Of a stretch of 64,000 bases of DNA, positions 1 to 64,000 are shown piece after piece. How positions within the stretch are numbered: position 1 is the first letter of the stretch; each line of letters begins with the position of its first letter. The notes beneath the pieces were generated by a model. The model saw only the letters and a program-made list of their open reading frames with translations. It did not search any database and was not told the origin of the DNA. The stretch comes from Acidimicrobiales bacterium. Its GTDB lineage: Bacteria > Actinomycetota > Acidimicrobiia > Acidimicrobiales > Iamiaceae. The stretch is taken from NCBI GenBank assembly GCA_035547835.1, contig DASZTW010000017.1:186001-250000 (forward strand), read 5' to 3'. The translations under genes were made by a program, and so were the position numbers.

Positions 1-90
1 TGGATCGAGACGATCCGCAACGTCGGGCTCCGGCTGGGCGACACCGGGACCGACGGCGCGCCGGACCACGCGCCGTCGCCGCGCGACTAG
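1..90 (+). CDS. Response regulator, C-terminal end (partial)
   Basis: This is the last 29 codons of a gene that begins before the window. The readable tail contains IETIRNVGLRLGD, which resembles the final strand and turn of the winged-helix DNA-binding domain of OmpR/PhoB response regulators (usual form: I-x-T-V-R-G-x-G-Y-R-L). It ends at TAG only 7 bases before the histidine kinase start, so the two form a two-component operon. The receiver domain is outside the window, so the assignment rests on this tail and the neighbour. Confidence 0.6.
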   Translation, partial: WIETIRNVGLRLGDTGTDGAPDHAPSPRD

Positions 91-97
91 GTCCGCC

Positions 98-1525
98 GTG
101 CGGCGCCGGTTGCTCGCCTCCTATCTGGTCTTGGCGCTGGTGGTGCTCGTGGCCCTCGAAGTCCCCCTCGGGGTCGTGGGCACGCGCCGTGAGCGCGACG
201 GGGTGCGCGCCAATGCCGAGCGCGACGCCACGGTGCTCGCCGCGCTGTCGTACCTGGCCGTCGACCCCGACCACGACCGGCCCCACGGCGCGGACAGCGA
301 CCACCAGCGCGAGGTCACCGACCTCAACGACCTCACCCGCCGGTACGTGACCGGATCGCGCGTCGAGGTGCTCGTGGTCGACGCCAACCGCAACGTGATC
401 GCCTACCAGTCCCACAACGGTGAAACGCGACCCGACACCCGCCAGGACCTGAGCCCGCTGCTCGGACAGGCCCTCGAAGGCAACGCAGCCGTCGCGGCTG
501 GCACGACCGAGGGCGAAGCGACCGAAGTGGCCGCCCAACCGATCACCAACCCCGGTGGGCAGGTGGTGGGCGCCGTGCAGGTGACGGTGTCGGCCCAAGC
601 CGCGCAACACCGGGCCCTCGAGCTGGTCTGGGCGCTCATCGGCTTCGCCGCGCTCGTGCTGGCGGTCGCCGCTGCGGTCGGTGTGCTGATGGCCCGATCC
701 GTGGCTCGCCCGTTGGCGAGCTTGGAGACGGCCGTTCGCTCGCTCGAGAGCGGCGACCTCGACGTGCGCGCCCGGCCCGGAGGCCCGAAGGAGATCCGGA
801 CGGTGGCGGTCGCGTTCAACAGCATGGCCGACCGTCTGCGCGAGCTGATCAACAGCCAACGCAACTTCTTGGCCGACGCGTCGCACCAGCTGCGCTCCCC
901 CCTCACCGCGCTGCGACTCCGGCTCGAAGCCATCAACCCGGACGACCGCGAAGGCACCCGGCGGCATCTGGCCGGCGCGGTCGGTGAGGTCGAGCGACTC
1001 TCGCGGCTGACCGAAGGTCTGTTGGCGCTCATGCGGGTCGAGGGCAGACGTCCATCCCGCAAGCAGGTCGCGGTCGGCGACATCGTCCGCGAGCGCGCGG
1101 CGATCTGGGAAGCCTTCGCCGACGAGCGCGAGGTCCACTTGCGCGTCGACCTCCCCGCCGAGCCGCTCCTCGCCCTCGACGTCGAGGGCCACCTCGAGCA
1201 GGCGCTCGACAACTTGCTGGCCAACGCACTCCAGGTCGCGCCCGCTGGCTCGGAGATCTCGCTGGCGGCCCAGTCGACCGTTGACGGTGACCGTTCCCTG
1301 GTCGAGGTGACGGTGACCGACGAGGGCCCGGGCATGACCCCCGAGGAGCGCGCTTCGGCGTTCGAGCGCTTCTGGCAGCACCACGACAACCGCACCGGCC
1401 GCACCGGACTCGGTCTCACGATCTCACGGCAGCTGTCGCGGGCCAGCGGCGGCGACCTGTTGCTCGACGACGCGCCCGGGGGCGGCTTGCGCGCGACCGT
1501 GCAGCTCGAGGCGGCCTCGGCCTGA
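98..1525 (+). CDS. Two-component sensor histidine kinase
   Basis: A membrane sensor kinase of 475 residues that autophosphorylates and passes phosphate to the response regulator ending just upstream. Membrane segments lie at about 5-28 and 175-198, enclosing an extracytoplasmic sensor region of about 145 residues with no domain I recognise. A HAMP linker follows (about 199-250). The HisKA domain has the phospho-acceptor H263 in ASHQLRSPL. The ATPase domain shows the N box (DNLLANA, 371-377), the G1 box DEGPGM (408-413) and the G2 box GLGL (437-440). The GTG start is 7 bases after the regulator stop. The signal it senses cannot be told. Confidence 0.93.
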   Translation: MRRRLLASYLVLALVVLVALEVPLGVVGTRRERDGVRANAERDATVLAALSYLAVDPDHDRPHGADSDHQREVTDLNDLTRRYVTGSRVEVLVVDANRNVIAYQSHNGETRPDTRQDLSPLLGQALEGNAAVAAGTTEGEATEVAAQPITNPGGQVVGAVQVTVSAQAAQHRALELVWALIGFAALVLAVAAAVGVLMARSVARPLASLETAVRSLESGDLDVRARPGGPKEIRTVAVAFNSMADRLRELINSQRNFLADASHQLRSPLTALRLRLEAINPDDREGTRRHLAGAVGEVERLSRLTEGLLALMRVEGRRPSRKQVAVGDIVRERAAIWEAFADEREVHLRVDLPAEPLLALDVEGHLEQALDNLLANALQVAPAGSEISLAAQSTVDGDRSLVEVTVTDEGPGMTPEERASAFERFWQHHDNRTGRTGLGLTISRQLSRASGGDLLLDDAPGGGLRATVQLEAASA

Positions 1526-1605
1526 GACGGGCGCCGTCGCGCGAGGGTGGTCGGCGCACCCGGCACGGTGGCCGGGAGTCTCCGGGCCGTGCCGAGGTCA
1601 GCGAC

Positions 1606-1992
1606 TCACTTGGTGAGCAGCGTCGCCGCAGACCAGATCACGGCGATGGCACCGATGCCGATCATCACCAGACTGCGCCCGAGCGGCGCCTCGGGGAGGT
1701 CACGCCGACCGCCCCGCGCCGGCCCTCGCCCACCCGCCCTGGCCGGCCCGCGCCGGGTGCCACCCGCCTTGTTCGCCCGACCCGAGGCGGACTTGGCGCG
1801 ACCCCCGCCGGACGTGGCAACACGCCCTCCGCCCGACTTCGCCCCGCGGCCCTTCCCCGACCTGGCGGCGTCTGGTGGACGCGACGGAGGGCGCAGCAAC
1901 GCCAGGCCGTAACCGACCACCATCGCCGCGCCGAGCGCCAACACCAGCCACACCAGAAGGTCGGCGCCGAACACGCCGGAGTCAGCCAGCAC
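1606..1992 (-). CDS. Small two-helix membrane protein, unknown function
   Basis: A 128-residue protein with hydrophobic segments at about 10-32 and 106-126, joined by a loop of about 70 residues that is almost only Gly, Ala, Arg, Lys and Ser. Both ends are probably on one side of the membrane and the strongly basic loop would be cytoplasmic. I do not recognise a family. ATG start. It is divergent from the next gene and convergent with the histidine kinase. The low-complexity loop makes the coding call less certain, but the two clean membrane segments support it. Confidence 0.6.
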   Translation of the reverse strand: MLADSGVFGADLLVWLVLALGAAMVVGYGLALLRPPSRPPDAARSGKGRGAKSGGGRVATSGGGRAKSASGRANKAGGTRRGPARAGGRGPARGGRRDLPEAPLGRSLVMIGIGAIAVIWSAATLLTK

Positions 1993-2156
1993 GGGTCCTC
2001 CTCGGTCGTCGGCCGGACCGGGCCGCCCGGTCGAGCGTCGACCTTAGGACCCGGCTGGCTGCGCCGTGACACGCGACCGTCCACCAGGTCCACCGAGGCC
2101 GCCCCCCAGGCGCCGACGTGCCCGCCACGGGCGCGCCCGGCCAGACTGACGGGACC

Positions 2157-2636
2157 ATGGAGCCCACCACCGCGGACCCCTCGATCGTGGCGCCGGTCAC
2201 CACCCCCGCTGCTGACACCCCGGCCTGGCCGGTTTGGATGACCCGGGCATCGACCGCGCTGGCATGGCTGGCCGTGGCCTCGTTCGTGGGCGGCGTTGTC
2301 CTGTTCGCGTTGCCGGTGGCGAACCGCTACCGCGGCCGCACGCTGCAGGACTGCGGCGTGCCGGCCGCGTACCTCTGGGACGGGCGCAGCAGCGCCACCG
2401 TGTCGACCAGCGATCCGCCCACGTTCATCCGCCCAGCCGACCGAAACCACATCGACGCGATCAACGCCCACCAGTGCTCGTCGCTGGTGGCCGAGCGGGC
2501 CGTGCCCGGTTCGGCGCTGCTGCTCGGCGTGGTGGTGCTCGGCTTGGTGGCGTTCGTGTTGGCGATCATCGGTCATCGCGCCGACGAACGGGCGGCGATG
2601 CTCGCCCCGCCGCCGCCACCGCCCGCCCAGGGCTGA
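2157..2636 (+). CDS. Membrane protein with two helices, unknown function
   Basis: A protein of 159 residues from the ATG at 2157; an in-frame GTG at 2118 would add 13 residues and cannot be excluded. Hydrophobic helices lie at about 28-51 and 116-139. The roughly 65-residue segment between them has two cysteines (in LQDCGV and HQCSS) and is probably extracytoplasmic. The C-terminus is a proline run. No family recognised. A GC-rich hairpin about 115 bases after the stop may end the transcript. Confidence 0.65.
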   Translation: MEPTTADPSIVAPVTTPAADTPAWPVWMTRASTALAWLAVASFVGGVVLFALPVANRYRGRTLQDCGVPAAYLWDGRSSATVSTSDPPTFIRPADRNHIDAINAHQCSSLVAERAVPGSALLLGVVVLGLVAFVLAIIGHRADERAAMLAPPPPPPAQG

Positions 2637-2751
2637 AGCCCACTGGCAACCTCACCGGCCGGCGGACCACCGACCTGCGCCCTGCGGGCCCTCCAGCCGT
2701 CGACCCGCCCGACCCTGCCCGGCCGGCCGGCCCATGTACCCCCACGCGAAC

Positions 2752-2774
2752 GACGGGGCCACGCGGGCCCCGTC
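2752..2774. terminator. Hairpin between convergent genes
   Basis: A perfect 9-bp stem (GACGGGGCC / GGCCCCGTC) with a 5-base loop lies between two convergent genes, where a bidirectional terminator is expected. There is no T-tract, so intrinsic termination is not certain. Confidence 0.5.
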
Positions 2775-2803
2775 GAGCAGATCGTGTTGGCGGAATGGGC
2801 CGT

Positions 2804-3952
2804 CTAGGGCCGGACGACGGCCTCAGGGGTCGACATGTAGAGGCTGGCGTAGCGGACGACGTCGCCCGTGTGCGGCGCGTGGATCACGGTGCCGCCACCC
2901 ACGTACATCGCCACGTGGCCGGTGCCGTAGTAGAAGACCAGGTCGCCCGGCTGGATCTGCGAGATCGACACGCGGCGACCGGCGTTGATCTGGGCGTACG
3001 TGGTGCGCGGGATGCTCACTCCGGCACGAGCCCAGGCCCATTGCGTGAGGCCCGAGCAGTCGAACGCCACGCCGGGTTGCTCCGCGCCCCAGCCGTAGGG
3101 AACGCCGAGTTGCGACTGCGCTGCGGCGACGGCCGCGCCGCCACCACTACCGCTGGAGACCGGGACGTTGTAGTTGCCGCCGGACGACGTCGGTGCGGCC
3201 GGAATGTTGGCGACGGCCACGACACCGGTGCTGCGGCGAGCGGCGCTGGCCTGTGCAGCTTGCGCCTGCGCCCGTGCCTGGGCCGCCGCAAAGGCGCGGG
3301 CCTCGGCGGCACGCGCTTCGGCCTGGCGCTTGGCCTCGACGAGCTGGCGCAGCTCGCCTTGCACCTGGTTGTTCAGCGCTTCGTACTGGTTGGTGGCCGC
3401 CTGCGCCGATGCCTTCTCCTGCGCGGCCTTCGCCTTGGCAGCGTCGGCTTCCTTGCGGGCGGCGTCGAGGCGCTGGATCTGGTCCTCGGCGTCCTTGCGG
3501 GACGCCTGGAGGTTGTCGACGAGCTGCTGGCGGTTGCCCATGGCCGCCTGGGTGTAGCCCTGACGCTGGCCCAGCTTGTCGGTCGACGTGCTCACGAGGT
3601 CGGTGAGCGAGTCGGTACCGCCGCCGGTCACATAGGAGTTGATGGCGTACTTGGCGAGCTCGCGCTGGTCCTGCGACTGCTGAGCCTTGGCGTTTGCGAC
3701 GTTGGTCTGCTGCGTCTGGATCTCGGCGTCAAGCTCGGCGATCCGGCTCTGGGCCGCTTCGTACTTGTTGGCCGCGTTCTCGACCTGGTGCTGGAGGCTG
3801 TCGAGCTTGGCCGCGATCTCCTGTGCCTGCTTCTGCTTGTCGGCGATGGGATCACCGTGCGCGCCCGACGAAGTGACGGCGATCGGCCCTGCGGCCATCA
3901 CCACACCCAGGCACGCCGCGACGACCCGCTTTCGGAGACCTCGGCGTGGCAT
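2804..3952 (-). CDS. Secreted NlpC/P60 peptidoglycan hydrolase with coiled coil
   Basis: An exported cell-wall hydrolase of 382 residues. A signal peptide covers about residues 1-33 (basic MPRRGLRKR, then a hydrophobic stretch). A long Ala/Gln/Lys-rich coiled coil spans about 36-235, then a Ser/Gly linker, and an NlpC/P60 domain at about 275-382 with the catalytic triad C299 (FDCSG), H346 (TGHVAMY) and H358 (VIHAP). The family cleaves D-Glu-to-diamino-acid links in stem peptides; this layout is typical of RipA/RipC-like actinobacterial septum hydrolases. The frame is open further upstream, but the ATG at 3952 fits the signal peptide. I looked for a cyclic-di-AMP riboswitch upstream and did not find a convincing one. 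Confidence 0.92.
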   Translation of the reverse strand: MPRRGLRKRVVAACLGVVMAAGPIAVTSSGAHGDPIADKQKQAQEIAAKLDSLQHQVENAANKYEAAQSRIAELDAEIQTQQTNVANAKAQQSQDQRELAKYAINSYVTGGGTDSLTDLVSTSTDKLGQRQGYTQAAMGNRQQLVDNLQASRKDAEDQIQRLDAARKEADAAKAKAAQEKASAQAATNQYEALNNQVQGELRQLVEAKRQAEARAAEARAFAAAQARAQAQAAQASAARRSTGVVAVANIPAAPTSSGGNYNVPVSSGSGGGAAVAAAQSQLGVPYGWGAEQPGVAFDCSGLTQWAWARAGVSIPRTTYAQINAGRRVSISQIQPGDLVFYYGTGHVAMYVGGGTVIHAPHTGDVVRYASLYMSTPEAVVRP

Positions 3953-4198
3953 GGGCGACAAAGCTACCGACCCCCCAGGATCATTACAAGTCGGTGACGA
4001 TTCGCAACGTAGCGACCCGATTGCCCTGCCAAGGCCACCGTTCGTGTCGGATCGGGCCGACCAGCGCCCACGCCGGCTACGCAGCGTAGGGAATGACCGC
4101 GCGGGCCAGCGGCTGATGCTCGCATCCCAAAGCGGGGAAGCGGTGCGCCCGGGCAGCGCCCGGACCGGGAGCCGACGGACGCACCGCACCCCATCAGA

Positions 4199-4504
4199 TC
4201 AGGCCTTCTTCAGCTTCGCTGCGGGCGATTCACCGTTGACGACCTTCTTCAGGGAGCCGCCAGCGGTGAGCTTCACGTTCTTGCGAGCCTTGGTCTTCAC
4301 GGTCTCGCCGGTACGCGGGTTGCGGGCCGTCCCCGCCGGGCGGGACGTGCGGGACGCCGAGAAGAAGCCCGTGATGGTGATCTTGTCGCCCTTCTTGACC
4401 GTGGCGCCGATCACGTCCTCCATGGCGTTGAGGACCGCCGCCGTGTCCTTGGCACTGACTCCGGCCTGCGCGGCCACCTGGGCGATGAACTCGGACTTGT
4501 TCAC
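4199..4504 (-). CDS. hup: HU-family nucleoid DNA-binding protein
   Basis: A compact 101-residue HU protein that binds and bends DNA as a dimer. The N-terminal helices (NKSEFIAQVAAQAG) and the beta-arm region (GFFSASRTSRPAGTARNPRTG) are clear. The arm keeps the R-N-P motif. It lacks the lysine/alanine-rich tail found on mycobacterial HU. The GTG start at 4504 is chosen because it begins the conserved fold. GAAAGGA lies about 10 bases upstream, inside the short palindrome AAGGAACCTCCTT. Confidence 0.93.
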   Translation of the reverse strand: MNKSEFIAQVAAQAGVSAKDTAAVLNAMEDVIGATVKKGDKITITGFFSASRTSRPAGTARNPRTGETVKTKARKNVKLTAGGSLKKVVNGESPAAKLKKA

Positions 4505-4763
4505 AGAAGGAGGTTCCTTTCGAGTCGTTCGACAACGCCGTCGGGGGGATTCCTTGTCGGCGAGCAACCAGCTTGGCAACCAGGCCACCGCGATTGGGGG
4601 ATGCTCGGCGCGGAACCCCTTGCGAGGCAAGGGTTCCCGACCCGCGATCTCGCCGAAAGCCTTGTCACACAACGACATCGGTCCGCTCACCCATGTGCAC
4701 CACCCCGCCCCGAGACTCCCTACGCTGCGGATGACGCGATGCCGCTCCACCGACGGAGACCCG

Positions 4764-5570
4764 ATGGACTCGTCCCAGCTGCCACCCGCCCGCCTCGACC
4801 ACGACACGTGCGTGCGCGCCCTGCGCGAGGAGGCCGACCGCTACGCCGCCGCACTCGAGGCCGGTCCGCTCGATGCGCCCGTCGCCGCCTGCCCGGGCTG
4901 GGACGTGGCCGGTTTGATCGCGCACGTGGGCAGCGTGCACCGCTGGGCCACCCGCCATGTCACCGACCGGGCGACCGGGCTGATGTCGCGCCGCAACCTC
5001 GGCATCGAAGCGCCCGCCGAACCCGGCGCACTCGTGCCCTGGGCCCGTGAAGGCGCCGACGAGCTGATCGAGGTGTTGTCCAAGACTCCAGGCGACACGC
5101 CGGTGTGGAACTGGGTCGGCCCGCCGAGTGCCTGGTTCTGGTCGCGACGCCAATTGCACGAGACGGCCATGCACCGGGTGGACGTCGAGCTGGCCCGCGG
5201 TCCGGCGTCGCCCATCGACACCGCCGTCGCGCTCGACGGGATCGACGAGCTGCTCGCGTTGGTCAACGGGCTCGAGGACCTCCCCGGCCGGCTCGGCAGC
5301 GAAGGGGGTCCCGGCCGCACGATCCACTTGCACGCAACCGACGGCGCAGGCGGCGGCGACGGCGGGGGTGGCGGCGAGTGGACGATCACGACCACCGCCG
5401 AGGGCTTCGAGTGGACGCACGACCACACCAAGGGCGACGTCGCCGTGCGCGCCACGGCGTCGGACCTGTTGCAGATCCTGTCGAACCGGCTCGATCCCGC
5501 GGCCGGCGACGTCGGGGTGTTCGGCGACGCCGGCCTGCTCCGGCTCTGGACCTCGTCGACCGCGCTCTGA
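4764..5570 (+). CDS. Maleylpyruvate isomerase N-terminal domain protein (DinB-like)
   Basis: A 268-residue member of the actinobacterial TIGR03083-type family, a DinB-like four-helix bundle that in the characterised mycothiol-dependent maleylpyruvate isomerase holds a metal. The three expected ligands are visible: H54 (IAHVGSV), E133 and H137 (LHETAMHR). The C-terminal half is the SCP2-like lobe, interrupted by a Gly/Asp-rich insertion near residue 195. Most paralogues of this family have no known reaction, so the substrate is open. GGAG precedes the ATG. The metallophosphoesterase follows after 8 bases, so the two are probably cotranscribed. Confidence 0.85.
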   Translation: MDSSQLPPARLDHDTCVRALREEADRYAAALEAGPLDAPVAACPGWDVAGLIAHVGSVHRWATRHVTDRATGLMSRRNLGIEAPAEPGALVPWAREGADELIEVLSKTPGDTPVWNWVGPPSAWFWSRRQLHETAMHRVDVELARGPASPIDTAVALDGIDELLALVNGLEDLPGRLGSEGGPGRTIHLHATDGAGGGDGGGGGEWTITTTAEGFEWTHDHTKGDVAVRATASDLLQILSNRLDPAAGDVGVFGDAGLLRLWTSSTAL

Positions 5571-5578
5571 CCGTCGCC

Positions 5579-6721
5579 ATGCCCGGCCCCAAGCCAGCGG
5601 CCACCCGCCTCGAGATCTTCAGTGTCGACATCGACTCCGTGCAGGTCACCTGGGCGGCGCTCGGGCCTGGTCCGGTGTCGATCACCGCGGCGGACACCAG
5701 GGTCGAGCTCACCGCCGACGGCGGACCCGGCGCGGTCGTGCTCGACAAGTTGCCGCCAGGCCGCGCCCTCGAGGTCGTGGTCCGCGGCGAGGGCGTGCGC
5801 GGCGGGGAGCGGCGCCTGACCGCCACCACGTTGTCGCCGCCGCCCGGTGACGAAGTCGCCCGCTTCGCGACGATCAGCGACATCCACACCGGCGAGGAGG
5901 GGTTCGGCTACTTCCACGGCATCAAAGAGCGCGACGACGTCGAGCCCTACCCGACCCGCAGCGCGGCGGCCGCCGTCGACGAGCTCACGGCGTGGGGGGC
6001 CGAGCTGTTGGTCGTCAAGGGCGACATCACCAACAAGGGCGTCGAGACGGAGTGGGCGGCCGTCGCCGACGTGCTCGGGGCCGCGGCGCTGCCCGTGACG
6101 GCCGTCGCCGGCAACCACGACGTGAAGCACACCAGCGAGCTCGACCTGGCCGGTGGTTTGACCGGCACCGGGGTGACCACCGTCGAAGGAACCGGCATCC
6201 ACGACCTGCCCGGCGCCCGCGTGGTGGTGGTCGACAGCACGATGCCCGACGTCCACCGCGGCCACGTCCACGCGCACATGCCCGCCGCGCATGCCGCGCT
6301 CGCCGAAGCCGCCGCCGAAGGCCGCGGGGCCGTCATCGCGCTCCACCACCAACTCGGCGTGCGCGGGCTCGGCGTGGGCTGGCCACCGGGCCTACGCCGG
6401 CGCGAGTCGCGTGACTTCCTCGCCGCGATCGCAGCCGCCAACCCGCACACGCTCATCACGTCGGGCCACACCCACCGCCACCGTCGTCACGAGGCCGGAC
6501 CGGTGACGGCCACCACGGTGGGGTCGGTGAAGGACTATCCGGGCGTGTGGGCCGGCTACGTGGTGCACGAAGGTGGCATCCGCCAAGTGGTCCGACGGGT
6601 GGCCCGTCCCGACGTCATCCGTTGGACCGAACGCTCCGGCGACACCGCGTTCGGCGCGTACCGCCACTGGACGCCAGGGCGGTTGTCGGCCCGCTGCTTC
6701 GCCCTCGACTGGAGCGGCTGA
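5579..6721 (+). CDS. Calcineurin-like metallophosphoesterase
   Basis: A 380-residue protein whose first 90 residues look like a fibronectin-type beta domain, followed by a metallophosphoesterase core with the expected metal motifs in order: SDIHTG (D-x-H), GDITNKG (GD), GNHDVKH (GNHD), and SGHTHRHR (GHTH). The family hydrolyses phosphomono- or diesters with a dinuclear metal centre; the substrate is not predictable here. No signal peptide is seen. It starts 8 bases after the maleylpyruvate-isomerase-like gene and is likely in its operon. The stop codon lies in an 8-bp tandem repeat. Confidence 0.9.
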   Translation: MPGPKPAATRLEIFSVDIDSVQVTWAALGPGPVSITAADTRVELTADGGPGAVVLDKLPPGRALEVVVRGEGVRGGERRLTATTLSPPPGDEVARFATISDIHTGEEGFGYFHGIKERDDVEPYPTRSAAAAVDELTAWGAELLVVKGDITNKGVETEWAAVADVLGAAALPVTAVAGNHDVKHTSELDLAGGLTGTGVTTVEGTGIHDLPGARVVVVDSTMPDVHRGHVHAHMPAAHAALAEAAAEGRGAVIALHHQLGVRGLGVGWPPGLRRRESRDFLAAIAAANPHTLITSGHTHRHRRHEAGPVTATTVGSVKDYPGVWAGYVVHEGGIRQVVRRVARPDVIRWTERSGDTAFGAYRHWTPGRLSARCFALDWSG

Positions 6722-6751
6722 GCGGCTGAGCGGCTGAGCGGCTGAGCGGCG
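6712..6751 (+). repeat. 8-bp tandem repeat over a stop codon
   Basis: Four perfect copies of GAGCGGCT and a fifth with one change, starting inside the last codons of the metallophosphoesterase gene. Because the unit is not a multiple of three and reads CTGAG across the junction, it supplies TGA in all frames of the plus strand. Confidence 0.85.
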
Positions 6752-6862
6752 AGCACCGACCGACACCCGTCGAACCACCCCGGAACTGGGCACCTGAATG
6801 AAGGTCTGCTGGGGGACGGGCTCGCGGGTGGGAAGGACGGTTGGGTCCGTCGGGTGGCGACC

Positions 6863-8281
6863 TCAGACGTCGCGGGCCATGTTGGCGAAGCGGGTGTAGT
6901 GGCTGAGGAAGGCCAGGCGGACCGACCCGGTGGGGCCGCTGCGGTGCTTGGCCACGAGGACCTCAGCCGTGCCCCGGTCGGGCGACTCGGCGTTGTACAC
7001 CTCGTCGCGGTACAAGAACATCACGACGTCGGCGTCTTGTTCGAGGCTCCCCGATTCGCGCAGGTCGGACAGCATCGGCCGCTTGTCGGCTCGCTGTTCG
7101 AGGCCGCGGTTGAGCTGTGCGAGCGCCACCACCGGCACCTCGAGCTCGCGGGCCAGGATCTTCAGCCCGCGGGACAGCTCGGCCACCTCGACTTGGCGGC
7201 TCTCGGCGCCGGCCCGGCCGGTCATCAGCTGGATGTAGTCGACCACCACCATGCCGAGATCGCCCACCCGGCTCTTGAGCCGCCGAGCCTTGCCGCGGAT
7301 CTCCATGAGCGACACGTTCGGGTTGTCGTCGATCCAGATCGGCGCATCGCCCAGGCGGCCGACCGCGTGGGTGATCTTGGTCCAGTCGGTGTCGTCGAGC
7401 TTGCCATTGCGGATCCGTTGCGAATCGACACGGGCTTCGGAGCACAGCAGCCGCTGCGACAGCTCGATGCGGCTCATCTCCAACGAGAAGAACAGCACCG
7501 GCCGGCGGGCATGCAGCGCGGCATGCGACGCCATACCGAGTGCGAACGAGGTCTTGCCCATGGCGGGACGGGCACCGACGACCACCAGTGCGTTCGGCTG
7601 CAGGCCCGACAACAGGGAGTCGAGGTCGACGAAACCGGTGGGCACGCCGGTGATCGCGTCGCCCCGGTCGTACAGCTCCTCGATGCGGTCGAGGGTGTCC
7701 TTCAACATGTCCTGCAGCTGACTCATGGAGTCGGTCATGCGGTGCTGGGACAGGTGGTAGACGAGCGACTCGGCGTGGTCGATGGTCTTCACCACGTCGT
7801 CGGGCAGGGAGTAACCGAGCTCGGAGATCTCGCTGGCCACGCCGATCATGCGCCGCAACAGGGCGTGCTCCTCGACGATCTTGGCGTAGTGCGCAGCGTT
7901 GGTGGTGGCCGGCGTGCTGGTCTGCAGCCGGATCAGCGCCTCGGGGCCGCCCACCGCGTCGAGCAGGTCGGCCCGGCGCAGCTCGTCGGCCACGGTGACG
8001 GGGTCGACCGGTTCTCCCGAGGCCACCAGCGACGTGATGGCTTCGTAGAGGTGGCTGTGGGCCGGCTTGTAGAAGTCGCCCGCCGCCACCTGCTCCGCGG
8101 CCGCGGCCACCGCATCGCGAGACAACAACATGGCCCCCAGCAACGACTCCTCGGCGTCGAGGTTGTGCGGCGGCACCCGCAGCGCCCCTTCCCGGGCCGC
8201 AGCGGGACGGCCACCCGCAGGACGCGAGGCCGCCAGCGCTGCGAACTCCGGATCGTCGTCGGGTTGCTCGCCGTTCGCCAT
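6863..8281 (-). CDS. dnaB: Replicative DNA helicase DnaB
   Basis: The hexameric fork helicase, 472 residues. The N-terminal primase-binding domain spans about 33-140 (PHNLDAEESLLGAML). The RecA-like motor has Walker A GARPAMGKTS (236-245), Walker B VVVDYIQLM, and the LRESGSLEQDAD segment typical of DnaB. There is no intein, which some actinobacterial dnaB genes carry. The ATG at 8281 is preferred (AAGGTG upstream); an earlier in-frame start would add 11 residues. It is the last gene of the rpsF-ssb-rpsR-rplI-dnaB order but is separated from rplI by 411 bases, so it may have its own promoter. Confidence 0.97.
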   Translation of the reverse strand: MANGEQPDDDPEFAALAASRPAGGRPAAAREGALRVPPHNLDAEESLLGAMLLSRDAVAAAAEQVAAGDFYKPAHSHLYEAITSLVASGEPVDPVTVADELRRADLLDAVGGPEALIRLQTSTPATTNAAHYAKIVEEHALLRRMIGVASEISELGYSLPDDVVKTIDHAESLVYHLSQHRMTDSMSQLQDMLKDTLDRIEELYDRGDAITGVPTGFVDLDSLLSGLQPNALVVVGARPAMGKTSFALGMASHAALHARRPVLFFSLEMSRIELSQRLLCSEARVDSQRIRNGKLDDTDWTKITHAVGRLGDAPIWIDDNPNVSLMEIRGKARRLKSRVGDLGMVVVDYIQLMTGRAGAESRQVEVAELSRGLKILARELEVPVVALAQLNRGLEQRADKRPMLSDLRESGSLEQDADVVMFLYRDEVYNAESPDRGTAEVLVAKHRSGPTGSVRLAFLSHYTRFANMARDV

Positions 8282-8692
8282 TGGTTCACCTTGGAGGATC
8301 AAGCCTGTGGGCAACCAGCCCCAACAGCCTGGGGATTGCGGGCCGTGGCTTGGGGATGTCGGGTGGACAACCCCGCGCCGGTTGTGGATGGGCGCGTCGA
8401 AGCTGACGCGTCGACGCTCGGGCGTCGTTACGGGTCACGGGCTGCCGTGCAACCCGTTGGTCACGGGCCGGCGTACCGGTCCGTTGGCGGGGCGACCGGC
8501 CGACCGGCCGGGCACCCCCGATCGGGGCCTAGTGGTGCGTCTGGCAAATGGCGGGGCGGGCCTGGCGGCCCTCGCCACCGCTGGGCGGCGTCCCCCTCCT
8601 CACCGCAGCTACGGCTGCGCCTTCGTCGTGCGTCCTTGCCAGCGGCACCGAATGACTCGCCATGACCACCTCCTCACCCACCAGCCACACCG
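8282..8692. other. Intergenic region between rplI and dnaB
   Basis: No gene is supported in these 411 bases. The dnaB-proximal third holds DnaA-box-like 9-mers. The rest is GC-rich, with several short inverted repeats (for example GGCGGGCCTGGCGGCCC near 8560) but no clear promoter. Confidence 0.5.
8306..8391. promoter_or_regulatory. Cluster of three DnaA-box-like 9-mers upstream of dnaB
   Basis: TGTGGGCAA (8306), GGTGGACAA (8362) and TGTGGATGG (8383) all lie in the same orientation and differ at one or two positions from the DnaA boxes TGTGGACAA/TGTGGATAA. They sit 25 to 110 bases upstream of the dnaB start. That DnaA binds here is inference. Confidence 0.35.
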
Positions 8693-9139
8693 CTAGGAGG
8701 CGACGACCTCGATGGTGATGGGGAACTCCACGTCGGCGTGCAGCTTGGCGGGGACGAGGTGGGTACCCACCGACTTGATGGCGTCGTCGATGTGGAGCAG
8801 CCGACGGTCGAGCTCGATGCCGGTCTGCTCTTGCACCGCGTCGGCCACCTCGCTGGTGGTGATCGACCCGAACAACTTGCCTTCGCTGCCGGCGCGTGCC
8901 GCGACGGTGATCACTTTGGGCACGAGCTGCGAGGCGATCTGCTCGGCGGCCGCGCGGTCGGACGCGTCCTTCACGTCGCGCGCGCGGCGCATGCGAGCGG
9001 CCTGCTCCTCGGCGCCCTTGGTGGCCGTCATGGCGAGGCCCTTCGGGATCAGGAAGTTGCGACCGAACCCGTCGGTCACATCGACCACGTCGCCCTTCTT
9101 GCCGACGCCGTCGACGGCGGCGCGCAGGATGAGGCGCAT
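8693..9139 (-). CDS. rplI: 50S ribosomal protein bL9
   Basis: A full-length bL9 of 148 residues. The N-terminal RNA-binding domain begins [21 protein letters not shown] and has the NFLIPKGLA motif, a central helix rich in charged residues, and a C-terminal lobe ending VEFPITIEVV. Its ATG shares one base with the rpsR stop (TGATG), so translation is coupled. Transcribed with rpsF, ssb and rpsR. Confidence 0.98.
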   Translation of the reverse strand: MRLILRAAVDGVGKKGDVVDVTDGFGRNFLIPKGLAMTATKGAEEQAARMRRARDVKDASDRAAAEQIASQLVPKVITVAARAGSEGKLFGSITTSEVADAVQEQTGIELDRRLLHIDDAIKSVGTHLVPAKLHADVEFPITIEVVAS

Positions 9140-9594
9140 CAGGCTTCGACCTCCTCAGTGGCCTCCTCGGCGACGAAGTCGGTCGACGTGTCGTTCACGG
9201 AGGTGTCGTCGAACGTCTCGTCGCCGAGCTCCTCGTCGCCCGCACGCGTGGGCGGCGGCGCGGTGGGGCGCGGCGGCGGGCCGTCGGCCCGGACCGAACG
9301 CTCGCCGCCGCCACCGTCGCGCTTGTTGCGCTGCTGGGTGACGCGGTTGGCGTAGGGGATCAACGCCATCTCCCGGGCGTTCTTGATGGCCATGGCCACC
9401 TTGGCCTGCTGCTGGGCGTTGTTGCCGGTGACCCGACGAGCGCGGACCTTGGCCCGCTCGGAGATGAACCGCCGCAGGAGGTTGACGTCTTTCCAGTCGA
9501 CGTACTCGATGTGCTCCTGGGAGAGAAGGCTGACCTTCTTCTTGGCCCTTCGGTTGTTGTCCTTGTTCTTGTTGCGCTTGCCCTTGGGTGCCAT
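9139..9594 (-). CDS. rpsR: 30S ribosomal protein bS18 with long acidic C-terminal extension
   Basis: The first 90 or so residues are a normal bS18 (basic N-terminus, [33 protein letters not shown]). The protein lacks the zinc-binding cysteines, so it is the C-minus form. After the core it continues for about 60 residues: a Gly/Arg patch, a Pro-rich stretch, then an acidic tail ending EEATEEVEA. Usual bS18 length is about 75-90 residues, so 151 is unusual. Start and stop both overlap the neighbours by one base (TGATG), which rules out a casual gene-end error. Confidence 0.96.
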
Positions 9595-10070
9595 CAGAAA
9601 GGTTCCTCGTCGTCTGCGTAGCTGCCGCCGCCACCGCCGCTGGACGCCGCGGGCCGGCTCTGGCCGCCACCTTGGTTGTCGTAGCCGCCGCCGGTGTTGC
9701 CACCCTCACGGCGCTCGTTCTTCTTGACTTCGGCAGTGGCCCACCGAAGGCTGGGCGCGACTTCGTCGGCCACGACCTCGACCTTGGAGCGCTTGTCGCC
9801 CTGCTCGGTCTCCCACGAGCGCTGCTCGAGGCGACCGGTCACGATCACCCGGGCGCCGCGGGCGAGCGACTCGGCGACGTTCTCGGCCATCTGTGACCAG
9901 CACTTCACGTCGATGAACGACGTCTGCTCCTGCCACTGACCGCTGCCACGGTCCTGCCAGCGGCGGTTGACGGCCAGCCCGAAGCTGGCCACGGACTGGC
10001 CCGAGGGCGTGAAGCGCAGCTCGGGATCGCGGGTGATGTTGCCCACGAGGGTCACGGTGTTGTCTGGCAT
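9594..10070 (-). CDS. ssb: Single-stranded DNA-binding protein
   Basis: A 158-residue SSB. The OB-fold covers about 1-112 ([20 protein letters not shown], then FIDVKCW and GRLEQRSWE). A Gly-rich linker leads to the acidic tail DDEEPF, the tip that recruits replication and repair proteins. It lies between rpsF and rpsR, the standard bacterial place. It ends with TGATG, sharing a base with rpsR. Confidence 0.97.
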
Positions 10071-10082
10071 GGTCGGTCTCCC

Positions 10083-10442
10083 TTACTCGGCGGACGCCGC
10101 TGCGGGCGCCTCCGCCGGTTTCGGTCCCCCGAACAGGCCACGGCGATCCGCCTCGGCGTCGGGCAACCGGATCAACTTGTGGCGGACGATTTCGTCCGCG
10201 AGCCGCAGGGTCCGGCCGAGATCGTCGAGCGCGCCGCCTTCGGCGAGCAACTCGAAGACCACGTACCAGCCCTCGTCTTTGTGGTTGATCGGGTACGCGA
10301 AGCGCCGCTTGCCCCACTTGTCGGTGGAGGCGACCGTGCCGCCAGCGGCCTGGACCTGCGCTTCGATCTGGTTGATCTGCAGCTGGACGGCCGATTCCTC
10401 GAGCTCGCCTTGGCAGATGATCATGAGTTCGTACGCTCGCAC
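10083..10442 (-). CDS. rpsF: 30S ribosomal protein bS6
   Basis: A 119-residue bS6 with the typical start RAYELMIICQGELEE, the WGKRRFAYPI segment and the DEGWYVVFE strand. The C-terminal tail is Ala/Pro/Glu-rich. The GTG at 10442 is chosen because it opens the conserved fold and has AGGAG about 7 bases upstream; an in-frame start 48 bases earlier is unlikely. bS6 pairs with bS18 on the small subunit. It is the first gene of the ribosomal/ssb operon, so the promoter should lie in 10443-10699, but I could not pick it. Confidence 0.97.
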   Translation of the reverse strand: MRAYELMIICQGELEESAVQLQINQIEAQVQAAGGTVASTDKWGKRRFAYPINHKDEGWYVVFELLAEGGALDDLGRTLRLADEIVRHKLIRLPDAEADRRGLFGGPKPAEAPAAASAE

Positions 10443-10699
10443 GCACGCTCCTCCCTGTGGACCCGGTCGTGCCGGGGCCCCGTCGGACACGGGGCAGGGT
10501 TTGCAGTTGACCGGGCGATGCTACTTGCCCGGCCTGCCGGCGCCCAAAGGACGCCGACCCGCAGGTCCCTGCCGATCACCCCAGTGTGCTCCCGGGGTGT
10601 GACATCGACCCCCGGGACACAACCGACGTCCACAAGCGCGGCGCACGCAGGGCGGGGCCCGACGCGGGGGACGCGGGGGACGCGGGTGAAGGCGCCTGG

Positions 10700-11410
10700 T
10701 CAGGGCGCGCGGGAGCAGGCGTCGGCGCCGCCGGACGGGATCACCAGCCGGGATCCCACGCCGATGCCGAGGCGGCCGAGGTTCCCGGCGGGCACCTCGA
10801 TGGCGTAGCGGTATGGCGCGGCGGCCGGGTACTGCGGGCAGTCGGCGCGATCGCCGCACGGGTACATGCGCGTGGCCGACACGAACTTGCCGTCGCCGTC
10901 GAAGAACGCGATGCCGAGCTCTTGAGGCGTGTTGCGCATCCAGAACGAGGTGCTGTTCTCGGTGGCGAACGCGAACAGCATCCCGTCGTAACCGGCGAGG
11001 TGGCGATCGGTCACCCACATCAGCCCTTGGTCCTGGCGGGCCGTGGTGTCCGCCAGCATCAGGCACCAGCTCGCCTGCTTGCCGACGGCATCGACGATCG
11101 AGACTTCGACCGCGCGGAACCCGTGGGGCGCCGGGTCGGCCTTGCCGGCCAGCGGTGCGATCGTGGTCGCAGGCGCGGCGGTGCGACCCGGTCCTTCGTG
11201 GTCACGCCGGGCGATGGCGATCACGGCCACGACGATCAGCACGAGGGCGCCGGCCAGGCACGCCGTCGACAGCCAGATCAGCCAGCTCCGCCCCTTCGAC
11301 TCCTCCGGCTCTGGCGCGGGCGCGGATGGCGGCGTGCCGGCAGGTGGGGCGTCCGCCGATGGCTGGCCCGGGGCCGACGACACAGGGTCAGGGACCCCGG
11401 GCTCCTCCAT
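10700..11410 (-). CDS. Membrane-anchored DUF192 protein
   Basis: A 236-residue protein with a Pro/Ala-rich cytoplasmic N-terminus, a membrane helix at about 43-66, and an extracytoplasmic DUF192 (COG1430) domain with the typical core QGLMWV, GMLFAF, SFWMRNT and IAFFD. Three cysteines (in SWCLM, PCGD and DCPQY) may form disulphides. The function of DUF192 is unknown. It follows panB by 21 bases on the same strand. Confidence 0.88.
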   Translation of the reverse strand: MEEPGVPDPVSSAPGQPSADAPPAGTPPSAPAPEPEESKGRSWLIWLSTACLAGALVLIVVAVIAIARRDHEGPGRTAAPATTIAPLAGKADPAPHGFRAVEVSIVDAVGKQASWCLMLADTTARQDQGLMWVTDRHLAGYDGMLFAFATENSTSFWMRNTPQELGIAFFDGDGKFVSATRMYPCGDRADCPQYPAAAPYRYAIEVPAGNLGRLGIGVGSRLVIPSGGADACSRAP

Positions 11411-11431
11411 GTGTCGACCGCTACCTGCTCG

Positions 11432-12304
11432 TCAGCCTGCGGGGGAGTTGACGGCCCGGCCGTAGAGCTCGAGCGACTCGGCCACCTCGCCGGTGAGGTG
11501 GTACGACTCCTCGGGCCCAGGGAAGGCGCCGGAGCGGACGTCGGCCGCGTAGGCGGCGAGGGCCTGCACGGTGTCGGCCTTGATGGTGGCGTAGCGACGC
11601 ACGAACTTCGGGGCGATCCGGTCCTCGATCCCGAGCACGTCGTGGTACACGAGCACTTGGCCATCACAGTGCACCCCGGCCCCGATGCCGATGGTGGGCA
11701 CGTCGACGGCGTCGGTCACCATCGCCGCCACCTCGTCGGGCACGCCTTCGAGCACGATGGCGAACACACCCGCGGCCTCGAGGGCCTTGGCGTCGGCGAT
11801 CAGGTTGAGTGCCGCGTCCTCCGACTTGCCCTGCACCTTGAAGCCGCCCATCGCGAGGACCGACTGGGGGGTGAGGCCGAGATGGCCCATCACCGGGATC
11901 TCCGCTGCCACAAGCGCGTCGACCATCGGCAGCCGCTTCGCCCCGCCTTCGAGCTTGACGGCCTGGGCGCCGGCCCGGATGAGGATCGCGGCGTTCTGGA
12001 CGGTGTCGGGGACCGACACGTGGTAGCTGAGCCACGGCAGGTCGGCCACGACCAGCGCCCCGGGCTTGGCACGGCCCACCGCTGCGGTGTGGTGGGCGAT
12101 GTCGGCGACGGTGACCTGCAACGTGTCGTCGTAACCCAGCACGACCATGGCGAGGGAGTCGCCGACCAACAGCAGGTCGACGCCGGCTTCGTCAGCCATG
12201 CGGGCACCCGGCGCGTCGTACGCAGTGACCATCACGAGAGGGTCGTCGCCGCGGCGTGCCTTGCGGGCGCGCACCGCGGGAACGGTCACGGGCTTTCGGG
12301 CCAT
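11432..12304 (-). CDS. panB: 3-methyl-2-oxobutanoate hydroxymethyltransferase
   Basis: PanB transfers a hydroxymethyl group from methylene-tetrahydrofolate to ketoisovalerate in pantothenate and CoA synthesis. The 290 residues match the family length. Visible motifs include VTAYDAP, VGDSLAMV (metal-binding Asp), VKLEGG, GHLGLTPQ and IGIGAGVHCDGQVLV. The ATG at 12304 has a strong AGGAGGT site 5 bases upstream, which rules out the longer open frame. No other pan gene is in the window. The DUF192 gene follows and is probably cotranscribed. Confidence 0.97.
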   Translation of the reverse strand: MARKPVTVPAVRARKARRGDDPLVMVTAYDAPGARMADEAGVDLLLVGDSLAMVVLGYDDTLQVTVADIAHHTAAVGRAKPGALVVADLPWLSYHVSVPDTVQNAAILIRAGAQAVKLEGGAKRLPMVDALVAAEIPVMGHLGLTPQSVLAMGGFKVQGKSEDAALNLIADAKALEAAGVFAIVLEGVPDEVAAMVTDAVDVPTIGIGAGVHCDGQVLVYHDVLGIEDRIAPKFVRRYATIKADTVQALAAYAADVRSGAFPGPEESYHLTGEVAESLELYGRAVNSPAG

Positions 12305-12531
12305 GAGGCACCTCCTATCCGTCCAGCGCCACTCGGCTGCCGGCGGTGCTGTCATCGTATCGACGCTGTCGGCGGTGAACGCAAGCGGAGCGGTCGAGGT
12401 CGCCGGACCCGGCGCGAGACCGGCGACCCGGCGCCCCACCATCACCTGCACGCACCCGGCGACGGCGCCGTCCACGCCCCGCGCCAGGCCGGAGGTCGGG
12501 GCCCGAGGCGCGCGGCCGTATCCTGCGGTCC

Positions 12532-12774
12532 ATGGCCGATGACGCGGCATCCCAGCCGACTCCCGAGCGCTGCGACAGCTGCGGCGACAGTGGCGACCTC
12601 ACGACGGTGCGCCGCGTGTACGTACACCACGACCTCACCCCGCAAGAAGCCGACCGTGCCGTGGCCACGGGGGGCGACGACGGTCGGTCGTTCACCCGCG
12701 CGGGCGAGCTCGAGCGCTGGTGCCCGACGTGCCGCACGTTGTACCTGCACGACGTCGACGCGGTCGAGGGCTGA
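12532..12774 (+). CDS. Small zinc-ribbon-like protein
   Basis: An 80-residue protein with two CxxC pairs, C14/C17 (CDSCG) and C64/C67 (CPTC), that could hold one zinc. The middle is charged and carries no other motif. ATG start at 12532. It lies alone on the plus strand between panB and the PBP gene. Cysteine spacing and codon usage support a real gene; function unknown. Confidence 0.65.
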   Translation: MADDAASQPTPERCDSCGDSGDLTTVRRVYVHHDLTPQEADRAVATGGDDGRSFTRAGELERWCPTCRTLYLHDVDAVEG

Positions 12775-12873
12775 CGGGACCGACCGGACCAGGAGCCGCC
12801 TGCGGAGCCCGGCCACCGGAGCTCAGAGTCCGCACCGGCCACCTCGCTCGGGCGGCTCGACCCCCGATGCGGT

Positions 12874-15096
12874 TCAGTGTCCGCCCTGCCCCGGCGGCGA
12901 CGGGCCGTGCGTCACGGGCGGCGCCGTGCTCGTCGAGGTGGTCGACGGCGCGTTGGTGGTGCTGGTCGACGATGCCGGCGTCGACGATGTGGTCGACGGC
13001 GCGGTGGTCGACGATGTGCTCGGCACCGTCGACGGCGCGGCAGAGGTGACGGGCGGGTTGATGTACTCGCCGCCGGACAGGTCGGTGGCGGTCGGGAACG
13101 TGGTGTGCGGCCCGTCCTTCAACGCCGAGTACATGAAGTTGTGCCAGATCAGCGCAGGGAACGTGCCGCCCTGCACGTACTTGGGCATGGGCTTGTTGCC
13201 GCTTTCGGGGTAGCCCATCCACACCGCGGTGGTGAGCTGCGACGGGGTGAACCCGACGAACCAGCCATCGGCGCTGTTGTCGGTGGTACCGGTCTTGCCG
13301 GCGGCCTGCCACGGAAGGCCCTTCCCGCTGGCGGTACCCGACACGAGCACCTGCTGGAGGGCGTACACGACCTTGGCGTTCTGTTGCTCGGTGAGGACCT
13401 GGTCGGTGCTGTCGGGGGCCTTCCAGACGACCTTGCCGTTGGCGTCCTCGATCCGCGTGATGACCGTGGTGTCGATGTGGCGACCGTTGTTGGCGAACGT
13501 GTTGTACGCGGTGGCCATGTCGATCGGGGCGACTTCGCCGGTGCCGAGCACGAGGCCGGGGCTGAACGAACCGTCGCTGTTGCGCAAGTTGGAGTTCGAC
13601 GGGTCGATGCCGAGCTGGTACGCCAGCTTGGCGACGTTCTCGGGGCCGAGGTCGTGCATCAACGGCACGTACACGTTGTTCACCGAGTGGGCGATGCCCG
13701 TGATCAAGTTGAAGGACCCTGCCTCAGAGTGGACCGGCTGGGGGTGCACGCCGTCCTTCGTGTACCAGGGATACGTGGCCACGGCAGGGGCGGTGAAGCC
13801 CGAGTACAAGCTCTTGTCCTGCTTGACGGCCTCGGCCAGCGCGAACGCCTTGAACGTCGACCCCGGCTGGCGGCCCCCGCCACCGCCCGCCTTGCCGACC
13901 GTGAGGTTGACCTGACTCTCCCCCGCTCCCGCGCCGAACGGCCGGTCGCCTGACACCATCGCCACCACGTGACCCTTGGAGTCGACCGACACCAGCGCGG
14001 CTTGCGGCTTGGGACTGAACATGGCCGAGCTGTTCAGGGTGGACACGACCGAGTCGTACGCCTTGGTCTGCAAGCCCGGGTCGAGCGTGGTGTACACGCG
14101 GTAGCCACCCGAGTACGCCTCCTTCTCGCCCACGATCGAGATGAGCTGGTGGGTGACGTACGAGACGAAGTACTGCGAGCCGCTCGAGTTGGCCGCGTCG
14201 GGACCGAACGGGCCGCCGAGCCAGGTGATGCCGTTCGACGGCTTGAAGCCGATCACGCCGGCCTCGACTGGTACCCCTTTGGCGTCGGTCTCTTGCTGTT
14301 GGGTGATCCAGTGCGCCTTGCGCATGTTGGTGAGAACCGAGTCGCGGATCTCCTTGGCGTAAGGCCGCTGCGACGCCACGGTGGGATCGGTGCCCGGCGA
14401 CCGGATGATCGCGGCGAGGAATGCCGCCTGGGCGAGGTTCAGGTTCTTCAGGTCGGCGTGGTAGTAGGCGCCGGCCGCGGCCTGGATGCCGTACGCGCCG
14501 CGCCCGAAGTAGATGGTGTTGAGGTAGCGGCGGAATATCTCCTTCTTGGAGAGCTTCTGCTCGATCTTGACGGCCAGGACCGCTTCTTTGAGCTTGCGGG
14601 TCCAGGTGCGCCGCTGGTTGAGGTACACGTTGCGGACGTACTGCTGGGTGATGGTCGACCCGCCCTGCGAGCGGCTGCCGCTGGTCAGGTCCTCGACCGC
14701 GGCCCGGGCGATGCCGACCGGATCGATGCCGCCGTGCTTGAAGAAGTTGCGGTCCTCGGCCGCCAGCACCGCGTGTTGCACGACCTGGGGGACGTCGTCG
14801 AGCCGGTTGATCTTGACCCGGTTGATCGCGCCGTGGAGGGCGGCGGCCGCGTTGTCCTTGTTGCAGTTCTTGGGCTGGTCGGCGAAGCAGATGAACGAGG
14901 TCTGCGCCTGGGTGGGCTCAGCCGGCGGCAGCTTCACCTGCGACAGCACCCACGCGAAGCCCGCGAACCCCATCACGGCCACGATGCCGACCAGGAACAA
15001 CCCCCGGCGCCAGCGCCACAGGAAGCTGCGCTTGGTGACCTTGCCCTTGCGGGTGGTCTTGAGGTTGTGCGCGGGTGTCCGCTTCGGGGGGGCCAT
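12874..15096 (-). CDS. Class A penicillin-binding protein (transglycosylase/transpeptidase)
   Basis: A bifunctional peptidoglycan synthase of 740 residues, PonA type. Basic cytoplasmic N-terminus, one membrane anchor at about 31-54, then the GT51 glycosyltransferase domain with E114 (LAAEDRNFF), GGSTITQQ (146-153) and KLKE. The transpeptidase domain has the three active-site motifs STFK (413-416), SVN (471-473) and KTG (601-603). The last 60 residues are a Thr/Ser-rich wall-associated tail. The DUF5318 gene lies just upstream on the same strand, an arrangement also known from mycobacteria. Confidence 0.96.
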   Translation of the reverse strand: MAPPKRTPAHNLKTTRKGKVTKRSFLWRWRRGLFLVGIVAVMGFAGFAWVLSQVKLPPAEPTQAQTSFICFADQPKNCNKDNAAAALHGAINRVKINRLDDVPQVVQHAVLAAEDRNFFKHGGIDPVGIARAAVEDLTSGSRSQGGSTITQQYVRNVYLNQRRTWTRKLKEAVLAVKIEQKLSKKEIFRRYLNTIYFGRGAYGIQAAAGAYYHADLKNLNLAQAAFLAAIIRSPGTDPTVASQRPYAKEIRDSVLTNMRKAHWITQQQETDAKGVPVEAGVIGFKPSNGITWLGGPFGPDAANSSGSQYFVSYVTHQLISIVGEKEAYSGGYRVYTTLDPGLQTKAYDSVVSTLNSSAMFSPKPQAALVSVDSKGHVVAMVSGDRPFGAGAGESQVNLTVGKAGGGGGRQPGSTFKAFALAEAVKQDKSLYSGFTAPAVATYPWYTKDGVHPQPVHSEAGSFNLITGIAHSVNNVYVPLMHDLGPENVAKLAYQLGIDPSNSNLRNSDGSFSPGLVLGTGEVAPIDMATAYNTFANNGRHIDTTVITRIEDANGKVVWKAPDSTDQVLTEQQNAKVVYALQQVLVSGTASGKGLPWQAAGKTGTTDNSADGWFVGFTPSQLTTAVWMGYPESGNKPMPKYVQGGTFPALIWHNFMYSALKDGPHTTFPTATDLSGGEYINPPVTSAAPSTVPSTSSTTAPSTTSSTPASSTSTTNAPSTTSTSTAPPVTHGPSPPGQGGH

Positions 15097-15183
15097 GTCG
15101 AGGTGGGGGCCGGCGCCGGCGCCGTGGACGACGGCCGGCGGGGTGGGCGACGATCCTACCAGCGGCCTTGCGGGGCTCCCGGG

Positions 15184-15630
15184 TCAGGACTGGGCGCGGG
15201 TCGACGCCGTGGGCTGGCCGTCGACCACGAACGACCGTGCCAGGTGGTTCCACCAACAGCCGGTGCAGACCTCGACCACGTAGCAGCCGTACGTGCCACC
15301 CCCACGGGTGATCTTGGCGAGCTCGCCGCGCATGGTGAGGCACCGCCCGTGGGCCGGGAGGCGGGGGCCGAACACGAACGTGACCAGGACCAGCGGTTGT
15401 TCCTCGCAGATCGGGCACGTCTGGGAGGTCGGCGCGCCGTACTCCGCGGCCACCCGGCGCAGTTCGGGGTGGGCGTCGCAGACCTCGTGTTGCGCGATGC
15501 GGCCCTTGCGGAACTCCGACACCAGCGCCTGGCGAGTGAGGCGGTAGTCGATCTCGCCACCGGCACCCTCGTGGCCCTCGCCGCCACGGGCGAGCGTCCG
15601 AGGGCGAAAGGAGCTGGGCCCAGACGGCAT
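15184..15630 (-). CDS. DUF5318 zinc-binding-like protein
   Basis: A 148-residue protein matching the actinobacterial DUF5318 family: a helical front (DYRLTRQALVSEFRKG), then CPIC, VTFVFGPRLPAHGRC, and EVCTGCWWNHL. The two CxxC pairs suggest a zinc site. Function is unknown; the gene regularly neighbours the class A PBP, which hints at a link to wall growth (inference). The ATG at 15630 is chosen; the frame stays open upstream but crosses low-complexity repeats. Confidence 0.85.
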   Translation of the reverse strand: MPSGPSSFRPRTLARGGEGHEGAGGEIDYRLTRQALVSEFRKGRIAQHEVCDAHPELRRVAAEYGAPTSQTCPICEEQPLVLVTFVFGPRLPAHGRCLTMRGELAKITRGGGTYGCYVVEVCTGCWWNHLARSFVVDGQPTASTRAQS

Positions 15631-15675
15631 CGGCGCCAGGGTATCGCCGTGGCCGCCCCGAGGTACTGCCGTCCC

Positions 15676-15711
15676 GACTGCCGACTCGACTGCCGACTCG
15701 ACTGCCGAGCT
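15676..15711. repeat. 12-bp tandem repeat
   Basis: Three units of GACTGCCGACTC, the last diverged to GACTGCCGAGCT, directly abutting the large hairpin that follows. Confidence 0.8.
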
Positions 15712-15753
15712 GTGAGCAGCTGGCCACCTGGGAGGTGGCCAAGCGCTCACAGC
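15709..15753. repeat. Large inverted repeat in a divergent gap
   Basis: Two arms of 21 bases surround a GGG loop. The inner arm TGGCCACCT / AGGTGGCCA and the outer arm GCTGTGAGC / GCTCACAGC pair perfectly, with only a 3-base internal mismatch between them. It lies between two divergently transcribed genes, so a terminator role is not expected. It could be an operator or a mobile-element relic. Confidence 0.85.
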
Positions 15754-15775
15754 AGGGAGGGGGTTTGGGCGGGAC

Positions 15776-15938
15776 TGCCTCTTCCCGGGTCCCGGCGGTC
15801 CCGGGTCCCGGCGGTCCCGGGGTCTCGGAGGTCCCGGCGGTCCCGGGGGTCCCGGGGTCTCGGGGTCCCGGGGTCTCGGAGGTTCGGTGGTCCCGGGGGT
15901 CCCGGAGGTCCCGGGGGTTCCGTGGGTTCCGGGGTGGG
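15776..15938. repeat. Degenerate GGTCCCGG array
   Basis: About 160 bases built from repeated, drifting units of GGTCCCGGG, GGTCTCGG and GGTTCCG with a period near 9. Read as protein it gives collagen-like Gly-x-Pro triplets, but without a start or ribosome site of its own. It lies upstream of the monooxygenase gene. The gap 15631-16029 holds no gene. Confidence 0.85.
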
Positions 15939-16029
15939 GGTGGCGGGGTCTACGGTCTGGCGCGGGGCACCGGTCCGAGGCCATGCACCGTCGGGCGACG
16001 GGCCGAGCACACACAAGGGGGAACCAGCC

Positions 16030-17955
16030 GTGCGCTTCACCACGGCCACCGAGCCGATCGACGCCGACGACGCCACCATCCGCGCCGCGCTCGACCACGC
16101 CGACCTGCCGGCGCTGTTGACCGCGGTCGCCCACCTGACGGGCGACCGCCGCGTGCTCGATCCCCGCTTTCGTCCGCGTCCCGACCAACTGCTGATCCCC
16201 GACTACGGCGTCACAGCCGCCGACGCGGCAGAGGCCCGCGACCTCGCCGCCGCGGCGTTGGCCCGCCACCGCGACGCGGGCAATCCCGCTCCCGCACCCC
16301 TCCCCACCGAGGAGTTCCGTGAGCTGGTCCAGTTCCTGATCGGCGACGACCAGGCCGACGCGTACCTCCCGCTGCTCTGGGAGGAGTCGGGTCTCGGCGG
16401 CGATCTGCGCACCCCCACCTGGCACAAGGACGACCTCGCCCCCGACACCGAGTTCACCGTGGCCATCATCGGCGCGGGCATGTCGGGCATCGTCACCGGC
16501 CATCGACTCGGCCAGGCCGGCGTGCCCTATGTCGTGCTCGAGAAGAACGACGATGTCGGCGGCACGTGGTTCGAGAACCAGTATCCCGGTTGCCAGGTCG
16601 ACATCCCGAACCACATCTACAGCTACTCGTTCGCGCAGACCAGCGAATGGCCGAACCACTTCTCACCCCAGAAGGTGCTGCTCGACTACTTCCGCCAGTG
16701 CGCCGACGAGTTCGGCGTACGGCCTCACATCCGGTTCGGCACCCAGGTCGTGCGAGCCGACTTCGACGACGACCGTCAGGTGTGGAACGTCACGGTGCGG
16801 CCCACCGCCGGTGGTCCCGAGGAGACGATCGTCGTGCAGGCGGTCGTGAGCGCGGTCGGGCAGCTCAACCGACCCAAGTTCCCCGACATCGAGGGCCAGG
16901 AACGGTTCGCCGGGCCGTCGTTCCACTCGGCGCGCTGGCGCCACGACCTCGACCTCGGCGGCAAGCGGGTGGCGGTGATCGGCACCGGCGCGAGCGCCGC
17001 GCAGTTCATCCCTCCGGTGGCCGAGCAGGCAAGCGAGCTGCTGGTGTTCCAACGCACCCCGCCGTGGTTGGTGCCCGCGCCGACGTACCACGAGGACCTC
17101 CCCGACCCGCTGCGCTGGTTGCTCGGCCACGTGCCCGGCTACCTCGGCTGGTCGCGCACCTGGCTGTTCTGGCGTGCGCACGAGGGCCTCTTGCCGATGG
17201 CTGCCGTCGACCCCGACTGGCCGCATCAAGAACGGTCGGTCAGCCTCATGAACGACATCGTGCGGGAGATGTTCACCGCCGCGATGCAACTCGAGGTACC
17301 CGACCCGGAGCTGCTCGCGAAGATCTTGCCGACGTACCCGCCGATCGCCAAGCGGGTGGTGCTCGACGACGGCACGTACACCCGGGCGCTCGCCCGCGAG
17401 AACGTGCAGCTCATCACGACAGGCATCGCCGAGATCACCGAGAGCGGCGTCCGCACGACCGACGGGGTCGACCACGACGTCGACGTCATCATCTACGGCA
17501 CCGGCTTCACGGCGTCGGAGTTCCTGATGCCGATGGCCGTGACCGGCACCGGCGGCGTCGACCTGCACGAGCGTTGGGGTGGCGAGGCCCGGGCGTTCCT
17601 CGGCCTCACGATCCCCGGCTTCCCGAACCTGTTCCTCCTCTACGGGCCCAACACCAACATCGTCATCAACGGCAGCATCGTGTACTTCTCCGAGTGCGGC
17701 GCCGGGTTCATCGTCGAGGCGATCCGGACCCTGCTCGCTGGCGGCGCGCAGACCGTCGAGTGTCGCAAGGACGCGCACGACGCGTTCAACGAGCGGGTCG
17801 ACGCGGCCAATGCCCGCATGGCGTGGGGCGCGTCAAGCGTCAACAGCTGGTACAAGAACGCGTCGGGCCGGGTCGCGCAGAACTGGCCGTTCTCGCTGCT
17901 CGAGTACTGGGAGCAGACCCGCACGGTCGACCCTGCCGACTACGTCATCCGCTGA
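16030..17955 (+). CDS. Baeyer-Villiger monooxygenase, HAPMO-like
   Basis: A flavin monooxygenase of 641 residues that should insert oxygen next to a ketone using FAD and NADPH. The first Rossmann motif is GAGMSG (148-153), the second GTGASA, and between them sits the Baeyer-Villiger fingerprint FAGPSFHSARW (293-303; F-x-G-x3-H-x3-W). The extra 140 residues before the FAD domain, and the total length, match 4-hydroxyacetophenone monooxygenase rather than the shorter cyclohexanone type. The GTG at 16030 follows AAGGGGG. The very long frame upstream is a GC artefact. The gene stands alone. Confidence 0.93.
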   Translation: MRFTTATEPIDADDATIRAALDHADLPALLTAVAHLTGDRRVLDPRFRPRPDQLLIPDYGVTAADAAEARDLAAAALARHRDAGNPAPAPLPTEEFRELVQFLIGDDQADAYLPLLWEESGLGGDLRTPTWHKDDLAPDTEFTVAIIGAGMSGIVTGHRLGQAGVPYVVLEKNDDVGGTWFENQYPGCQVDIPNHIYSYSFAQTSEWPNHFSPQKVLLDYFRQCADEFGVRPHIRFGTQVVRADFDDDRQVWNVTVRPTAGGPEETIVVQAVVSAVGQLNRPKFPDIEGQERFAGPSFHSARWRHDLDLGGKRVAVIGTGASAAQFIPPVAEQASELLVFQRTPPWLVPAPTYHEDLPDPLRWLLGHVPGYLGWSRTWLFWRAHEGLLPMAAVDPDWPHQERSVSLMNDIVREMFTAAMQLEVPDPELLAKILPTYPPIAKRVVLDDGTYTRALARENVQLITTGIAEITESGVRTTDGVDHDVDVIIYGTGFTASEFLMPMAVTGTGGVDLHERWGGEARAFLGLTIPGFPNLFLLYGPNTNIVINGSIVYFSECGAGFIVEAIRTLLAGGAQTVECRKDAHDAFNERVDAANARMAWGASSVNSWYKNASGRVAQNWPFSLLEYWEQTRTVDPADYVIR

Positions 17956-18055
17956 CAGCTCTGCCCGAGGCCCCAGTCGCCGCCTTGGATCGAGCGGCGC
18001 GTCGCCGCGCGCCGGACGCCTGACCGATCGTGGTCGCGCCTGTTGGCGTCGCGCT

Positions 18056-18115
18056 GGCCGGGCAGTCGCGGGCCGGGCAGCCGCGGGCCGGGCAGCCGTG
18101 GGCCGGACGGCTGCC
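18056..18115. repeat. 15-bp tandem repeat ending in a hairpin
   Basis: Three units of GGCCGGGCAGCCGCG (18056-18100, with single changes) run into a hairpin with a perfect 9-bp stem, GGCAGCCGT / ACGGCTGCC (18091-18115). It lies about 100 bases after the monooxygenase stop and may help end its transcript. Confidence 0.7.
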
Positions 18116-18238
18116 CCACCCGCACCGGCCCGTCGGGATCTTTTCGCCCGAATCGCTTCATCGTGCGTTTGTGAAGCCGATGGGAAGGGCAGACGTCCGC
18201 CCGGACCGACTGCGGCTCGCCAATGACGCCGACCGCAC

Positions 18239-18273
18239 GGAACACGACCCGCTCACGTGGAGCGGGTCGTTCC
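18239..18273. terminator. Strong hairpin between convergent genes
   Basis: A perfect 11-bp stem ACGACCCGCTC / GAGCGGGTCGT with loop ACGTG, extended by GGAA/TTCC outside a one-base bulge. It sits in the 462-base gap between the convergent monooxygenase and TY-Chap-like genes, where a bidirectional terminator is expected. No T-tract is present. Confidence 0.6.
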
Positions 18274-18321
18274 GCGTCCCGGCCCCTTCACCGCACCCGA
18301 CCGGGTCGGGGGCCAGGGGGC

Positions 18322-18362
18322 CGGGCCGAGATCCGACCGTATCGGTGGGATGGTCGCCCGAC
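18322..18362. repeat. Dispersed palindrome family A, copy 1
   Basis: A roughly 40-bp near-palindrome: left arm CGGGCCGAGATCCGACCG, right arm CGGTGGGATGGTCGCCCG. The other four copies are near 19062, 20119, 24793 and 26938. This copy lies in the 3-prime flank of the TY-Chap-like gene. Confidence 0.75.
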
Positions 18363-18417
18363 ATGCGCGGCGGGGCGGGGAGGGGTGCCGGTCACCACCG
18401 CGAAGGTCTCGGCGATG

Positions 18418-18972
18418 TCAGACCCGGTCCGAGTCGCAGCCGCACTCCAGGTCACCCCAGCGGCTGAAGACCTCGGTGAGGTCCACATCCCAGATCTCGT
18501 GCAAGGTGCGGACGGCCAGCTCGCTCAGCAGCGCCGGGGGCCAGCCGTCGGCGACGTCGACCAGCTTGAAGAAGTTCGGATGCCCCGGGGCGGCGGTCGG
18601 CAGCTCGAGCACCGGAAGGTCGGGCGTGTCCCACCCGAGCCGCAGCAGGCCCGCCTGTTCGACCGCAGGCAGCTCATGGCGCCGCGGCCCGCACCTGGGC
18701 CCGCACCGCCTCGAGGCAGCCGCTTCGGCCATGATCTGACCCTCGGGGCAGTGTGCGAACTGGACGAAGACGTCGTCGTCCCGAGCGACGTCGAACACGA
18801 TGTACCAGCCGGGAGTGGCAAGCAGCGCAGCGAGCTCCTCCTCGATCTCGATCAGCGCTTCGGTCCAGGTTCGTGCGCAGAGTTGCAGGCCGTGGACCGC
18901 GGGCGACTCGAACAACCGGCCGGCTGGTTCGGCGCACCGATCCGCCGCCGATTCCTGTGGGCTCTCGACCAT
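18418..18972 (-). CDS. TY-Chap domain-like protein
   Basis: A 184-residue soluble protein. Its middle and end (VQFAHCPEGQIMAEA, LGWDTPD, HPNFFK, LAVRTLHEIWDV) resemble the TY-Chap/YbjN-like peptide-binding domain common in actinobacteria, where it is thought to act as a chaperone-like module. The assignment is from pattern memory, not a search. The ATG at 18972 is fixed by AGGAGG 5 bases upstream; the frame stays open further up through repeat A copy 2, which should not be counted as coding. Confidence 0.6.
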   Translation of the reverse strand: MVESPQESAADRCAEPAGRLFESPAVHGLQLCARTWTEALIEIEEELAALLATPGWYIVFDVARDDDVFVQFAHCPEGQIMAEAAASRRCGPRCGPRRHELPAVEQAGLLRLGWDTPDLPVLELPTAAPGHPNFFKLVDVADGWPPALLSELAVRTLHEIWDVDLTEVFSRWGDLECGCDSDRV

Positions 18973-19044
18973 GGCCGCCTCCTGGCTCGCCTCCACCAGC
19001 CAGTACGCGGCGGCCGTGACGATCGCCGGACCACCCCGCCGCCC

Positions 19045-19103
19045 GTTCCAGCTGTCGAGGCTGGGCGGAAATCCGACCGCAACGGTGGGATCGTCGCCCA
19101 ACC
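19045..19103. repeat. Dispersed palindrome family A, copy 2
   Basis: Core 19062-19100: TGGGCGGAAATCCGACCG then CGGTGGGATCGTCGCCCA. The preceding 17 bases (GTTCCAGCTGTCGAGGC) are also identical to those before copy 3, so these two copies share a longer unit of about 60 bases. Confidence 0.85.
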
Positions 19104-19144
19104 CGTCCGCCGCGGAGGGCGTCGGCGCTCCGTCGGCCCGCCGG

Positions 19145-19981
19145 TCAGCCGACCTTCGTCCAGGTTCCGCAGTCTTCGCTCTGGAAGTAAGCGCTGTCGA
19201 TGACGATGGTCACCGGACCGGTGGCGTTGTCGTTGTCGGCGATGTTGCTCGTGTCCGACGAATTGAGCTTCGCCCAGTAGCAGCCGGACCCGCCATCGGT
19301 GTGGTACTTGCCCGGCTGGATGTCGTGACCGACCTCGAACAGGCCGTCGGAGAACTGGCTCTGCTTGAGCCCGCCGAGCATCTGATCGAGTTGCTGCTGC
19401 TGCTGGTCGAGGCTCGCGGCGCGCTGGTTCAGGCTCTGCTCACGCTGGTCGAGCGCCTGCTTGCGCTGGGCGTCTCGGGCGTCGACCTGCTGCTGGGCGT
19501 GCTGCACCGCGGTCGCCGCGGTCTTCTTGGCGTCGGAGAGATCGTGGCGAGTGTCGGACAGCTTCCCTGCGGCGGTCTGCGCGTCGGCCTTCAGCGTGAC
19601 GATCTCACGGTCCCGGGCCCGCACGTGCTGATGCTGCGTGTCGGCTTGGTGCTCGGCAACCGCGAACGCCACGCCCCCGACGGCCAGGCAACCGACCGCG
19701 AAGAGTGCCGCCGCCTGCAGTCGCACCGGTCGGGACCACCAGTGAGGCCGTGGGTCGCCCGTCTTCGTCAGGTCGGGCGCCGGCGGCGGGTCGGCGGACG
19801 GCCAGACCTGGGGGTGCGGCAGGTCGGGCGCCGGCGGCGGGTCGGCGGACGGCCCGGCCGGCGGGGCACCCGGGGCCGCCACCTGGTCCGGCACCTCCGT
19901 CACCTGCGGTCTCACGCCGGGCGCGGTTGCCTCCGGCGCCGGCGCGTTCTTTCGTCGCAGTTGGAACCGCTTCTCGCCCAC
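19145..19981 (-). CDS. Membrane protein with coiled coil and C-terminal secreted-type domain
   Basis: A 278-residue protein: a Pro-rich cytoplasmic N-terminus of about 80 residues, one membrane helix (LQAAALFAVGCLAVGG), a Gln/Asp/Ala-rich coiled coil of about 100 residues, and a C-terminal module with FEVGHDIQPGKYHTDG, GCYWAKL and DCGTWT, a pattern seen at the end of many actinobacterial secreted proteins. Function unknown. The N-terminal part repeats SADPPPAPDL exactly, encoded by a near-perfect 30-bp direct repeat (19772-19861). The GTG at 19981 follows AAGGGGG. Confidence 0.75.
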   Translation of the reverse strand: MGEKRFQLRRKNAPAPEATAPGVRPQVTEVPDQVAAPGAPPAGPSADPPPAPDLPHPQVWPSADPPPAPDLTKTGDPRPHWWSRPVRLQAAALFAVGCLAVGGVAFAVAEHQADTQHQHVRARDREIVTLKADAQTAAGKLSDTRHDLSDAKKTAATAVQHAQQQVDARDAQRKQALDQREQSLNQRAASLDQQQQQLDQMLGGLKQSQFSDGLFEVGHDIQPGKYHTDGGSGCYWAKLNSSDTSNIADNDNATGPVTIVIDSAYFQSEDCGTWTKVG

Positions 19982-20451
19982 TGTTCGAGCCCCCTTGCGG
20001 TGTGGGACCAGGCGGTCCACACCTTTTGTCGCTTCCTCTGGCCGTACGCCACCGCCGTGACGAGATCGGGGGCATCCGGGTCCAAGTCGCCCCGTCGCCC
20101 CGTTCCAGCTGTCGAGGCTGGGCGGACATCCGACCGCAACGGTGAGATTGTCGCCCAACCAGCGCGGCAGGTCCGGCGTGGGGGCGGCGACGGTGCGTGT
20201 CCCGTCCTGGGTGACGTGCCACAGTGCAAGCGTGTCGAGAGACATGAGCTCGAGGCGACGGAGCCACCGGTGACGAGGTCGAGGTCGCGGGTCGTCACGA
20301 TCGCCGCGGCGCTCACCTTCGCAACCGGGGTGGTCCGCCCGCGGCCATGTCGCCAGGGCGCGCGCCGATGGGTGGAACGGGAACGGGCGCCGGTAGCGTC
20401 CCCGTTCGGCTCGCTGGGCCGGCCGTACCACCACCGACGCAAGGGGGCGAC
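19982..20451. other. Intergenic region with repeat A copy 3
   Basis: No gene is firmly supported in these 470 bases. On the minus strand an ATG at 20245 opens MSLDTLALWHVTQDGTR, which reads like the start of a protein, but runs at once into the dispersed palindrome and on into the next gene's frame. It may be a truncated relic. The plus-strand leader of the isochorismatase-fold gene ends with AAGGGGGCG before its ATG. Confidence 0.45.
20102..20160. repeat. Dispersed palindrome family A, copy 3
   Basis: Core 20119-20157: TGGGCGGACATCCGACCG then CGGTGAGATTGTCGCCCA. With its flank it matches copy 2 at nearly every position over about 60 bases. Confidence 0.85.
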
Positions 20452-21003
20452 ATGACGAGCGCGCTGTTGTTGATGGACCTGCAGGCCGGGATCGTCGATC
20501 GCTTCGGGGCCGACGAGGGCTACACGGCACGGATCCGCGACACGGCCGCGACCGCACGGTCAGCCGCCATCCCGGTGATCTGGGTGACGGTCGGGTTCCG
20601 TGAGGGGCACCCGGAGGTATCCGCACGCAACAAGTCGTTCCGCGCACTCGCCACGTCGGGGGGCCTGACCGGCGGCCCCGCCACCGAGGTCCATCCGGCG
20701 CTGGCTCCCGCGCCGGCCGACATCCAGGTCCGCAAGCGGCGGGTCAGCGCCTTCACGGGCAGCGACCTCGACGTGGTGCTGCGCGGCGTCGACGCCGACA
20801 CGTTGGTGCTCGCCGGCATCGCCACCAGCGGCGTGGTGCTGTCGACGGTCCGCCAGGCGGCCGACCTCGACTACCGCCTCGTGGTGCTCGCCGACGGCTG
20901 CCTCGACGCCGACGACGAGGTGCACCGCGTGCTCACCACGAAGGTGTTCCCGCGCCAAGCCGACGTGACCACCGCGGCCGAGTGGGTCACAACGCTCGGG
21001 TGA
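20452..21003 (+). CDS. Isochorismatase-fold hydrolase lacking the usual cysteine
   Basis: A 183-residue cysteine-hydrolase-superfamily protein. The Asp of the usual triad is present (LLLMDLQ) and a Lys follows (VRKRRVSAF). The segment that normally reads G-x-x-T-x-x-C-V reads GIATSGVV here, so the nucleophilic Cys is replaced by Val. True isochorismatases such as PhzD also lack the Cys and act on vinyl ethers, whereas nicotinamidase-like members need it. So isochorismatase-like chemistry or another substrate is possible, amidase chemistry unlikely. RBS AAGGGGG precedes the ATG. Confidence 0.85.
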   Translation: MTSALLLMDLQAGIVDRFGADEGYTARIRDTAATARSAAIPVIWVTVGFREGHPEVSARNKSFRALATSGGLTGGPATEVHPALAPAPADIQVRKRRVSAFTGSDLDVVLRGVDADTLVLAGIATSGVVLSTVRQAADLDYRLVVLADGCLDADDEVHRVLTTKVFPRQADVTTAAEWVTTLG

Positions 21004-21059
21004 CCGCCGGCTGTCGTGGACCAGAGCGGGCGAGCGAATCCGCTCGATAGCCTGCCGCG

Positions 21060-21476
21060 ATGGCAGACATGCACGACTTCAACGCCCGGATCATCGACGA
21101 GTTCCGCGCCAACGGCGGCAAGGTCGGCGGCGATTTCGAAGGCGCTCCGCTGCTGTTGCTGCACTCCACCGGCGCCAAGTCGGGCCAGGAGCGCATCAGC
21201 CCGGTCATGTACCAGGCCGTCGGCGACGGCTACGCCGTGTTCGGTTCGAAAGGTGGTGCGCCGACCAACCCCGCGTGGGTGCCCAACCTGGTCGCCAACC
21301 CCGACACCACGATCGAGGTCGGTGCCGACACCGTGGCGGTGACGGCCCGTGTCGCCGGAGGCGACGAACGCGACCGGATCTGGTCGCAGCAGAAGGAGTC
21401 GTTCCCGCAGTTCGCCGAGTACGAGGCGAAGACCGACCGTCAGATCCCCGTCATCGTGCTCACCCCCAAGCCCTGA
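21060..21476 (+). CDS. Deazaflavin (F420)-dependent nitroreductase-family protein
   Basis: A 138-residue split-barrel protein of the Ddn family, which uses reduced F420 to reduce quinones or nitro compounds. Typical elements are LLLLHSTGAKSG, the SKGGAPTNPAWVPNL stretch that lines the cofactor, and the ending IPVIVLTP. ATG at 21060, 56 bases after the isochorismatase-fold gene on the same strand. It is consistent with an F420-making actinobacterium. Confidence 0.9.
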   Translation: MADMHDFNARIIDEFRANGGKVGGDFEGAPLLLLHSTGAKSGQERISPVMYQAVGDGYAVFGSKGGAPTNPAWVPNLVANPDTTIEVGADTVAVTARVAGGDERDRIWSQQKESFPQFAEYEAKTDRQIPVIVLTPKP

Positions 21477-21559
21477 CCGATCCCGCTGCCGCGGCCGCCT
21501 TCGGCGCGCCGGCTGCGGTCGGCTGGGGGTGCGTCGGGACCAGCGCTCGTCAGGCGGCC

Positions 21560-21597
21560 GCTCGCGGGGACCGGGCTGACCCGACGCTCATTGCTGG
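21560..21597. repeat. 38-bp direct repeat, copy 1
   Basis: Identical to 21634-21671, offset by 74 bases. On the minus strand each copy begins with the last codons and stop of a frame ending in two glutamines. Confidence 0.9.
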
Positions 21598-21633
21598 GCG
21601 TGATGCTCGACGAATGTCTTGAACGCGTCGTTG
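21588..21633 (-). pseudogene. Remnant of a gene end
   Basis: On the minus strand this stretch encodes NDAFKTFVEHHAQQ and a stop, the kind of C-terminus a short DUF2510-type protein might have, with no start or body. It lies just downstream of an intact gene that also ends EHQQ and shares the same 38-bp trailing sequence. I read it as the leftover of a duplication or deletion; the evidence is thin. Confidence 0.35.
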
Positions 21634-21671
21634 GCTCGCGGGGACCGGGCTGACCCGACGCTCATTGCTGG
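21634..21671. repeat. 38-bp direct repeat, copy 2
   Basis: The second copy, covering the stop and 3-prime flank of the DUF2510 gene at 21662-22090. Confidence 0.9.
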
Positions 21672-22090
21672 TGCTCGGTCCAGGCTGATCCGTCCCACCA
21701 CCGTTGCCTCGAGGGATCGCGCGGGTCGGTGTACCAGCCCGGCGGGGGCGCGACCGAGACGGGCGCGGCCGGGGTCGGGCGTTGGGGCGGCGGCACGCCG
21801 TAGGCACCCGGCCCGAAGCCCGGGTCGCCACCGGCTCGGGCCATGACCTCCACCAGACGCGGCCGCGCGGCGGCGAGGTACACGATCGACGCGATGAGCC
21901 CCACGATCCCGAACAAGAAGAACCCGACCACGATCAAGATGATGTAGGTCGACTTGGCCGAGCCGATCTGCTGCCAGGCCCAGTCCGGCCGACTGGCCGC
22001 GTCGATCAGGGCCCACAACGGGAGCACCAGCCCCATCACCAGGATCACCAGCACGATCAGGATCACAGGCCCCTCGACAAATCCCACCAC
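21662..22090 (-). CDS. Membrane protein with C-terminal DUF2510
   Basis: A 142-residue protein with membrane segments at about 7-29 and 47-72, a Pro-rich linker, and the actinobacterial DUF2510 motif PPGWYTDPRDPSRQRWWDG close to the end. The N-terminal half resembles DUF2516-like membrane proteins. DUF2510 is thought to be an anchoring or interaction motif; the role is unknown. GTG start. Its stop lies inside a 38-bp direct repeat. Confidence 0.8.
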   Translation of the reverse strand: MVGFVEGPVILIVLVILVMGLVLPLWALIDAASRPDWAWQQIGSAKSTYIILIVVGFFLFGIVGLIASIVYLAAARPRLVEVMARAGGDPGFGPGAYGVPPPQRPTPAAPVSVAPPPGWYTDPRDPSRQRWWDGSAWTEHQQ

Positions 22091-22168
22091 CTCGCCCGCT
22101 CCCCTTCGATCGCCCGCGGACCCGGCAGCCCGCCGGACTACCCACGAACGCTACTGCTCGCCCCGCCC

Positions 22169-22225
22169 CAACCGTTCTGGGCTGCTTTCTACGCGCTGGG
22201 ACGCGTAATTCTCAGCCCAGAACGG
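22169..22225. repeat. 57-bp palindromic element, copy 1
   Basis: Terminal inverted arms CCGTTCTGGGCTG / CAGCCCAGAACGG and an inner arm TACGCG / CGCGTA. Identical over 57 bases to 22961-23017. This copy is just downstream of the acetyltransferase stop. Confidence 0.95.
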
Positions 22226-22257
22226 ACGGGTGGGAGGACGGGTGGGAGGACAGGTGG

Positions 22258-22851
22258 CTAGCGGAGGTCGCGGATGACACGGGCGGGGTTGCCCACCGCC
22301 AGCACGTCGGGTGGGAGGTCGCGCGTCACCACTGCCCCGGCGCCGACCACCGTGTTGGTGCCGATGTGGACGCCGGGCAGCACGATCACGCCGCCGCCGA
22401 GCCAGACGTTGTCGTCGATTGTGATCGGCTCGGCCCACTCCCACCTGGCGCGGCGGGCGTCGGCATCGAGCGGGTGCGTAGCGGTCAGAAGTTGCACGTT
22501 GGGGCCCATCTGCACGTCGTCGCCGATCGTGATCGGCGCCACGTCGAGGGCGACGAGGCCGTAGTTGGCGAAGCAGCGGTCGCCGATGCGGACGTTGGTG
22601 CCGTAGTCGCAGTAGAACGGCGCCCGGATGCCGGTGTCGACGCCGAGCGAGCCCAACAGCTCGCCGAGGATGCGGCGCCGTTCCTCGCCGTGGTCGTCGC
22701 CGGTGGCCGAGTTGAACGCGTCGCGCAGCCGGCGGGCCCGTTGCGCCGCAGCCACCAGCTCGGGATCGTCGGCCAGGTAGGGGTCGCCCGCGAGCATCCG
22801 CTCGCGGTGCGTCCGTGGATCGTCGGGTCCCGGGATCGCCTTGTCCGCCAT
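22258..22851 (-). CDS. Maltose/galactoside O-acetyltransferase family
   Basis: A 197-residue left-handed beta-helix enzyme that transfers acetyl from acetyl-CoA to a sugar or similar hydroxyl. The N-terminal Maa-type segment (RERMLAGDPYLADDPELV) is followed by hexapeptide repeats; the catalytic His is in LLTATHPLD, and the end GAGAVVTRDLPP / VGNPARVI is typical. The ATG at 22851 is chosen; the frame upstream is low-complexity Gly/Ala. No clear Shine-Dalgarno. The gene is bracketed by two identical 57-bp palindromic elements. Confidence 0.92.
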   Translation of the reverse strand: MADKAIPGPDDPRTHRERMLAGDPYLADDPELVAAAQRARRLRDAFNSATGDDHGEERRRILGELLGSLGVDTGIRAPFYCDYGTNVRIGDRCFANYGLVALDVAPITIGDDVQMGPNVQLLTATHPLDADARRARWEWAEPITIDDNVWLGGGVIVLPGVHIGTNTVVGAGAVVTRDLPPDVLAVGNPARVIRDLR

Positions 22852-22960
22852 CCCGTCAGCGTGCCAGAGCGACTCCCGCCGGCCCCACCCGCCGGCCCCG
22901 CCCGCCGACCCCACCCCCTCGGCCCCGCCCGCCGGCCCCACCCCCTCCGTGGCCGGCATC

Positions 22961-23017
22961 CAACCGTTCTGGGCTGCTTTCTACGCGCTGGGACGCGTAA
23001 TTCTCAGCCCAGAACGG
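22961..23017. repeat. 57-bp palindromic element, copy 2
   Basis: Identical to 22169-22225. It lies between the acetyltransferase start and a headless gene fragment, and so sits at a probable break point. Confidence 0.95.
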
Positions 23018-23028
23018 GATCAGGTCAG

Positions 23029-23241
23029 ATGCGGTCACAGAACCACTCGTCGAAGACGAGCAACTACATCGTGGACGTCACAGCCGACTCGGCCGACGGC
23101 ACCACGCAGATCGACTCCGGAACGGCCGCGGCGAACGACCTCGCTCCGGGCCAGTCCACCGACCAGACCGCCCAGTTCACCAAGGCGCTGCCGGCGGGAG
23201 CCACATGCAAGGTCGCGAACGTGACCCGCTACGCGTCGTGA
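23029..23241 (+). pseudogene. Truncated secreted FxLYD-like protein, C-terminal part
   Basis: About 70 codons (NHSSKTSNYIVDVTA, LAPGQSTDQTAQF, GATCKVANVTRYAS) that look like the last beta-sandwich half of actinobacterial secreted proteins with an FxLYD-type domain. The signal peptide and the first half are missing; the readable part begins 12 bases after the 57-bp element. An ATG at 23029 would allow translation of the stub. The stop overlaps the next start as GTGA, which suggests the original operon end is intact. Confidence 0.6.
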
Positions 23242-23510
23242 GGCGCGTGCTCCCACAGACGCTGTCAGAGCTGGCAACGTTCGGCACGGTGGCTGCGATC
23301 GCGCTGCTCCCGCTGATCGAGAGGCGCGATCGCAGCTGCCGAATCGCTGAGCGGACCGGACAACCGTGTCCGCTGTGCGGAGGCACCCGGGCCGTGCATG
23401 CGCTCCGGCACGGCAACGTCCCCACCGCATGGTCGGCGAACAAGTTGGTCACTGCGGCCGCCGCGGTCGGCGTAGCCGCCTTGCCCACGACGGTCCTACG
23501 CCGCGTGTGA
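23238..23510 (+). CDS. DUF2752 small membrane protein
   Basis: A 90-residue protein with the DUF2752 signature CPLCGGTRAVHALRHGN followed by A-x-x-x-N (AWSANKL), and short hydrophobic stretches before and after. Its function is unknown. The GTG at 23238 overlaps the stop of the preceding fragment (GTGA), so it was translated together with that gene. It appears short at the C-terminal end compared with many DUF2752 proteins. Confidence 0.7.
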   Translation: MRRVLPQTLSELATFGTVAAIALLPLIERRDRSCRIAERTGQPCPLCGGTRAVHALRHGNVPTAWSANKLVTAAAAVGVAALPTTVLRRV

Positions 23511-23531
23511 CCGCGGCCAGCGTGTGCCCGG

Positions 23532-23585
23532 CGAACTGGGTGGGGTCTGGTCGCTGGAGCGACCACAACGCCCCGGTTCGGGATC
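23532..23585. repeat. Dispersed hairpin family B, copy 1
   Basis: Outer ends CGAACTGGG and CCCCGGTTCGGGATC enclose a hairpin GTCGCT-GG-AGCGAC. A related copy is at 24039-24096. Both lie just downstream of minus-strand genes. Confidence 0.6.
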
Positions 23586-23600
23586 TTGGGGGTTGGCCGC

Positions 23601-23981
23601 CTATCCCGGGGCGGGCTGGGTGAGGGAGAGGGTGTTGCCGTCGGGGTCGGGGAACCAGGCGACCCGGTCGCCGCCGGGGGTGTGCCAGATGCCGGCGTCG
23701 TCTTGGGTCATGCCGTCGTAGCGGTTGAACATGACGCCGCGCTGGACCAGCTCGGCGACGGTGGCGGCGATGTCGTCGACCTGCCAGCCGGCGACGGTGA
23801 ACGGCTGCGGCCGCAGGTCGGGCACGGGTGTGATGCGGATCTCGGTGCCGTTGGCGTCGATGACCAGGGCGAAGGGCGTGTCGGCCACGACGCGCAGCCC
23901 GAGCGTTGCCTCGTAGAAGGGCCGGGCGAGGGCCGTGTCACGGACCGGGATGAACGCGACCAGCGTGGCGTCGTCGAGCAT
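23601..23981 (-). CDS. VOC-family (glyoxalase-like) protein
   Basis: A 126-residue vicinal-oxygen-chelate fold protein: two beta-alpha-beta-beta-beta units, with LVAFIPVRDTALARPFYEATLGL at the front and WFPDPDGNTLSLTQ at the end, where the metal-binding Glu of many members is replaced. The reaction is not predictable. ATG at 23981. It lies between two copies of hairpin family B. Confidence 0.85.
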   Translation of the reverse strand: MLDDATLVAFIPVRDTALARPFYEATLGLRVVADTPFALVIDANGTEIRITPVPDLRPQPFTVAGWQVDDIAATVAELVQRGVMFNRYDGMTQDDAGIWHTPGGDRVAWFPDPDGNTLSLTQPAPG

Positions 23982-24038
23982 CGGCGCAGCGTAGACAGTC
24001 GTGCGGCACGCGGCCCGGCCGTTCCGGGACTTGGGAGC

Positions 24039-24096
24039 CGAACCGGGCGGAGATCTCGTCGCTGGAGCAGCCCCCACACCCCCCAGTTCGGGATCT
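24039..24096. repeat. Dispersed hairpin family B, copy 2
   Basis: Outer ends CGAACCGGG and CCCAGTTCGGGATC with the inner GTCGCTGGAGC shared with copy 1; the middle has diverged. Confidence 0.55.
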
Positions 24097-24112
24097 CGCG
24101 GTCGGCGACGAC

Positions 24113-24553
24113 TCAGCTGGCGGCGGGGCAGGCGCCTTCGGGTTGCCAGTCGCGGCCCATGAGGCGCTTGGCGAGCACGCCGGCCATGCGCTGTGCGTGG
24201 CGCTTCGCCCGCGCCGCGGTGGGGCCGGCGAACTCCTTGTCGATGCTGGCTTCCCACAGCTCGAGCCAGCGGGCGAACCAGGCGCTGGCGAACGGCTCGA
24301 TGCCGTCGACGCGCTCGTGGGCGCCGAGGAAGTAGCCGTCGTAGCCGCGCTCGCCGAGCAGCACGCGGCACCAGTAGTCGATGAGCTTGGGGATGTGGGT
24401 CGGCCAGTCGACTTCGGCGATCTCGTCGAACACGGGCCCGAGCACGTCGTCGAACACGATCTCTCGATAGAAGTCGACGACCACGTCGTGGATCTTCGCC
24501 CGCGTGTCGAGGTCGCCGCGGGTGGCTGCGTCGGTTGAGATTGGCGTGGTCAC
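24113..24553 (-). CDS. Truncated haemoglobin (group III type)
   Basis: A 146-residue 2-over-2 globin that binds O2 or NO. VVDFYREIVFDDVLGPVF covers helices A-B, WPTHIPKLIDYWCRVLLGE covers helices C-E, and H-E-R-V-D in GAHERVDGI is the usual proximal-side F helix region of the group. The GTG at 24553 is preferred because GGAGGG lies 8 bases upstream; a TTG 18 bases further up is possible. A 26-bp palindrome sits directly upstream, so the gene is probably controlled by a dedicated repressor or an NO/redox sensor. Confidence 0.88.
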   Translation of the reverse strand: MTTPISTDAATRGDLDTRAKIHDVVVDFYREIVFDDVLGPVFDEIAEVDWPTHIPKLIDYWCRVLLGERGYDGYFLGAHERVDGIEPFASAWFARWLELWEASIDKEFAGPTAARAKRHAQRMAGVLAKRLMGRDWQPEGACPAAS

Positions 24554-24571
24554 CGCGACCCGTCCCTCCAA

Positions 24572-24597
24572 ATATTTCCGGTCGATACCAGAAATAT
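24572..24597 (-). promoter_or_regulatory. Operator-like palindrome ahead of the truncated haemoglobin gene
   Basis: ATATTTCCGGT, four bases, ACCAGAAATAT: 11-bp half-sites with one mismatch, in an A/T-rich island within otherwise 70 percent GC DNA. It ends 19 bases before the GTG start and abuts the ribosome site, so a bound protein would block the promoter. The regulator is unknown. Confidence 0.65.
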
Positions 24598-24780
24598 AGC
24601 GCCCGGTGCGACCCTCCGCACGCCGATCACGATCGCGCTGCGGTCGCTGGCGAACGCGTAGGTCTTGGCGCCGTCAGGGGTCTCGGCGCCGAGCCCGACG
24701 GAGGCGGGCGGCACGGCGCTCCAGCCGCCCTCGGTCGTGGCGGGGGCGACGCTGGACGACGTCGTCGCAGAGCGACGCGG
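24598..24780 (-). other. Possible gene remnant
   Basis: On the minus strand one frame reads VAPATTEGGWSAVP, then TYAFASDRSAIVIGVRR, which looks protein-like but has no start, no domain I recognise, and runs into the globin promoter. It may be the decayed end of a lost gene or chance. The repeat A copy 4 follows. Confidence 0.25.
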
Positions 24781-24791
24781 CCACCGCGGGG

Positions 24792-24830
24792 CTGGGCGGA
24801 ATCCCACCGATCGGTCGGGATGTCGCCCAG
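24792..24830. repeat. Dispersed palindrome family A, copy 4
   Basis: CTGGGCGGAATCCCACCG then CGGTCGGGATGTCGCCCAG. Located 43 bases after the DAO-family gene stop. Confidence 0.8.
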
Positions 24831-24872
24831 CTGGACAGACTTGCGCGGGGGCTGGACGGGCGCGGCGCCGCC

Positions 24873-26243
24873 TCAGCGGGGGCGACGGAGGTCGACGGTG
24901 TCGGCGAGGCGGGCGCCGGTGGTGGCGGCGTGCACGCCGAGCCAGCGCAGAGGCTCTGGCTCCCATGAGCGTGAGCGGTGGTCGACCCACGGGAGCTCGG
25001 TGCGGTCGGTGCGCTGGTCGGTGATGAGGTCGGCGAGGGTGGCGCCGGCGAGGTTGGCGGCCGCCACGCCGGCGCCGAAGTAGCCGCCGGCCCAGGCCAG
25101 GCCGGTGCGACGGTCGAGCCCCACGCTGGGCCGCAGGTCGCGGCTGATGCCGAGCACGCCGCTCCAGTGGTGTGACAGCCCGATGCCGCGCAGCGGCGGG
25201 AAGAGCTGCACGAGGCGGTCGCGCAGTTGCTGCGCGGCTCGGCGGCTGTGCATTGGGGTCGGCGGTGTGCGCGACGCCCAGCGATACCGGGTGGTGAGAC
25301 CGCCCCAGGCGATGCGCCCGTCGGCGGTCCGCTGGCCGTAGCCCAACATGAGCCGGGAGTCTTCGAACAGCTCGCGACCGGCGAGGCCGATCTCGGCCCA
25401 GGTCGCGTCGTCGATCGGCTCGGTGGCCACCAGGAAGTTCGCGAGCGGCAACGTGACCCGGCGTTGGCCGCGCAGCGAGCGCGTGTAGGCCTCGGTGGCG
25501 CGCACGATCACCTCGGCGCGCACGGTGCCGTGCTCGGTGCGCACGCGGCCGGGTTCGATGGCGGTCGCCGCGGTCTGCTCCACGATGGTGGCGCCGAGTC
25601 GCTCGGCGGCGCGGGCCACCCCGCGCACGAGGCGCGCGGGGTGCACCGCTGCGGCGTGGTCGGTGTGCAGCGCGCCGACCACCCCGTGGGCCCGCACCAC
25701 GCCAGCCGTGGCGTCGGTGTCGAGCACCCGGAAGGTGCCGGGCAGGCCGTGGGCGTCGCACTGTCGGGCGCGCGCGGTGAGGCGGCGCAGTTGGGTGGCG
25801 CTGGAGGCGAGCAGGAGCGCCCCGCCTTTGGCGTAGCCACAGTCGATCGACTCGGCCGCGCTGACGACCCCGACTTCGTCGACGCTGGCTTGCACGGCGC
25901 GCACCATGCGTGCCGCGGCGCCGGGTCCGCCGTGTTTGTCGAGCACGCCGAGTGCGGCGGCCTGGTCGCCGACGCACCAGCCGCCGTTGCGGCCCGAGGC
26001 GCCGAATCCGGCGGTCTCGCGCTCGAGCACGATCACCCGCAGCGACGGGTCGGCGCGCAGCAGGTAATAGGCGGTCCACACGCCGGTGAACCCGGCGCCC
26101 ACGATGGCGACGTCGGCCTCGCGGTCGCCCGCGAGCGGGGGGCGGGGCGCTCCGGTGTCGCCGGGTTCGAGGGTGTCGTGCCACAGCGACTTGGGCCCGA
26201 AGCCGTTGGCCACGGGTTCGTCACGGTTGGTCGGGGTGCGCAT
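24873..26243 (-). CDS. DAO-family FAD-dependent oxidase
   Basis: A 456-residue flavoenzyme of the D-amino-acid-oxidase superfamily. After a short lead (SLWHDTL) it has the FAD motif VAIVGAGFTGVWTAYYL, then FGASGRNGGW, the pattern of gamma-glutamylputrescine oxidase (PuuB)-like and sarcosine-oxidase-like enzymes. A C-terminal GYFGAGVAAANLAG closes the FAD site. The likely substrate is a primary or secondary amine. The gene is divergent from a TetR gene only 35 bases away with a shared palindrome, so the TetR protein probably controls it. The ATG at 26243 appears leaderless. Confidence 0.88.
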   Translation of the reverse strand: MRTPTNRDEPVANGFGPKSLWHDTLEPGDTGAPRPPLAGDREADVAIVGAGFTGVWTAYYLLRADPSLRVIVLERETAGFGASGRNGGWCVGDQAAALGVLDKHGGPGAAARMVRAVQASVDEVGVVSAAESIDCGYAKGGALLLASSATQLRRLTARARQCDAHGLPGTFRVLDTDATAGVVRAHGVVGALHTDHAAAVHPARLVRGVARAAERLGATIVEQTAATAIEPGRVRTEHGTVRAEVIVRATEAYTRSLRGQRRVTLPLANFLVATEPIDDATWAEIGLAGRELFEDSRLMLGYGQRTADGRIAWGGLTTRYRWASRTPPTPMHSRRAAQQLRDRLVQLFPPLRGIGLSHHWSGVLGISRDLRPSVGLDRRTGLAWAGGYFGAGVAAANLAGATLADLITDQRTDRTELPWVDHRSRSWEPEPLRWLGVHAATTGARLADTVDLRRPR

Positions 26244-26246
26244 CCG

Positions 26247-26275
26247 CACAAAGTAGGCGCGCTGTATAGTTTGTG
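26247..26275. promoter_or_regulatory. Shared operator and back-to-back promoters, TetR/oxidase
   Basis: CACAAAGTA and its inverted partner TATAGTTTGTG surround a GC centre in the 35-base gap between the two ATGs. On the plus strand TATAGT lies 8 bases before the tetR ATG. On the minus strand TGGACA, 18 bases, TACTTT ends 7 bases before the oxidase ATG. Both messages are therefore expected to be leaderless or nearly so. Confidence 0.6.
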
Positions 26276-26278
26276 TCC

Positions 26279-26869
26279 ATGACGACGACCGCACCGGCCC
26301 GAGTGCGCGCTGGGGGTCGGAGCGAGGAGGTCCGCCGCCGGGTCGCAACTGCCTGCCTCGAGCTGTTGGCCGAAGGCTCCTCCGATCTCGGACCTGCCCA
26401 GGTGGCGCGTCGCTCGGGGGTGACCCGGGCCACGATCTACCGCTGGTGGCCGTCGCGTGCCGCGCTGATCGCCGAGGCGCTCACCGAGCACACGGGGGTG
26501 CGGCTCGAACCGCCCGACACGGGCACGTGGGCCGGCGACGTGCGCGCACTCGCGGCGGCGATGGCGGCCTTCTTCAGCGACCCGGTCGAGGTCAGCCAGA
26601 ACCTGATCATGGCGAATGGCCACGACCCGGACTTCGAGCAGCTGGTGCTCGAGCACTACGCGCCGCTGTTCGCTGCGTGGCGGGCGGTGGTCGAGCGGGC
26701 CCGCAGCCGTGGCGATTTGGCGCCGGACCTCGACGCCGACGCGGTGGTGTTGGCGCTCGCGTCACCGCTGGTGCTGGTGCCGCTGTTGTTCCACCGGGCG
26801 CTGCGCGCGGACGAGGTCGTGCGCCACGCGGATCTCATCGTGTGCGCCGCCGCAGCGCCGAGCCAGTGA
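26279..26869 (+). CDS. TetR-family transcriptional regulator
   Basis: A 196-residue repressor. The N-terminal helix-turn-helix is clear (LGPAQVARRSGVTRATIYRWWPSR). The C-terminal ligand domain is all-helical with a TetR_C-like pattern. Divergent from the DAO-family oxidase with a shared palindrome, so it most likely represses both genes and responds to the oxidase substrate. ATG at 26279; a GTG two codons earlier is less likely because the -10 box would leave no leader. Confidence 0.9.
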   Translation: MTTTAPARVRAGGRSEEVRRRVATACLELLAEGSSDLGPAQVARRSGVTRATIYRWWPSRAALIAEALTEHTGVRLEPPDTGTWAGDVRALAAAMAAFFSDPVEVSQNLIMANGHDPDFEQLVLEHYAPLFAAWRAVVERARSRGDLAPDLDADAVVLALASPLVLVPLLFHRALRADEVVRHADLIVCAAAAPSQ

Positions 26870-26937
26870 GCGCGCCGAGGAGAGCCTCGTGAGGACCGCT
26901 CAGGCTCCGGAACGAGCGCCGCACAAACCGCCTGGCT

Positions 26938-26975
26938 TGGGCGGAGATCCCACGGATTCGGTCGGATGTCGCCCA
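26938..26975. repeat. Dispersed palindrome family A, copy 5
   Basis: TGGGCGGAGATCCCACGG then TCGGTCGGATGTCGCCCA, in the 174-base gap between the convergent TetR and substrate-binding-protein genes, where it could also act as a terminator hairpin. Confidence 0.8.
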
Positions 26976-27043
26976 TCCCGAGCCACCCGGAGGAACGGCA
27001 TCGCGGGAACCGGCGCGTGGCCGGCCCCGCTCGTCACACCTAG

Positions 27044-28117
27044 CTAGTGCACCGTGGACTTGAAGTCGGCCACGAACTTCTGCACGTTGGCGTCGGTGAG
27101 GTAGGCCGCGTCGATCTTGCGGACATCGGCGACCGAGGTGACCGCTCCCGGCGTGTTGGGCAGCACGGATGCCGTCTTGCGAGCGAGCTTCACCTGGCCC
27201 TCAGAAGTGACCATGAAGTCGGCCAGCAATTGCGCGGCCGCGGGGTGCGGAGCGCCCTTCACGATCGAGGCGTAGAAGCGAGCCCCCCATGCCGGCTTGG
27301 GCACCATGTAGTCGACCGGCGCACCGTCGGCTTTCTCGTCAACCAGGGGTGCGACGGCGATGCCTACGGCGAGCTGGCCCGAGGTGAGGTTCTGCGCGAT
27401 CTGCAGCACGCTCGGGAAGACCTGCGGGTCGAGCTTGCCGACGTCGCTGAGGAAGGTGGGGCTGGTCTGCTCTTCCACGTAACGGTAGAAATCGACGACG
27501 ACAGGTGAGGTCGCCGGGTCGTTCAGCCCGATCTTGCCCTTGAATTTCGGGTCGAGCAGGTCGTCGTAGGCGTTGATGCCGTCGGGCACCTGCTGGGTGT
27601 TCCATCCAATGGCGTACACGACCGCCGTAGTGACGAACGAGCCGTTGGCGTCCATGTTCGTGGCCTTGTCGTAGGCCGGCGCGTCGAAGTCGGGCCCGGT
27701 CGGCCTGGTCCACCAGCCGGCGGCACCTTGGGTGGTCACGAAGGACTGGTCCGCGAACGCAGCGACGTCCGCGACGCCCTTGCCGCTGCTGTGCTCGGCC
27801 TTGACCTTGGCTTCGAGATTGGAGTCGATGTCGCGCAGCACGTTCACCTTGACGCCGTACTTGTCCTCGAAGGCCTTGCCCATGGCGTTGAGCTCATCGG
27901 TGCCTTGGCTCGAGTAGATGGTGACTGAGCCTTCCTTCTTGGCTTGGTCGATGACCTTCTGCCAGGCCGGGCTCACGGCGGCGGGCGCGATGGTGGAGCC
28001 GCCCGTGTCGTTGGTGGCCGTCGTGTCGGTGCCGCTGCTGCTGCATGCCGCCACGAGCAGTACCGCGGCGAGCAGCGCAACAGCCCCGGTCACGATCGAT
28101 CGGCGCGAACTCAACAT
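27044..28117 (-). CDS. ABC transporter substrate-binding lipoprotein (family 1/AfuA-like), solitary
   Basis: A 357-residue lipoprotein: signal peptide with lipobox VAAC (Cys 25), then a two-lobed type 2 periplasmic-binding fold with KKEGSVTIYSSQG near the front, as in Fe(III)/2-aminoethylphosphonate-type binding proteins. It is a close paralogue of the binding protein at 37183-38256, of exactly the same length and with long shared stretches (GAAGWW, IGWNTQQVP, PQVFPSVLQI). No permease or ATPase is adjacent, so it probably feeds the transporter encoded at 34-37 kb. Operator site 1 lies between it and the divergent MDR gene. Confidence 0.9.
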   Translation of the reverse strand: MLSSRRSIVTGAVALLAAVLLVAACSSSGTDTTATNDTGGSTIAPAAVSPAWQKVIDQAKKEGSVTIYSSQGTDELNAMGKAFEDKYGVKVNVLRDIDSNLEAKVKAEHSSGKGVADVAAFADQSFVTTQGAAGWWTRPTGPDFDAPAYDKATNMDANGSFVTTAVVYAIGWNTQQVPDGINAYDDLLDPKFKGKIGLNDPATSPVVVDFYRYVEEQTSPTFLSDVGKLDPQVFPSVLQIAQNLTSGQLAVGIAVAPLVDEKADGAPVDYMVPKPAWGARFYASIVKGAPHPAAAQLLADFMVTSEGQVKLARKTASVLPNTPGAVTSVADVRKIDAAYLTDANVQKFVADFKSTVH

Positions 28118-28197
28118 GTTTGGGATTCCCCCTGCTCCATGGGCATCCGCAGCGCGGCCCACCCTCCACGTGAACGTGGGAAACTCGCCACGTCCTA

Positions 28198-28211
28198 TTT
28201 CTCATGATAAT
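28198..28211. promoter_or_regulatory. Island operator site 1
   Basis: TTTCTCATGATAAT, centred on CATG at 28203, in the divergent gap between the binding-protein and MDR genes. GATAAT in the plus direction could also serve as a -10 box. Confidence 0.65.
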
Positions 28212-28268
28212 AATGGCGACTCGGCCCATGTCAATCCCCGAGGGCCTCGAGCGACCCGGAGCGGCTCC

Positions 28269-29294
28269 ATGACCGAACAGCAGAACACCCAGCTCGTGCT
28301 CGCCGAACGTCCGACCGGCCCCGTCGGCAACGAGCACTTCCGCACGGTGACCGAGCCCGTCCGCGAACCGGGCCGGGGAGAGATCGTGGTGCGCACCGAG
28401 TGGCTCGCCTTCGACCCAGCACAGCGTGGCTGGCTCAACGACATCCGCAGCTACGTACCGCCGGTCGCGATCGGTGAGGTGATGCGAGCCCGTGGGGCGG
28501 GCGAGGTGGTGGCATCGGGCGACCCGTCGTACGCGGCGGGCGACCTCGTGACCGCACAGACCGGCTGGCAGACTCACCCCACGTTGTCGACGACCGATCC
28601 TGCCACCGAGATCGAACGGGTGCCGCGCGACGTCACGGACCCGAAGCTGATGCTGTCGGTCGCCGGCATCACCGGCCTCACCGCGTACTTCGGCATGATC
28701 GGCGTGGCGCAACCCCACGAGGGCGACACCGTGCTGGTCACCGCCGCGGCGGGCGCGACGGGGTCGGTCGCCGGTCAGATCGCTCGGCTCCGTGGTGCGG
28801 CGCGGGTGGTCGGCACCGCCGGCAAGCCGGAGAAGCGAGCGTGGGTGCGGGAGATCGCCGGGTTCGACGAGTGCATCTCGCACTACGACGACAACGTGAA
28901 GCGACGGCTGCGCGAGGTGGGCCCAGACGGTTACAACGCCGTGTTCGACAACGTGGGTGGCGAGCTGCTCGACGCGGCGATCTTCAACATCGCGCTCCAT
29001 GGTCGCATCGCGCTCTGTGGCTCGATCTCGACCGGCTACCGACCGGAGAAGCCCGCCATCGGCCTGCACTACTACCAGCGGCTCACGACCATGCGGGCCC
29101 GCATGGAGGGGTTCTTGGTGAGCGATCACGCCGATCGGTACCCCCAGGCGCGAGCCGACCTGCTGCGTTGGGTGGCGAACGGCGACCTGCACGTGGCCGA
29201 AGACATCGTCGAGGGGTTCGAGCAGGCTCCCGCGACACTGCAGCGGCTCTTCGACGGCAAGAACCTCGGCAAGCAGCTCCTCCGCGTGAGCTGA
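28269..29294 (+). CDS. NADPH-dependent MDR reductase (leukotriene-B4 dehydrogenase/CurA-like)
   Basis: A 341-residue zinc-free medium-chain reductase. It carries the PTGR/CurA-type opening (LAERPTGPVGNEHF), the nucleotide-binding stretch VTAAAGATGSVAGQ (about 158-171), YNAVFDNVGGE, and the ending GKQLLRVS. Family members reduce enones or 2-alkenals with NADPH. ATG at 28269. It is the only gene between operator sites 1 and 2 on the plus strand, and so part of the island regulon by position. Confidence 0.9.
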   Translation: MTEQQNTQLVLAERPTGPVGNEHFRTVTEPVREPGRGEIVVRTEWLAFDPAQRGWLNDIRSYVPPVAIGEVMRARGAGEVVASGDPSYAAGDLVTAQTGWQTHPTLSTTDPATEIERVPRDVTDPKLMLSVAGITGLTAYFGMIGVAQPHEGDTVLVTAAAGATGSVAGQIARLRGAARVVGTAGKPEKRAWVREIAGFDECISHYDDNVKRRLREVGPDGYNAVFDNVGGELLDAAIFNIALHGRIALCGSISTGYRPEKPAIGLHYYQRLTTMRARMEGFLVSDHADRYPQARADLLRWVANGDLHVAEDIVEGFEQAPATLQRLFDGKNLGKQLLRVS

Positions 29295-29310
29295 CGCGGC
29301 CACGCCGGCT

Positions 29311-29330
29311 GGGCCAGCGAGGCGCTGCCC
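29311..29330. terminator. Hairpin between convergent MDR and SDR genes
   Basis: GGGCCAGCG, AGG, CGCTGCCC: an 8-bp stem with one bulged base in the 56-base gap between convergent genes. No T-tract. Confidence 0.4.
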
Positions 29331-29350
29331 TCACCAGGGCCGCCGCCAGG

Positions 29351-30124
29351 TCACCAGAGGTGCTCACCCCCGTCGACGACCACATTCGTGCCCGTCACGA
29401 ACGAGGAGGCGGGACTGGCGAGAAAGCGCGCGGCGGCCGCCATGTCGCCAGGCGTTCCCGCGCGACCCATGGGGACGGTCTGCGACATCCGGGCGAACAC
29501 GTCGGGGTTCTGCCTGGTGAGGGGGGTCTCGGTGATCCCCGGCAGCAGACCGTTCACCCGCACCTGGTGTTCGGCCAATTCGTAGCCGGCAATGCGGACG
29601 AGCTGGTTGAGGCCGGCCTTGGCGACGCCGTACGCGGACACGCCCGGGCGGGCGCCGATCCCACGGATCGACGACACCACGATGATGGAGCGGTTCGTGC
29701 CGGGGTGTTCGACCATGGTCGCCGCCGCGCGCCGTACGCAGTCGAACGTGCCGGTGAGGTTCAAGTTGATGGCCCACTCCCAGTCCTGGCGGGTGAGCTC
29801 CAGGAACGGGGTGACCCGTCCGGCGCCGGCGTTGGCGACAAGCACGTTGAGTCGGGGGGCCGTCGCCGCGATGTGGTCGAACAACGCCGCAATGGACTCA
29901 CCGCTCTCGATGTCGGTGACGCAGACGTCGACCGTCTGGTCCTCCCCCGCCAGTGCCTGCACCTGTGCCTGCGCCTTGTGGAGGGCGTCTCGGTTTCGGG
30001 CGGCCAGGATCACGTTCGCGCCCGCGCGCACGAGCTCCTCGGCGATGCCGAGCCCGATGCCCTTGCTGCCACCGGTGATGGCCGCCCATTGCTGCTCGAG
30101 CGGACGTTCGTCGCTTGCCGTCAT
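29351..30124 (-). CDS. Short-chain dehydrogenase/reductase
   Basis: A 257-residue classical SDR. Cofactor motif TGGSKGIG (17-24), NAG (98-100), catalytic S151/S152, Y165 and K169 (YGVAK), and the C-terminal GTNVVVDGG. The cofactor-site Arg after the second strand (AARNRD) suggests NADP. It oxidises or reduces an alcohol/ketone; the island context suggests a hydroxyacyl-CoA or ring alcohol. GGGGAGGA precedes the ATG. It is divergent from the thiolase/DUF35 pair with two operator sites in the gap. Confidence 0.93.
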   Translation of the reverse strand: MTASDERPLEQQWAAITGGSKGIGLGIAEELVRAGANVILAARNRDALHKAQAQVQALAGEDQTVDVCVTDIESGESIAALFDHIAATAPRLNVLVANAGAGRVTPFLELTRQDWEWAINLNLTGTFDCVRRAAATMVEHPGTNRSIIVVSSIRGIGARPGVSAYGVAKAGLNQLVRIAGYELAEHQVRVNGLLPGITETPLTRQNPDVFARMSQTVPMGRAGTPGDMAAAARFLASPASSFVTGTNVVVDGGEHLW

Positions 30125-30174
30125 GATCGAGATCCTCCCCGGGGCCACGCGGCGCGCCCTCCGATTTGGACCGT

Positions 30175-30190
30175 ATTCCTCATGAGATAG
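30175..30190. promoter_or_regulatory. Island operator site 2a
   Basis: ATTCCTCATGAGATAG, centred at 30181-30184, in the SDR/thiolase divergent gap. Confidence 0.7.
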
Positions 30191-30213
30191 CGACACAAGA
30201 CCCTCGACAGCAA

Positions 30214-30229
30214 AATCCTCATGAGGTAT
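30214..30229. promoter_or_regulatory. Island operator site 2b
   Basis: AATCCTCATGAGGTAT with a perfect 10-bp core CCTCATGAGG, 39 bases from site 2a, almost four helical turns. It lies 27 bases before the thiolase start. Confidence 0.75.
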
Positions 30230-30255
30230 CGTCCAAAGGACGCAAGGGGGTCATC

Positions 30256-31446
30256 GTGGCGCACGAGCAGTTTGAGCACCGTGACAAGACGGCGATCGTC
30301 GGGATCGGGGCCACCGACTTCTCGAAGAACTCTGGGCGCAGCGACCTCACGCTGGCCACCCAGGCAGCGCTCGCGGCGATCGACGACGCCGGTCTGACCG
30401 TTGCCGACATCGACGGTGTGGTGCGCTGCACCCACGACACGGTCTTCCAACACGACCTCGCCGACTCGTTGGGCATCCGCAACATGACGTACTGGAGCGA
30501 GGTCGGCCCCGGCGGCGTGGCGCCCGCAGGGATGGTCGGCCAGGCGATCGCCGCCATCTTGTCGGGGCAGGCGACCAACGTGCTCGTGTTTCGCGAGCTC
30601 AACGGACGCTCCGGCGTGCGCTATGGCCTCGCCCGTGCCAAAGAGGAACGGGTCGGTGGCCAGGGAACCTATGACGAGTTCTTCAACCCCTACGGCCTGC
30701 TCACCCCGGGACAGACGTTCGCGCTGATGGCCCGTCGGCACAGCGCGGAGTACGGCACCACACCCGAGCAGCTCGGCCACATCGCACTGGCCTGTCGCAA
30801 GCGCGCCAACGCCAACCCGCGTGCACAGATGCACGACCGCGAGCTCACCATGGACAACTACCTCGGCGCCCGGATGATCGCCGACCCCTTGCGCCTGTTC
30901 GACTTCTGCCTCGAGACCGACGGCGCGTGCGCGGTGGTGGTCACCAGCACCGAGCGGGCGCGCGACCTGCGTCAGCCCCCTGCGGTCATCCGAGCGGTCG
31001 CGCAAGGCAGCATGCCCGACCCGCAGCCCGGGATGATGTATCCGGTGCTGATGCGCGAGTCCATCACCGAGCTGCCGGCCCGATACGTGGCCGACACGCT
31101 GTACCGCCGCGCCGGGATGGGCCCCAACGACATCGATGTGGGCCAGTTCTACGACTGCTTCACCATCACCGTGCTGCTCCAGCTCGAGGACTGGGGCTTT
31201 TGCAAGAAGGGCGACGGCGGCCCGTTCGCAGCCAGCGGGGCCATCGACCTCGGCGGCGAGATCCCGATCAACACCGGGGGCGGTCACCTCTCCGAGGGAT
31301 ACATCCACGGCATGAACCACGTACTCGAAGGGGTGCGGCAGGTGCGCGGCACGTCGACCTCGCAAGTGGAGGGCGCCGAGACCTGCCTGGTCACGTCGAC
31401 CCCGCTGCCACCCGGCAGCGCGCTGATCTTGAGGAGCGACACATGA
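30256..31446 (+). CDS. Thiolase-fold lipid-transfer/aldolase-type protein (pair 1)
   Basis: A 396-residue thiolase-superfamily protein. It has the thiolase front (KTAIVGIGATDFSK) but where true thiolases carry the nucleophilic Cys it reads EVGPGGVAPAG. It keeps the later YDCFTITVLLQLED and INTGGGHLSEG segments found in SCP2/Ltp-like proteins. Such Cys-less members paired with a DUF35 protein include the steroid retro-aldolase Ltp2 with ChsH2, so C-C cleavage of a beta-hydroxyacyl-CoA is a fair guess. GTG at 30256. The stop overlaps the DUF35 start (ATGA). Confidence 0.82.
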   Translation: MAHEQFEHRDKTAIVGIGATDFSKNSGRSDLTLATQAALAAIDDAGLTVADIDGVVRCTHDTVFQHDLADSLGIRNMTYWSEVGPGGVAPAGMVGQAIAAILSGQATNVLVFRELNGRSGVRYGLARAKEERVGGQGTYDEFFNPYGLLTPGQTFALMARRHSAEYGTTPEQLGHIALACRKRANANPRAQMHDRELTMDNYLGARMIADPLRLFDFCLETDGACAVVVTSTERARDLRQPPAVIRAVAQGSMPDPQPGMMYPVLMRESITELPARYVADTLYRRAGMGPNDIDVGQFYDCFTITVLLQLEDWGFCKKGDGGPFAASGAIDLGGEIPINTGGGHLSEGYIHGMNHVLEGVRQVRGTSTSQVEGAETCLVTSTPLPPGSALILRSDT

Positions 31447-31850
31447 CTGCCCCACGCCTGCTCCCCGCCGACGACGACCTCGACACCGGGCCGTTCTTCC
31501 AAGCCGCGGCAAACCACGAGCTGGTCATTCAGCGCTGCAACGGCTGCGACGCCGTGCTGCACGTGCCCCGTGCGTACTGCAGTTCCTGCGGTGGCTGGGA
31601 CAGCAGGTGGGAACGGTCCGACGGCAAGGCCCACCTGTACTCGTGGACAGTGGTCACCCACCAGGTGCACCCGGCCTACCCCACCCCGTACACCGTGTTG
31701 TTGGTGAAGCTCGACGACACGGGCGCCAACCTCATCGGTTCGATGCCCGGCACCCCTGACCTCGAGGTCGACCAGCCCATGGAGCTCTGGTTCGAGGATC
31801 TCGACGGCGCCACCTTGCCGAACTGGCGGCCCGCCCCGCCGGCCGCCTGA
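31443..31850 (+). CDS. DUF35 zinc-ribbon/OB-fold partner protein (pair 1)
   Basis: A 135-residue protein with an N-terminal rubredoxin-like zinc ribbon (CNGCDAVLHVPRAYCSSC, four cysteines) and a C-terminal OB fold. DUF35 proteins bind acyl-CoA and form obligate complexes with the thiolase-like partner. It overlaps the thiolase-like gene by ATGA, which implies equal, coupled expression. Confidence 0.92.
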   Translation: MTAPRLLPADDDLDTGPFFQAAANHELVIQRCNGCDAVLHVPRAYCSSCGGWDSRWERSDGKAHLYSWTVVTHQVHPAYPTPYTVLLVKLDDTGANLIGSMPGTPDLEVDQPMELWFEDLDGATLPNWRPAPPAA

Positions 31851-31895
31851 TCGACGCACCCCGGCGGGCACGCGCCTGCGCCGCCGAGGTCCGCG

Positions 31896-32253
31896 TCAGC
31901 CCAACCAGTCGCGAACCAGCGCCGTGTGTGCCCGATGTGCCATGGCGAGGGGGGCTTTGGCCCGCCACAAGTCGGACAGCACCTCCAGCGTGATCGGACC
32001 GGCAAAGCCCGTGGACTTCACCGCTTCGACGAAGCGCTCGAGGGGAAGTTCCCCTCGCCGGGCATCTCACGCAGGCAGCGGCTGTCGGTGATCGGGTCGC
32101 TGGACGGCCGCGCCGCGCCGTCGCAGTACTGCACCAAGGCGATCTGGTCGGCACGCAATCGCGCCACGGCGTCGAGCGAAGTGTTGCAGCGAAACACGTG
32201 CAACCCCCCGCATCGCCGGCCACCCGATCCGCTGATCTGCGACGGGAACCCAC
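31896..32253 (-). pseudogene. Sugar-phosphate isomerase/epimerase-like gene, truncated and frameshifted
   Basis: Two minus-strand frames together encode the end of a xylose-isomerase-like TIM barrel: NTSLDAVARL, QIALVQYCDG, CLREMPGEGNF, then after a one-base loss in a run of four C (near 32050), ERFVEAVKSTGFAGPITLEVLSDLWRAK and the stop at 31896. The protein would be about 110 residues of an expected 270-plus, so the first half is gone as well. Operator site 3 is just upstream, so the lost gene was once part of the regulon. Confidence 0.7.
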
Positions 32254-32260
32254 GATGCAA

Positions 32261-32276
32261 GTTCATCATGAGATTT
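32261..32276. promoter_or_regulatory. Island operator site 3
   Basis: GTTCATCATGAGATTT, centred at 32267-32270, upstream of the isomerase pseudogene. Confidence 0.6.
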
Positions 32277-32362
32277 AGCAGACAGGCTGTCAACCCCTTC
32301 GAGGCCCGCGCCGCCCATGGGCACGGGCCCGGGCGTCGTTCAGCGCCTGGGCGCGCGGCGAG

Positions 32363-33310
32363 TCAGAGCCACTCGACCAGATCGTCGACGCGTTCGCCGA
32401 GCTGCTTGCGGGCGTCGTCGATCACGTGCGAGATATGGGCTTCCATCGCTCGCCGAGCGCTGTTGGGATGCCCCGAGATGATGGCCTTTGCGACCGCTCG
32501 GTGATCCTCGGCGAGCACGCTACCGAGGTGGCGAGGGTCGTCGACGATCGCCACATGGTGGCTCACGATCATGCCGTAGCTGCGATACGTGAGAGCGAGC
32601 ACGTTGTTGCGCACCAGTTTCGCCATGCGCCCGTGGAAGTCGGTGTGCGACGTGACAAACTCTTCGAGCTCCTCGGGGTCGTCGGGTCGGTCCTCGAGGT
32701 AGGCCGCCATCGCCGCGGCGCGCTCGTCGGGATCAGGGTTGCGCGCGGCACGCTCGGCCAGCAGCGACTCTGCCTCGACCCACGCGTCGAACAGGTCGTT
32801 GTAGGTGGCACCGGCCATGTGGAAGTAGAGGGTTGCGACGCGCCCGAGGTTGCCGGGGTCGACGCTTCCCACGATCGGGCCGCCCCGCGGCCCGCGCTTG
32901 ATCACGATGAGGCCCTGCGTCTCGAGCAGCCGCAAACCCTCCCGCAACGACTCGCGGCTCACGCCGTAGTGCTCCATCATCGCCGCCTCGGGCGGGAGGG
33001 AGTCGCCGGTGCCGAGCCCGTCGGCGAGCATGTCGTGCACGATGTCACGTGCGACGCGCTCGGCGGTCTTCAAGGGCCGGAAGATGCCGCCCGAGGCGTC
33101 GACCACGATGCGGCTGTCGGCGCCACCTGCTGCCGACGCGGACTTCTGGGCAGCGGCCGCCTTTTCGCGCCCCTTTGTCCCGCGGGTGCCCACCCGTGTC
33201 ATCGATCGCTTCGCCGCGCGACTGCTCACGGCCTCCCGCCCGGGCGTACTGGTCGACTTGGTTTGCCTGGCGCCCACCGCGCTGATCCTGTCTGCCGCCG
33301 GCACGATCAC
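32363..33310 (-). CDS. GntR-family regulator, FCD type (A)
   Basis: A 315-residue FadR-subfamily regulator. The first 70 residues are a basic Ala/Arg/Lys/Thr-rich tail. The winged helix follows (ERVARDIVHDML, LPPEAAMMEHYGVSRESLREGLRLLE), then an all-helical FCD ligand domain with the metal-site His residues (HTDFH, EDHRAV, MEAHISH). It is paralogous to the gene upstream. It is the last gene after SBP, ATPase, permease and GntR B on the same strand and so part of that operon. The start is uncertain: GTG at 33310 or ATG at 33205. Confidence 0.9.
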   Translation of the reverse strand: MIVPAADRISAVGARQTKSTSTPGREAVSSRAAKRSMTRVGTRGTKGREKAAAAQKSASAAGGADSRIVVDASGGIFRPLKTAERVARDIVHDMLADGLGTGDSLPPEAAMMEHYGVSRESLREGLRLLETQGLIVIKRGPRGGPIVGSVDPGNLGRVATLYFHMAGATYNDLFDAWVEAESLLAERAARNPDPDERAAAMAAYLEDRPDDPEELEEFVTSHTDFHGRMAKLVRNNVLALTYRSYGMIVSHHVAIVDDPRHLGSVLAEDHRAVAKAIISGHPNSARRAMEAHISHVIDDARKQLGERVDDLVEWL

Positions 33311-33386
33311 TCCGATCGTGGCGTCCAGCTCGTCGAGTTCCTCCTGAGGATCGTAGGTGACCCGGAGACCCTGAGGCGCTCGAACG

Positions 33387-34226
33387 TCACCACCAGTCGA
33401 TCACGTCGTCGAGCTCTCCTCGCAACACGTCAGGCCGGTCCTCGAACTCGGCGACGTGCGCCTCCATGAGGAGTCGGGCCTTGCGATGCCTTCCCGCCAC
33501 GATGGCGCCGGCGATCTCCAGGTGGGCGGCTCCGATCTCGGGGCGCGCCGCCCAACCGACGGCGTCAGGCACGTGCCGACCGACGATCCAGCCGTAGCTC
33601 TGCAAGGAGAGGGCGAGCACCCGGTTGGTCACGAGCGCCGCCACGTCCCAATGGAAGCGCCGATGATGTGCCACTACGGTCCGGCGGTCGATGTGGAGGT
33701 CGCTGCCAGGGTCGCCGGGCTGGAGGTGGGGCCCCATCAGGCGCCGCCGCTCGACGCGATCGGGGTGTGTCGCCGCGAGCTCCGCCAGCGTGCCCTCCGC
33801 ATGAAGCCAGGCGGCATAGAGCTCGTCGTACGTGGCGCCGGCCATCAAGAAGTGCATCGCGGCCATGCGCCCGAACGCGTCGAGGTCGGCCCGACCGACG
33901 CTCGGGCCCCCGCGTGAGCCACGACGGATGGCAACGAAACCCTGCGACTCGAGCAGGCGCAAGCCCTCGCGCAGCGATTCGCGGCTCACCTGGTGGTGGT
34001 CGGCCAGTGCGGACTCGGATGGGAGCGGGTCGCCCGGAGCGAGACCGCGGGCGATGATGTCGCGCACGATGGAGCGCGCGACCCGCTCGCTCGTCTTCTC
34101 GCCACGACCGCGGGGGGCGGAGCGAAGCGGCACCGCTCGGCGCGCGGCACGGGCGGCGACCAAGCGACGGCTCACCCTCGGGCCCGGTGGCCCCCCATTG
34201 TCCGGACCGTCACCACGCGCCGCCAT
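33387..34226 (-). CDS. GntR-family regulator, FCD type (B)
   Basis: A 279-residue FadR-subfamily regulator with a short basic tail, a winged helix (LPSESALADHHQVSRESLREGLRLLE) almost the same in its recognition helix as regulator A, and an FCD domain with HRRFHW, AAHLEIA and MEAHVAE. Because the recognition helix SRESLREGLRLLE is identical in both, the two may bind the same operator and differ in ligand. The ATG is 3 bases after the permease stop, so it is in the ABC operon. Confidence 0.92.
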   Translation of the reverse strand: MAARGDGPDNGGPPGPRVSRRLVAARAARRAVPLRSAPRGRGEKTSERVARSIVRDIIARGLAPGDPLPSESALADHHQVSRESLREGLRLLESQGFVAIRRGSRGGPSVGRADLDAFGRMAAMHFLMAGATYDELYAAWLHAEGTLAELAATHPDRVERRRLMGPHLQPGDPGSDLHIDRRTVVAHHRRFHWDVAALVTNRVLALSLQSYGWIVGRHVPDAVGWAARPEIGAAHLEIAGAIVAGRHRKARLLMEAHVAEFEDRPDVLRGELDDVIDWW

Positions 34227-34229
34227 CGC

Positions 34230-35942
34230 TCACAAGCTGCCGAACGATTCGGCGCCGCCCAGCAACAGCGCCACGAACACGCCGACGGTGGTCACCCCCG
34301 CCATGATCAGAGCCACCGCCGCCACGAGCGGTGCGCTGCCGTTGCTCCAGTAGTCGAACAGCACGGTGCCCATCACGTTCGTGTGCAGCGAACGCACGAG
34401 CACCGATGCGGTGAACTCGTGGGTGAGCAACACGAACATGAGTGCCGCCGCGCCGCCGAGGCTGGATCGCATCATCGGGAGCACGATGCGCAATGTGGTG
34501 CGCACCGGCCCGGCGCCGCTGGTGCGGGAAGCTTCCTGGTAGCCCTCGCCGAGCGCCAACAATGACGACATCTGCATGCGCGTGGCGAAGGGCAACATGA
34601 GCGTCACGTACACCAGGATCATCACCCACTCGGTGCCATAGAGCACGAACGGGCCTTGGCTGTACGCGAGCAGAAAGCCGACGCCGAACAGCACGGCGGG
34701 AACGCCGAGGGGCAGCGCAACGATGAAGTCGAGCATCTTGCCCACCACGGGATAGCGCTTGCCGCGCAAGATGATCGAGGCGGCGACGAAACCGATCGGC
34801 AACACGATGATCACCGCGATCAGGGAGAACTTGAGGCTGTTGGTGATGGCCTCGGTGGTCTTGGGATCGTTCAGGATCTTGGTGAAGTTGGCGGTGGAGA
34901 ACCGCGACATGTCGATCTTGGCGCTCCAGTACTTCGAGAGCGACACGACCACGAGGCCGAACAGCGGCAGCGCGGTGGCGATGAGCGTGTAGACCACCAG
35001 GCCCGCAGCCGCGAGCTTCGAGGGGCGGCCGGATTGCCGGAAGCCCTTGCCGCCGTGGGTGACGAAGCGACGCTCGTCTCCGAGCAACACCTTTTGCAGC
35101 GCCACGATCAGCACCCCGAACACGAGCAGCGGCGAGCCGATGGCGGCGGCCCGCCCGTAGTACACGGGAGTGGACGCCACCTGGTTGTACATGTCGGTCG
35201 TGAGCACCGTGATGCCTTCGTTGGTGCCGAGCAGCAGCGGCGCGGTGAACTGCCCGAGGCCCAACAGCAACGCGACGCCGCCGCCATAGAGCAGCGCCGG
35301 ACGCAAGAGTGGCAACGTGATCCGCCAGAACACCCCGAACCCCGACGAGCCGCAGACCTGCGCAGCTTCGATGTAGTCCGAGGAGATGTTGGCAAAGGCA
35401 GAGCGCACGAAGAGGTACACGAACGACGTCAACCCGAAGCCCGTGAGAATGATGATCCACGGCAGCGAGTAGATGTTGACCGGCCCGGTGGTGAGATGGC
35501 TCCACCAGGGGAGCTTGCGCAGCCAGGCGTTGAGGTAGCCGGGGCCCGGCGAGAGCAGGAAGGCCCAGCCCGCCACGGAGGCGATCGCGGGCACGACGAT
35601 GGGCAGCACCGGCAAGATCGCGAGGAACCTCGCACGGCGCGGGAGCCGGCTCGCAGCCCAGGCGAGCAGTGTTCCGAGTACGAGGCCGATCACGAGCGAC
35701 CCGGCTGCGAGCCCGATCGTGTACGTGATCGTGCGGCCGAAGTCGGGGCGACTGAACGCGCCGTGGTAGCTGTCGGCGCCGGAGCCGCTGAACGCCCTTG
35801 CCTGCAGCCGGTACAAGGGCACCAGCACGAGATACGCGATGGCAACGAGGAACGCGAGGCTCCCCACGTAGCGGAGGGTGGAGCGCGTGTCGATGCGCCA
35901 CACCCGGGTTGCCCGACGGGTCACCGGCAAGGCGATCGCCAT
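34230..35942 (-). CDS. ABC transporter permease, fused double domain
   Basis: A 570-residue inner-membrane permease of the FbpB/AfuB (ferric or phosphonate importer) type, with about 12 helices and two copies of the binding-protein-dependent permease domain. The coupling loops are EAAQVCGSSGFGVFWRITLP in the first half and EASRTSGAGPVRTTLRIVLP in the second, each with the E-A-A/S-x3-G pattern that docks on the ATPase. The ATG is one base after the ATPase stop. It is paralogous to the permease at 58182-59861. Confidence 0.95.
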   Translation of the reverse strand: MAIALPVTRRATRVWRIDTRSTLRYVGSLAFLVAIAYLVLVPLYRLQARAFSGSGADSYHGAFSRPDFGRTITYTIGLAAGSLVIGLVLGTLLAWAASRLPRRARFLAILPVLPIVVPAIASVAGWAFLLSPGPGYLNAWLRKLPWWSHLTTGPVNIYSLPWIIILTGFGLTSFVYLFVRSAFANISSDYIEAAQVCGSSGFGVFWRITLPLLRPALLYGGGVALLLGLGQFTAPLLLGTNEGITVLTTDMYNQVASTPVYYGRAAAIGSPLLVFGVLIVALQKVLLGDERRFVTHGGKGFRQSGRPSKLAAAGLVVYTLIATALPLFGLVVVSLSKYWSAKIDMSRFSTANFTKILNDPKTTEAITNSLKFSLIAVIIVLPIGFVAASIILRGKRYPVVGKMLDFIVALPLGVPAVLFGVGFLLAYSQGPFVLYGTEWVMILVYVTLMLPFATRMQMSSLLALGEGYQEASRTSGAGPVRTTLRIVLPMMRSSLGGAAALMFVLLTHEFTASVLVRSLHTNVMGTVLFDYWSNGSAPLVAAVALIMAGVTTVGVFVALLLGGAESFGSL

Positions 35943-35943
35943 G

Positions 35944-37110
35944 TCACACGACCGCAGGCTCGGAGCTGGCTGAGGGCTGGCCCTGGCCGTCCGACAGGTC
36001 GGCGGCGCCGGCTCCGGTGTCGGGGTAGGCCGCCACGCGGCGCGGGTCGATCGCCAAGACCACCGAGTCGCCGCGCGTGATCGAACGGGTCCACGACTCC
36101 TCGCCGCCACGCAGCATCCGGGTGCGGGCATGGCAGGCGCCGGCTTCGAGGGAGAAGTTGCGGTGGCGGCCGCCGAACTCGGTGTCGACCACCAGGGCGG
36201 TCACGCCAACCTCGTTGGGCTCGAGCTGTTCCTCGGATGCCAGCAGGCGGGTGTCGTCCATGCCGAAGCGCACTGCCGTGGGCGCGTTCCAGGTGAGCTG
36301 GTCGACGGCTCCGAAGACCGGGGCCCCGCCAGCCCACCACTTGCCGTCGTTGCGCTCGAACACCAGCCGGTTCGACAGGCCGATGAAGCCCGCCACGTAT
36401 TCGGTCGCCGGGTGCTCGAACACCTCTGCGGGGGTGCCGAGCTGCTCGAGGTGGCCGGCGCGCATGATGGCGATGCGCTGGCCCAAGGCGAGCGCTTCGC
36501 TCTGGTCGTGGGTGACGTAGATGGCGGTGAATGGCCGATCGCGGTGCAACCGGTGGATCTCGGCTCGCATCTGGTCACGCAGCCGCGCGTCGAGATTGCT
36601 CAAGGGCTCGTCGAACAAGATCACCTGGGGTTGCGCAGCGAGGGCACGGGCGAGCGCCACGCGCTGTTGCTGACCGCCACTGAGCTGCGCCGGGTAGCGG
36701 TCGAGGAGGTCGTCGCACTCGACGAGCCGCGCGGTCTCCTCGACACGACCCGACTTCAACGCCGCGCGCTGTCGACGGGCACGCAGTGGGTACCCGATGT
36801 TCTTGCGCACGGTCATGTGCGGCCACAGCGCGTACGACTGGAAGACCATGCCGATGTGGCGACGGTCGGGGGGCTGGTTCACGCGCTTGTCGGCCGCGAA
36901 CACGGTGGTGCCGCCGATGGTGATCTCGCCCTCGTCGGGGCGTTCGAGACCGGCGACGCTGCGCAGCGTGGTGGTCTTGCCGCATCCGCTCGGTCCGAGC
37001 AGCGCCACGAACTCGCCTTCGTTGATGTCGAGCTCGAGGTTCTCGATGGCGACCGAAGGTGGCTTGCCGTCGAACTGCTTGCGGAGCCCGTTGATGGTGA
37101 CTCGCGACAT
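35944..37110 (-). CDS. ABC transporter ATPase (FbpC/PotA type)
   Basis: A 388-residue ATPase with Walker A GPSGCGKTT (39-47), signature LSGGQQQR (142-149), Walker B VILFDEP (162-168), and a C-terminal TOBE-type regulatory domain from about 245. It energises the permease encoded just downstream. It is the only ABC ATPase in the window, although a second permease and two further binding proteins lie in the same regulon, so it may serve all of them. Confidence 0.96.
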   Translation of the reverse strand: MSRVTINGLRKQFDGKPPSVAIENLELDINEGEFVALLGPSGCGKTTTLRSVAGLERPDEGEITIGGTTVFAADKRVNQPPDRRHIGMVFQSYALWPHMTVRKNIGYPLRARRQRAALKSGRVEETARLVECDDLLDRYPAQLSGGQQQRVALARALAAQPQVILFDEPLSNLDARLRDQMRAEIHRLHRDRPFTAIYVTHDQSEALALGQRIAIMRAGHLEQLGTPAEVFEHPATEYVAGFIGLSNRLVFERNDGKWWAGGAPVFGAVDQLTWNAPTAVRFGMDDTRLLASEEQLEPNEVGVTALVVDTEFGGRHRNFSLEAGACHARTRMLRGGEESWTRSITRGDSVVLAIDPRRVAAYPDTGAGAADLSDGQGQPSASSEPAVV

Positions 37111-37182
37111 GTCGTGTCCCCCAAGGATGCGTGGGAGCCGGCCGGGGCGCGCACTCCCCGGCCGGCTGGTGGTGGAACGTGG

Positions 37183-38256
37183 TTACTGGAAGAGCTTCTT
37201 GAACTCGGCGTCGAAAGCGGAGACCGCGTCAGGCGTGAGCTTGGACGGGTCGGGCTTGCGCACATCTTTCACCGAGATGACGGCGCCGGCCACGTCGGGC
37301 AACGCCGAGCCCGACTTGCGTGCGATCGCCTCTTGGCCGCCGGTGGTGACCATGAAGTCGCCGAGCAGCTGCGCGGCGTTGGGGTGCGGTGCGTTGGCGG
37401 TGATCTGCGTCCAGAAGCGCACGCCCCAGGCAGGCTTGGGGACGAGGAAGTCGACGGGGGCGCCGTTGGCCTTCTCGTCGACCAGTGCTTGGACGGCGAG
37501 CCCGACCGACAGCTGGCCGGAAGTGACGTTCTGACCGATCTGCAGCACGCTCGGGAACACCTGCGGGTTGAGGGCAGCGAGCTTTTGCACGAAGTCGTTG
37601 CCGTTTTGCTCCTGCAGGTAGAAGTAGAAGTCGACGACTGACGGTGAAACGGTGGCGTCGTTGATGCCGATCTTGCCTTTGAACTTCGGGTTCAGCAGGT
37701 CTTTGTAGGACTTGATCCCTTCGGGCACCTGCTGGGTGTTCCAGCCGATGGCGAACACGGCTGCGCTGGTCACGAACGAGCCGTGCTCGTTGATGTTGTC
37801 CGCCTTGTCATAAGCGGCCGCGTCGAAGTCGGGGCCGGTTGGCTTGGTCCACCAGCCAGCGGCGCCCTTGTCGTTGATCCACGAAGCGTCGGAGATCGCG
37901 ACCAGGTCGGCCACGGGCTTGTTGGCCGTGTGCTCGGCGCCGACCTTGGCCTCGATGGTGGCGTCGACGTCGCGCAGGATGTCGACCTTGATGCCGTACT
38001 TCTTCTTGAAGCGCTCGGCGAGGTCGTTGAGCTGGTCAGTCCCCTGGCTGGAGTAGATCGTGACCGACCCCTCCTTCTTGGCGGCATCGATCACCTTCTG
38101 CCAGGCCGGCGTGACCTTGGCGACCGGAACGGTGGAGCCGGTTGAGTCTGGGGTCGCCGCCTTGCTCGACCCTGAGCTGCCGCAGGCAGCGAGTGCCACG
38201 AGCGCAACAGCGAAGACGCCTACGAAGCGCCATGGACGACGGAGCTTGGTGTTCAC
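37183..38256 (-). CDS. ABC transporter substrate-binding lipoprotein
   Basis: A 357-residue lipoprotein with lipobox LAAC (Cys 25) and an AfuA/FbpA-like two-lobed fold. Long blocks are shared with the solitary binding protein at 27044-28117, for example KKEGSVTIYSSQGTD and PKFKGKIG. It starts the SBP-ATPase-permease-GntR-GntR operon. The GTG at 38256 is chosen for its spacing to AGGGGGA and because the result matches the paralogue's length; a GTG one codon earlier is equivalent. The family name suggests iron, but the catabolic context argues for an organic acid. Confidence 0.92.
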   Translation of the reverse strand: MNTKLRRPWRFVGVFAVALVALAACGSSGSSKAATPDSTGSTVPVAKVTPAWQKVIDAAKKEGSVTIYSSQGTDQLNDLAERFKKKYGIKVDILRDVDATIEAKVGAEHTANKPVADLVAISDASWINDKGAAGWWTKPTGPDFDAAAYDKADNINEHGSFVTSAAVFAIGWNTQQVPEGIKSYKDLLNPKFKGKIGINDATVSPSVVDFYFYLQEQNGNDFVQKLAALNPQVFPSVLQIGQNVTSGQLSVGLAVQALVDEKANGAPVDFLVPKPAWGVRFWTQITANAPHPNAAQLLGDFMVTTGGQEAIARKSGSALPDVAGAVISVKDVRKPDPSKLTPDAVSAFDAEFKKLFQ

Positions 38257-38302
38257 CACGGGTCCCCCTGGATCGGAGCGGCGTGCCGTCACGCGACTCG
38301 CT

Positions 38303-38318
38303 ATTTCTCATGAGGTTA
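38303..38318. promoter_or_regulatory. Island operator site 4
   Basis: ATTTCTCATGAGGTTA, centred at 38309-38312, ahead of the ABC operon. On the minus strand TTGACG, 17 bases, TAACCT would place the site near the transcription start. Confidence 0.7.
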
Positions 38319-38356
38319 ATCAGGACCGGTCAACCCGTCAACGGAGATTTCGACAA

Positions 38357-38368
38357 TCCTCCGGAGAT
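38357..38368. promoter_or_regulatory. Island operator site 4b (CG-centred variant)
   Basis: TCCTCCGGAGAT: the same half-sites with CG instead of AT at the centre, in the gap between the ABC operon and the acyl-CoA dehydrogenase gene. Confidence 0.45.
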
Positions 38369-38399
38369 TTGAGCCACCCGTCACGCGGCCAGCAGGCAC

Positions 38400-38429
38400 T
38401 TGACAGATGATCCTCATGATGTTTACTAC
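38400..38429 (+). promoter_or_regulatory. Promoter with operator site 5 in the spacer
   Basis: A perfect -35 box TTGACA (38400-38405), a 17-base spacer, then TTACTA (38423-38428). Operator GATCCTCATGATGTTT (38409-38424) fills the spacer, the classic place for a repressor. Transcription would begin close to the ATG at 38434. Confidence 0.75.
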
Positions 38430-38433
38430 GTGG

Positions 38434-39693
38434 ATGGACTCCTCCGTAGCGCCCGCGCCGACAGCCGAGACGATCGAGGCGTTCACCGAGCGCTCGAAGA
38501 TCTGGCTGGACGACCACGCAAAGCCGCTCGGAACGGTGACGACCGCAGGCGACGAACACGATGTGTCGGTCTTTCGCGACATGTCACACGACGACGAACG
38601 GGCGCTGCTCGACGGGCTCATGGCGTGGCAGCAGGCCAAGTTCGACGCCGGCTTCGGTGCGCTCACCAGCCCCGTGGAGTGGGGCGGGGCAGCGCTCGGC
38701 GCGTCGTACGAGCGAGCGTTTCGGTCCCTCGAGGCCAACTACGAGCTGCCCGGACACCACGAGACGTTCAGCGTGACCCGCTACCTCGTGGCACCGACCG
38801 TGCTGGCTTACGGCACCCACGAACAAAAGGAGCGGTTCGTTCGCCGCTTCCTCCGCACCGAGGAGCTGTGCTGCCAGCTCTTCTCCGAGCCCGGCGCGGG
38901 CTCCGACCTCGCGGGGTTGAGCACGCGGGCGGTCCGCGATGGCGACGAGTGGGTGATCAACGGCCAAAAGACCTGGACGTCGGGCGCCATGTTCTCGCAG
39001 TGGGGTGAGCTGATCGCCCGTAGCGATCCTGACGTGCCCAAGCACAAGGGGCAGACCGCGTTCGTGATCCCGATGGACACACCCGGGGTGACCGTGGTGC
39101 CGATTCGCCAGATGACCGGTGGCGCCACTTTCAACGAGGTGTTCTTCGACGACGCGCGGGTTCCGGACTCGTTGCGGCTCGGCCCGGTCGGCGAAGGCTG
39201 GAAGGTGGCACTCACCACGCTCGGGTTCGAACGCGACCACAGCGGCACCAACGACCACGTGGGCGGCTCGTGGGCACAGGTGCGGGAACTGGCGGAGCGG
39301 CTCGACGCGACCGACTCCCCCACGCACCGTCAGGCACTCGCGCGCTTGTACACCCTGCACAAGGTGCGCCAAGCGCACAACGAGCGCATCCAGACCAACC
39401 AGCGAGGTGGCGGCACACCTGGCCCCGAGGCCTCGGCCAACAAGCTCCTTTGGACCCGCTGGCTCGCCGCGGTGTCCGACGTGGTGGCCGATCTGCTCGG
39501 CCCGCGGATCGTGGCCGACACGGGTGACGCGGGTAGCTATCGCTGGAACGACCACCTGCTCGGCGCCCCCGGGTACCGCATCGCCGGGGGCAGCGACGAG
39601 ATCCAGCACAACATCATCGGCGAGCGCGTGCTCGGCCTACCCGGTGAGCCACGCGTGGACCGCGACGTGCCGTTCCGCGATGTACCTCGCTGA
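38434..39693 (+). CDS. Acyl-CoA dehydrogenase
   Basis: A 419-residue FAD enzyme that forms a double bond next to an acyl-CoA thioester. Signature blocks: CQLFSEPGAGSDLAG, WVINGQKTWTSGA, FFDDARVPDSLRLG, GFERDHSG and the C-terminal IAGGSDEIQHNIIGERVLGLP. Several ATG codons precede it inside the promoter (38407, 38416, 38419); the ATG at 38434 is chosen because it lies 5 to 6 bases after the -10 box, giving a leaderless message. It is transcribed alone, away from the ABC operon. Confidence 0.93.
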   Translation: MDSSVAPAPTAETIEAFTERSKIWLDDHAKPLGTVTTAGDEHDVSVFRDMSHDDERALLDGLMAWQQAKFDAGFGALTSPVEWGGAALGASYERAFRSLEANYELPGHHETFSVTRYLVAPTVLAYGTHEQKERFVRRFLRTEELCCQLFSEPGAGSDLAGLSTRAVRDGDEWVINGQKTWTSGAMFSQWGELIARSDPDVPKHKGQTAFVIPMDTPGVTVVPIRQMTGGATFNEVFFDDARVPDSLRLGPVGEGWKVALTTLGFERDHSGTNDHVGGSWAQVRELAERLDATDSPTHRQALARLYTLHKVRQAHNERIQTNQRGGGTPGPEASANKLLWTRWLAAVSDVVADLLGPRIVADTGDAGSYRWNDHLLGAPGYRIAGGSDEIQHNIIGERVLGLPGEPRVDRDVPFRDVPR

Positions 39694-39725
39694 ACACCGC
39701 AAACGGCCGTACGGGCCTCGGGGTC

Positions 39726-40187
39726 TCAGGTGACGGACGTCGGGAGGATCGTGGCACCAGGGGTACTGGCCTCCCAGGTGCACGTGTGCCTGCGGTGGGC
39801 GAGGAGCCAAGTTCCGTCGGTTTGCGCGAGCGTGTCGTCGTAGCGCAGGCCGCGCAGGACCATCGTGGCCCGGCCGACTGCAGTGTGAAACGACACCGCT
39901 GACGTCGTCGCGGAGGCGGATGCGTCGCCGTCGAACGTCACCACTGTGTTGGCCATCAGGTGCGTCGATGCGCCCTGTGCACCCATGCGGGGGGCCTGGA
40001 GCGCGTCGCGGAAGAACGCGCGTATCGCGTCGGCGCCGCGCACCGGAGCGGCGTCGCCGAACTCGATGGCACCGTCGGGGGTGAAGCACGCGGCGACGGC
40101 CGTCACGTCGCGCGCGTCGACGGCGTGTGCATAGCGGCCGATGATCTCGAGGATCTGGTCGCGGTCGCTCGTGGGGGGCGACGCCAT
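39726..40187 (-). CDS. SnoaL-like (NTF2-fold) protein
   Basis: A 153-residue cone-shaped alpha+beta-barrel protein: ILEIIGRYAHAVDARDVTAVAACFTPDGAIEF is the standard SnoaL_4 opening. Members include dehydratases, isomerases and binding proteins, so the reaction is open. It is the last gene of the minus-strand run that starts with the ACAD11-like dehydrogenase at 42739. Confidence 0.85.
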   Translation of the reverse strand: MASPPTSDRDQILEIIGRYAHAVDARDVTAVAACFTPDGAIEFGDAAPVRGADAIRAFFRDALQAPRMGAQGASTHLMANTVVTFDGDASASATTSAVSFHTAVGRATMVLRGLRYDDTLAQTDGTWLLAHRRHTCTWEASTPGATILPTSVT

Positions 40188-40195
40188 TGCCGCGG

Positions 40196-40522
40196 TCAGT
40201 CCGACGCGGGCAGCTGCTTGCTGGCGCGCAGCTGGAGCGGCTCGTCGCCGATCGACAACAAACCGCGACCGCCTTTGGTGACGAGCACCTCGAGACCGGC
40301 GCCGTCGTGCTGCCAGCGCTTGCCGACGAGCAGCTCACCGTCCCACGCTGCATCCACTTCGGCGCTGCGGTCGCCGCCGGGCTCGACCATCGGGTGACCT
40401 CCGCAGCGCAGGTCGGACTCGCCGACCGCCGCGCGCACGATCACGATCTCCGCGTCGCTCACACCGCTCGCCAGCCGTCTGCCCGGCCGCAGTTCCATCT
40501 GTTCCCTCGCTTGCACGTGCAT
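40196..40522 (-). CDS. Conserved-looking small protein, unknown function
   Basis: A 108-residue soluble protein (ELRPGRRLASGVSDAEIVIVRA, DLRCGGHPM, WDGELLVGKRWQHDG, LEVLVTKGG). It is beta-rich with one Cys-Gly-Gly segment. I do not recognise the family. Its ATG lies 2 bases after the luciferase-like gene stop and its stop is 8 bases before the SnoaL-like start, so it is firmly in the operon and translationally coupled. Confidence 0.65.
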   Translation of the reverse strand: MHVQAREQMELRPGRRLASGVSDAEIVIVRAAVGESDLRCGGHPMVEPGGDRSAEVDAAWDGELLVGKRWQHDGAGLEVLVTKGGRGLLSIGDEPLQLRASKQLPASD

Positions 40523-40524
40523 CG

Positions 40525-41418
40525 TCACACCTCCACAGGGGCATGCGGGTGCACACCCAGTCTTTCCGCAGCAGCGCCGAGCGCGGCGCGCTTGGTCGCC
40601 GGATCGGCATCGGCCGGCCAGACCTGGTCGGCCCACACCATCACGTGGTCAAAGCCCTCACGCTCGTAGCGCTCGATCGCATCGGGGTCGATCTCGGGCA
40701 CGCGTACGTAGATCGGGAAGGCACCTCCGATGCCGAGCGCATCGCGGTTGGCGACCACCTGGTCGCGCCAACGGACTGCATCGCTGAACGCAGGCGTGCC
40801 CGACGCGAACCAACCGTCTCCGAGCCGGGCGGCGCGGCGCAACGCGAGATCGGTGTTGCCGCCCAGGATGAGCGGCACGTGCATCGGCTCCTCGCACAGC
40901 TGCACCCGCTCGACCTGGTAGTGCTCGCCTCGGTGCTCGAAGGGCCCGCCGGCCCACGCCTTGCGCACGACGTCGATGACCTCCTCGAGACGAGCGCCCC
41001 GACCGGCGAACGGCACGCCCACCGCGACGAACTCCTCCTCGAGCCACCCCGCTCCCAGGCCGAGGACCAGGCGCCCGTGGCTGAGGTCCTGCAGCGTGTG
41101 GCCCATGCGGGCGGTGATCATCGGGGGCCGCAGGGCCGCGAGGTAGATGCCGGTGGCCAGCTGGATCCGCGAGGTCACCGCGGCGCATCCTGCGAGCGCG
41201 ACCAGCGGATCGACCAGCTTGGTGTTCGGGTCGACGATCGGACCACTGTGATGCTGGTGGCCAGCCGTCCCAGTGGTCGGATGCTCACTGGCGTAGTCGA
41301 CGGGCAGGACCACGTGCTCGCCCAGCCACAGCGACGCGAAGCCGAGATCGTCGGCTGCTCGGGCGAGCTCGACGAGATCGCCGGGCCGAATGTTGTAGGT
41401 GGAGAGCCCGATGCGCAT
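40525..41418 (-). CDS. Luciferase-like F420-dependent oxidoreductase (1)
   Basis: A 297-residue TIM-barrel protein of the LLM family. It begins MRIGLSTYNIRPGDL and has SLWLGEHVV, LATGIYLAALRPP, LGLGAGWLEEEF and PLILGGNTD, the usual cofactor-site blocks; subgroup TIGR03619-like. In actinobacteria these commonly use F420. The second residue-level start (ATG 41418, after a GTG) has GGAGG five bases upstream. It lies 34 bases after the ACAD11-like dehydrogenase. Confidence 0.9.
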   Translation of the reverse strand: MRIGLSTYNIRPGDLVELARAADDLGFASLWLGEHVVLPVDYASEHPTTGTAGHQHHSGPIVDPNTKLVDPLVALAGCAAVTSRIQLATGIYLAALRPPMITARMGHTLQDLSHGRLVLGLGAGWLEEEFVAVGVPFAGRGARLEEVIDVVRKAWAGGPFEHRGEHYQVERVQLCEEPMHVPLILGGNTDLALRRAARLGDGWFASGTPAFSDAVRWRDQVVANRDALGIGGAFPIYVRVPEIDPDAIERYEREGFDHVMVWADQVWPADADPATKRAALGAAAERLGVHPHAPVEV

Positions 41419-41452
41419 CACGCCTCCCTGTGGGGGCTCGACTCGCTTCGCA

Positions 41453-42739
41453 TCAGACGGCCTCGAGCACGTCCGCGAAGCGGGCGCGGGCAGCGGCCTC
41501 GAGCCGGGGCAGGTGCCTGGTCGGGAAGACGTCGTCGGTGCCCTTGTGGCTCTTGAGGATCTGGCGGGCCAGGGTCACCTTGTGCACCTCGGTGGCACCG
41601 TCGGCGAGCCCCATGTGGAACGACTCGAGGACCATGGCCGCGTACGGCATCTCCCACGACACGCCCAGCGAGCCGTGGATCTGCACGGCCCGGCTGGCGA
41701 CGTCGTGGAGCACCTTGGGCATCGCGGCTTTCACCGCAGAGATGTCGGCGCGGACACGCTGGTAGTCGTCGTACTTGTCGATGCGCCACGCGGTGCGCAT
41801 GACGAGCAGCCGGAACTGCTCGAGTTGGATCCACGACTCGGCGATCATGTCCTGCACGAGCTGCTTTTGGGCCAGCAGCTCGCCTTGCGTCCACCGCGAC
41901 AGAGCGCGCTCGCACATGTCGTCGAGGGCCTGGCTCACGAGCCCGACCGTGCGCATGGCGTGGTGGATGCGGCCGCCACCGAGTCGGGTCTGGGCCACGA
42001 CGAAGCCTTGGCCGCGCTCGCCGAGGAGGTGGTCGACCGGGATGCGCACGTCGCGGTAGCGCACGTACGAGTGGGTACCGTGACTTTTGTCGTGGCCGTA
42101 GAGGCCGACGTTGCGCACGATCTCCACGCCGGGGGTGTGGGCCGGCACGATGAACATGGACATGCGCTTGTGGCGATCGGCGTCGGGCTCGGTCACCGCG
42201 AGGAGCACCAGGAACGACGCAAAGTTCGCGTGCGACGAGAACCACTTCTCGCCGTTGATGACCCACTCATCGCCGTCGAGCTCGGCACGGGTCACGAACC
42301 CGGTGGGGTCAGAGCCGCCGCGTGGTTCGGTCATCGAGTAGGCCGACACGGTCGTCTGCTCGAGCAGCGGCTTCAAGTACCGCTCCTTGAGCATGGGCGT
42401 GCCGTAGTGGGCGAGGATCTCGGCGTTGCCGGAGTCAGGGGCGTGGCAGCCGAACACGATCGGGGCGCAGTGGGAGCGGCCGAGGATCTCGTTCAGCAGC
42501 GCCAACTTCACCTGTCCGTAGCCGGGTCCGCCGAGGCTGCCACCCAGGTGGCACGCCCACAACCCTTGCTCGCGCACCTTGGCTTGCAGCGGCGGCACGA
42601 GCGCCTGCCGCACCGGGTCGTCCATGTTCCAGGCGTGTTCGACCACACGGTCGACCGGCTCGCACTCTTCGCGCACGAACGCGTCGGCCCAGTCGAGCTT
42701 GGCCTGGTAGTCGGCGTCGGTCTCGAAGTCCCAACTCAT
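41453..42739 (-). CDS. Acyl-CoA dehydrogenase, ACAD10/11-like
   Basis: A 428-residue dehydrogenase. Blocks: GCHAPDSGNAEILAHYGT, YSMTEPRGGSDPTG, WVINGEKWFSSHA, GGGRIHHAMRTVG and the ending LADGATEVHK, the form seen in ACAD10/ACAD11 rather than in ordinary medium-chain enzymes. In those, the dehydrogenase fold removes phosphate from a phosphorylated 4-hydroxyacyl-CoA made by a fused APH-type kinase; a stand-alone APH-family gene lies at 43634-44752. ATG at 42739 (GGGGGA upstream). First gene of a four-gene run. Confidence 0.92.
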   Translation of the reverse strand: MSWDFETDADYQAKLDWADAFVREECEPVDRVVEHAWNMDDPVRQALVPPLQAKVREQGLWACHLGGSLGGPGYGQVKLALLNEILGRSHCAPIVFGCHAPDSGNAEILAHYGTPMLKERYLKPLLEQTTVSAYSMTEPRGGSDPTGFVTRAELDGDEWVINGEKWFSSHANFASFLVLLAVTEPDADRHKRMSMFIVPAHTPGVEIVRNVGLYGHDKSHGTHSYVRYRDVRIPVDHLLGERGQGFVVAQTRLGGGRIHHAMRTVGLVSQALDDMCERALSRWTQGELLAQKQLVQDMIAESWIQLEQFRLLVMRTAWRIDKYDDYQRVRADISAVKAAMPKVLHDVASRAVQIHGSLGVSWEMPYAAMVLESFHMGLADGATEVHKVTLARQILKSHKGTDDVFPTRHLPRLEAAARARFADVLEAV

Positions 42740-42784
42740 GGTGTCCCCCATGTCCCAGCTGCGTCGTGGATGGCGTGGCGTCCG

Positions 42785-42810
42785 CTCATGACATTAACAT
42801 CATGAGGAAT
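42785..42810. promoter_or_regulatory. Island operator site 6 (double)
   Basis: TCATGA at 42786-42791 and AACATCATGAGGAAT ending at 42810, centres 14 bases apart, upstream of the ACAD11-like operon. The second half-site matches the consensus GAGGAAT. Confidence 0.65.
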
Positions 42811-42863
42811 AGAGGGCTAGTCAAAGTTCGCCGTCATCGTCACCGCCTGTGGACGGGGCGTGC

Positions 42864-43637
42864 TCAGCTCGGGAAGGGTGAGGTGACGTTGATGCCGCCG
42901 TCGAGGGTGAGCACGTGGCCGGTCATGAACGACGAGGCGTCGGATGCCAGGTACAGGGCGGTACCGACGATCTCTTCGGGCTCGGCGAGGCGGCCGAGCG
43001 GGTAGCGCTCGGCTGCGAACGCCTTGAACCCGTCGACGTCCCAGGCCTTGGAGATGTCGGTGAGGAACGGGCCGACCATCACGCCGTTGGCGCGCACCGC
43101 AGGTCCGTAGGTGATGGCGAGACCGGCGGTGAGGTTGTTGAGCCCGGCTTTGGCAGCGGCGTAGGGGATGTCGTTGCGGCCGGGGTGCACGGCGGCGAGG
43201 CTGGAGATGTTCACGATCCTGCCGCCGTCGCCGGCCGCCATCCGCTCGCCCACCAGGGCGCTGAGGCGGAACGGCCCTTTGAGGTTCACGCCGATCACTT
43301 TGTCGAACAGCTCCTCGGTGACCTCGGCGAGGCTGGGGTACAGGGGTGCCATGCCGGCGTTGTTGACGAGGATGTCGACCCGGCCGAACTCGCCGTAAGC
43401 CGCCTCGACAAGGCCGTCGATCTCTTCCCAGTGGCCGATGTGGCAGCCGTGGGCGTATGCCTTGCGGCCGGTGGCGGAACGGATCTCCTCGGCGAGCGCC
43501 TCGCACGCCTCGACGCGTCGGCTGGTGATCATCACATCGGCCCCGCACCGAGCGAACGCCGTGACCATCTCCTTGCCGAGCCCGCGCGACCCGCCGGTCA
43601 CCAGGGCGACCTTGCCGGTCAGGTCAACGTCGATCAT
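42864..43637 (-). CDS. Short-chain dehydrogenase/reductase
   Basis: A 257-residue classical SDR: TGGSRGLG (14-21), NNAG (92-95), S145, Y159 and K163, and TGHVLTLDGG at the end. Likely NADP-linked (TSRR after the second strand). The ATG overlaps the upstream kinase stop as ATGA, so it is the last gene of the six-gene operon that starts at 48861. Confidence 0.93.
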   Translation of the reverse strand: MIDVDLTGKVALVTGGSRGLGKEMVTAFARCGADVMITSRRVEACEALAEEIRSATGRKAYAHGCHIGHWEEIDGLVEAAYGEFGRVDILVNNAGMAPLYPSLAEVTEELFDKVIGVNLKGPFRLSALVGERMAAGDGGRIVNISSLAAVHPGRNDIPYAAAKAGLNNLTAGLAITYGPAVRANGVMVGPFLTDISKAWDVDGFKAFAAERYPLGRLAEPEEIVGTALYLASDASSFMTGHVLTLDGGINVTSPFPS

Positions 43638-44752
43638 GTGATGGTCTCCAAGGTGCGCTTGGCCCGGCGGGCCAGTCGGGGCGGGTACGAGGCTTGCTGG
43701 GCCATGCGCTCGTCGGTGCTCTCGCCGCGCAGGTAGCGGATCGACAGCTGTTGGCACACGACGGCGATCTTCCAGCAGGCGAACGCCTCGTACCAGGTGA
43801 TGGTGTCGAGTGCGGCGCCGGTGCGGCGGTGGTAGTGCTCCGCGACCTGGGCGCGCGGCGGCAGACCCATCAGCTCCATGCCGGGCACGTGCAATGGCCG
43901 GTCGCCGTCGACGTCGCTGGGGTCGGGCCAGTAGTTCAACAACATTCCGACGTCCGCGAGTGGGTCTCCGAGCGTGGCCATGTCCCAGTCGAACACTGAG
44001 GCGACGCGGTCGGGCTGGCCGGCGTCGAACTGGCAGTTGTCCATCTTGAAGTCGTTGTGCAACAAGGTCGGAGCCGGGGACGCGGGCCGGCTTGCGGCGA
44101 GCTCGCGCCCGAGCTCGGCCATGATCATGTCGACTTCGGGGGTGGCCACGAGCTCCCAGCGCTTGCGCCAACCGTCGAGCTGGCGCTCGAGGTAGCCGGC
44201 GGGCCGGCCGAGGTCGCCGAGGCCGCACGACGCCGGGTCGACGAGGTGGAGGTCGGCCAACGCGTCGACCACCGCGAGCCCGGCGCGTCTGGCCACGTCG
44301 GCAAGCCCGGTGAACGATGGGGGCCAGCCGCCCCACACGACCACACCGTTGCGGTACTCGGACACCACGAAGTCGCTGCCGATCACGTCGTGGTCGTCGC
44401 AGAACAGGTAAGCGCGTGGCGCCCGGTCGTAGGCCTGCCACAGCTTCGACAGCACGCGGTGCTCGCGGCGCATGTCGTGCGCGCCTGGGGCGATGGCGCC
44501 CATCGGCGGCCGGCGCACGACCACGGGTAGGTCGGAGCCCGCAAAACGCGCCAGGTAGGTGAGGTTGGCGTGGCCGTTGGGAAACTGCAGGACCGACATC
44601 GGACCATCGACGCCGAGGCCGAGGTCGCGCAGGCGCGGGGTGAGGTAGGCCTCGAGCGCCGCCCAGTCGAGCTCTTCGCCCGGTCGCACGGGCGCGAGCT
44701 CGGGCAGGTCGACGCGCGGCGCGTTCGCGTCGGCGCCAGGCACGGTGGTCAC
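43634..44752 (-). CDS. APH-family kinase (ACAD10/11-type)
   Basis: A 372-residue protein kinase-like fold phosphotransferase. Lys/Arg region VVVRRPP, catalytic loop LLHNDFKMDNC (about residue 230) and metal loop FDWDMATLGDP (about 250) match the APH family as found fused to acyl-CoA dehydrogenases in ACAD10/ACAD11. It would phosphorylate a hydroxyl on an acyl-CoA or small molecule, not an antibiotic, given its place. GTG at 44752 overlaps the thiolase stop (GTGA); its own stop overlaps the SDR start (ATGA). Confidence 0.9.
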   Translation of the reverse strand: MTTVPGADANAPRVDLPELAPVRPGEELDWAALEAYLTPRLRDLGLGVDGPMSVLQFPNGHANLTYLARFAGSDLPVVVRRPPMGAIAPGAHDMRREHRVLSKLWQAYDRAPRAYLFCDDHDVIGSDFVVSEYRNGVVVWGGWPPSFTGLADVARRAGLAVVDALADLHLVDPASCGLGDLGRPAGYLERQLDGWRKRWELVATPEVDMIMAELGRELAASRPASPAPTLLHNDFKMDNCQFDAGQPDRVASVFDWDMATLGDPLADVGMLLNYWPDPSDVDGDRPLHVPGMELMGLPPRAQVAEHYHRRTGAALDTITWYEAFACWKIAVVCQQLSIRYLRGESTDERMAQQASYPPRLARRAKRTLETIT

Positions 44753-45894
44753 CGGGTGAGCACCGTGCAGGCGCTGATGCCGGGCGCGCCGTACACGTGC
44801 GTGAACGCCGCGCGGGGCTTGCCGGGCACCTGGCGCGAACCGCCTTGGCCGCGCAGCTGCACCACGTTCTCGTGCACCTGGCGCAGGCCCGACGCGCCGA
44901 TCGGCTCGCCATTGGCGATGCAACCACCATCGGTGTTGATCGGCAGACAGCCGCCGATCTCGGTGTCGCCCGCCTCGATGAGCTTGGGCTGGTCGCCATG
45001 CGCGCACAGGCCGGTCTCGGCCATGTGCATCAGCTCTGCGCCCGATTCGGTGTCTTGGATCTGGGCAACGTCGATGTCGTCAGGCGACACGCCCGCGGTC
45101 TCAAAGGCAGCTCGGGCCGCCTGGGTCGTCGGGCCATCTGACCGCTCGGGAGCCAGGCCCGGGCTGAACACCTCGAACGTGCCGTACTGGCGCGAGCGCA
45201 GCACCGACGCGTTCACATACACCGGCGTGTCGGTGTAGCGGTGTGCCTGGTCCGCGCGGCACAGCACCAACGCCACGCCGCCCTCGCCGGGTGAGCAGAA
45301 CATGTACTTGGTCAGCGGGTGGCTCAACATCGCGGACGACGCGATCTCCTCAGCCGAAATGGACTGGCGCCGCCACGCGTTCGGGTTCCCGGCACCGTTG
45401 CGGTAGGCCTTCGCGGCGATGAGCGACAGCACCGCCGGGTCGATGTCGTGGTCGTGCAGGTAGCGCTGGATCTTCACGCCGAAGAACTGTGTGGTGACCA
45501 TCAGTCCGACCTCGCCGTACCAGTCATCGAGGCCGTAATCCGCTGGGCTGGCGTTGAACGCGCCGCGTGGGTGCTTGTCGAATCCGACCGCCATGCCCAG
45601 GTCGTACTCTCCCGACGCGATCGCCCGAGTGGCCATCGCGAGCGCACTACCGCCGGTCGCGCAGCCGTTCACCACGTTGACGAACTCGATGCCGGTGAGG
45701 CCCAAGTCGTTGACGAGCGCGTCGGCGTTGCCGGCGTCACTCGAGCCGCCGAACGCGAACTGCATGTCGCGCCACGCACAGCCCGCGTCGCGCAGCGCTG
45801 CCCGAGCGGCCACCGCGCCCTGTGCCCGGCCCGACACACCGTCGGTCCGGCCAAAGGGGTGCATCCCGATCCCCACGATCGCCACATCAGGCAT
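44749..45894 (-). CDS. Thiolase-family protein with intact cysteine (pair 2)
   Basis: A 381-residue thiolase-fold protein. Unlike the other two in the window it keeps the nucleophile, in VVNGCATGGSAL (about Cys 78), and the later GEPIGASGLRQ segment that resembles the thiolase GHPxGxxG motif. So thiolytic cleavage of a beta-ketoacyl-CoA is plausible. It overlaps the DUF35 stop by 8 bases and the kinase start by GTGA. Confidence 0.88.
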   Translation of the reverse strand: MPDVAIVGIGMHPFGRTDGVSGRAQGAVAARAALRDAGCAWRDMQFAFGGSSDAGNADALVNDLGLTGIEFVNVVNGCATGGSALAMATRAIASGEYDLGMAVGFDKHPRGAFNASPADYGLDDWYGEVGLMVTTQFFGVKIQRYLHDHDIDPAVLSLIAAKAYRNGAGNPNAWRRQSISAEEIASSAMLSHPLTKYMFCSPGEGGVALVLCRADQAHRYTDTPVYVNASVLRSRQYGTFEVFSPGLAPERSDGPTTQAARAAFETAGVSPDDIDVAQIQDTESGAELMHMAETGLCAHGDQPKLIEAGDTEIGGCLPINTDGGCIANGEPIGASGLRQVHENVVQLRGQGGSRQVPGKPRAAFTHVYGAPGISACTVLTR

Positions 45895-46330
45895 TGGTCA
45901 CCTCCGCTGCGTCCACTGGGCGGAACGCGTACGAGCAGGCCGTGGTGCCGTCGGCGCCACGGTGGAAGGGCTCGAGCGTGAGCTCCATCGCCATCCCGAT
46001 CTCGAGCTGGGCCGGGTCCGCCACAGCCAGCCGCGCCTCGACGAGCACCTCGCCGCCGAGGTCGACGTAGCCGAGGCCGAACGGCGTGAACGGATCGTCC
46101 GCCGCCAGATAGGGAACCTTCGGCGCAAATCCCTGCACCGTGAAGCCCCACAACGTGCCCGAAGCGGGCAACACGTACCGATCGACGTCCTCGCCGGTGC
46201 AGCGCGCACACGAGCCCTGCTCGGGGAAGCTCACCGCGCCACAGCCGCGGCACTTGGACCCAACCAGCCGGGGGCCACCATCGGTGTCGACCATGACCGG
46301 CTCTGTCACGTTGGTCATCGGACCACTCAC
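45887..46330 (-). CDS. DUF35 zinc-ribbon/OB-fold partner protein (pair 2)
   Basis: A 147-residue DUF35 protein with four zinc cysteines (KCRGCGAVSFPEQGSCARC) and an OB fold; it should bind acyl-CoA and its thiolase partner encoded next. The GTG at 46330 overlaps the CoA-transferase stop (GTGA); an ATG at 46318 is an alternative. Confidence 0.92.
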   Translation of the reverse strand: MSGPMTNVTEPVMVDTDGGPRLVGSKCRGCGAVSFPEQGSCARCTGEDVDRYVLPASGTLWGFTVQGFAPKVPYLAADDPFTPFGLGYVDLGGEVLVEARLAVADPAQLEIGMAMELTLEPFHRGADGTTACSYAFRPVDAAEVTNA

Positions 46331-47547
46331 GGCTGTCCTCCTTGGGTTTGGCCCACTTCGGCGAGCACAGCTTCGGTGTCGGCTCCGAGCGTCGGCGCAG
46401 GACGCAAGAGTGGGTCGTAACCCGACAGCCCGAGTGGCAGGCCCGGGTGGGGCACGTCCTTCCAGTAGCCGTGATCGAGCGGCACGAAGAAGCCCCGCTC
46501 CCGCATGTGCTCGTCGTTCAGCACGTCTTCGGGGGCATTGACCACGCCGACGGGCAGCGATCGCTCCTGGCCCTCGTGGTACAGGTCGCTGGCGTTCTGG
46601 AGCAGGAAGAAGACCTCGAGCACGCCCTGCACGTGGGGGAACTGGGCCTGACGGTGAGCGACGTCGTCATAGGCCGGGTCGGTGAGGTCCGCAGCAAGTC
46701 CTTTGCTGTCGAGCCAGCTCACCATGCTGTTCCACGGCTTGGTGTCGGCCAGGATCAGGGCGAAGTAGATGTAGCCGTCCGCGCAGCGAAACAGCGCCGG
46801 TTGGGTGGGTGACGGCTGGGCGTGGCGGCACGTCTGCCGTTGCACGAGCGCCTTTGGGTAGAAGTAGTAGGGGTTCGCGAGCTCACAGGTGACCGCACAC
46901 GAGTCGTGCATGGCGACGTCGATGAGGTCGCCGCGACCGGTCTGATCGCGGGCCACCAGAGCGAGGGCGGCCCCGATCTCGGCGAAGCTGGCGGCGCTGT
47001 GGTAGCCCTGCCCGCCGCCGGGCCGGATGGGTGGGATCGAGTGGTCGTCGTAGCCCGAGGTGTTCAACAGCCCGCTCGCGGCGAGGCCGACGAGGTCAGA
47101 AGAGCGGTAGTCGGCCCATTCGCCGGTGAGGCCGAACGGGGTGATCGACACGACCACCAGACGCTCGTGGGTGTCGATGAGCTCGTTCAGGTCGAGGCCG
47201 AGCGTGCGCAGCTCGATGGGGTGCAGCGCGGAAACGAACACGTCGGCGGTGGCGAGCATCGCGTCGAGGTGGGCTCGTCCTGCGCTCGTGTGGAGGTCGA
47301 GGACCACGCTCCTCTTGGAGGAGTTGTAGTACCAGTACGTGAGGGACGTCTCCGGCCCCTCCTGACCGTCGGCGTAAGGGCCGACGTGGCGTGAGGGCGC
47401 ACCCTCGGGCGGTTCGACCTTCACGACTTCCGCTCCGAGCTCGGCGAGGCGCAGCCCGGTGAGCTCACCGGCCGGGTCGTCGGCGATCTCGATGACCGTG
47501 ATGCCGGCGAGCGGACCTGCGCTGCTCGCTGCTTCGTCGGTGCCCAC
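46327..47547 (-). CDS. Class III CoA-transferase (CaiB/BaiF), subunit with Asp
   Basis: A 406-residue CoA-transferase. The front GITVIEIADDPAGELTGLRLAELGAEVVKVE is typical; the catalytic Asp is in LIDVAMHDSCA. It should move CoA between two carboxylic acids. It begins the base after the stop of the next transferase (TGA-GTG), so the two are made together, and may form one heteromeric enzyme. Confidence 0.93.
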   Translation of the reverse strand: MGTDEAASSAGPLAGITVIEIADDPAGELTGLRLAELGAEVVKVEPPEGAPSRHVGPYADGQEGPETSLTYWYYNSSKRSVVLDLHTSAGRAHLDAMLATADVFVSALHPIELRTLGLDLNELIDTHERLVVVSITPFGLTGEWADYRSSDLVGLAASGLLNTSGYDDHSIPPIRPGGGQGYHSAASFAEIGAALALVARDQTGRGDLIDVAMHDSCAVTCELANPYYFYPKALVQRQTCRHAQPSPTQPALFRCADGYIYFALILADTKPWNSMVSWLDSKGLAADLTDPAYDDVAHRQAQFPHVQGVLEVFFLLQNASDLYHEGQERSLPVGVVNAPEDVLNDEHMRERGFFVPLDHGYWKDVPHPGLPLGLSGYDPLLRPAPTLGADTEAVLAEVGQTQGGQP

Positions 47548-48861
47548 TCAGATCACCCCCTCTGCGGCGAGCCCCGCCTGCTCGTCCTCGTCGAGGCCAA
47601 GGAGGTTGCCGTACACGTAGGCGTTGTCTTCACCGAGCAGCGGCGCGGAGCGCCAGTGGTCGGGCTTCATCCGCGTGGACACGAACGGCAGTCCTTCGAA
47701 CAGGGCTGGACCGATCACCGGGTGGTCGAGCTCGAAGAACGTGCCATGGGAGCGGATCTGCGGGTCAGTTTCGGTGAGGTCGCGGGCGTCTTGCACGGCG
47801 CCCGCACGCACACCTGCTCTTTGCAAGCGGTGCATGACGTCGTGGCGGTCGCGGCTCTCGGTCCACTCGCTGATGTGCTTGTCGAGATCGTCTTGGTGGT
47901 CGAACCTCGAGGCCTGGGTGGCGAACCTGGGGTCGTCGGCCCACGTCGGCGAGGCCATCGTGTCGACCAGCGCCTGCCATTCGGCGTCGTCGAACACCGC
48001 GATCGCCACCCAACGGTCGTCGCCAGCGCACGGGTAGACGCCGTGCGGCGCGGCCTGGGGGTGGTCGAGGCGGTTGCCGAGCGGGAACTGGTCGTTGCGG
48101 GTGGACCGATGGTTCACGGCCACGTCGAGCAGCACGGGGCCGAGCAGCTCGACGCCGGCTTCCACCGCCGACACGTCGACGTCGCAACCCTGACCGGTGC
48201 GGCGCAGAGCGAAGATCGCAGCCACGAGCGCGAGCGAGTTGTAGTACGCGGCTTGGTTGTCCATGTAGGACAGGCCCCAGCCCGATGGCTCGCGTCCGGG
48301 CAGCCCGCTCACGTGAGTGAGGCCGCTGACGGCCTGCACGACGGGCCCGTAGCTGCGGTAATGCTGGTGCGGGCCGGAGTGCCCGAACCCGCTCATGCGC
48401 GCGTAGATGATGTCGTCGCGCAGGGAGCGCACGTGCTCGGATGTGAGGCCCCAGCGCTCCATCACGCCCGGCGCGAAGTTCTCGGTGACGGCATTGCTCG
48501 ACGCGATCAGACGCTCGGCGAGCTGGCGACCCTTGTCGGTGCGCATGTTGAGCGTGATGCCGAGCTTGTTGCGGCTGTAGTTGTTGAACAGGCCGCCCTT
48601 GTTCGGATCTGGGTTGGGGTCTTCTTGGCCGTAGGGTCGCGCCGGCTCGTCTTTGTAGATGGGGAGGCGGCGGGGCATGTCGAGGCGTGTGCGGTCCTCG
48701 ATCTTGATGACCTCGGCGCCGAAGTCGGCAAGCAGGCGGGTGGCCAGGGCGCCGACGCCCATCCAGCAGAAGTCCGCGACGCGGATGCCCACGAGCGGAC
48801 CGCTACGCGGCCGCGGCGTGCGGTCGAGCGTGGGTCCCTCGGTCTCCTGAGGCGAGCTCAT
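47548..48861 (-). CDS. Class III CoA-transferase, subunit with Glu at the catalytic position
   Basis: A 437-residue CaiB/BaiF protein with VADFCWMGVGALATRLLADFGAEVIKIE and FNNYSRNKLG. At the place of the catalytic Asp it reads VDVSAVEAGVE, so Glu replaces Asp. With its neighbour this recalls benzylsuccinate CoA-transferase, whose two subunits are unequal. First gene of a six-gene operon (transferase, transferase, DUF35, thiolase, kinase, SDR). Operator sites 7 and 7b lie upstream. Confidence 0.92.
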   Translation of the reverse strand: MSSPQETEGPTLDRTPRPRSGPLVGIRVADFCWMGVGALATRLLADFGAEVIKIEDRTRLDMPRRLPIYKDEPARPYGQEDPNPDPNKGGLFNNYSRNKLGITLNMRTDKGRQLAERLIASSNAVTENFAPGVMERWGLTSEHVRSLRDDIIYARMSGFGHSGPHQHYRSYGPVVQAVSGLTHVSGLPGREPSGWGLSYMDNQAAYYNSLALVAAIFALRRTGQGCDVDVSAVEAGVELLGPVLLDVAVNHRSTRNDQFPLGNRLDHPQAAPHGVYPCAGDDRWVAIAVFDDAEWQALVDTMASPTWADDPRFATQASRFDHQDDLDKHISEWTESRDRHDVMHRLQRAGVRAGAVQDARDLTETDPQIRSHGTFFELDHPVIGPALFEGLPFVSTRMKPDHWRSAPLLGEDNAYVYGNLLGLDEDEQAGLAAEGVI

Positions 48862-48938
48862 CGTCGTCCCCCTGCTCGTTCTTCACGTCCCGCCTGTGCG
48901 GGTCGCTCGGCGCATCGCCGATCCCGACCGTACCAATT

Positions 48939-48948
48939 CCTCCGGAGG
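48939..48948. promoter_or_regulatory. Island operator site 7b (CG-centred variant)
   Basis: CCTCCGGAGG, a perfect palindrome that differs from CCTCATGAGG only at the two central bases. On the minus strand it lies in the spacer of TTGACG, 18 bases, TACGGT. Confidence 0.5.
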
Positions 48949-48957
48949 TTCGTCAAC

Positions 48958-48973
48958 TTTCCTCATGAGGATT
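48958..48973. promoter_or_regulatory. Island operator site 7
   Basis: TTTCCTCATGAGGATT, perfect 12-bp core TCCTCATGAGGA. It ends next to the likely -35 box (TTGACG on the minus strand) of the six-gene operon. Confidence 0.8.
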
Positions 48974-49028
48974 AGCGCGTCGTCTTGCCGTAGCGGGGTC
49001 CAGACCGGCCCACAAGCTGCCGGAATCT

Positions 49029-50354
49029 TCAGGCCGCTGCGGCGCAAGCGGTGCGTGCAGCACGCAGTCCGAACACCAAGGCGTTGGCGAGCCCGCCTGC
49101 GTACGCGCGCACGAACACCCCGCCGCTGTCAGCACCAGCGGCGAGCAGACCCGGGATCGGGTGGCCGGCCTCGTCGAGCGCACGCGCCTGGTCGTCGATC
49201 AACAGACCACCGAAGGTGAAGGTGATCGCGGGCACCACGTCGACCACGTAGTAGGGCGGCTGGTCGAGGGGCGCACGGTCGTAGCGTCGGGTGGGCTCGG
49301 GCCCACCGTTGCGACACGCCTCGTTGAAGGCCTCGATCGTGGCGCGCACCTTGCTGCCGGGATAGCCCCACTCGGGCGGCAGGTACTCGAACTCCTCGAG
49401 GTCGGCCGCGGTGGCGATGCGGCCGCCCGAAGCGCGGGCGATCTCGAACTTGTCGATCGGGGCAGCACCCACCACGAACGGCGTGACATACCACTGCTCG
49501 TACGTGCGCTGGTCAGCGATCATCAGTGCCCGGCTGCCAGGCTGCTCGAGCACGGCCTGGGTGTTGAGGTGATCGCCCAAGGTCTCGTCGGCGAACCGCG
49601 AGCCTTCGGTGTTCACCAGCACGGCGTGCTCGCTGCAGTACATCGACTTCATCGCGAACTGCGTGGGCTCGTCGTAGCGGATGCCGAGCGGGATGAGGTG
49701 GCCGTAGAACCCCGCGTTCGGTTTGCCGAAGCGCGCCCCGGCCTCGAGGCCGAGGCGCAGGCCGGCGCCGTCGCTGCGGGGGTTCGACCGCAGCACCATC
49801 TGTGGTGCCTCGGGGTGGATGTGCTGGGCGCGCAGGCCGTCGTCGCCTTGGTAGCCGCCGGTCGCCAGCAGGGTGTTGGCGGCCTCGATGGTGCGCGGCC
49901 CCTCGGGCGTGTGCACCTCGGCGCCCACGACCCGGGGGCCGTCGAGCAGCAAGCGTTCGGCGGTGGAGTCGAGCAGCACCTCGCAGCCGTGGGCGTCGCG
50001 CAGCAGTCGGCTGCAGATGCCGAAGTACTGGGTGGTGTCGACGTGGCGGCCCCGCCCGAAGCGCATCATGTCGATCGGCGCCTCGCAGGCCACGCCGAGC
50101 GACTCCATCCACTCCACATCGGCCTGCACGTCGTCGACAAGCGCGCGGGCCAGCGCCGGGTCGCCGCCAGGGTTCTCAGCGCGCAGCACGGTGTAGGTGG
50201 GCGCCGTCCAGACGTAGCCGGCGAACGCGGCAGACCCGCCGACCGCGGAACCCTTCTCCACCACCACGGCGGTTCCGCCATGTTGGGCCACCCAGGTGGC
50301 GGCCGACATGCCGGCCATGCCGCCGCCGATCACCAGGAGGTCGACCTTGCTCAT
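49029..50354 (-). CDS. FAD-dependent oxidoreductase, flavocytochrome c/ketosteroid-dehydrogenase-like
   Basis: A 441-residue FAD enzyme. It has the N-terminal VIGGGMAGMSAATWVAQHGG, VEKGSAVGGSAAFAG, and the C-terminal FTFGGLLIDDQARAL and GLLAAGADSGGVFVRAYAGGLANALVFG, as in the FAD_binding_2 family (fumarate reductase, 3-ketosteroid delta-1-dehydrogenase). It would reduce or form a C=C bond beside a carbonyl. It starts 12 bases after the amidohydrolase stop, so both form one operon under site 8. Confidence 0.92.
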   Translation of the reverse strand: MSKVDLLVIGGGMAGMSAATWVAQHGGTAVVVEKGSAVGGSAAFAGYVWTAPTYTVLRAENPGGDPALARALVDDVQADVEWMESLGVACEAPIDMMRFGRGRHVDTTQYFGICSRLLRDAHGCEVLLDSTAERLLLDGPRVVGAEVHTPEGPRTIEAANTLLATGGYQGDDGLRAQHIHPEAPQMVLRSNPRSDGAGLRLGLEAGARFGKPNAGFYGHLIPLGIRYDEPTQFAMKSMYCSEHAVLVNTEGSRFADETLGDHLNTQAVLEQPGSRALMIADQRTYEQWYVTPFVVGAAPIDKFEIARASGGRIATAADLEEFEYLPPEWGYPGSKVRATIEAFNEACRNGGPEPTRRYDRAPLDQPPYYVVDVVPAITFTFGGLLIDDQARALDEAGHPIPGLLAAGADSGGVFVRAYAGGLANALVFGLRAARTACAAAA

Positions 50355-50366
50355 CAGCCTGACCTC

Positions 50367-51548
50367 TCAGTCGAGGTGGTACAGCTCGGCCGCGTTGTCG
50401 TGCAGCACCCGTTGCAGCGCCGCCTTGGGGAACCCGCCGAGCTCTCGGGCGATGAACTCCCGGGGCGAAACCGCCGAGGTGGCAGGTCCGGGCGACATGC
50501 ACGTGGGGTGTGGGAAGTCGGTTTCGTACAAGATGCACTCGGGACCGAGCTGTTCGATCGCTGCGAGTGCGGAGTCGGTCTCGAACCAGAAGCAGCCGTA
50601 GAACTGCCGTTTGAAGTACTCGCTCGGCAACAGGTCGTACTCGGGGTGCTCGAGGGGTACACCGCAGTTCTTCCACTGCCAGTCGAGGCCGCCGAGCGCA
50701 AACGGCAGCCAGCCGACGCCGCTCTCGACCGACACGAACTTCAGCCGGGGGAAGCGGTGCGCCACGCCGCCCGTGATCAACAGCGCGATCGGCTTCGCGT
50801 TGCTCATGCCGAACTGCATCGAGAACGACGCGTAGTTGGCGTGGCGGCCGCTGCCCTCATACGGCGAGTCGAACAGCGACATGTCGCCGGAGCCGATGTG
50901 AAAGTTGATCGACAGCTCGGCGTCTTGCGCTGCTGCCCACAGCCCGTCCCAGTACGGGTGGGTGAGCTTGGGGAGACCCCAGAACGCGGGCTCGCCGCTC
51001 ATGATGATGCCTTTGTGGCCCAGGTCGGCGGCACGCTCGATCTCGGCGACCGTGGCGTCGAGGTCCCAGAACGGCACGGCCATGATCGGGATGTAACGGT
51101 CAGGCGCAGCCGACGCGTACTCCACGAGGAAGTCGTTGTACGCCTGGACGCAGGCGAGCTTGAGCTCATGGTCGCCAAGCGCGAGGTACTTGCCGGCGCC
51201 GAAGCCGGCGACGTTCGGGTACAGGACCTGCGCCCAGATGCCATGCTCGTCCATCCACGCGAGACGCTTGTGGGGGTCCCAGGTCGCGGGGTCGACATCG
51301 GCGAGGCGCGGTGGGTGGTCGGGGGGGAACTGCGACCAGCCAGCCTGGGCGGAACCGGCCGCCGCGCTGATGCGCTCATCGCCGAAATACCAGGCGTCCT
51401 CCTGAAGTTCCTCGTCGAACTTCACGTGCGGCACCTTGTCGCCCCACTTCTTGACCGAGAGACGGCTGGTCCACAAGTCATAGGGCTCGATCACGTGCGA
51501 GTCCGTGTCGATGACCTTGAAGCGGTCCACGTCCTGCGGCTCCAACAT
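50367..51548 (-). CDS. Amidohydrolase-family TIM-barrel hydrolase/decarboxylase
   Basis: A 393-residue member of the amidohydrolase 2 family (ACMSD-like). The first metal motif is reduced to DTDSHVIEP (D-x-H in place of H-x-H), then NFHIGSG with the metal-binding His, and ETDFPHPTCM with the last Asp. Members hydrolyse C-C bonds or decarboxylate, often on aromatic or alicyclic acids. ATG at 51548. Operator site 8 lies 84 bases upstream. Confidence 0.92.
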   Translation of the reverse strand: MLEPQDVDRFKVIDTDSHVIEPYDLWTSRLSVKKWGDKVPHVKFDEELQEDAWYFGDERISAAAGSAQAGWSQFPPDHPPRLADVDPATWDPHKRLAWMDEHGIWAQVLYPNVAGFGAGKYLALGDHELKLACVQAYNDFLVEYASAAPDRYIPIMAVPFWDLDATVAEIERAADLGHKGIIMSGEPAFWGLPKLTHPYWDGLWAAAQDAELSINFHIGSGDMSLFDSPYEGSGRHANYASFSMQFGMSNAKPIALLITGGVAHRFPRLKFVSVESGVGWLPFALGGLDWQWKNCGVPLEHPEYDLLPSEYFKRQFYGCFWFETDSALAAIEQLGPECILYETDFPHPTCMSPGPATSAVSPREFIARELGGFPKAALQRVLHDNAAELYHLD

Positions 51549-51631
51549 GTCTGGCCTCCCCTGGCGCGCGCCGCACCGATCGGACGGAGCCCGCCGCGAG
51601 CGCGGCTCGGCCTCCGTGGCTGCGCCTCACC

Positions 51632-51647
51632 TTACCTCATGAGGAAT
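51632..51647. promoter_or_regulatory. Island operator site 8
   Basis: TTACCTCATGAGGAAT with perfect core CCTCATGAGG, in the gap upstream of the amidohydrolase/FAD operon. Confidence 0.8.
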
Positions 51648-51661
51648 TGAGAAGCTAGGGG

Positions 51662-52063
51662 TCAACTGCCGACCGCGGGCACGCTGGCGTAGGCGGCGTA
51701 GGACTCGATGAGGCCGTCACCGGTCAACGTGACGGCAGAGACGAACGACCCGGCGGGTCGATCGCCTTTGGTGTGGAAGGTGCCACCGACGAAACCGCGG
51801 CGGCCGTCGAGCGCTGCGGCCTCGATCACGTGACGCACCTGACGAGGTCCCCGGTGCCCGAACAGCTCGATGAGCTCGTCGCGACCGTGCACCTCGTGGC
51901 GGAGGTTCTCCACGTCGTCTGCGTAAGGCGGGTGCGAGTAGAAGGCGTCAGCGGTGAAGCAGGCGGCTGCCTCGACGAGCTCGAAGCGCTCGAGCGCATC
52001 GAGGTACCTCCCCACCACCACCCGCAGGTCGTCGGCCGTCAGGTCCACCTTCTCCACGGTCAT
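51662..52063 (-). CDS. SnoaL-like (NTF2-fold) protein
   Basis: A 133-residue SnoaL-type protein (VVVGRYLDALERFELVEAAACFTADAFYSHPPY). The ATG at 52063 follows GGGGGAGC. Divergent from the thiolase/DUF35/LLM operon with site 9 between. It could be a small isomerase, dehydratase or hydratase of the same pathway. Confidence 0.88.
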   Translation of the reverse strand: MTVEKVDLTADDLRVVVGRYLDALERFELVEAAACFTADAFYSHPPYADDVENLRHEVHGRDELIELFGHRGPRQVRHVIEAAALDGRRGFVGGTFHTKGDRPAGSFVSAVTLTGDGLIESYAAYASVPAVGS

Positions 52064-52119
52064 GCTGCTCCCCCGTTGTCGTGGGCGTCCGTCGAAACTG
52101 CCCTTGCCTTCCGCTGGCA

Positions 52120-52135
52120 TTATCCTCATGATAAA
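52120..52135. promoter_or_regulatory. Island operator site 9
   Basis: TTATCCTCATGATAAA, centred at 52127-52130. A second, weaker match (TTCATCTGGAGGAA, 52141-52154) follows 19 bases on, similar in spacing to the double sites 2 and 6. Confidence 0.7.
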
Positions 52136-52189
52136 ACGAATTCATCTGGAGGAAAAGGGCAGAGGCCCGTCCGCCGCGGAGGAGGCCGC

Positions 52190-53338
52190 ATGGATCAGTG
52201 GGGCACGAGCGCCATCGTCGGGATCGGCGAGACGGTGCCGGTGCGAACGAGTGCGCATTCCGAGGCGCAGCTCGCCTGGCAGGCCAGCCGTTCGGCGATC
52301 GCCGACGCCGGCCTGCGCCCAGACGACATCGACGCGCTGGTCCCTGTGTCGGCGGGCGTGCATCCCGACGAGCTCGCGGCCGCGCTCGGCATCGGCGAGT
52401 ACCGCTTCGCTGCCTCGCGCTCGACGGCGGGCGGCGGGAGCGTCGGCGGGATGGAGCTGGCGCACCTGGCGATCGCATCGGGCATGGCAACCACCGTCCT
52501 GGTGTACTTCGCCTACCGGGGCTCACGGCCCGGCGGCCCGTACGGCGTGCACGCGCTCGACCCCGTGAAGTCGGCGATCGAGATGCCGGTGGGGTGGTAC
52601 GGCCAGCCCGTGTACTTCGCGTCGATGGCTTCCCGCTACGGGCACCTCCACGGCCTCGACGACGAGGCGCTCGGCGGGGTCGCCGGCGCTGCGAGGCAGT
52701 GGGCGGCCACCACCGACACCGCGCTGCAGCAGACGCCGCTCGACCTCGATGCCTACCGCGCGTCGCCGATGATCGCCGCCCCGCTGCGGCGACCCGACTG
52801 CAGCTTGATCACCGACGGCGCCGGCGCTTACGTGGTGACCGGTCTGCGTCGCGCGCGCGATGCCCCACACCCGCCCGTCGTAGTTGCCGGCGCCGGGCTG
52901 GGATCGTTGCCGGCGACCACGCTCACCAGCTATTTCACCCAGTACCCCGAGCTTCCGCGCACGCCGGCCAGGTGCTCGGGGCCGCTGGTGTTCGAACGGG
53001 CCGGATTGAAGCCCGCCGACATCGACGTGGTCGAGGTGTACGACTGCTTTTCGATCTCCACGATCCTGCAACTGGAGGATCTGGGGTTCTGCGAACCGGG
53101 CGAGGGGGCCGTGCTGGCAGCGAGCGGCGCTTTGGCGCCCGGCGGCTCGCGTCCGGTCAACACCGGCGGCGGCCACCTCGCCCACTCCTTCCTGCCGGGC
53201 ATGACCCATGTGCTCGAAGGCGTGCGACAGATGCGCCGAGACCGCGGCGTCGGCCAGGTGCCCGACGCCGAGACCTGCCTCGTCGGCGGTCTGGGGATCC
53301 CCGATCACGCCGCGGCGATCCTGACCGCCGACCGGTGA
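52190..53338 (+). CDS. Thiolase-fold lipid-transfer/aldolase-type protein (pair 3)
   Basis: A 382-residue thiolase-superfamily protein. The front TSAIVGIGETVPVR is normal, the Cys site reads SRSTAGGGSVGG (no Cys), and the later VYDCFSISTILQLEDLGF and VNTGGGHLAHSFLPG closely match pair 1. So it is a paralogue of the 30256 gene and probably an aldolase-type enzyme. ATG at 52190 with GGAGGAGG upstream. Confidence 0.82.
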   Translation: MDQWGTSAIVGIGETVPVRTSAHSEAQLAWQASRSAIADAGLRPDDIDALVPVSAGVHPDELAAALGIGEYRFAASRSTAGGGSVGGMELAHLAIASGMATTVLVYFAYRGSRPGGPYGVHALDPVKSAIEMPVGWYGQPVYFASMASRYGHLHGLDDEALGGVAGAARQWAATTDTALQQTPLDLDAYRASPMIAAPLRRPDCSLITDGAGAYVVTGLRRARDAPHPPVVVAGAGLGSLPATTLTSYFTQYPELPRTPARCSGPLVFERAGLKPADIDVVEVYDCFSISTILQLEDLGFCEPGEGAVLAASGALAPGGSRPVNTGGGHLAHSFLPGMTHVLEGVRQMRRDRGVGQVPDAETCLVGGLGIPDHAAAILTADR

Positions 53339-53400
53339 GCGCCGCCCGCCGATCCCCACGTGCAGCGAAGCCCGACGTCGATCCGCGCGAAGGAAGAGCC

Positions 53401-53838
53401 ATGCCTGTCCCCGACTTCGACGGGCCCGTGCCCGACGACCTGGCCCCCTACTGGGAGGCGATCGCCGACGGCGCAGTGGCGTTCACGCGCTGCCGCGAGT
53501 GCCACCGCTCGTGTTGGTATCCGCTCGCCGCGAGCCCCTGTCATCCCGACGCGGGCCTCGAGTGGCACCGGGTGGAGCCGCTGGGCACCGTGTGGTCGTT
53601 CACGGCAGTGCAGCGCGACTTCCTGCCGGATGCCAGACCCGCCGCCCCCTATCTCGTGGGCCTCGTGGCGCTCGACGCGGATCCGTCGGTGCGGATCCCG
53701 GCGCTGCTGGGCGACCGGCCCGTCGACGGCGAGGCGCCTCCGTGGCTCGTGGTCGGCGCCGCGGTGCGGCTGGACCCGGTGAGCGCCCCCTCGGGCCGCG
53801 CGCTCCCCCGCTTCGTGCCGGCGGCGAGCGCCCGATGA
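53401..53838 (+). CDS. DUF35-like OB-fold partner protein (pair 3), degenerate zinc ribbon
   Basis: A 145-residue DUF35-type protein. The first CxxC is present (RCREC) but the second pair is reduced to PCHPDAG, so zinc binding is doubtful unless His takes part. The OB fold is intact (GTVWSFTAVQRDF, LVGLVALD). It lies 62 bases after its thiolase partner and overlaps the next gene as ATGA. Confidence 0.85.
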   Translation: MPVPDFDGPVPDDLAPYWEAIADGAVAFTRCRECHRSCWYPLAASPCHPDAGLEWHRVEPLGTVWSFTAVQRDFLPDARPAAPYLVGLVALDADPSVRIPALLGDRPVDGEAPPWLVVGAAVRLDPVSAPSGRALPRFVPAASAR

Positions 53839-54812
53839 CCCGACTGCGGATCGGGGTCCGGGTCCCGTGCTACCGCCGCTGGTGCCGGCGCGAAGAGGCA
53901 CGTGCGATCGCGCAGACCGCCGAGGAGCTCGGGTTCGACTCCCTGTGGGTGCAAGACCACCTCGTCGCACCCGTCGGCGATGACGCGGAGCTGCGCGTCG
54001 AGCAGGTCGATCCGTGGATGGACCCGGCGTCGGCCGCCCGCGAGCCCGCGCAGATCAAGGACTACTACGCGGCCGACGACTGGTGGCTCGACCCGTATGT
54101 CACGTGGGGGTTCCTCGCGGGCGTGACCGAACGGGTGCAGCTGGCAAGCGACATCATCGTGATCCCGTACCGCAACCCGGTGGTGCAGGCGAAGATGATC
54201 GGCACGCTCGACGTGCTGTCAGGCGGGCGGATGATCGTGGGCACGGGCACGGGGCACGTGCAGGCTGAGTCCGAGGCGATCGGTGTGCCGTACGAGGCAC
54301 GGGGTCGAGCGCACGACGAGGGCCTGCGGGTGATCAGGGCGCTGTTGAGCAAGCCGGAGGCGAGCTTCGATGGCGAGCTCACGTCGTTCGGTCGGGTGCG
54401 GTCGCTCATCCGTCCGGTGCAACGCCCCTACCCGCCGATCTACGTGGGAGGCAACGCGCCGCGTTCGATCCGCAGAGCGGTGGAGCTCGGGGATGGCTGG
54501 CTTCCGACGAGTCCGACACCGGCGGGGCTCGAGCGCGGCGTCGCCCTCCTGCACGAGGCATGCGAGCGCGCCGGCCGCGCGGTGCCGCCGACCGTGGGCG
54601 CGTCGATACCGGGGAACCTGCGGTTCGCGACGCCGAGCCTGCGTGCGGGCCGCCGGCCCACCACGACCGTTGGTGAGGCCATCGACCTGCTCACGAGCTA
54701 CGCCGAGGCGGGCGCCGAGCACGTGGCCCTCGGGTTCGCCATGCCGACTGCCGACGTGTACCTCGAGCAGATCGAGCTGTTCGCTGCCGAGGTGTTGCCG
54801 GCGGTGCGCTGA
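53835..54812 (+). CDS. Luciferase-like F420-dependent oxidoreductase (2)
   Basis: A 325-residue LLM protein: MTRLRIGVRVPCYRR, LWVQDHLVAPVG, LASDIIVIPYRNPVVQAK, GTGTGHVQAE and PIYVGGNAPR. It probably uses F420. The ATG overlaps the DUF35 stop (ATGA), so it is made with thiolase/DUF35 pair 3 and may handle an aldehyde or alcohol released by it (inference). Confidence 0.9.
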   Translation: MTRLRIGVRVPCYRRWCRREEARAIAQTAEELGFDSLWVQDHLVAPVGDDAELRVEQVDPWMDPASAAREPAQIKDYYAADDWWLDPYVTWGFLAGVTERVQLASDIIVIPYRNPVVQAKMIGTLDVLSGGRMIVGTGTGHVQAESEAIGVPYEARGRAHDEGLRVIRALLSKPEASFDGELTSFGRVRSLIRPVQRPYPPIYVGGNAPRSIRRAVELGDGWLPTSPTPAGLERGVALLHEACERAGRAVPPTVGASIPGNLRFATPSLRAGRRPTTTVGEAIDLLTSYAEAGAEHVALGFAMPTADVYLEQIELFAAEVLPAVR

Positions 54813-54844
54813 TCCCGGCCGAGCGCGCGGGCGTCGAACGCGGT

Positions 54845-55807
54845 TCACGATCCCCATGGCAGTGTGTGACGTGCGGAGGCGAGGAGCTCACCGACCGAGC
54901 GGACCTGCTGCTGGACGACTTCGGGTGCGGCCCCGGCAACGTGCACGCGCACGTTCATCGCCGACGCGCCGACGGCGGCAAGGTCTTGTGCCAGCCGCTC
55001 CACGAGCAGCGCGGGGTCGCCCGACGTGCCGTCGTGGTGGAAGCCGCCGGCTTGCCGCATCCCCGCGGCCGCTGCCTGGCGGAACTGGTCGGCAGCGGCG
55101 CGTGCTGCTGCGGTGTTCGGTCGCTCCCCAATCCACAGGTGGCGGATCCACACGACCGGTCCGACTCCGCCCGCGGCGCGATAGCGACGGGCAAGGTCGC
55201 CGAGGCGGGCAGGATCCTCACCCCCCGGGAAGACCAGGCCGAGCTGGAGGCGCGCCAGCGCGTCGACGCCCGTCGTGCTGTTGGCCCCGCCCAACAACGG
55301 CACCGCATCGGTGGCCAGCGCGGCCACCGCCGGATCGACGGCAAGGCCGCCGTCGCCGCGCAGCTCCTCAGCGAGCACCTCGAGCGCGGCTCGGCTGCGC
55401 CGTATGCGATCGTCGAACGGCACGTCGAGGGCGTCGAAGTCCGTGCGGGCGTAGCCCGGCGCCACGGCGGCGCCCACGCGTCCGGGGAATCGTGCCGCGG
55501 TCCACGCGATCTCCTCGGCCACGAGCCTCGGGTTGCGCACGCCCAGCAGCATCGGCGCCGGCGCAGCCCACACTGTTCGGGTGGCGCTGAGCAACCAGTT
55601 GACGGCCAGCAGCGGCTGGGGCAGGTAGCCGGGGAAGCCCGCGTGGTGCTCACTCACGGTGACGCCGTCGAAACCTTCCTGCTCGGCGACGCGGCCGAGC
55701 TCGATGAGGTGCTCGACGCGCTTGGCTGCACTCGTCTGGTCGCTGAGGTGCAGGCCCAGCGAGATCGACCCGTGGCCGAATGGTGTGACAGCCCGATCGC
55801 CGGTCAC
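54845..55807 (-). CDS. Luciferase-like monooxygenase/oxidoreductase (3)
   Basis: A 320-residue LLM-family protein of a different branch from the other two (SEHHAGFPGYLPQPLLAVNWLL, WAAPAPMLLGVRNP). The SEHH motif recalls alkanal monooxygenase-like and F420-linked members. GTG at 55807 overlaps the fused CoA-transferase stop (GTGA), so it is the last gene of the operon that starts with the binding protein at 60974. Confidence 0.85.
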   Translation of the reverse strand: MTGDRAVTPFGHGSISLGLHLSDQTSAAKRVEHLIELGRVAEQEGFDGVTVSEHHAGFPGYLPQPLLAVNWLLSATRTVWAAPAPMLLGVRNPRLVAEEIAWTAARFPGRVGAAVAPGYARTDFDALDVPFDDRIRRSRAALEVLAEELRGDGGLAVDPAVAALATDAVPLLGGANSTTGVDALARLQLGLVFPGGEDPARLGDLARRYRAAGGVGPVVWIRHLWIGERPNTAAARAAADQFRQAAAAGMRQAGGFHHDGTSGDPALLVERLAQDLAAVGASAMNVRVHVAGAAPEVVQQQVRSVGELLASARHTLPWGS

Positions 55808-58182
55808 GCGGTACGCGCGTCGCGCGTGGGCGTTCGTTGACCGGCAAGAAGCGAGTGATGGACCCACTCGTTGTCGGCCCCGAGTGATGGCGCACCACTT
55901 CGCTCGGGGAACGGAACGTCGTCGAACTCGAGCAGTCGCGCCACCATCCGAACGCGCCCGTGATCAGCCAGGTCGAGCTCGGCGACGCGGCCAGATGCAA
56001 GGTTCGCGTCGTCGAGTAGATACCGGGAGTACCACTCGGCCTCGTCCACCACAGCGCAAGGCACCCCGGCATCGCGCAGATCGCGCTCCCACTCGAGCGC
56101 GGGACGACCGAAGAACTGGTAGGCGAGGGGCTCGGCGAGGTCGGTGCCCGCCGGGTCATGCGGGTCGGGCGAAGCGTCGAGAACCACACGCAGGAGCGAG
56201 TCCACCTCGGCGGCACGACGGCAGCTGATGGCGAGCCACCCTTCGAGGCACTGGTAGATGCGCTGCGCGGCCGACCAACCCATTTCCTCGTCGTCGATGA
56301 GCGGCAGCACCGATCGGGGCTGGCCATCGACGATGAACCAGTGCGACGTGGCGAGCAGCGACGAGTGCAGCTGCGGGCACTCGATGTCGTCGGCGCATCC
56401 CGTTCGGTCGCGCCCGATCACCCCGAGCAGCACGCCCACGGCGCTGAGCATGCCGTTGTAGTAGTCCTCGTTGCCGAAGCTCTGGTGCGGCGGGTGGTCG
56501 CCGCCGGTCGCCTCGCTCATGATCCCGACGAAGCCCGACAGAAGCGGGGCGAAGCTCTGCAACGCCGACTTCGGACCGGTGGAGCCGTACCCGGGCGCGT
56601 AGCTGTAGACCAGTTCGGGGTTGGCGCCGCGTGCGCTCGCAGCGTCGATGCCGACCCGTTCCGCTGTGCCGGGGCGGAAGTTGTGCTGCACGGCGTCGGC
56701 CCACCGGAACAGCGCACCCAACAGCTGCGGCGCATCGTCGCCCTTCAAGTCCACCGCGACGCTGCGTTTGCCGTGGTTGGCAGCGTGGAACGGGTCGGGC
56801 ATCACGCGGATCGGGTCGCCGTGCACCGGTTCGACCTTGATCACCTCGGCGCCGAGGTCCGACAGGATTCGGTTGCCGTAGGCCGCTGCGAACCACGACG
56901 AGAACTCGAGCAGATGCAACCCGGCGAGCGGTCCGGTCCCTCCCTGGACCTCAGACGCGCTTCCGATGCCGGTGCCCCGAGAGTTGTCGAGCTCACCGCG
57001 CAGGCCCGGCGCGGTCCACCCCTGTTCGCGCACGGCCCTGTTGTCGTCGCCGTCGGTCGGGATCCGGCCGCCGGCGGCGCCGGGCTGGTGACGGAAGCTG
57101 ATCGGGGGGCCGACCACCGAGCGCGGGTCGCCGTCGGGTCCCGCCACGTCGATCACCAGGCGTGCATGCTCGACCTGCGGGTCGGTGAAGGCCACGGCGG
57201 GCGCTTGCAACGGCAGCGCCGCCACCTGCGCGTCCCACAGCAACGACAGCCATTCGCCGGCGGGTCGAGCCGCCATCAGCGCGGGCAACTCGCGATCGAG
57301 CACTTCGAGGTCGACGTCGGTGAGGTCGGTGGCCGTCTCCGGTCGGTCGGGATCGGGGGCGCTGACCTGGTCGGCGAGACCCATGAGCTCGACGAAGCGG
57401 CCGAACGCGCCCTGGGCGCCGGTGTGCACTTGGATCAGGGCGCCGTCGCCACATTCGAACCTGCGCAGGAGCATCCGGCGATGGCCGAGGTCGAGGTCGC
57501 CGTTGGCGGTGCGGCCCTGGATGTACGACACGCGACGCTCGCTCCACCACTGCATGGTGCGCTGCGCGAGCACGGCAGCGTCGAGTCCGACTGAGGTGGC
57601 AGCACCCTCGCCCGCATGCAGGCGGTGGCGCAGGCCGGCAAGGGCGCCGATCACGGTGAGGAGCCCGGAGCTGTACGCGATGGCGGGGTGCCCGAGAAAC
57701 GTGGGTCCGGGTGTGTGGCCGGGGCTGGCGGCCATGGCCCCGTAGCGCGCAGCCGCGATGATGTCGTCTTCGCAGTCGGCCTCGCCGCCGGTGAGCGCCA
57801 CGGTCACCAGCCCTGGAGCCTCGGCACGCAGCGCTCGGCTGTCGAGGCCGGCCCGGGCTAGCTCGAGCTGGTCGTCCTCGATCAACGCGATGTCCGCGGT
57901 CGAGCCGAGCTGGCGGAGCAGGTCGACATCGGCGGTGGACCCGAGGTCGACGGTGATCGAGCGCTTGCCACGGTCCCAGGGGAGCGGCTCCGCGCTCTGG
58001 CGTGCTCGGTGCACGTCGCCTCGCACGACCCGGATCACCTCTGCGCCGTAGTCCGCGAGCAGCACGCCGGCGATCCCACCCCCATACGACAGGCTCAGGT
58101 CGAGCACGCGCACCCCCACCAGGGCGCCAGATCGCACCGGTTCTTCCGCGGTGGGCGTCTCTTCGCTCGGTGAGCGCGCCAT
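55804..58182 (-). CDS. Fused double class III CoA-transferase
   Basis: A 792-residue protein with two complete CaiB/BaiF domains in tandem. Domain 1 (about 15-400) has VRVLDLSLSYGGGIAGVLLADYGAEVIRV and keeps a candidate catalytic Asp in VGLDAAVLA. Domain 2 (about 425-790) has LHLLEFSSWFAAAYGNRILSDLGAEVIKVE, but the same position reads ECPQLHSSLL, with His. So one half may be catalytic and the other structural, as in the unequal pair at 46-49 kb. The ATG shares one base with the permease stop (TGATG). Confidence 0.92.
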   Translation of the reverse strand: MARSPSEETPTAEEPVRSGALVGVRVLDLSLSYGGGIAGVLLADYGAEVIRVVRGDVHRARQSAEPLPWDRGKRSITVDLGSTADVDLLRQLGSTADIALIEDDQLELARAGLDSRALRAEAPGLVTVALTGGEADCEDDIIAAARYGAMAASPGHTPGPTFLGHPAIAYSSGLLTVIGALAGLRHRLHAGEGAATSVGLDAAVLAQRTMQWWSERRVSYIQGRTANGDLDLGHRRMLLRRFECGDGALIQVHTGAQGAFGRFVELMGLADQVSAPDPDRPETATDLTDVDLEVLDRELPALMAARPAGEWLSLLWDAQVAALPLQAPAVAFTDPQVEHARLVIDVAGPDGDPRSVVGPPISFRHQPGAAGGRIPTDGDDNRAVREQGWTAPGLRGELDNSRGTGIGSASEVQGGTGPLAGLHLLEFSSWFAAAYGNRILSDLGAEVIKVEPVHGDPIRVMPDPFHAANHGKRSVAVDLKGDDAPQLLGALFRWADAVQHNFRPGTAERVGIDAASARGANPELVYSYAPGYGSTGPKSALQSFAPLLSGFVGIMSEATGGDHPPHQSFGNEDYYNGMLSAVGVLLGVIGRDRTGCADDIECPQLHSSLLATSHWFIVDGQPRSVLPLIDDEEMGWSAAQRIYQCLEGWLAISCRRAAEVDSLLRVVLDASPDPHDPAGTDLAEPLAYQFFGRPALEWERDLRDAGVPCAVVDEAEWYSRYLLDDANLASGRVAELDLADHGRVRMVARLLEFDDVPFPERSGAPSLGADNEWVHHSLLAGQRTPTRDARTA

Positions 58183-59861
58183 CACAGGTTCTCCGCCATC
58201 CGTCGACCACCGCCCACCGCGAAGGCCAACGCGACACCGACCGCGGCGATCACACACATGACCAGCGCCATCGCTGCCACGATCGGGTACGAGGTCGACG
58301 TCCAGAGGTCGAACAGCACGGTTCCCATGACGTTCGTGCGTGTGGAGCGCACGAGTAGCGACGCGCTGAACTCGTGCGTGAGCAGCACGAACATGAGCGC
58401 TGCAGCCCCGCCGAGCGCGGCCCGCACCAGGGGCAACACGATGGTGAGGTGGCAGCGGAGCCGGCTGGCTCCGGCGACGCGAGCAGACTCCTCGAACACC
58501 GTGCCGAGCGCGCTGCGACTCGAGATCACGAACCTCGTGGCGTACGGGAGCATCAAGGTGATGTACACGAGCAGGATCACGAAGTTGGTGCCGTACAGCA
58601 CGAACGGGCCGCGGGTGTATGCGAAGAGGAACCCGGCGCCAAACACGACCGCGGGGACCCCGAGCGGCAGGAACGTGATGAACTCGAGCGTGCGCCGCAA
58701 CAGGGCCGGAGTGTCCTCGCGGCGCATCAACTCGGCCACGAGGTAGCCGACGAGGAGCACGATGAGCACGCCACCCACCGCGAGCACCAGGGAGTTTCGG
58801 ATGGCGCCCGACAGCTGCGGGTCGTGGAAGACCTGGGTGAAGTTCGCGAACGTGAACTTGTCGGTCTGGATGTGGCGTGAGTAGAAGGGCGACAGCGCCA
58901 CGACGGTGAGGCCGAACAACGGCAGGCCCAACGCGACGATGGCATACACGGTGACCGGCACGATCGACCAGGCGGTGGGCCGCAGCGACGAGCGCGAGGC
59001 GCGTCCGCCTTGGGTCACGTAGCGCCCCTCGTCGCGCAGGCTGAGGCGCTGGAGGCCAACGATCACCAGGCCCGCGAGCAACAGCGGCGTGGCCAGCACG
59101 GCGGCGACGCCGTAGTCGATCGGCGGGTTGGCCGTGCGGTCGTAGATCACGGTCGTGAGCACACGGATGTTCTCCTGCGGCCCGAGCAGCAGCGGAGCGG
59201 TGAACTGGCCCAGCGCGAGCAGCAACGTGATGCCCGAGCCGTACAGGATCACGGGGCGCAGGAGCGGAAGCGTGACGGTGCGCAGGACGCGACTTGGCGT
59301 CGAGCCGAACACGGCACCGGCCTCGAGCAGCTCGGCGTTCATGTTCGCGAGACCCGAGCGGATGAACACGTACATGAAGCTGGTCAGCGCGAAGCCGGTG
59401 ATGATGATGATCCACGGCTTGCTGTAGATGTCGATCGGGCCGCTGCCGTTGGGGTCCATCCCCAGAACGGCGCGGATGAAGGCGTTGAGGTACCCGACTT
59501 TGGGCGACAACAGCAGCGCCCACCCGACCACGTTCGCGACCGCGGGGATCACGAGGGGGAGCACGGGCAGCATCCCCATCCACGCCCACCGGCGCGGCAG
59601 GCGCGTGGCCACGAGCGCCAGCGCGACCCCGAGCACCAAGCTGATCACCACCGACCCGATGGCGAGCTCGACGGTGGTCCATATCACCTCGCCGAGACCG
59701 GCGATGTGCCGAGCATCGGTCGCTGCCTGGTTGCCGTTCCGTGTGGCCTCTTGGACCAGGCGGAACATGGGCCAGACCACCAGGTAGCCAACCGCTGTCA
59801 GCAGCGCTCCGAGCTGGAGCGATGACCGCCAGTCGAGGCGGCGAAGTCGCAGGGCGAGCAC
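58182..59861 (-). CDS. ABC transporter permease, fused double domain (second system)
   Basis: A 559-residue FbpB-like permease with about 12 helices, paralogous to the one at 34230-35942. ATPase-docking loops: EAGAVFGSTPSRVLRTVTLP and ESARVAGASRLRCHLTIVLP. GTG at 59861 with GGGAGG 8 bases upstream. No ATPase gene accompanies it; the partner is probably the ATPase at 35944-37110. It is translated in step with the fused CoA-transferase, so uptake and activation are linked. Confidence 0.94.
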   Translation of the reverse strand: MLALRLRRLDWRSSLQLGALLTAVGYLVVWPMFRLVQEATRNGNQAATDARHIAGLGEVIWTTVELAIGSVVISLVLGVALALVATRLPRRWAWMGMLPVLPLVIPAVANVVGWALLLSPKVGYLNAFIRAVLGMDPNGSGPIDIYSKPWIIIITGFALTSFMYVFIRSGLANMNAELLEAGAVFGSTPSRVLRTVTLPLLRPVILYGSGITLLLALGQFTAPLLLGPQENIRVLTTVIYDRTANPPIDYGVAAVLATPLLLAGLVIVGLQRLSLRDEGRYVTQGGRASRSSLRPTAWSIVPVTVYAIVALGLPLFGLTVVALSPFYSRHIQTDKFTFANFTQVFHDPQLSGAIRNSLVLAVGGVLIVLLVGYLVAELMRREDTPALLRRTLEFITFLPLGVPAVVFGAGFLFAYTRGPFVLYGTNFVILLVYITLMLPYATRFVISSRSALGTVFEESARVAGASRLRCHLTIVLPLVRAALGGAAALMFVLLTHEFSASLLVRSTRTNVMGTVLFDLWTSTSYPIVAAMALVMCVIAAVGVALAFAVGGGRRMAENL

Positions 59862-59912
59862 CGGCTCAGCCTCCCGGGTGAGCCCGGAGGCCGAGCCGGG
59901 TCGACAGGTGTC

Positions 59913-60974
59913 TCATCGGCCGAAGGTCTTGTTCCACTCGCTGATGAGCGCGTTCTGCTCGTCGATGGAGGTGGTCACCGGGTCGACCTCGTTGGCCATC
60001 AAGATGCCTTTCACCCCATCCAGGCCAGGTGCCTGGTCCTGGCCGAAGGCGCGTTGTCCGGCTTTGGAGAGCATGAAGTTCATGAACACCTGGGCGGCGT
60101 TCGGGTGCGTGTTCCACTTGACGATGAACGAGTCGATCGGCGCGCCCCATGCCGGGTTGACCTGCAGGTACTCCACCGGCGCGCCCTTGTCCTTGTCGGC
60201 GAGGATCGACGGCGTGGCGTAGCTGGCCACGTCGATCTCGCCTGCCTCGAGGGCCTGTTGCATCGGCACGAGCGTCTCGTAGACGCGCGGCTTTTGGGCG
60301 GCGAGCTTCGTCAGGAAGTCATCGCCCAAGTGCTTCTCGAGGAAGCTGTAGTAGTCGGCGGTGCCACCCGTGCTTGGCTTGACGATGCCGATCTTGCCGC
60401 CCTTGAACTCGGGCTTGAGCAGATCTTCGTAGCCTTTCAGCGGCGTGCTCACGGCGTCGGTGTTCCACGCGATCCCGAGGACGGTGTAGCTGGAGACGAC
60501 CGCGTCGGGCCCGAGCTCGGCCTTGCTGCTCGCCCAGTCGGCAAACGCGGGTCCCTTGATGTCGACGAGCTGCCCGGCGGGACGCAGTTCGGGAACGAGG
60601 TCCTGTTCGCTGTGCGACACCACGTCGGCGCCCTTGCTGCCCGTGGTGCGCTCGGCGTCGAGCTTCGACTTGACCTCGCTGAGGACGCGCACGCCCTGGA
60701 CTTTGATGTCGGGGTACGCCTTCTCGAAGGCGTCGATCACGTGGGTGGCGGTGGGCGGCGGCACGACGTAGTACCAGACGACGCTGCCTTCCTTGTTGGC
60801 CGCGTCGAGCACCTTTTGCCATTCGGGCGATGCCGTGGAAGTCGGCGAGGAGCCGCCAGCGGCGTCGCTCGAAGACGCTTTGCTGCTCCCACTGCTGCCG
60901 CACCCGGCGACGAGCAGGAGCGCCGCAACGAGCGCTCCCACGATCGACCCATGTCGCAACGTCGTGTTCCGCAC
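59913..60974 (-). CDS. ABC transporter substrate-binding lipoprotein (third)
   Basis: A 353-residue lipoprotein: lipobox VAGC (Cys 25), then a type 2 binding fold. It is more distant from the other two: the conserved KEGSV is followed by VWYYVVPPP in place of TIYSSQGTD, so the ligand may differ. First gene of the SBP-permease-CoA-transferase-LLM operon. GTG at 60974 with GGGGGGA upstream. Confidence 0.92.
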   Translation of the reverse strand: MRNTTLRHGSIVGALVAALLLVAGCGSSGSSKASSSDAAGGSSPTSTASPEWQKVLDAANKEGSVVWYYVVPPPTATHVIDAFEKAYPDIKVQGVRVLSEVKSKLDAERTTGSKGADVVSHSEQDLVPELRPAGQLVDIKGPAFADWASSKAELGPDAVVSSYTVLGIAWNTDAVSTPLKGYEDLLKPEFKGGKIGIVKPSTGGTADYYSFLEKHLGDDFLTKLAAQKPRVYETLVPMQQALEAGEIDVASYATPSILADKDKGAPVEYLQVNPAWGAPIDSFIVKWNTHPNAAQVFMNFMLSKAGQRAFGQDQAPGLDGVKGILMANEVDPVTTSIDEQNALISEWNKTFGR

Positions 60975-61328
60975 CGTACGGATCCCCCCGTTCGTGTCGC
61001 GCGGGCGCCCATTCGGGGCACCTGCTCAATGCCCCCCTGTCCGACGATCCGATCGCACGCCATATTTATCAGGAGGTTTGGCTAATCCTACCGACGAATA
61101 CGGAGGTGTCAAGGGTCCGGTGCCACGTTCCGCACCCGCGGAGGTGAGCGCCGGCCCGGGGATCTGCCGCGCCGAGCTGGCAGCGGCACCGCGGAGGGGG
61201 CGGCGGCGCTCGGCCGCCGTTCGCAGGCGCGCAAGGAGGTGGCACCGGTCGACAGGCTCGCCGGGACGCCACGGACGTGGCGGGCTTCGCCGCTCAACCG
61301 AGTCGGCGCCGGTGCCGGCGCCGCGTGG
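60975..61328. other. Intergenic region upstream of the third binding protein
   Basis: No gene is supported in these 354 bases. They hold the operon promoter region, the degenerate operator site 10, and a GC-rich stretch towards the GH16 gene end. The A/T content around 61060-61100 is locally high, as at the other operator sites. Confidence 0.5.
61065..61079. promoter_or_regulatory. Island operator site 10 (degenerate)
   Basis: TTTATCAGGAGGTTT: it keeps the ATC-NN-GAGG half-sites but has AG at the centre. It lies 90 bases upstream of the GTG start. Confidence 0.45.
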
Positions 61329-62456
61329 TCAGCGCCAGATGCGGACCCACTCGACCTTGGTGGTGTTGACGTCGGGCGTCGCCGCGGTGGCCCGGTTGTC
61401 GAACGACTTCTCGGGGTGCAGGAAGTTCTGGATGTTCACGCCGAGGGCCTGGGTCAGGCTCAAGAAGAACGGCTGGTCGAACGGCGCCGGGGCGGTGAGA
61501 CCGCCGTTGGGCACGTAGTGGTCGATGAAGCACACGTTGCCGTTGTAGAGGACGGTGAGCGTGCCGGGCGTCCACTCGAGCCCGTAGGTGTTGTAGGCCG
61601 ACAGGTCGATGGCGCAGCGGTTGACCGGGTCGTCGTTCGAGACCACGTTGGTGCCGGTGGCGTCGTCGCGGGTGCTGGCGTCCATGCCGTAGTGGATGTA
61701 GGGCGTGACCTCTGAGGGCGACGCGAACGGCGAGTAGAACTCGGCGAAGTCGATCTCACCGGACTTCGGCCAGGCGCCGTAGTACGTGGGGCTGTCGGGC
61801 CACAGCCAGAAGGTCTCCTGCAGGCCGACGGCGGTGGTCTGGGGCAGCTTGGCGCGCACCTCGAACTTGCCGTAGGTCTGCGAGAACTTCTGGAAGCCCA
61901 TCACCTGCGCGGCGGTCCATTGGGTGGTGAAGGTGGTGTTGCCGAACAGCCACGACAGCCCGTTGGGGTAGCTGCACTTGAAGGTGAAGGGCTCGCGGCG
62001 AGCCGACAAGTTCAAGGTGCCGTCGGCCACGTTCACGTTGTCGGCGCTGTTCACGTAGCACGCCCGCGAGGGGCTGTCGCCGGCGACGATGCGGCTCGCC
62101 TCGGTGGTCTGCCATGTCCAGCGGTTGGTGTCGAGGGCGTTGGCGTCGCCGGTGGAGGCGTCGAACTCGTCGTCGAAGGTGCACTGCCACGGCGTGCCGT
62201 CGCTCTTGTAGATCGTGACGCCGCCGCAGGTCGGCGTGGTCGGTGGCACGGCGACCGTGGCGATCGGCGTGAACGACGAGGCTGCACTGCACTGGCCGAG
62301 CAGCTGCTGCAACGGGTTGCACCCGGCCGACGCTGCCCGGCCTCTGGCCGACGCCGAGCTCGTCGCCGACGCGGCCCCGACCCCGCCGATCGCGCTGAGC
62401 GCCATCAACGCGGCTGCGACCAACGCACCCGCCCCGGCTCGCCTCTTGTGCCCCAT
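61329..62456 (-). CDS. Secreted glycoside hydrolase family 16
   Basis: A 375-residue exported enzyme. Signal peptide about 1-32 (basic MGHKRRAGAG, then Ala/Leu). The GH16 domain covers about 85-375 with the retaining active site E234-I-D236-F-A-E239 (GEIDFAEF), and YGKFEVRAKLP and FWLWPDSP around it. Likely substrates are beta-1,3(-1,4)-glucans or related polysaccharides. Six or more cysteines suggest disulphides. The ATG at 62456 fits the signal peptide; the open frame further up is not coding. Confidence 0.93.
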   Translation of the reverse strand: MGHKRRAGAGALVAAALMALSAIGGVGAASATSSASARGRAASAGCNPLQQLLGQCSAASSFTPIATVAVPPTTPTCGGVTIYKSDGTPWQCTFDDEFDASTGDANALDTNRWTWQTTEASRIVAGDSPSRACYVNSADNVNVADGTLNLSARREPFTFKCSYPNGLSWLFGNTTFTTQWTAAQVMGFQKFSQTYGKFEVRAKLPQTTAVGLQETFWLWPDSPTYYGAWPKSGEIDFAEFYSPFASPSEVTPYIHYGMDASTRDDATGTNVVSNDDPVNRCAIDLSAYNTYGLEWTPGTLTVLYNGNVCFIDHYVPNGGLTAPAPFDQPFFLSLTQALGVNIQNFLHPEKSFDNRATAATPDVNTTKVEWVRIWR

Positions 62457-62641
62457 GGCGCCCACCCCCATTTTGTCCGTTTGGTGCGGTGAGCGTGGCA
62501 CCCATCGGCGCGGGCCGCAACCGGTCCGCTGCGCCCCGGTCCTCCAACGCGCACGCGACGACGAGGCGCGCTCTGAGTTGCACGATTGCCAGCGGGCAAC
62601 TCCAGGAGCCGACTTGGCAGCTTTGAGCATCCCCGCGTGGG

Positions 62642-63670
62642 CTACGGGGTGCCGATGCCGTGGGCGAGGAGGCTCTGGGCGCAGGCGACCACGGTCTCGG
62701 CGGCGGGGCGGGGCTGCCAGCCGAGCACGCTTTGGGCTTTGGCGGTGGTGTGGCGGTTGCGGCGGCCGAGCGAGGGGGTGATGGAGCGGAGGCCTTCGTC
62801 GCCGAAGCGGGCGGCGAGGCGCACGGCGAGGTCGGGGAGCTGGCGGGTGCGCACGCGTGACGCGGCGTCGCCGAGCTCGGCGCGCAGGGTGCGGGCGATG
62901 TCGCGCATCCACACGAACTCGCCGGTGGCCAAGAACCGCTCCCCTGCCGCTTCGGGCACGGTGAGGGCGCGCAGGTGGGCGTCGGCGAGGTCGCGCACGT
63001 CGACGACTTCGAGGCCGATGCGGGGAACGCCGGGCATCTTGCCGGCGAGCATGCGGGCGATGACGCCGACCGAGCCGATGTTCGCGGTGGTCATGATGGG
63101 GCCGAGCACGGCACCGGGGAGCACGGTCACGAGCTCGGGTGCGTCGGCGGTGGTGGCGACGTGGTCCCATGCGGCCAGCTCGGCGACGGTCTTGGAGCGC
63201 CGGTACGGGATCAGGGTGGGGTCATTCGGGTCGGTCCACAGCGCCTCGTCGGTGACCCCCTCTTCGGCGTACGACGAGGGGCTGGCGGCGTTGGCGGCCG
63301 ACGTCATCACCACCCGCTGCACGCCAGCGCGGGTGGCGGCGCGCAGCACGCGGAGCGTGCCGTTGCGGGCGATGTCGACGGCTGCGTCGGCGTCGCCGGG
63401 CAGCCTGGCGCCGATGGGCGAGGCGACGTGGAGCACGTGGTCGACGCCGCGCATCGCGTCGTCCCAGCCGTCGTCGCTGGCGAGATCGGTGGAGGCGACT
63501 TCGATGGCGTCGACGTCGGCCACTTCGGACCGAGCTGCGTCGAGCACGCGCTGGCGGGCGTCGGCGCTGCGGACGGTGGCGCGCACCTGATAGCCGCGGC
63601 GGGCGAGCTCGGCGAGGCACCACCCGGCGATGTAGCCGGTGCCGCCGGTGACGAGCACCCGTTCAGACAC
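62642..63670 (-). CDS. Extended SDR, dihydroflavonol-reductase-like
   Basis: A 342-residue NAD(P)-dependent reductase/epimerase. VLVTGGTGYIAGWCLAELARRG begins the Rossmann fold; HVASPIGA, MTSAANAAS, and the active-site Y-x-x-x-K in PYRRSK follow; VLPGAVLGP is typical of the 4-dihydromethyltrisporate/dihydroflavonol group. The substrate is open. The GTG at 63670 overlaps the upstream regulator stop by 8 bases, so both are cotranscribed. Confidence 0.9.
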   Translation of the reverse strand: MSERVLVTGGTGYIAGWCLAELARRGYQVRATVRSADARQRVLDAARSEVADVDAIEVASTDLASDDGWDDAMRGVDHVLHVASPIGARLPGDADAAVDIARNGTLRVLRAATRAGVQRVVMTSAANAASPSSYAEEGVTDEALWTDPNDPTLIPYRRSKTVAELAAWDHVATTADAPELVTVLPGAVLGPIMTTANIGSVGVIARMLAGKMPGVPRIGLEVVDVRDLADAHLRALTVPEAAGERFLATGEFVWMRDIARTLRAELGDAASRVRTRQLPDLAVRLAARFGDEGLRSITPSLGRRNRHTTAKAQSVLGWQPRPAAETVVACAQSLLAHGIGTP

Positions 63671-64000
63671 GGGCCCGTCCCGATCGCTGCCGAGGGCTGG
63701 CGGATCGAGCGGTCGGCTTGCGGCTGGCGGCCAGCTCGACCGTGCCGACGAGGTGGGTGAACAGCCCGTCGCGCACCAGCGTGGCGAACGCAACGGTGGG
63801 GAGGCCGCCGAACTCGGCGTTGACCTTGGCGATCTCGGGCGACGGGCGCTCGTAGCTCCACAGCGCCCCGGCGAGCACGGTGACGAGCCCGGCGAACGAC
63901 CGGGCCGACCGTGCGCTCAGCCCGGGAAGGCGCTGTTGCACCCAGGCCTGGAGACGGTCGGCGTTGGCGATGGCTTGGCGCTTCCAGTCGAGCGCGGCCC
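63663..64000 (-). CDS. Probable TetR-family regulator, C-terminal part (partial)
   Basis: The last 112 codons of a gene that starts beyond the window. The helical sequence (RLQAWVQQRLPG, FAGLVTVLAGALWSYERPSP, VAFATLVRDGLFTHLVG) resembles the C-terminal ligand domain of TetR regulators. The DNA-binding part is outside, so this is a guess from helix pattern. It overlaps the SDR start by 8 bases and would regulate that operon. Confidence 0.5.
   Translation of the reverse strand, partial: AALDWKRQAIANADRLQAWVQQRLPGLSARSARSFAGLVTVLAGALWSYERPSPEIAKVNAEFGGLPTVAFATLVRDGLFTHLVGTVELAASRKPTARSASPRQRSGRARV

Follow-up and report, generated by a model that had tools for sequence, protein, structure and literature searches.

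A conserved palindrome before a truncated haemoglobin gene of Acidimicrobiales, a probable operator of an ArsR-type regulator with three invariant cysteines

The function of SufR (Rv1460) from Mycobacterium tuberculosis depends on three cysteines, C203, C216 and C244, according to the part of the report available (PMC6034842). The [4Fe-4S] form of SufR is described, in partial texts, as a repressor of suf that is relieved by NO (PMC10848736, PMC9045647), and low iron also derepresses suf via SufR (PMC10848736). The accessible portion of the work on Corynebacterium ArnR describes a MarR/ArsR-like winged helix protein with C179, C193, C223, a conserved histidine and a [4Fe-4S] cluster; NO abolishes its DNA binding, and narKGHJI and hmp are repressed by it (PMC12343034). 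A haloarchaeal denitrification motif, CGAAYATDKTYG, is reported in the excerpt available from promoters of cyanoglobin, DUF2249 and denitrification genes (PMC11218638).

Here we describe a 26-bp palindrome that precedes a truncated haemoglobin gene in a genome of the Acidimicrobiales. The window analysed is a stretch of 64,000 nucleotides. Sequence comparisons indicate that a DNA-binding protein very probably lands on the palindrome; in this bacterial group that protein seems to control NO defence and Fe-S repair genes together, this globin included. The literature searched, which covers few subscription papers, contains no description of this motif or regulon.

The palindrome and the globin gene behind it

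The palindrome occupies positions 24572-24597 and reads ATATTTCCGGT-CGAT-ACCAGAAATAT. It is an 11-4-11 inverted repeat with arms complementary at 10 of 11 positions, which bears out the sequence-only reading of a palindrome with one arm mismatch ahead of a globin gene. On the strand of the globin (minus) the element is ATATTTCTGGT-ATCG-ACCGGAAATAT, with the arm farther from the gene at 24587-24597 and the nearer arm at 24572-24582, followed by 18 nt and the GTG start at 24553. The 18 nt include GGAGGG (24564-24569, minus strand), the probable ribosome-binding site. A TATATT hexamer (24593-24598, minus strand), recognized by eye only, overlaps the far arm and may be a -10 element; a consensus scan for promoters and terminators returned no promoter-like site and no terminator.

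The gene (24113-24553, minus strand) encodes a 146-residue protein assigned to the group III truncated haemoglobins on the basis of solved-structure similarity and conserved haem-pocket residues. The best match of known structure is 2ig3 (E = 1.5e-9), itself a truncated haemoglobin of group III. Residues F28, Y29 and H79, which we take to be B9, B10 and F8, do not vary among 19 aligned sequences. The protein has no match in Pfam or NCBIfam. One scan of named genomes returned nine relatives of this globin, eight from Acidimicrobiia or groups within it (Microthrixaceae are presumed to belong to this class) and one labeled simply as Actinomycetota. A winged-helix regulator with C-terminal cysteines is encoded directly upstream of the globin in two relatives (L002 and L005), and a palindrome of equal layout lies just before the globin in L004 and L005.

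Palindromy by itself is unremarkable in this GC-rich window. There are four 11-4-11 palindromes with at least 10 of 11 matches in the 64 kb, versus a mean of 2.6 in 60 pair-shuffled windows. The element is 65% AT in a window that is 70% GC, and among the palindromes listed with gaps of 0-8 it alone has an AT content of at least 60% (shuffled mean for such palindromes, 0.0). A search of all 3,699,771 bases of the genome for the palindrome pattern, with three mismatches allowed, gave one place, versus none in the backward control, so there is no near copy elsewhere at this distance. The motif pattern derived below likewise matched only the window site at three mismatches, with one match in its backward control also, and a core-only pattern with one mismatch carried no signal at such looseness (40 places versus 83 in the backward control). 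Three loci with core-only matches (L029, L030 and L031) had nothing convincing nearby, an AT-rich stretch in L030 scored 15.2 bits but its reversed control scored 19.2, and the surroundings of a paralogous regulator (L032) were also unconvincing. The palindrome is meaningful because it is conserved in relatives and not because of its symmetry.

The window contains other repeats. An imperfect palindrome of 58 nt is present in two identical copies (22168-22225 and 22960-23017) and is apparently a dispersed REP-like repeat, whose 24-nt core has 34 genome matches within three mismatches versus none in the backward control, with some head-to-head pairs 30 bp apart. A 38-nt direct repeat with a spacing of 74 is present in identical form at 21560-21597 and 21634-21671.

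The conserved motif and its genes

A palindromic matrix seeded with three sites and refined by iteration converged on WTWnTTCTAGT-N4-ACTAGAAnWAW. Of 60 loci, 47 had a best site above 14 bits, versus 0 of 300 shuffled loci; the matrix was trained on these loci, and one site may be counted for both the globin locus and the regulator locus of a genome. A scan of 51 stretches totalling 628 kb gave 93 sites above 12 bits versus 2 in the reversed sequence; in this set L005 and L093 are apparently one locus, and L102 and L103 have one site in common. Circularity was lessened by leave-one-locus-out scoring, which gave 82 sites above 16 bits versus 1 reversed (41 loci, 475 kb), and by an unsupervised count of inverted 5-mers. 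TCTAG-N6-CTAGA led this count: of 83 upstream regions, 8 contained it, where 0.0 were expected. The runners-up reached 6 regions, and the most frequent dyad in each of 20 shuffles reached 3 to 5. The spacing is fixed: the 4-nt gap alone was enriched (80 matches above 18 bits versus at most 5 at any other gap from 0 to 10), as scored with a matrix built from gap-4 sites, and a direct-repeat arrangement gave at most 4 such matches. No site above 12 bits was detected in the scanned stretches of L006-L008 and L131.

A matrix of 76 sites from other genomes was used to score the window genome. The window palindrome received 28.9 bits, whereas the next match in the 64 kb had 4.8 and the reversed maximum was 8.2. 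The sequence-only reading had named the lack of a second copy, together with no response to NO, O2 or metals, as evidence against its proposal; a weaker site at 20.1 bits lies between a second globin gene and sufB in the same genome (next in its stretch, 9.0), and relatives contain many more. A sequence model of the same 76 sites, run over the 3.70 Mb, returned the window palindrome as the sole match at E ≤ 10, once per strand (E = 0.96 and 1.33), which ranks it first in the genome but is not significant alone. The globin 2/sufB site was not reported in this genome-wide search at E ≤ 10. A strict pattern matched 6 of 396 genomes of the phylum, with backward-control matches in 9, and thus is by itself not enriched across the phylum. 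When the sequence model was applied to 10 chosen whole genomes, matches at E ≤ 1 were present in 7 and fell at 17 distinct places. Eight of the 17 are outside the training stretches, and six of these eight are at the same kinds of gene: five adjoin (tblastn) genes for globin 2/sufB, DUF2249 (two), ferredoxin-hemerythrin and nitrite-reductase-like proteins, and one is at aceE-like and NuoF-like frames identified by eye. The remaining two had no recognized gene.

Sites above 14 bits within 500 bp upstream were found for 31 of 41 regulator genes, where the 41 include L005 and L093, apparently one locus and both without a site, for 11 of 16 genes of the second globin type (globin 2), for 4 of 5 sufB genes and for 13 of 26 relatives of the group III globin (globin 3). 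The other 13 of these 26 have no site within 500 bp, and some sit behind another gene. Targets were assigned by codon-bias picks, and some loci are still misassigned. The site-bearing genes include RIC (Fe-S repair; TIGR03652 over its cut-off in both proteins tested) and one case of narG (L130; 19.3-bit site, TIGR01580 at 1607 bits). A copper nitrite-reductase-like protein scored 160 bits against a cut-off of 296, and a NuoF-like protein was also below its family cut-off. Further targets are hemerythrin-DUF2249 and DUF2249 proteins, an AhpC-type peroxiredoxin, aceE and a ferredoxin-hemerythrin protein. In one genome (G484) the regulator gene (53%) and the RIC gene (44%) have a site between them, and another site, of 26.1 bits, precedes the regulator; in a different genome (G385) a site precedes a hemerythrin-DUF2249 gene (62%). 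Strict-pattern matches in G168 and G386 had no explaining context.

Some arrangements stand on their own. A genome of the same family has five sites in about 20 kb (G061:C15:15387-35923; L145, L155, L161, L160 and L159), located at globin 2/sufB, aceE-like/NuoF-like, DUF2249, globin 3 and peroxiredoxin-regulator genes, which places the regulon largely in one region. In L135 three motif matches follow in a row at 1501-1591 (28.7, 29.1 and 22.4 bits; about 33 bp apart), and no target gene was recognized in the 1.7 kb examined. A protein family of about 440-480 residues recurs near DUF2249 genes and sites (L100:8645-9967, minus strand; L161; L157). It is membrane-protein-like, and the L100 member had no Pfam or NCBIfam match at E ≤ 0.001.

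The linked regulator

The window genome encodes an orthologue of the L005 regulator with 64% identity (G000:C8:28507-29160, minus strand). The gene is directly behind that of the second truncated globin (Bac_globin, 22.3 bits; cut-off, 21) and divergent from sufB-sufC and a SufD-like frame recognized by eye. Between globin 2 and sufB is ATATTTGTAGCGAACAGCGGAGAAAT, the weaker copy of the motif, with poorly symmetric arms. Both Pfam HTH_20 (41.3 bits) and HTH_5 (33.2 bits) exceed their cut-offs, which identifies an ArsR-type winged helix. The predicted structure has a pLDDT of 91.9. In this predicted model, residues 2-99 align with the ArsR protein 6j05_B (Z = 13.8, rmsd 2.6, 89 aligned), and residues 90-221 were set beside Bet3/TRAPP-type chains (2cfh_D; Z = 11.8, rmsd 3.6, 129 aligned). 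The matches listed in these comparisons included no solved SufR or ArnR.

Residues C170, C184, C216 and H187 of the regulator are invariant in 41 of 41 sequences. A paralogue (L016) and the distant regulator of L004 also have the three cysteines, which hence mark a wider family and are not diagnostic. The loci of the L016 paralogue and of L017, both distant regulators from the same genome, had no site (best scores, -3.5 and -4.8 bits). Among 298 genomes of the order, a globin match at E ≤ 0.001 occurred in 35 and a regulator match in 239, with the regulator reaching at least 150 bits in 52. A regulator of at least 150 bits is present in each of the 16 genomes whose globin is close to the window type (at least 130 bits), versus 52 of 298 overall (hypergeometric 8e-14), and in 23 of the 35 globin genomes (hypergeometric 6e-12); these p-values are too small because the genomes share ancestry.

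The winged helix, the three C-terminal cysteines and the link to suf are common to this protein and to Rv1460 as described in the texts available. In its own genome the regulator and globin 2 face sufB with the 20.1-bit site between them; most regulator genes of relatives are not beside sufB. The NCBIfam SufR equivalog model (TIGR02702) gives the regulator 25 bits, over the HTH part only, versus the 178.8 required, and the predicted targets differ from those of SufR by reaching globins, RIC, DUF2249 and narG. SufR operators have the forms ACACT-N5-TGTGA and CAAC-N6-GTTG, and the motif found here is unlike both. The winged helix, three cysteines and a conserved histidine also agree with ArnR as taken from its published description, with cysteine spacings of 14 and 30 in ArnR and 14 and 32 here; unlike the present regulator, ArnR is given no suf link in the available part of its report (PMC12343034). 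The regulator has a cysteine pattern like those of SufR and ArnR and a predicted target set that combines both. NsrR is, in the partial descriptions available, likewise an Fe-S NO-sensing repressor of NO detoxification genes, but it belongs to another protein family. The haloarchaeal motif differs in sequence and is archaeal, and its authors favor bacterio-opsin activator-like regulators in the portion available (PMC11218638).

Competing explanations and a proposed mechanism

That the palindrome is the operator of the linked ArsR-type regulator is proposed with high confidence from the conserved motif, its placement before genes and its link to the regulator gene. That the palindrome arose by chance and has no function is disfavored and extremely unlikely: similar palindromes are indeed common in the window and the genome has no second copy within three mismatches, but the element matches a held-out 26-bp motif that is conserved before homologous genes and stands far above the next score in 64 kb. 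Binding by an Rrf2 (NsrR) or Crp/Fnr protein is very improbable. The sequence-only reading had suggested NO-type control through Rrf2 or Crp/Fnr-type proteins, at a palindrome that fits no familiar consensus, and the genome does have two Rrf2 proteins over the Pfam cut-off, but neither of their loci has a site (best held-out scores, 1.7 and 0.6 bits) and the motif-linked regulator is ArsR-type, with an Rrf2 score of 18.2 against a cut-off of 30. The NO half of that suggestion fares better, with globins, RIC, hemerythrins, narG and suf all found behind sites. Some other regulator with a similar operator, such as a GntR/YtrA-type protein, is a very improbable owner of the site. Two other genomes of the phylum, G508 and G547 (L137 and L138, 1501-1526), have a near-identical palindrome directly before small GntR-like genes identified by eye. 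This suggests that a regulator unrelated to the present one uses a similar operator there, possibly by convergence; however, the GntR-like protein has only five weak matches in the window genome, the best of them showing 39% over 80 residues within a frame of 523 residues, and the motif precedes the majority of the ArsR-type regulator genes.

The nature of the signal is a separate matter. The regulator is likely a cluster-based sensor by analogy with SufR and ArnR. An NO-type signal is favored because globins, RIC, hemerythrins, narG and suf fit control by NO or Fe-S stress, and NO as the main signal is reasonably probable. A tentative alternative retains the operator and the regulator and makes the signal mainly something other than NO; the protein would then be the SufR of these bacteria, reporting Fe-S demand, iron or O2, and the globins would protect the cluster machinery. 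The position of the regulator opposite sufB in the window genome and the high share of sufB genes with a site agree with this alternative, as does the derepression of suf by low iron through SufR in the available account from M. tuberculosis (PMC10848736), whereas most other targets (RIC, narG, nitrite-reductase-like, DUF2249 and globin genes) point to nitrogen oxides.

The preferred reading, which we consider probable as a whole, is an operator of a three-cysteine ArsR-type Fe-S repressor that would be released by NO or by other loss of the cluster. In unstressed cells a cluster-bearing dimer of the regulator would occupy the palindrome and block the globin gene; the site abuts the ribosome-binding site, in the region expected to contain the promoter or the start of the transcript. 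NO or other cluster loss would release the DNA and turn the globin on. In the window genome this would at the same time induce globin 2, the suf operon and the regulator's own gene, and in relatives the response would extend to RIC, to hemerythrin/DUF2249 proteins and to nitrate and nitrite-reductase-like genes.

A broader proposal, held with slightly more belief than doubt, is that one SufR/ArnR-like Fe-S repressor serves as the general NO regulator of this bacterial class in an NsrR-like role. Through a single operator, undescribed in the literature searched, it would couple NO removal by two truncated globins, RIC repair, suf assembly and nitrate/nitrite respiration, and the window palindrome would be a strong site. 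If this is true, the response to NO and Fe-S stress in a widespread, little cultivated class would acquire an operator, its regulator and a set of target genes, and the suf machinery would share a regulon with group III truncated globins and with DUF2249/hemerythrin proteins. One regulator would then join the known separate roles of SufR in cluster assembly and of ArnR in nitrate respiration and NO removal.
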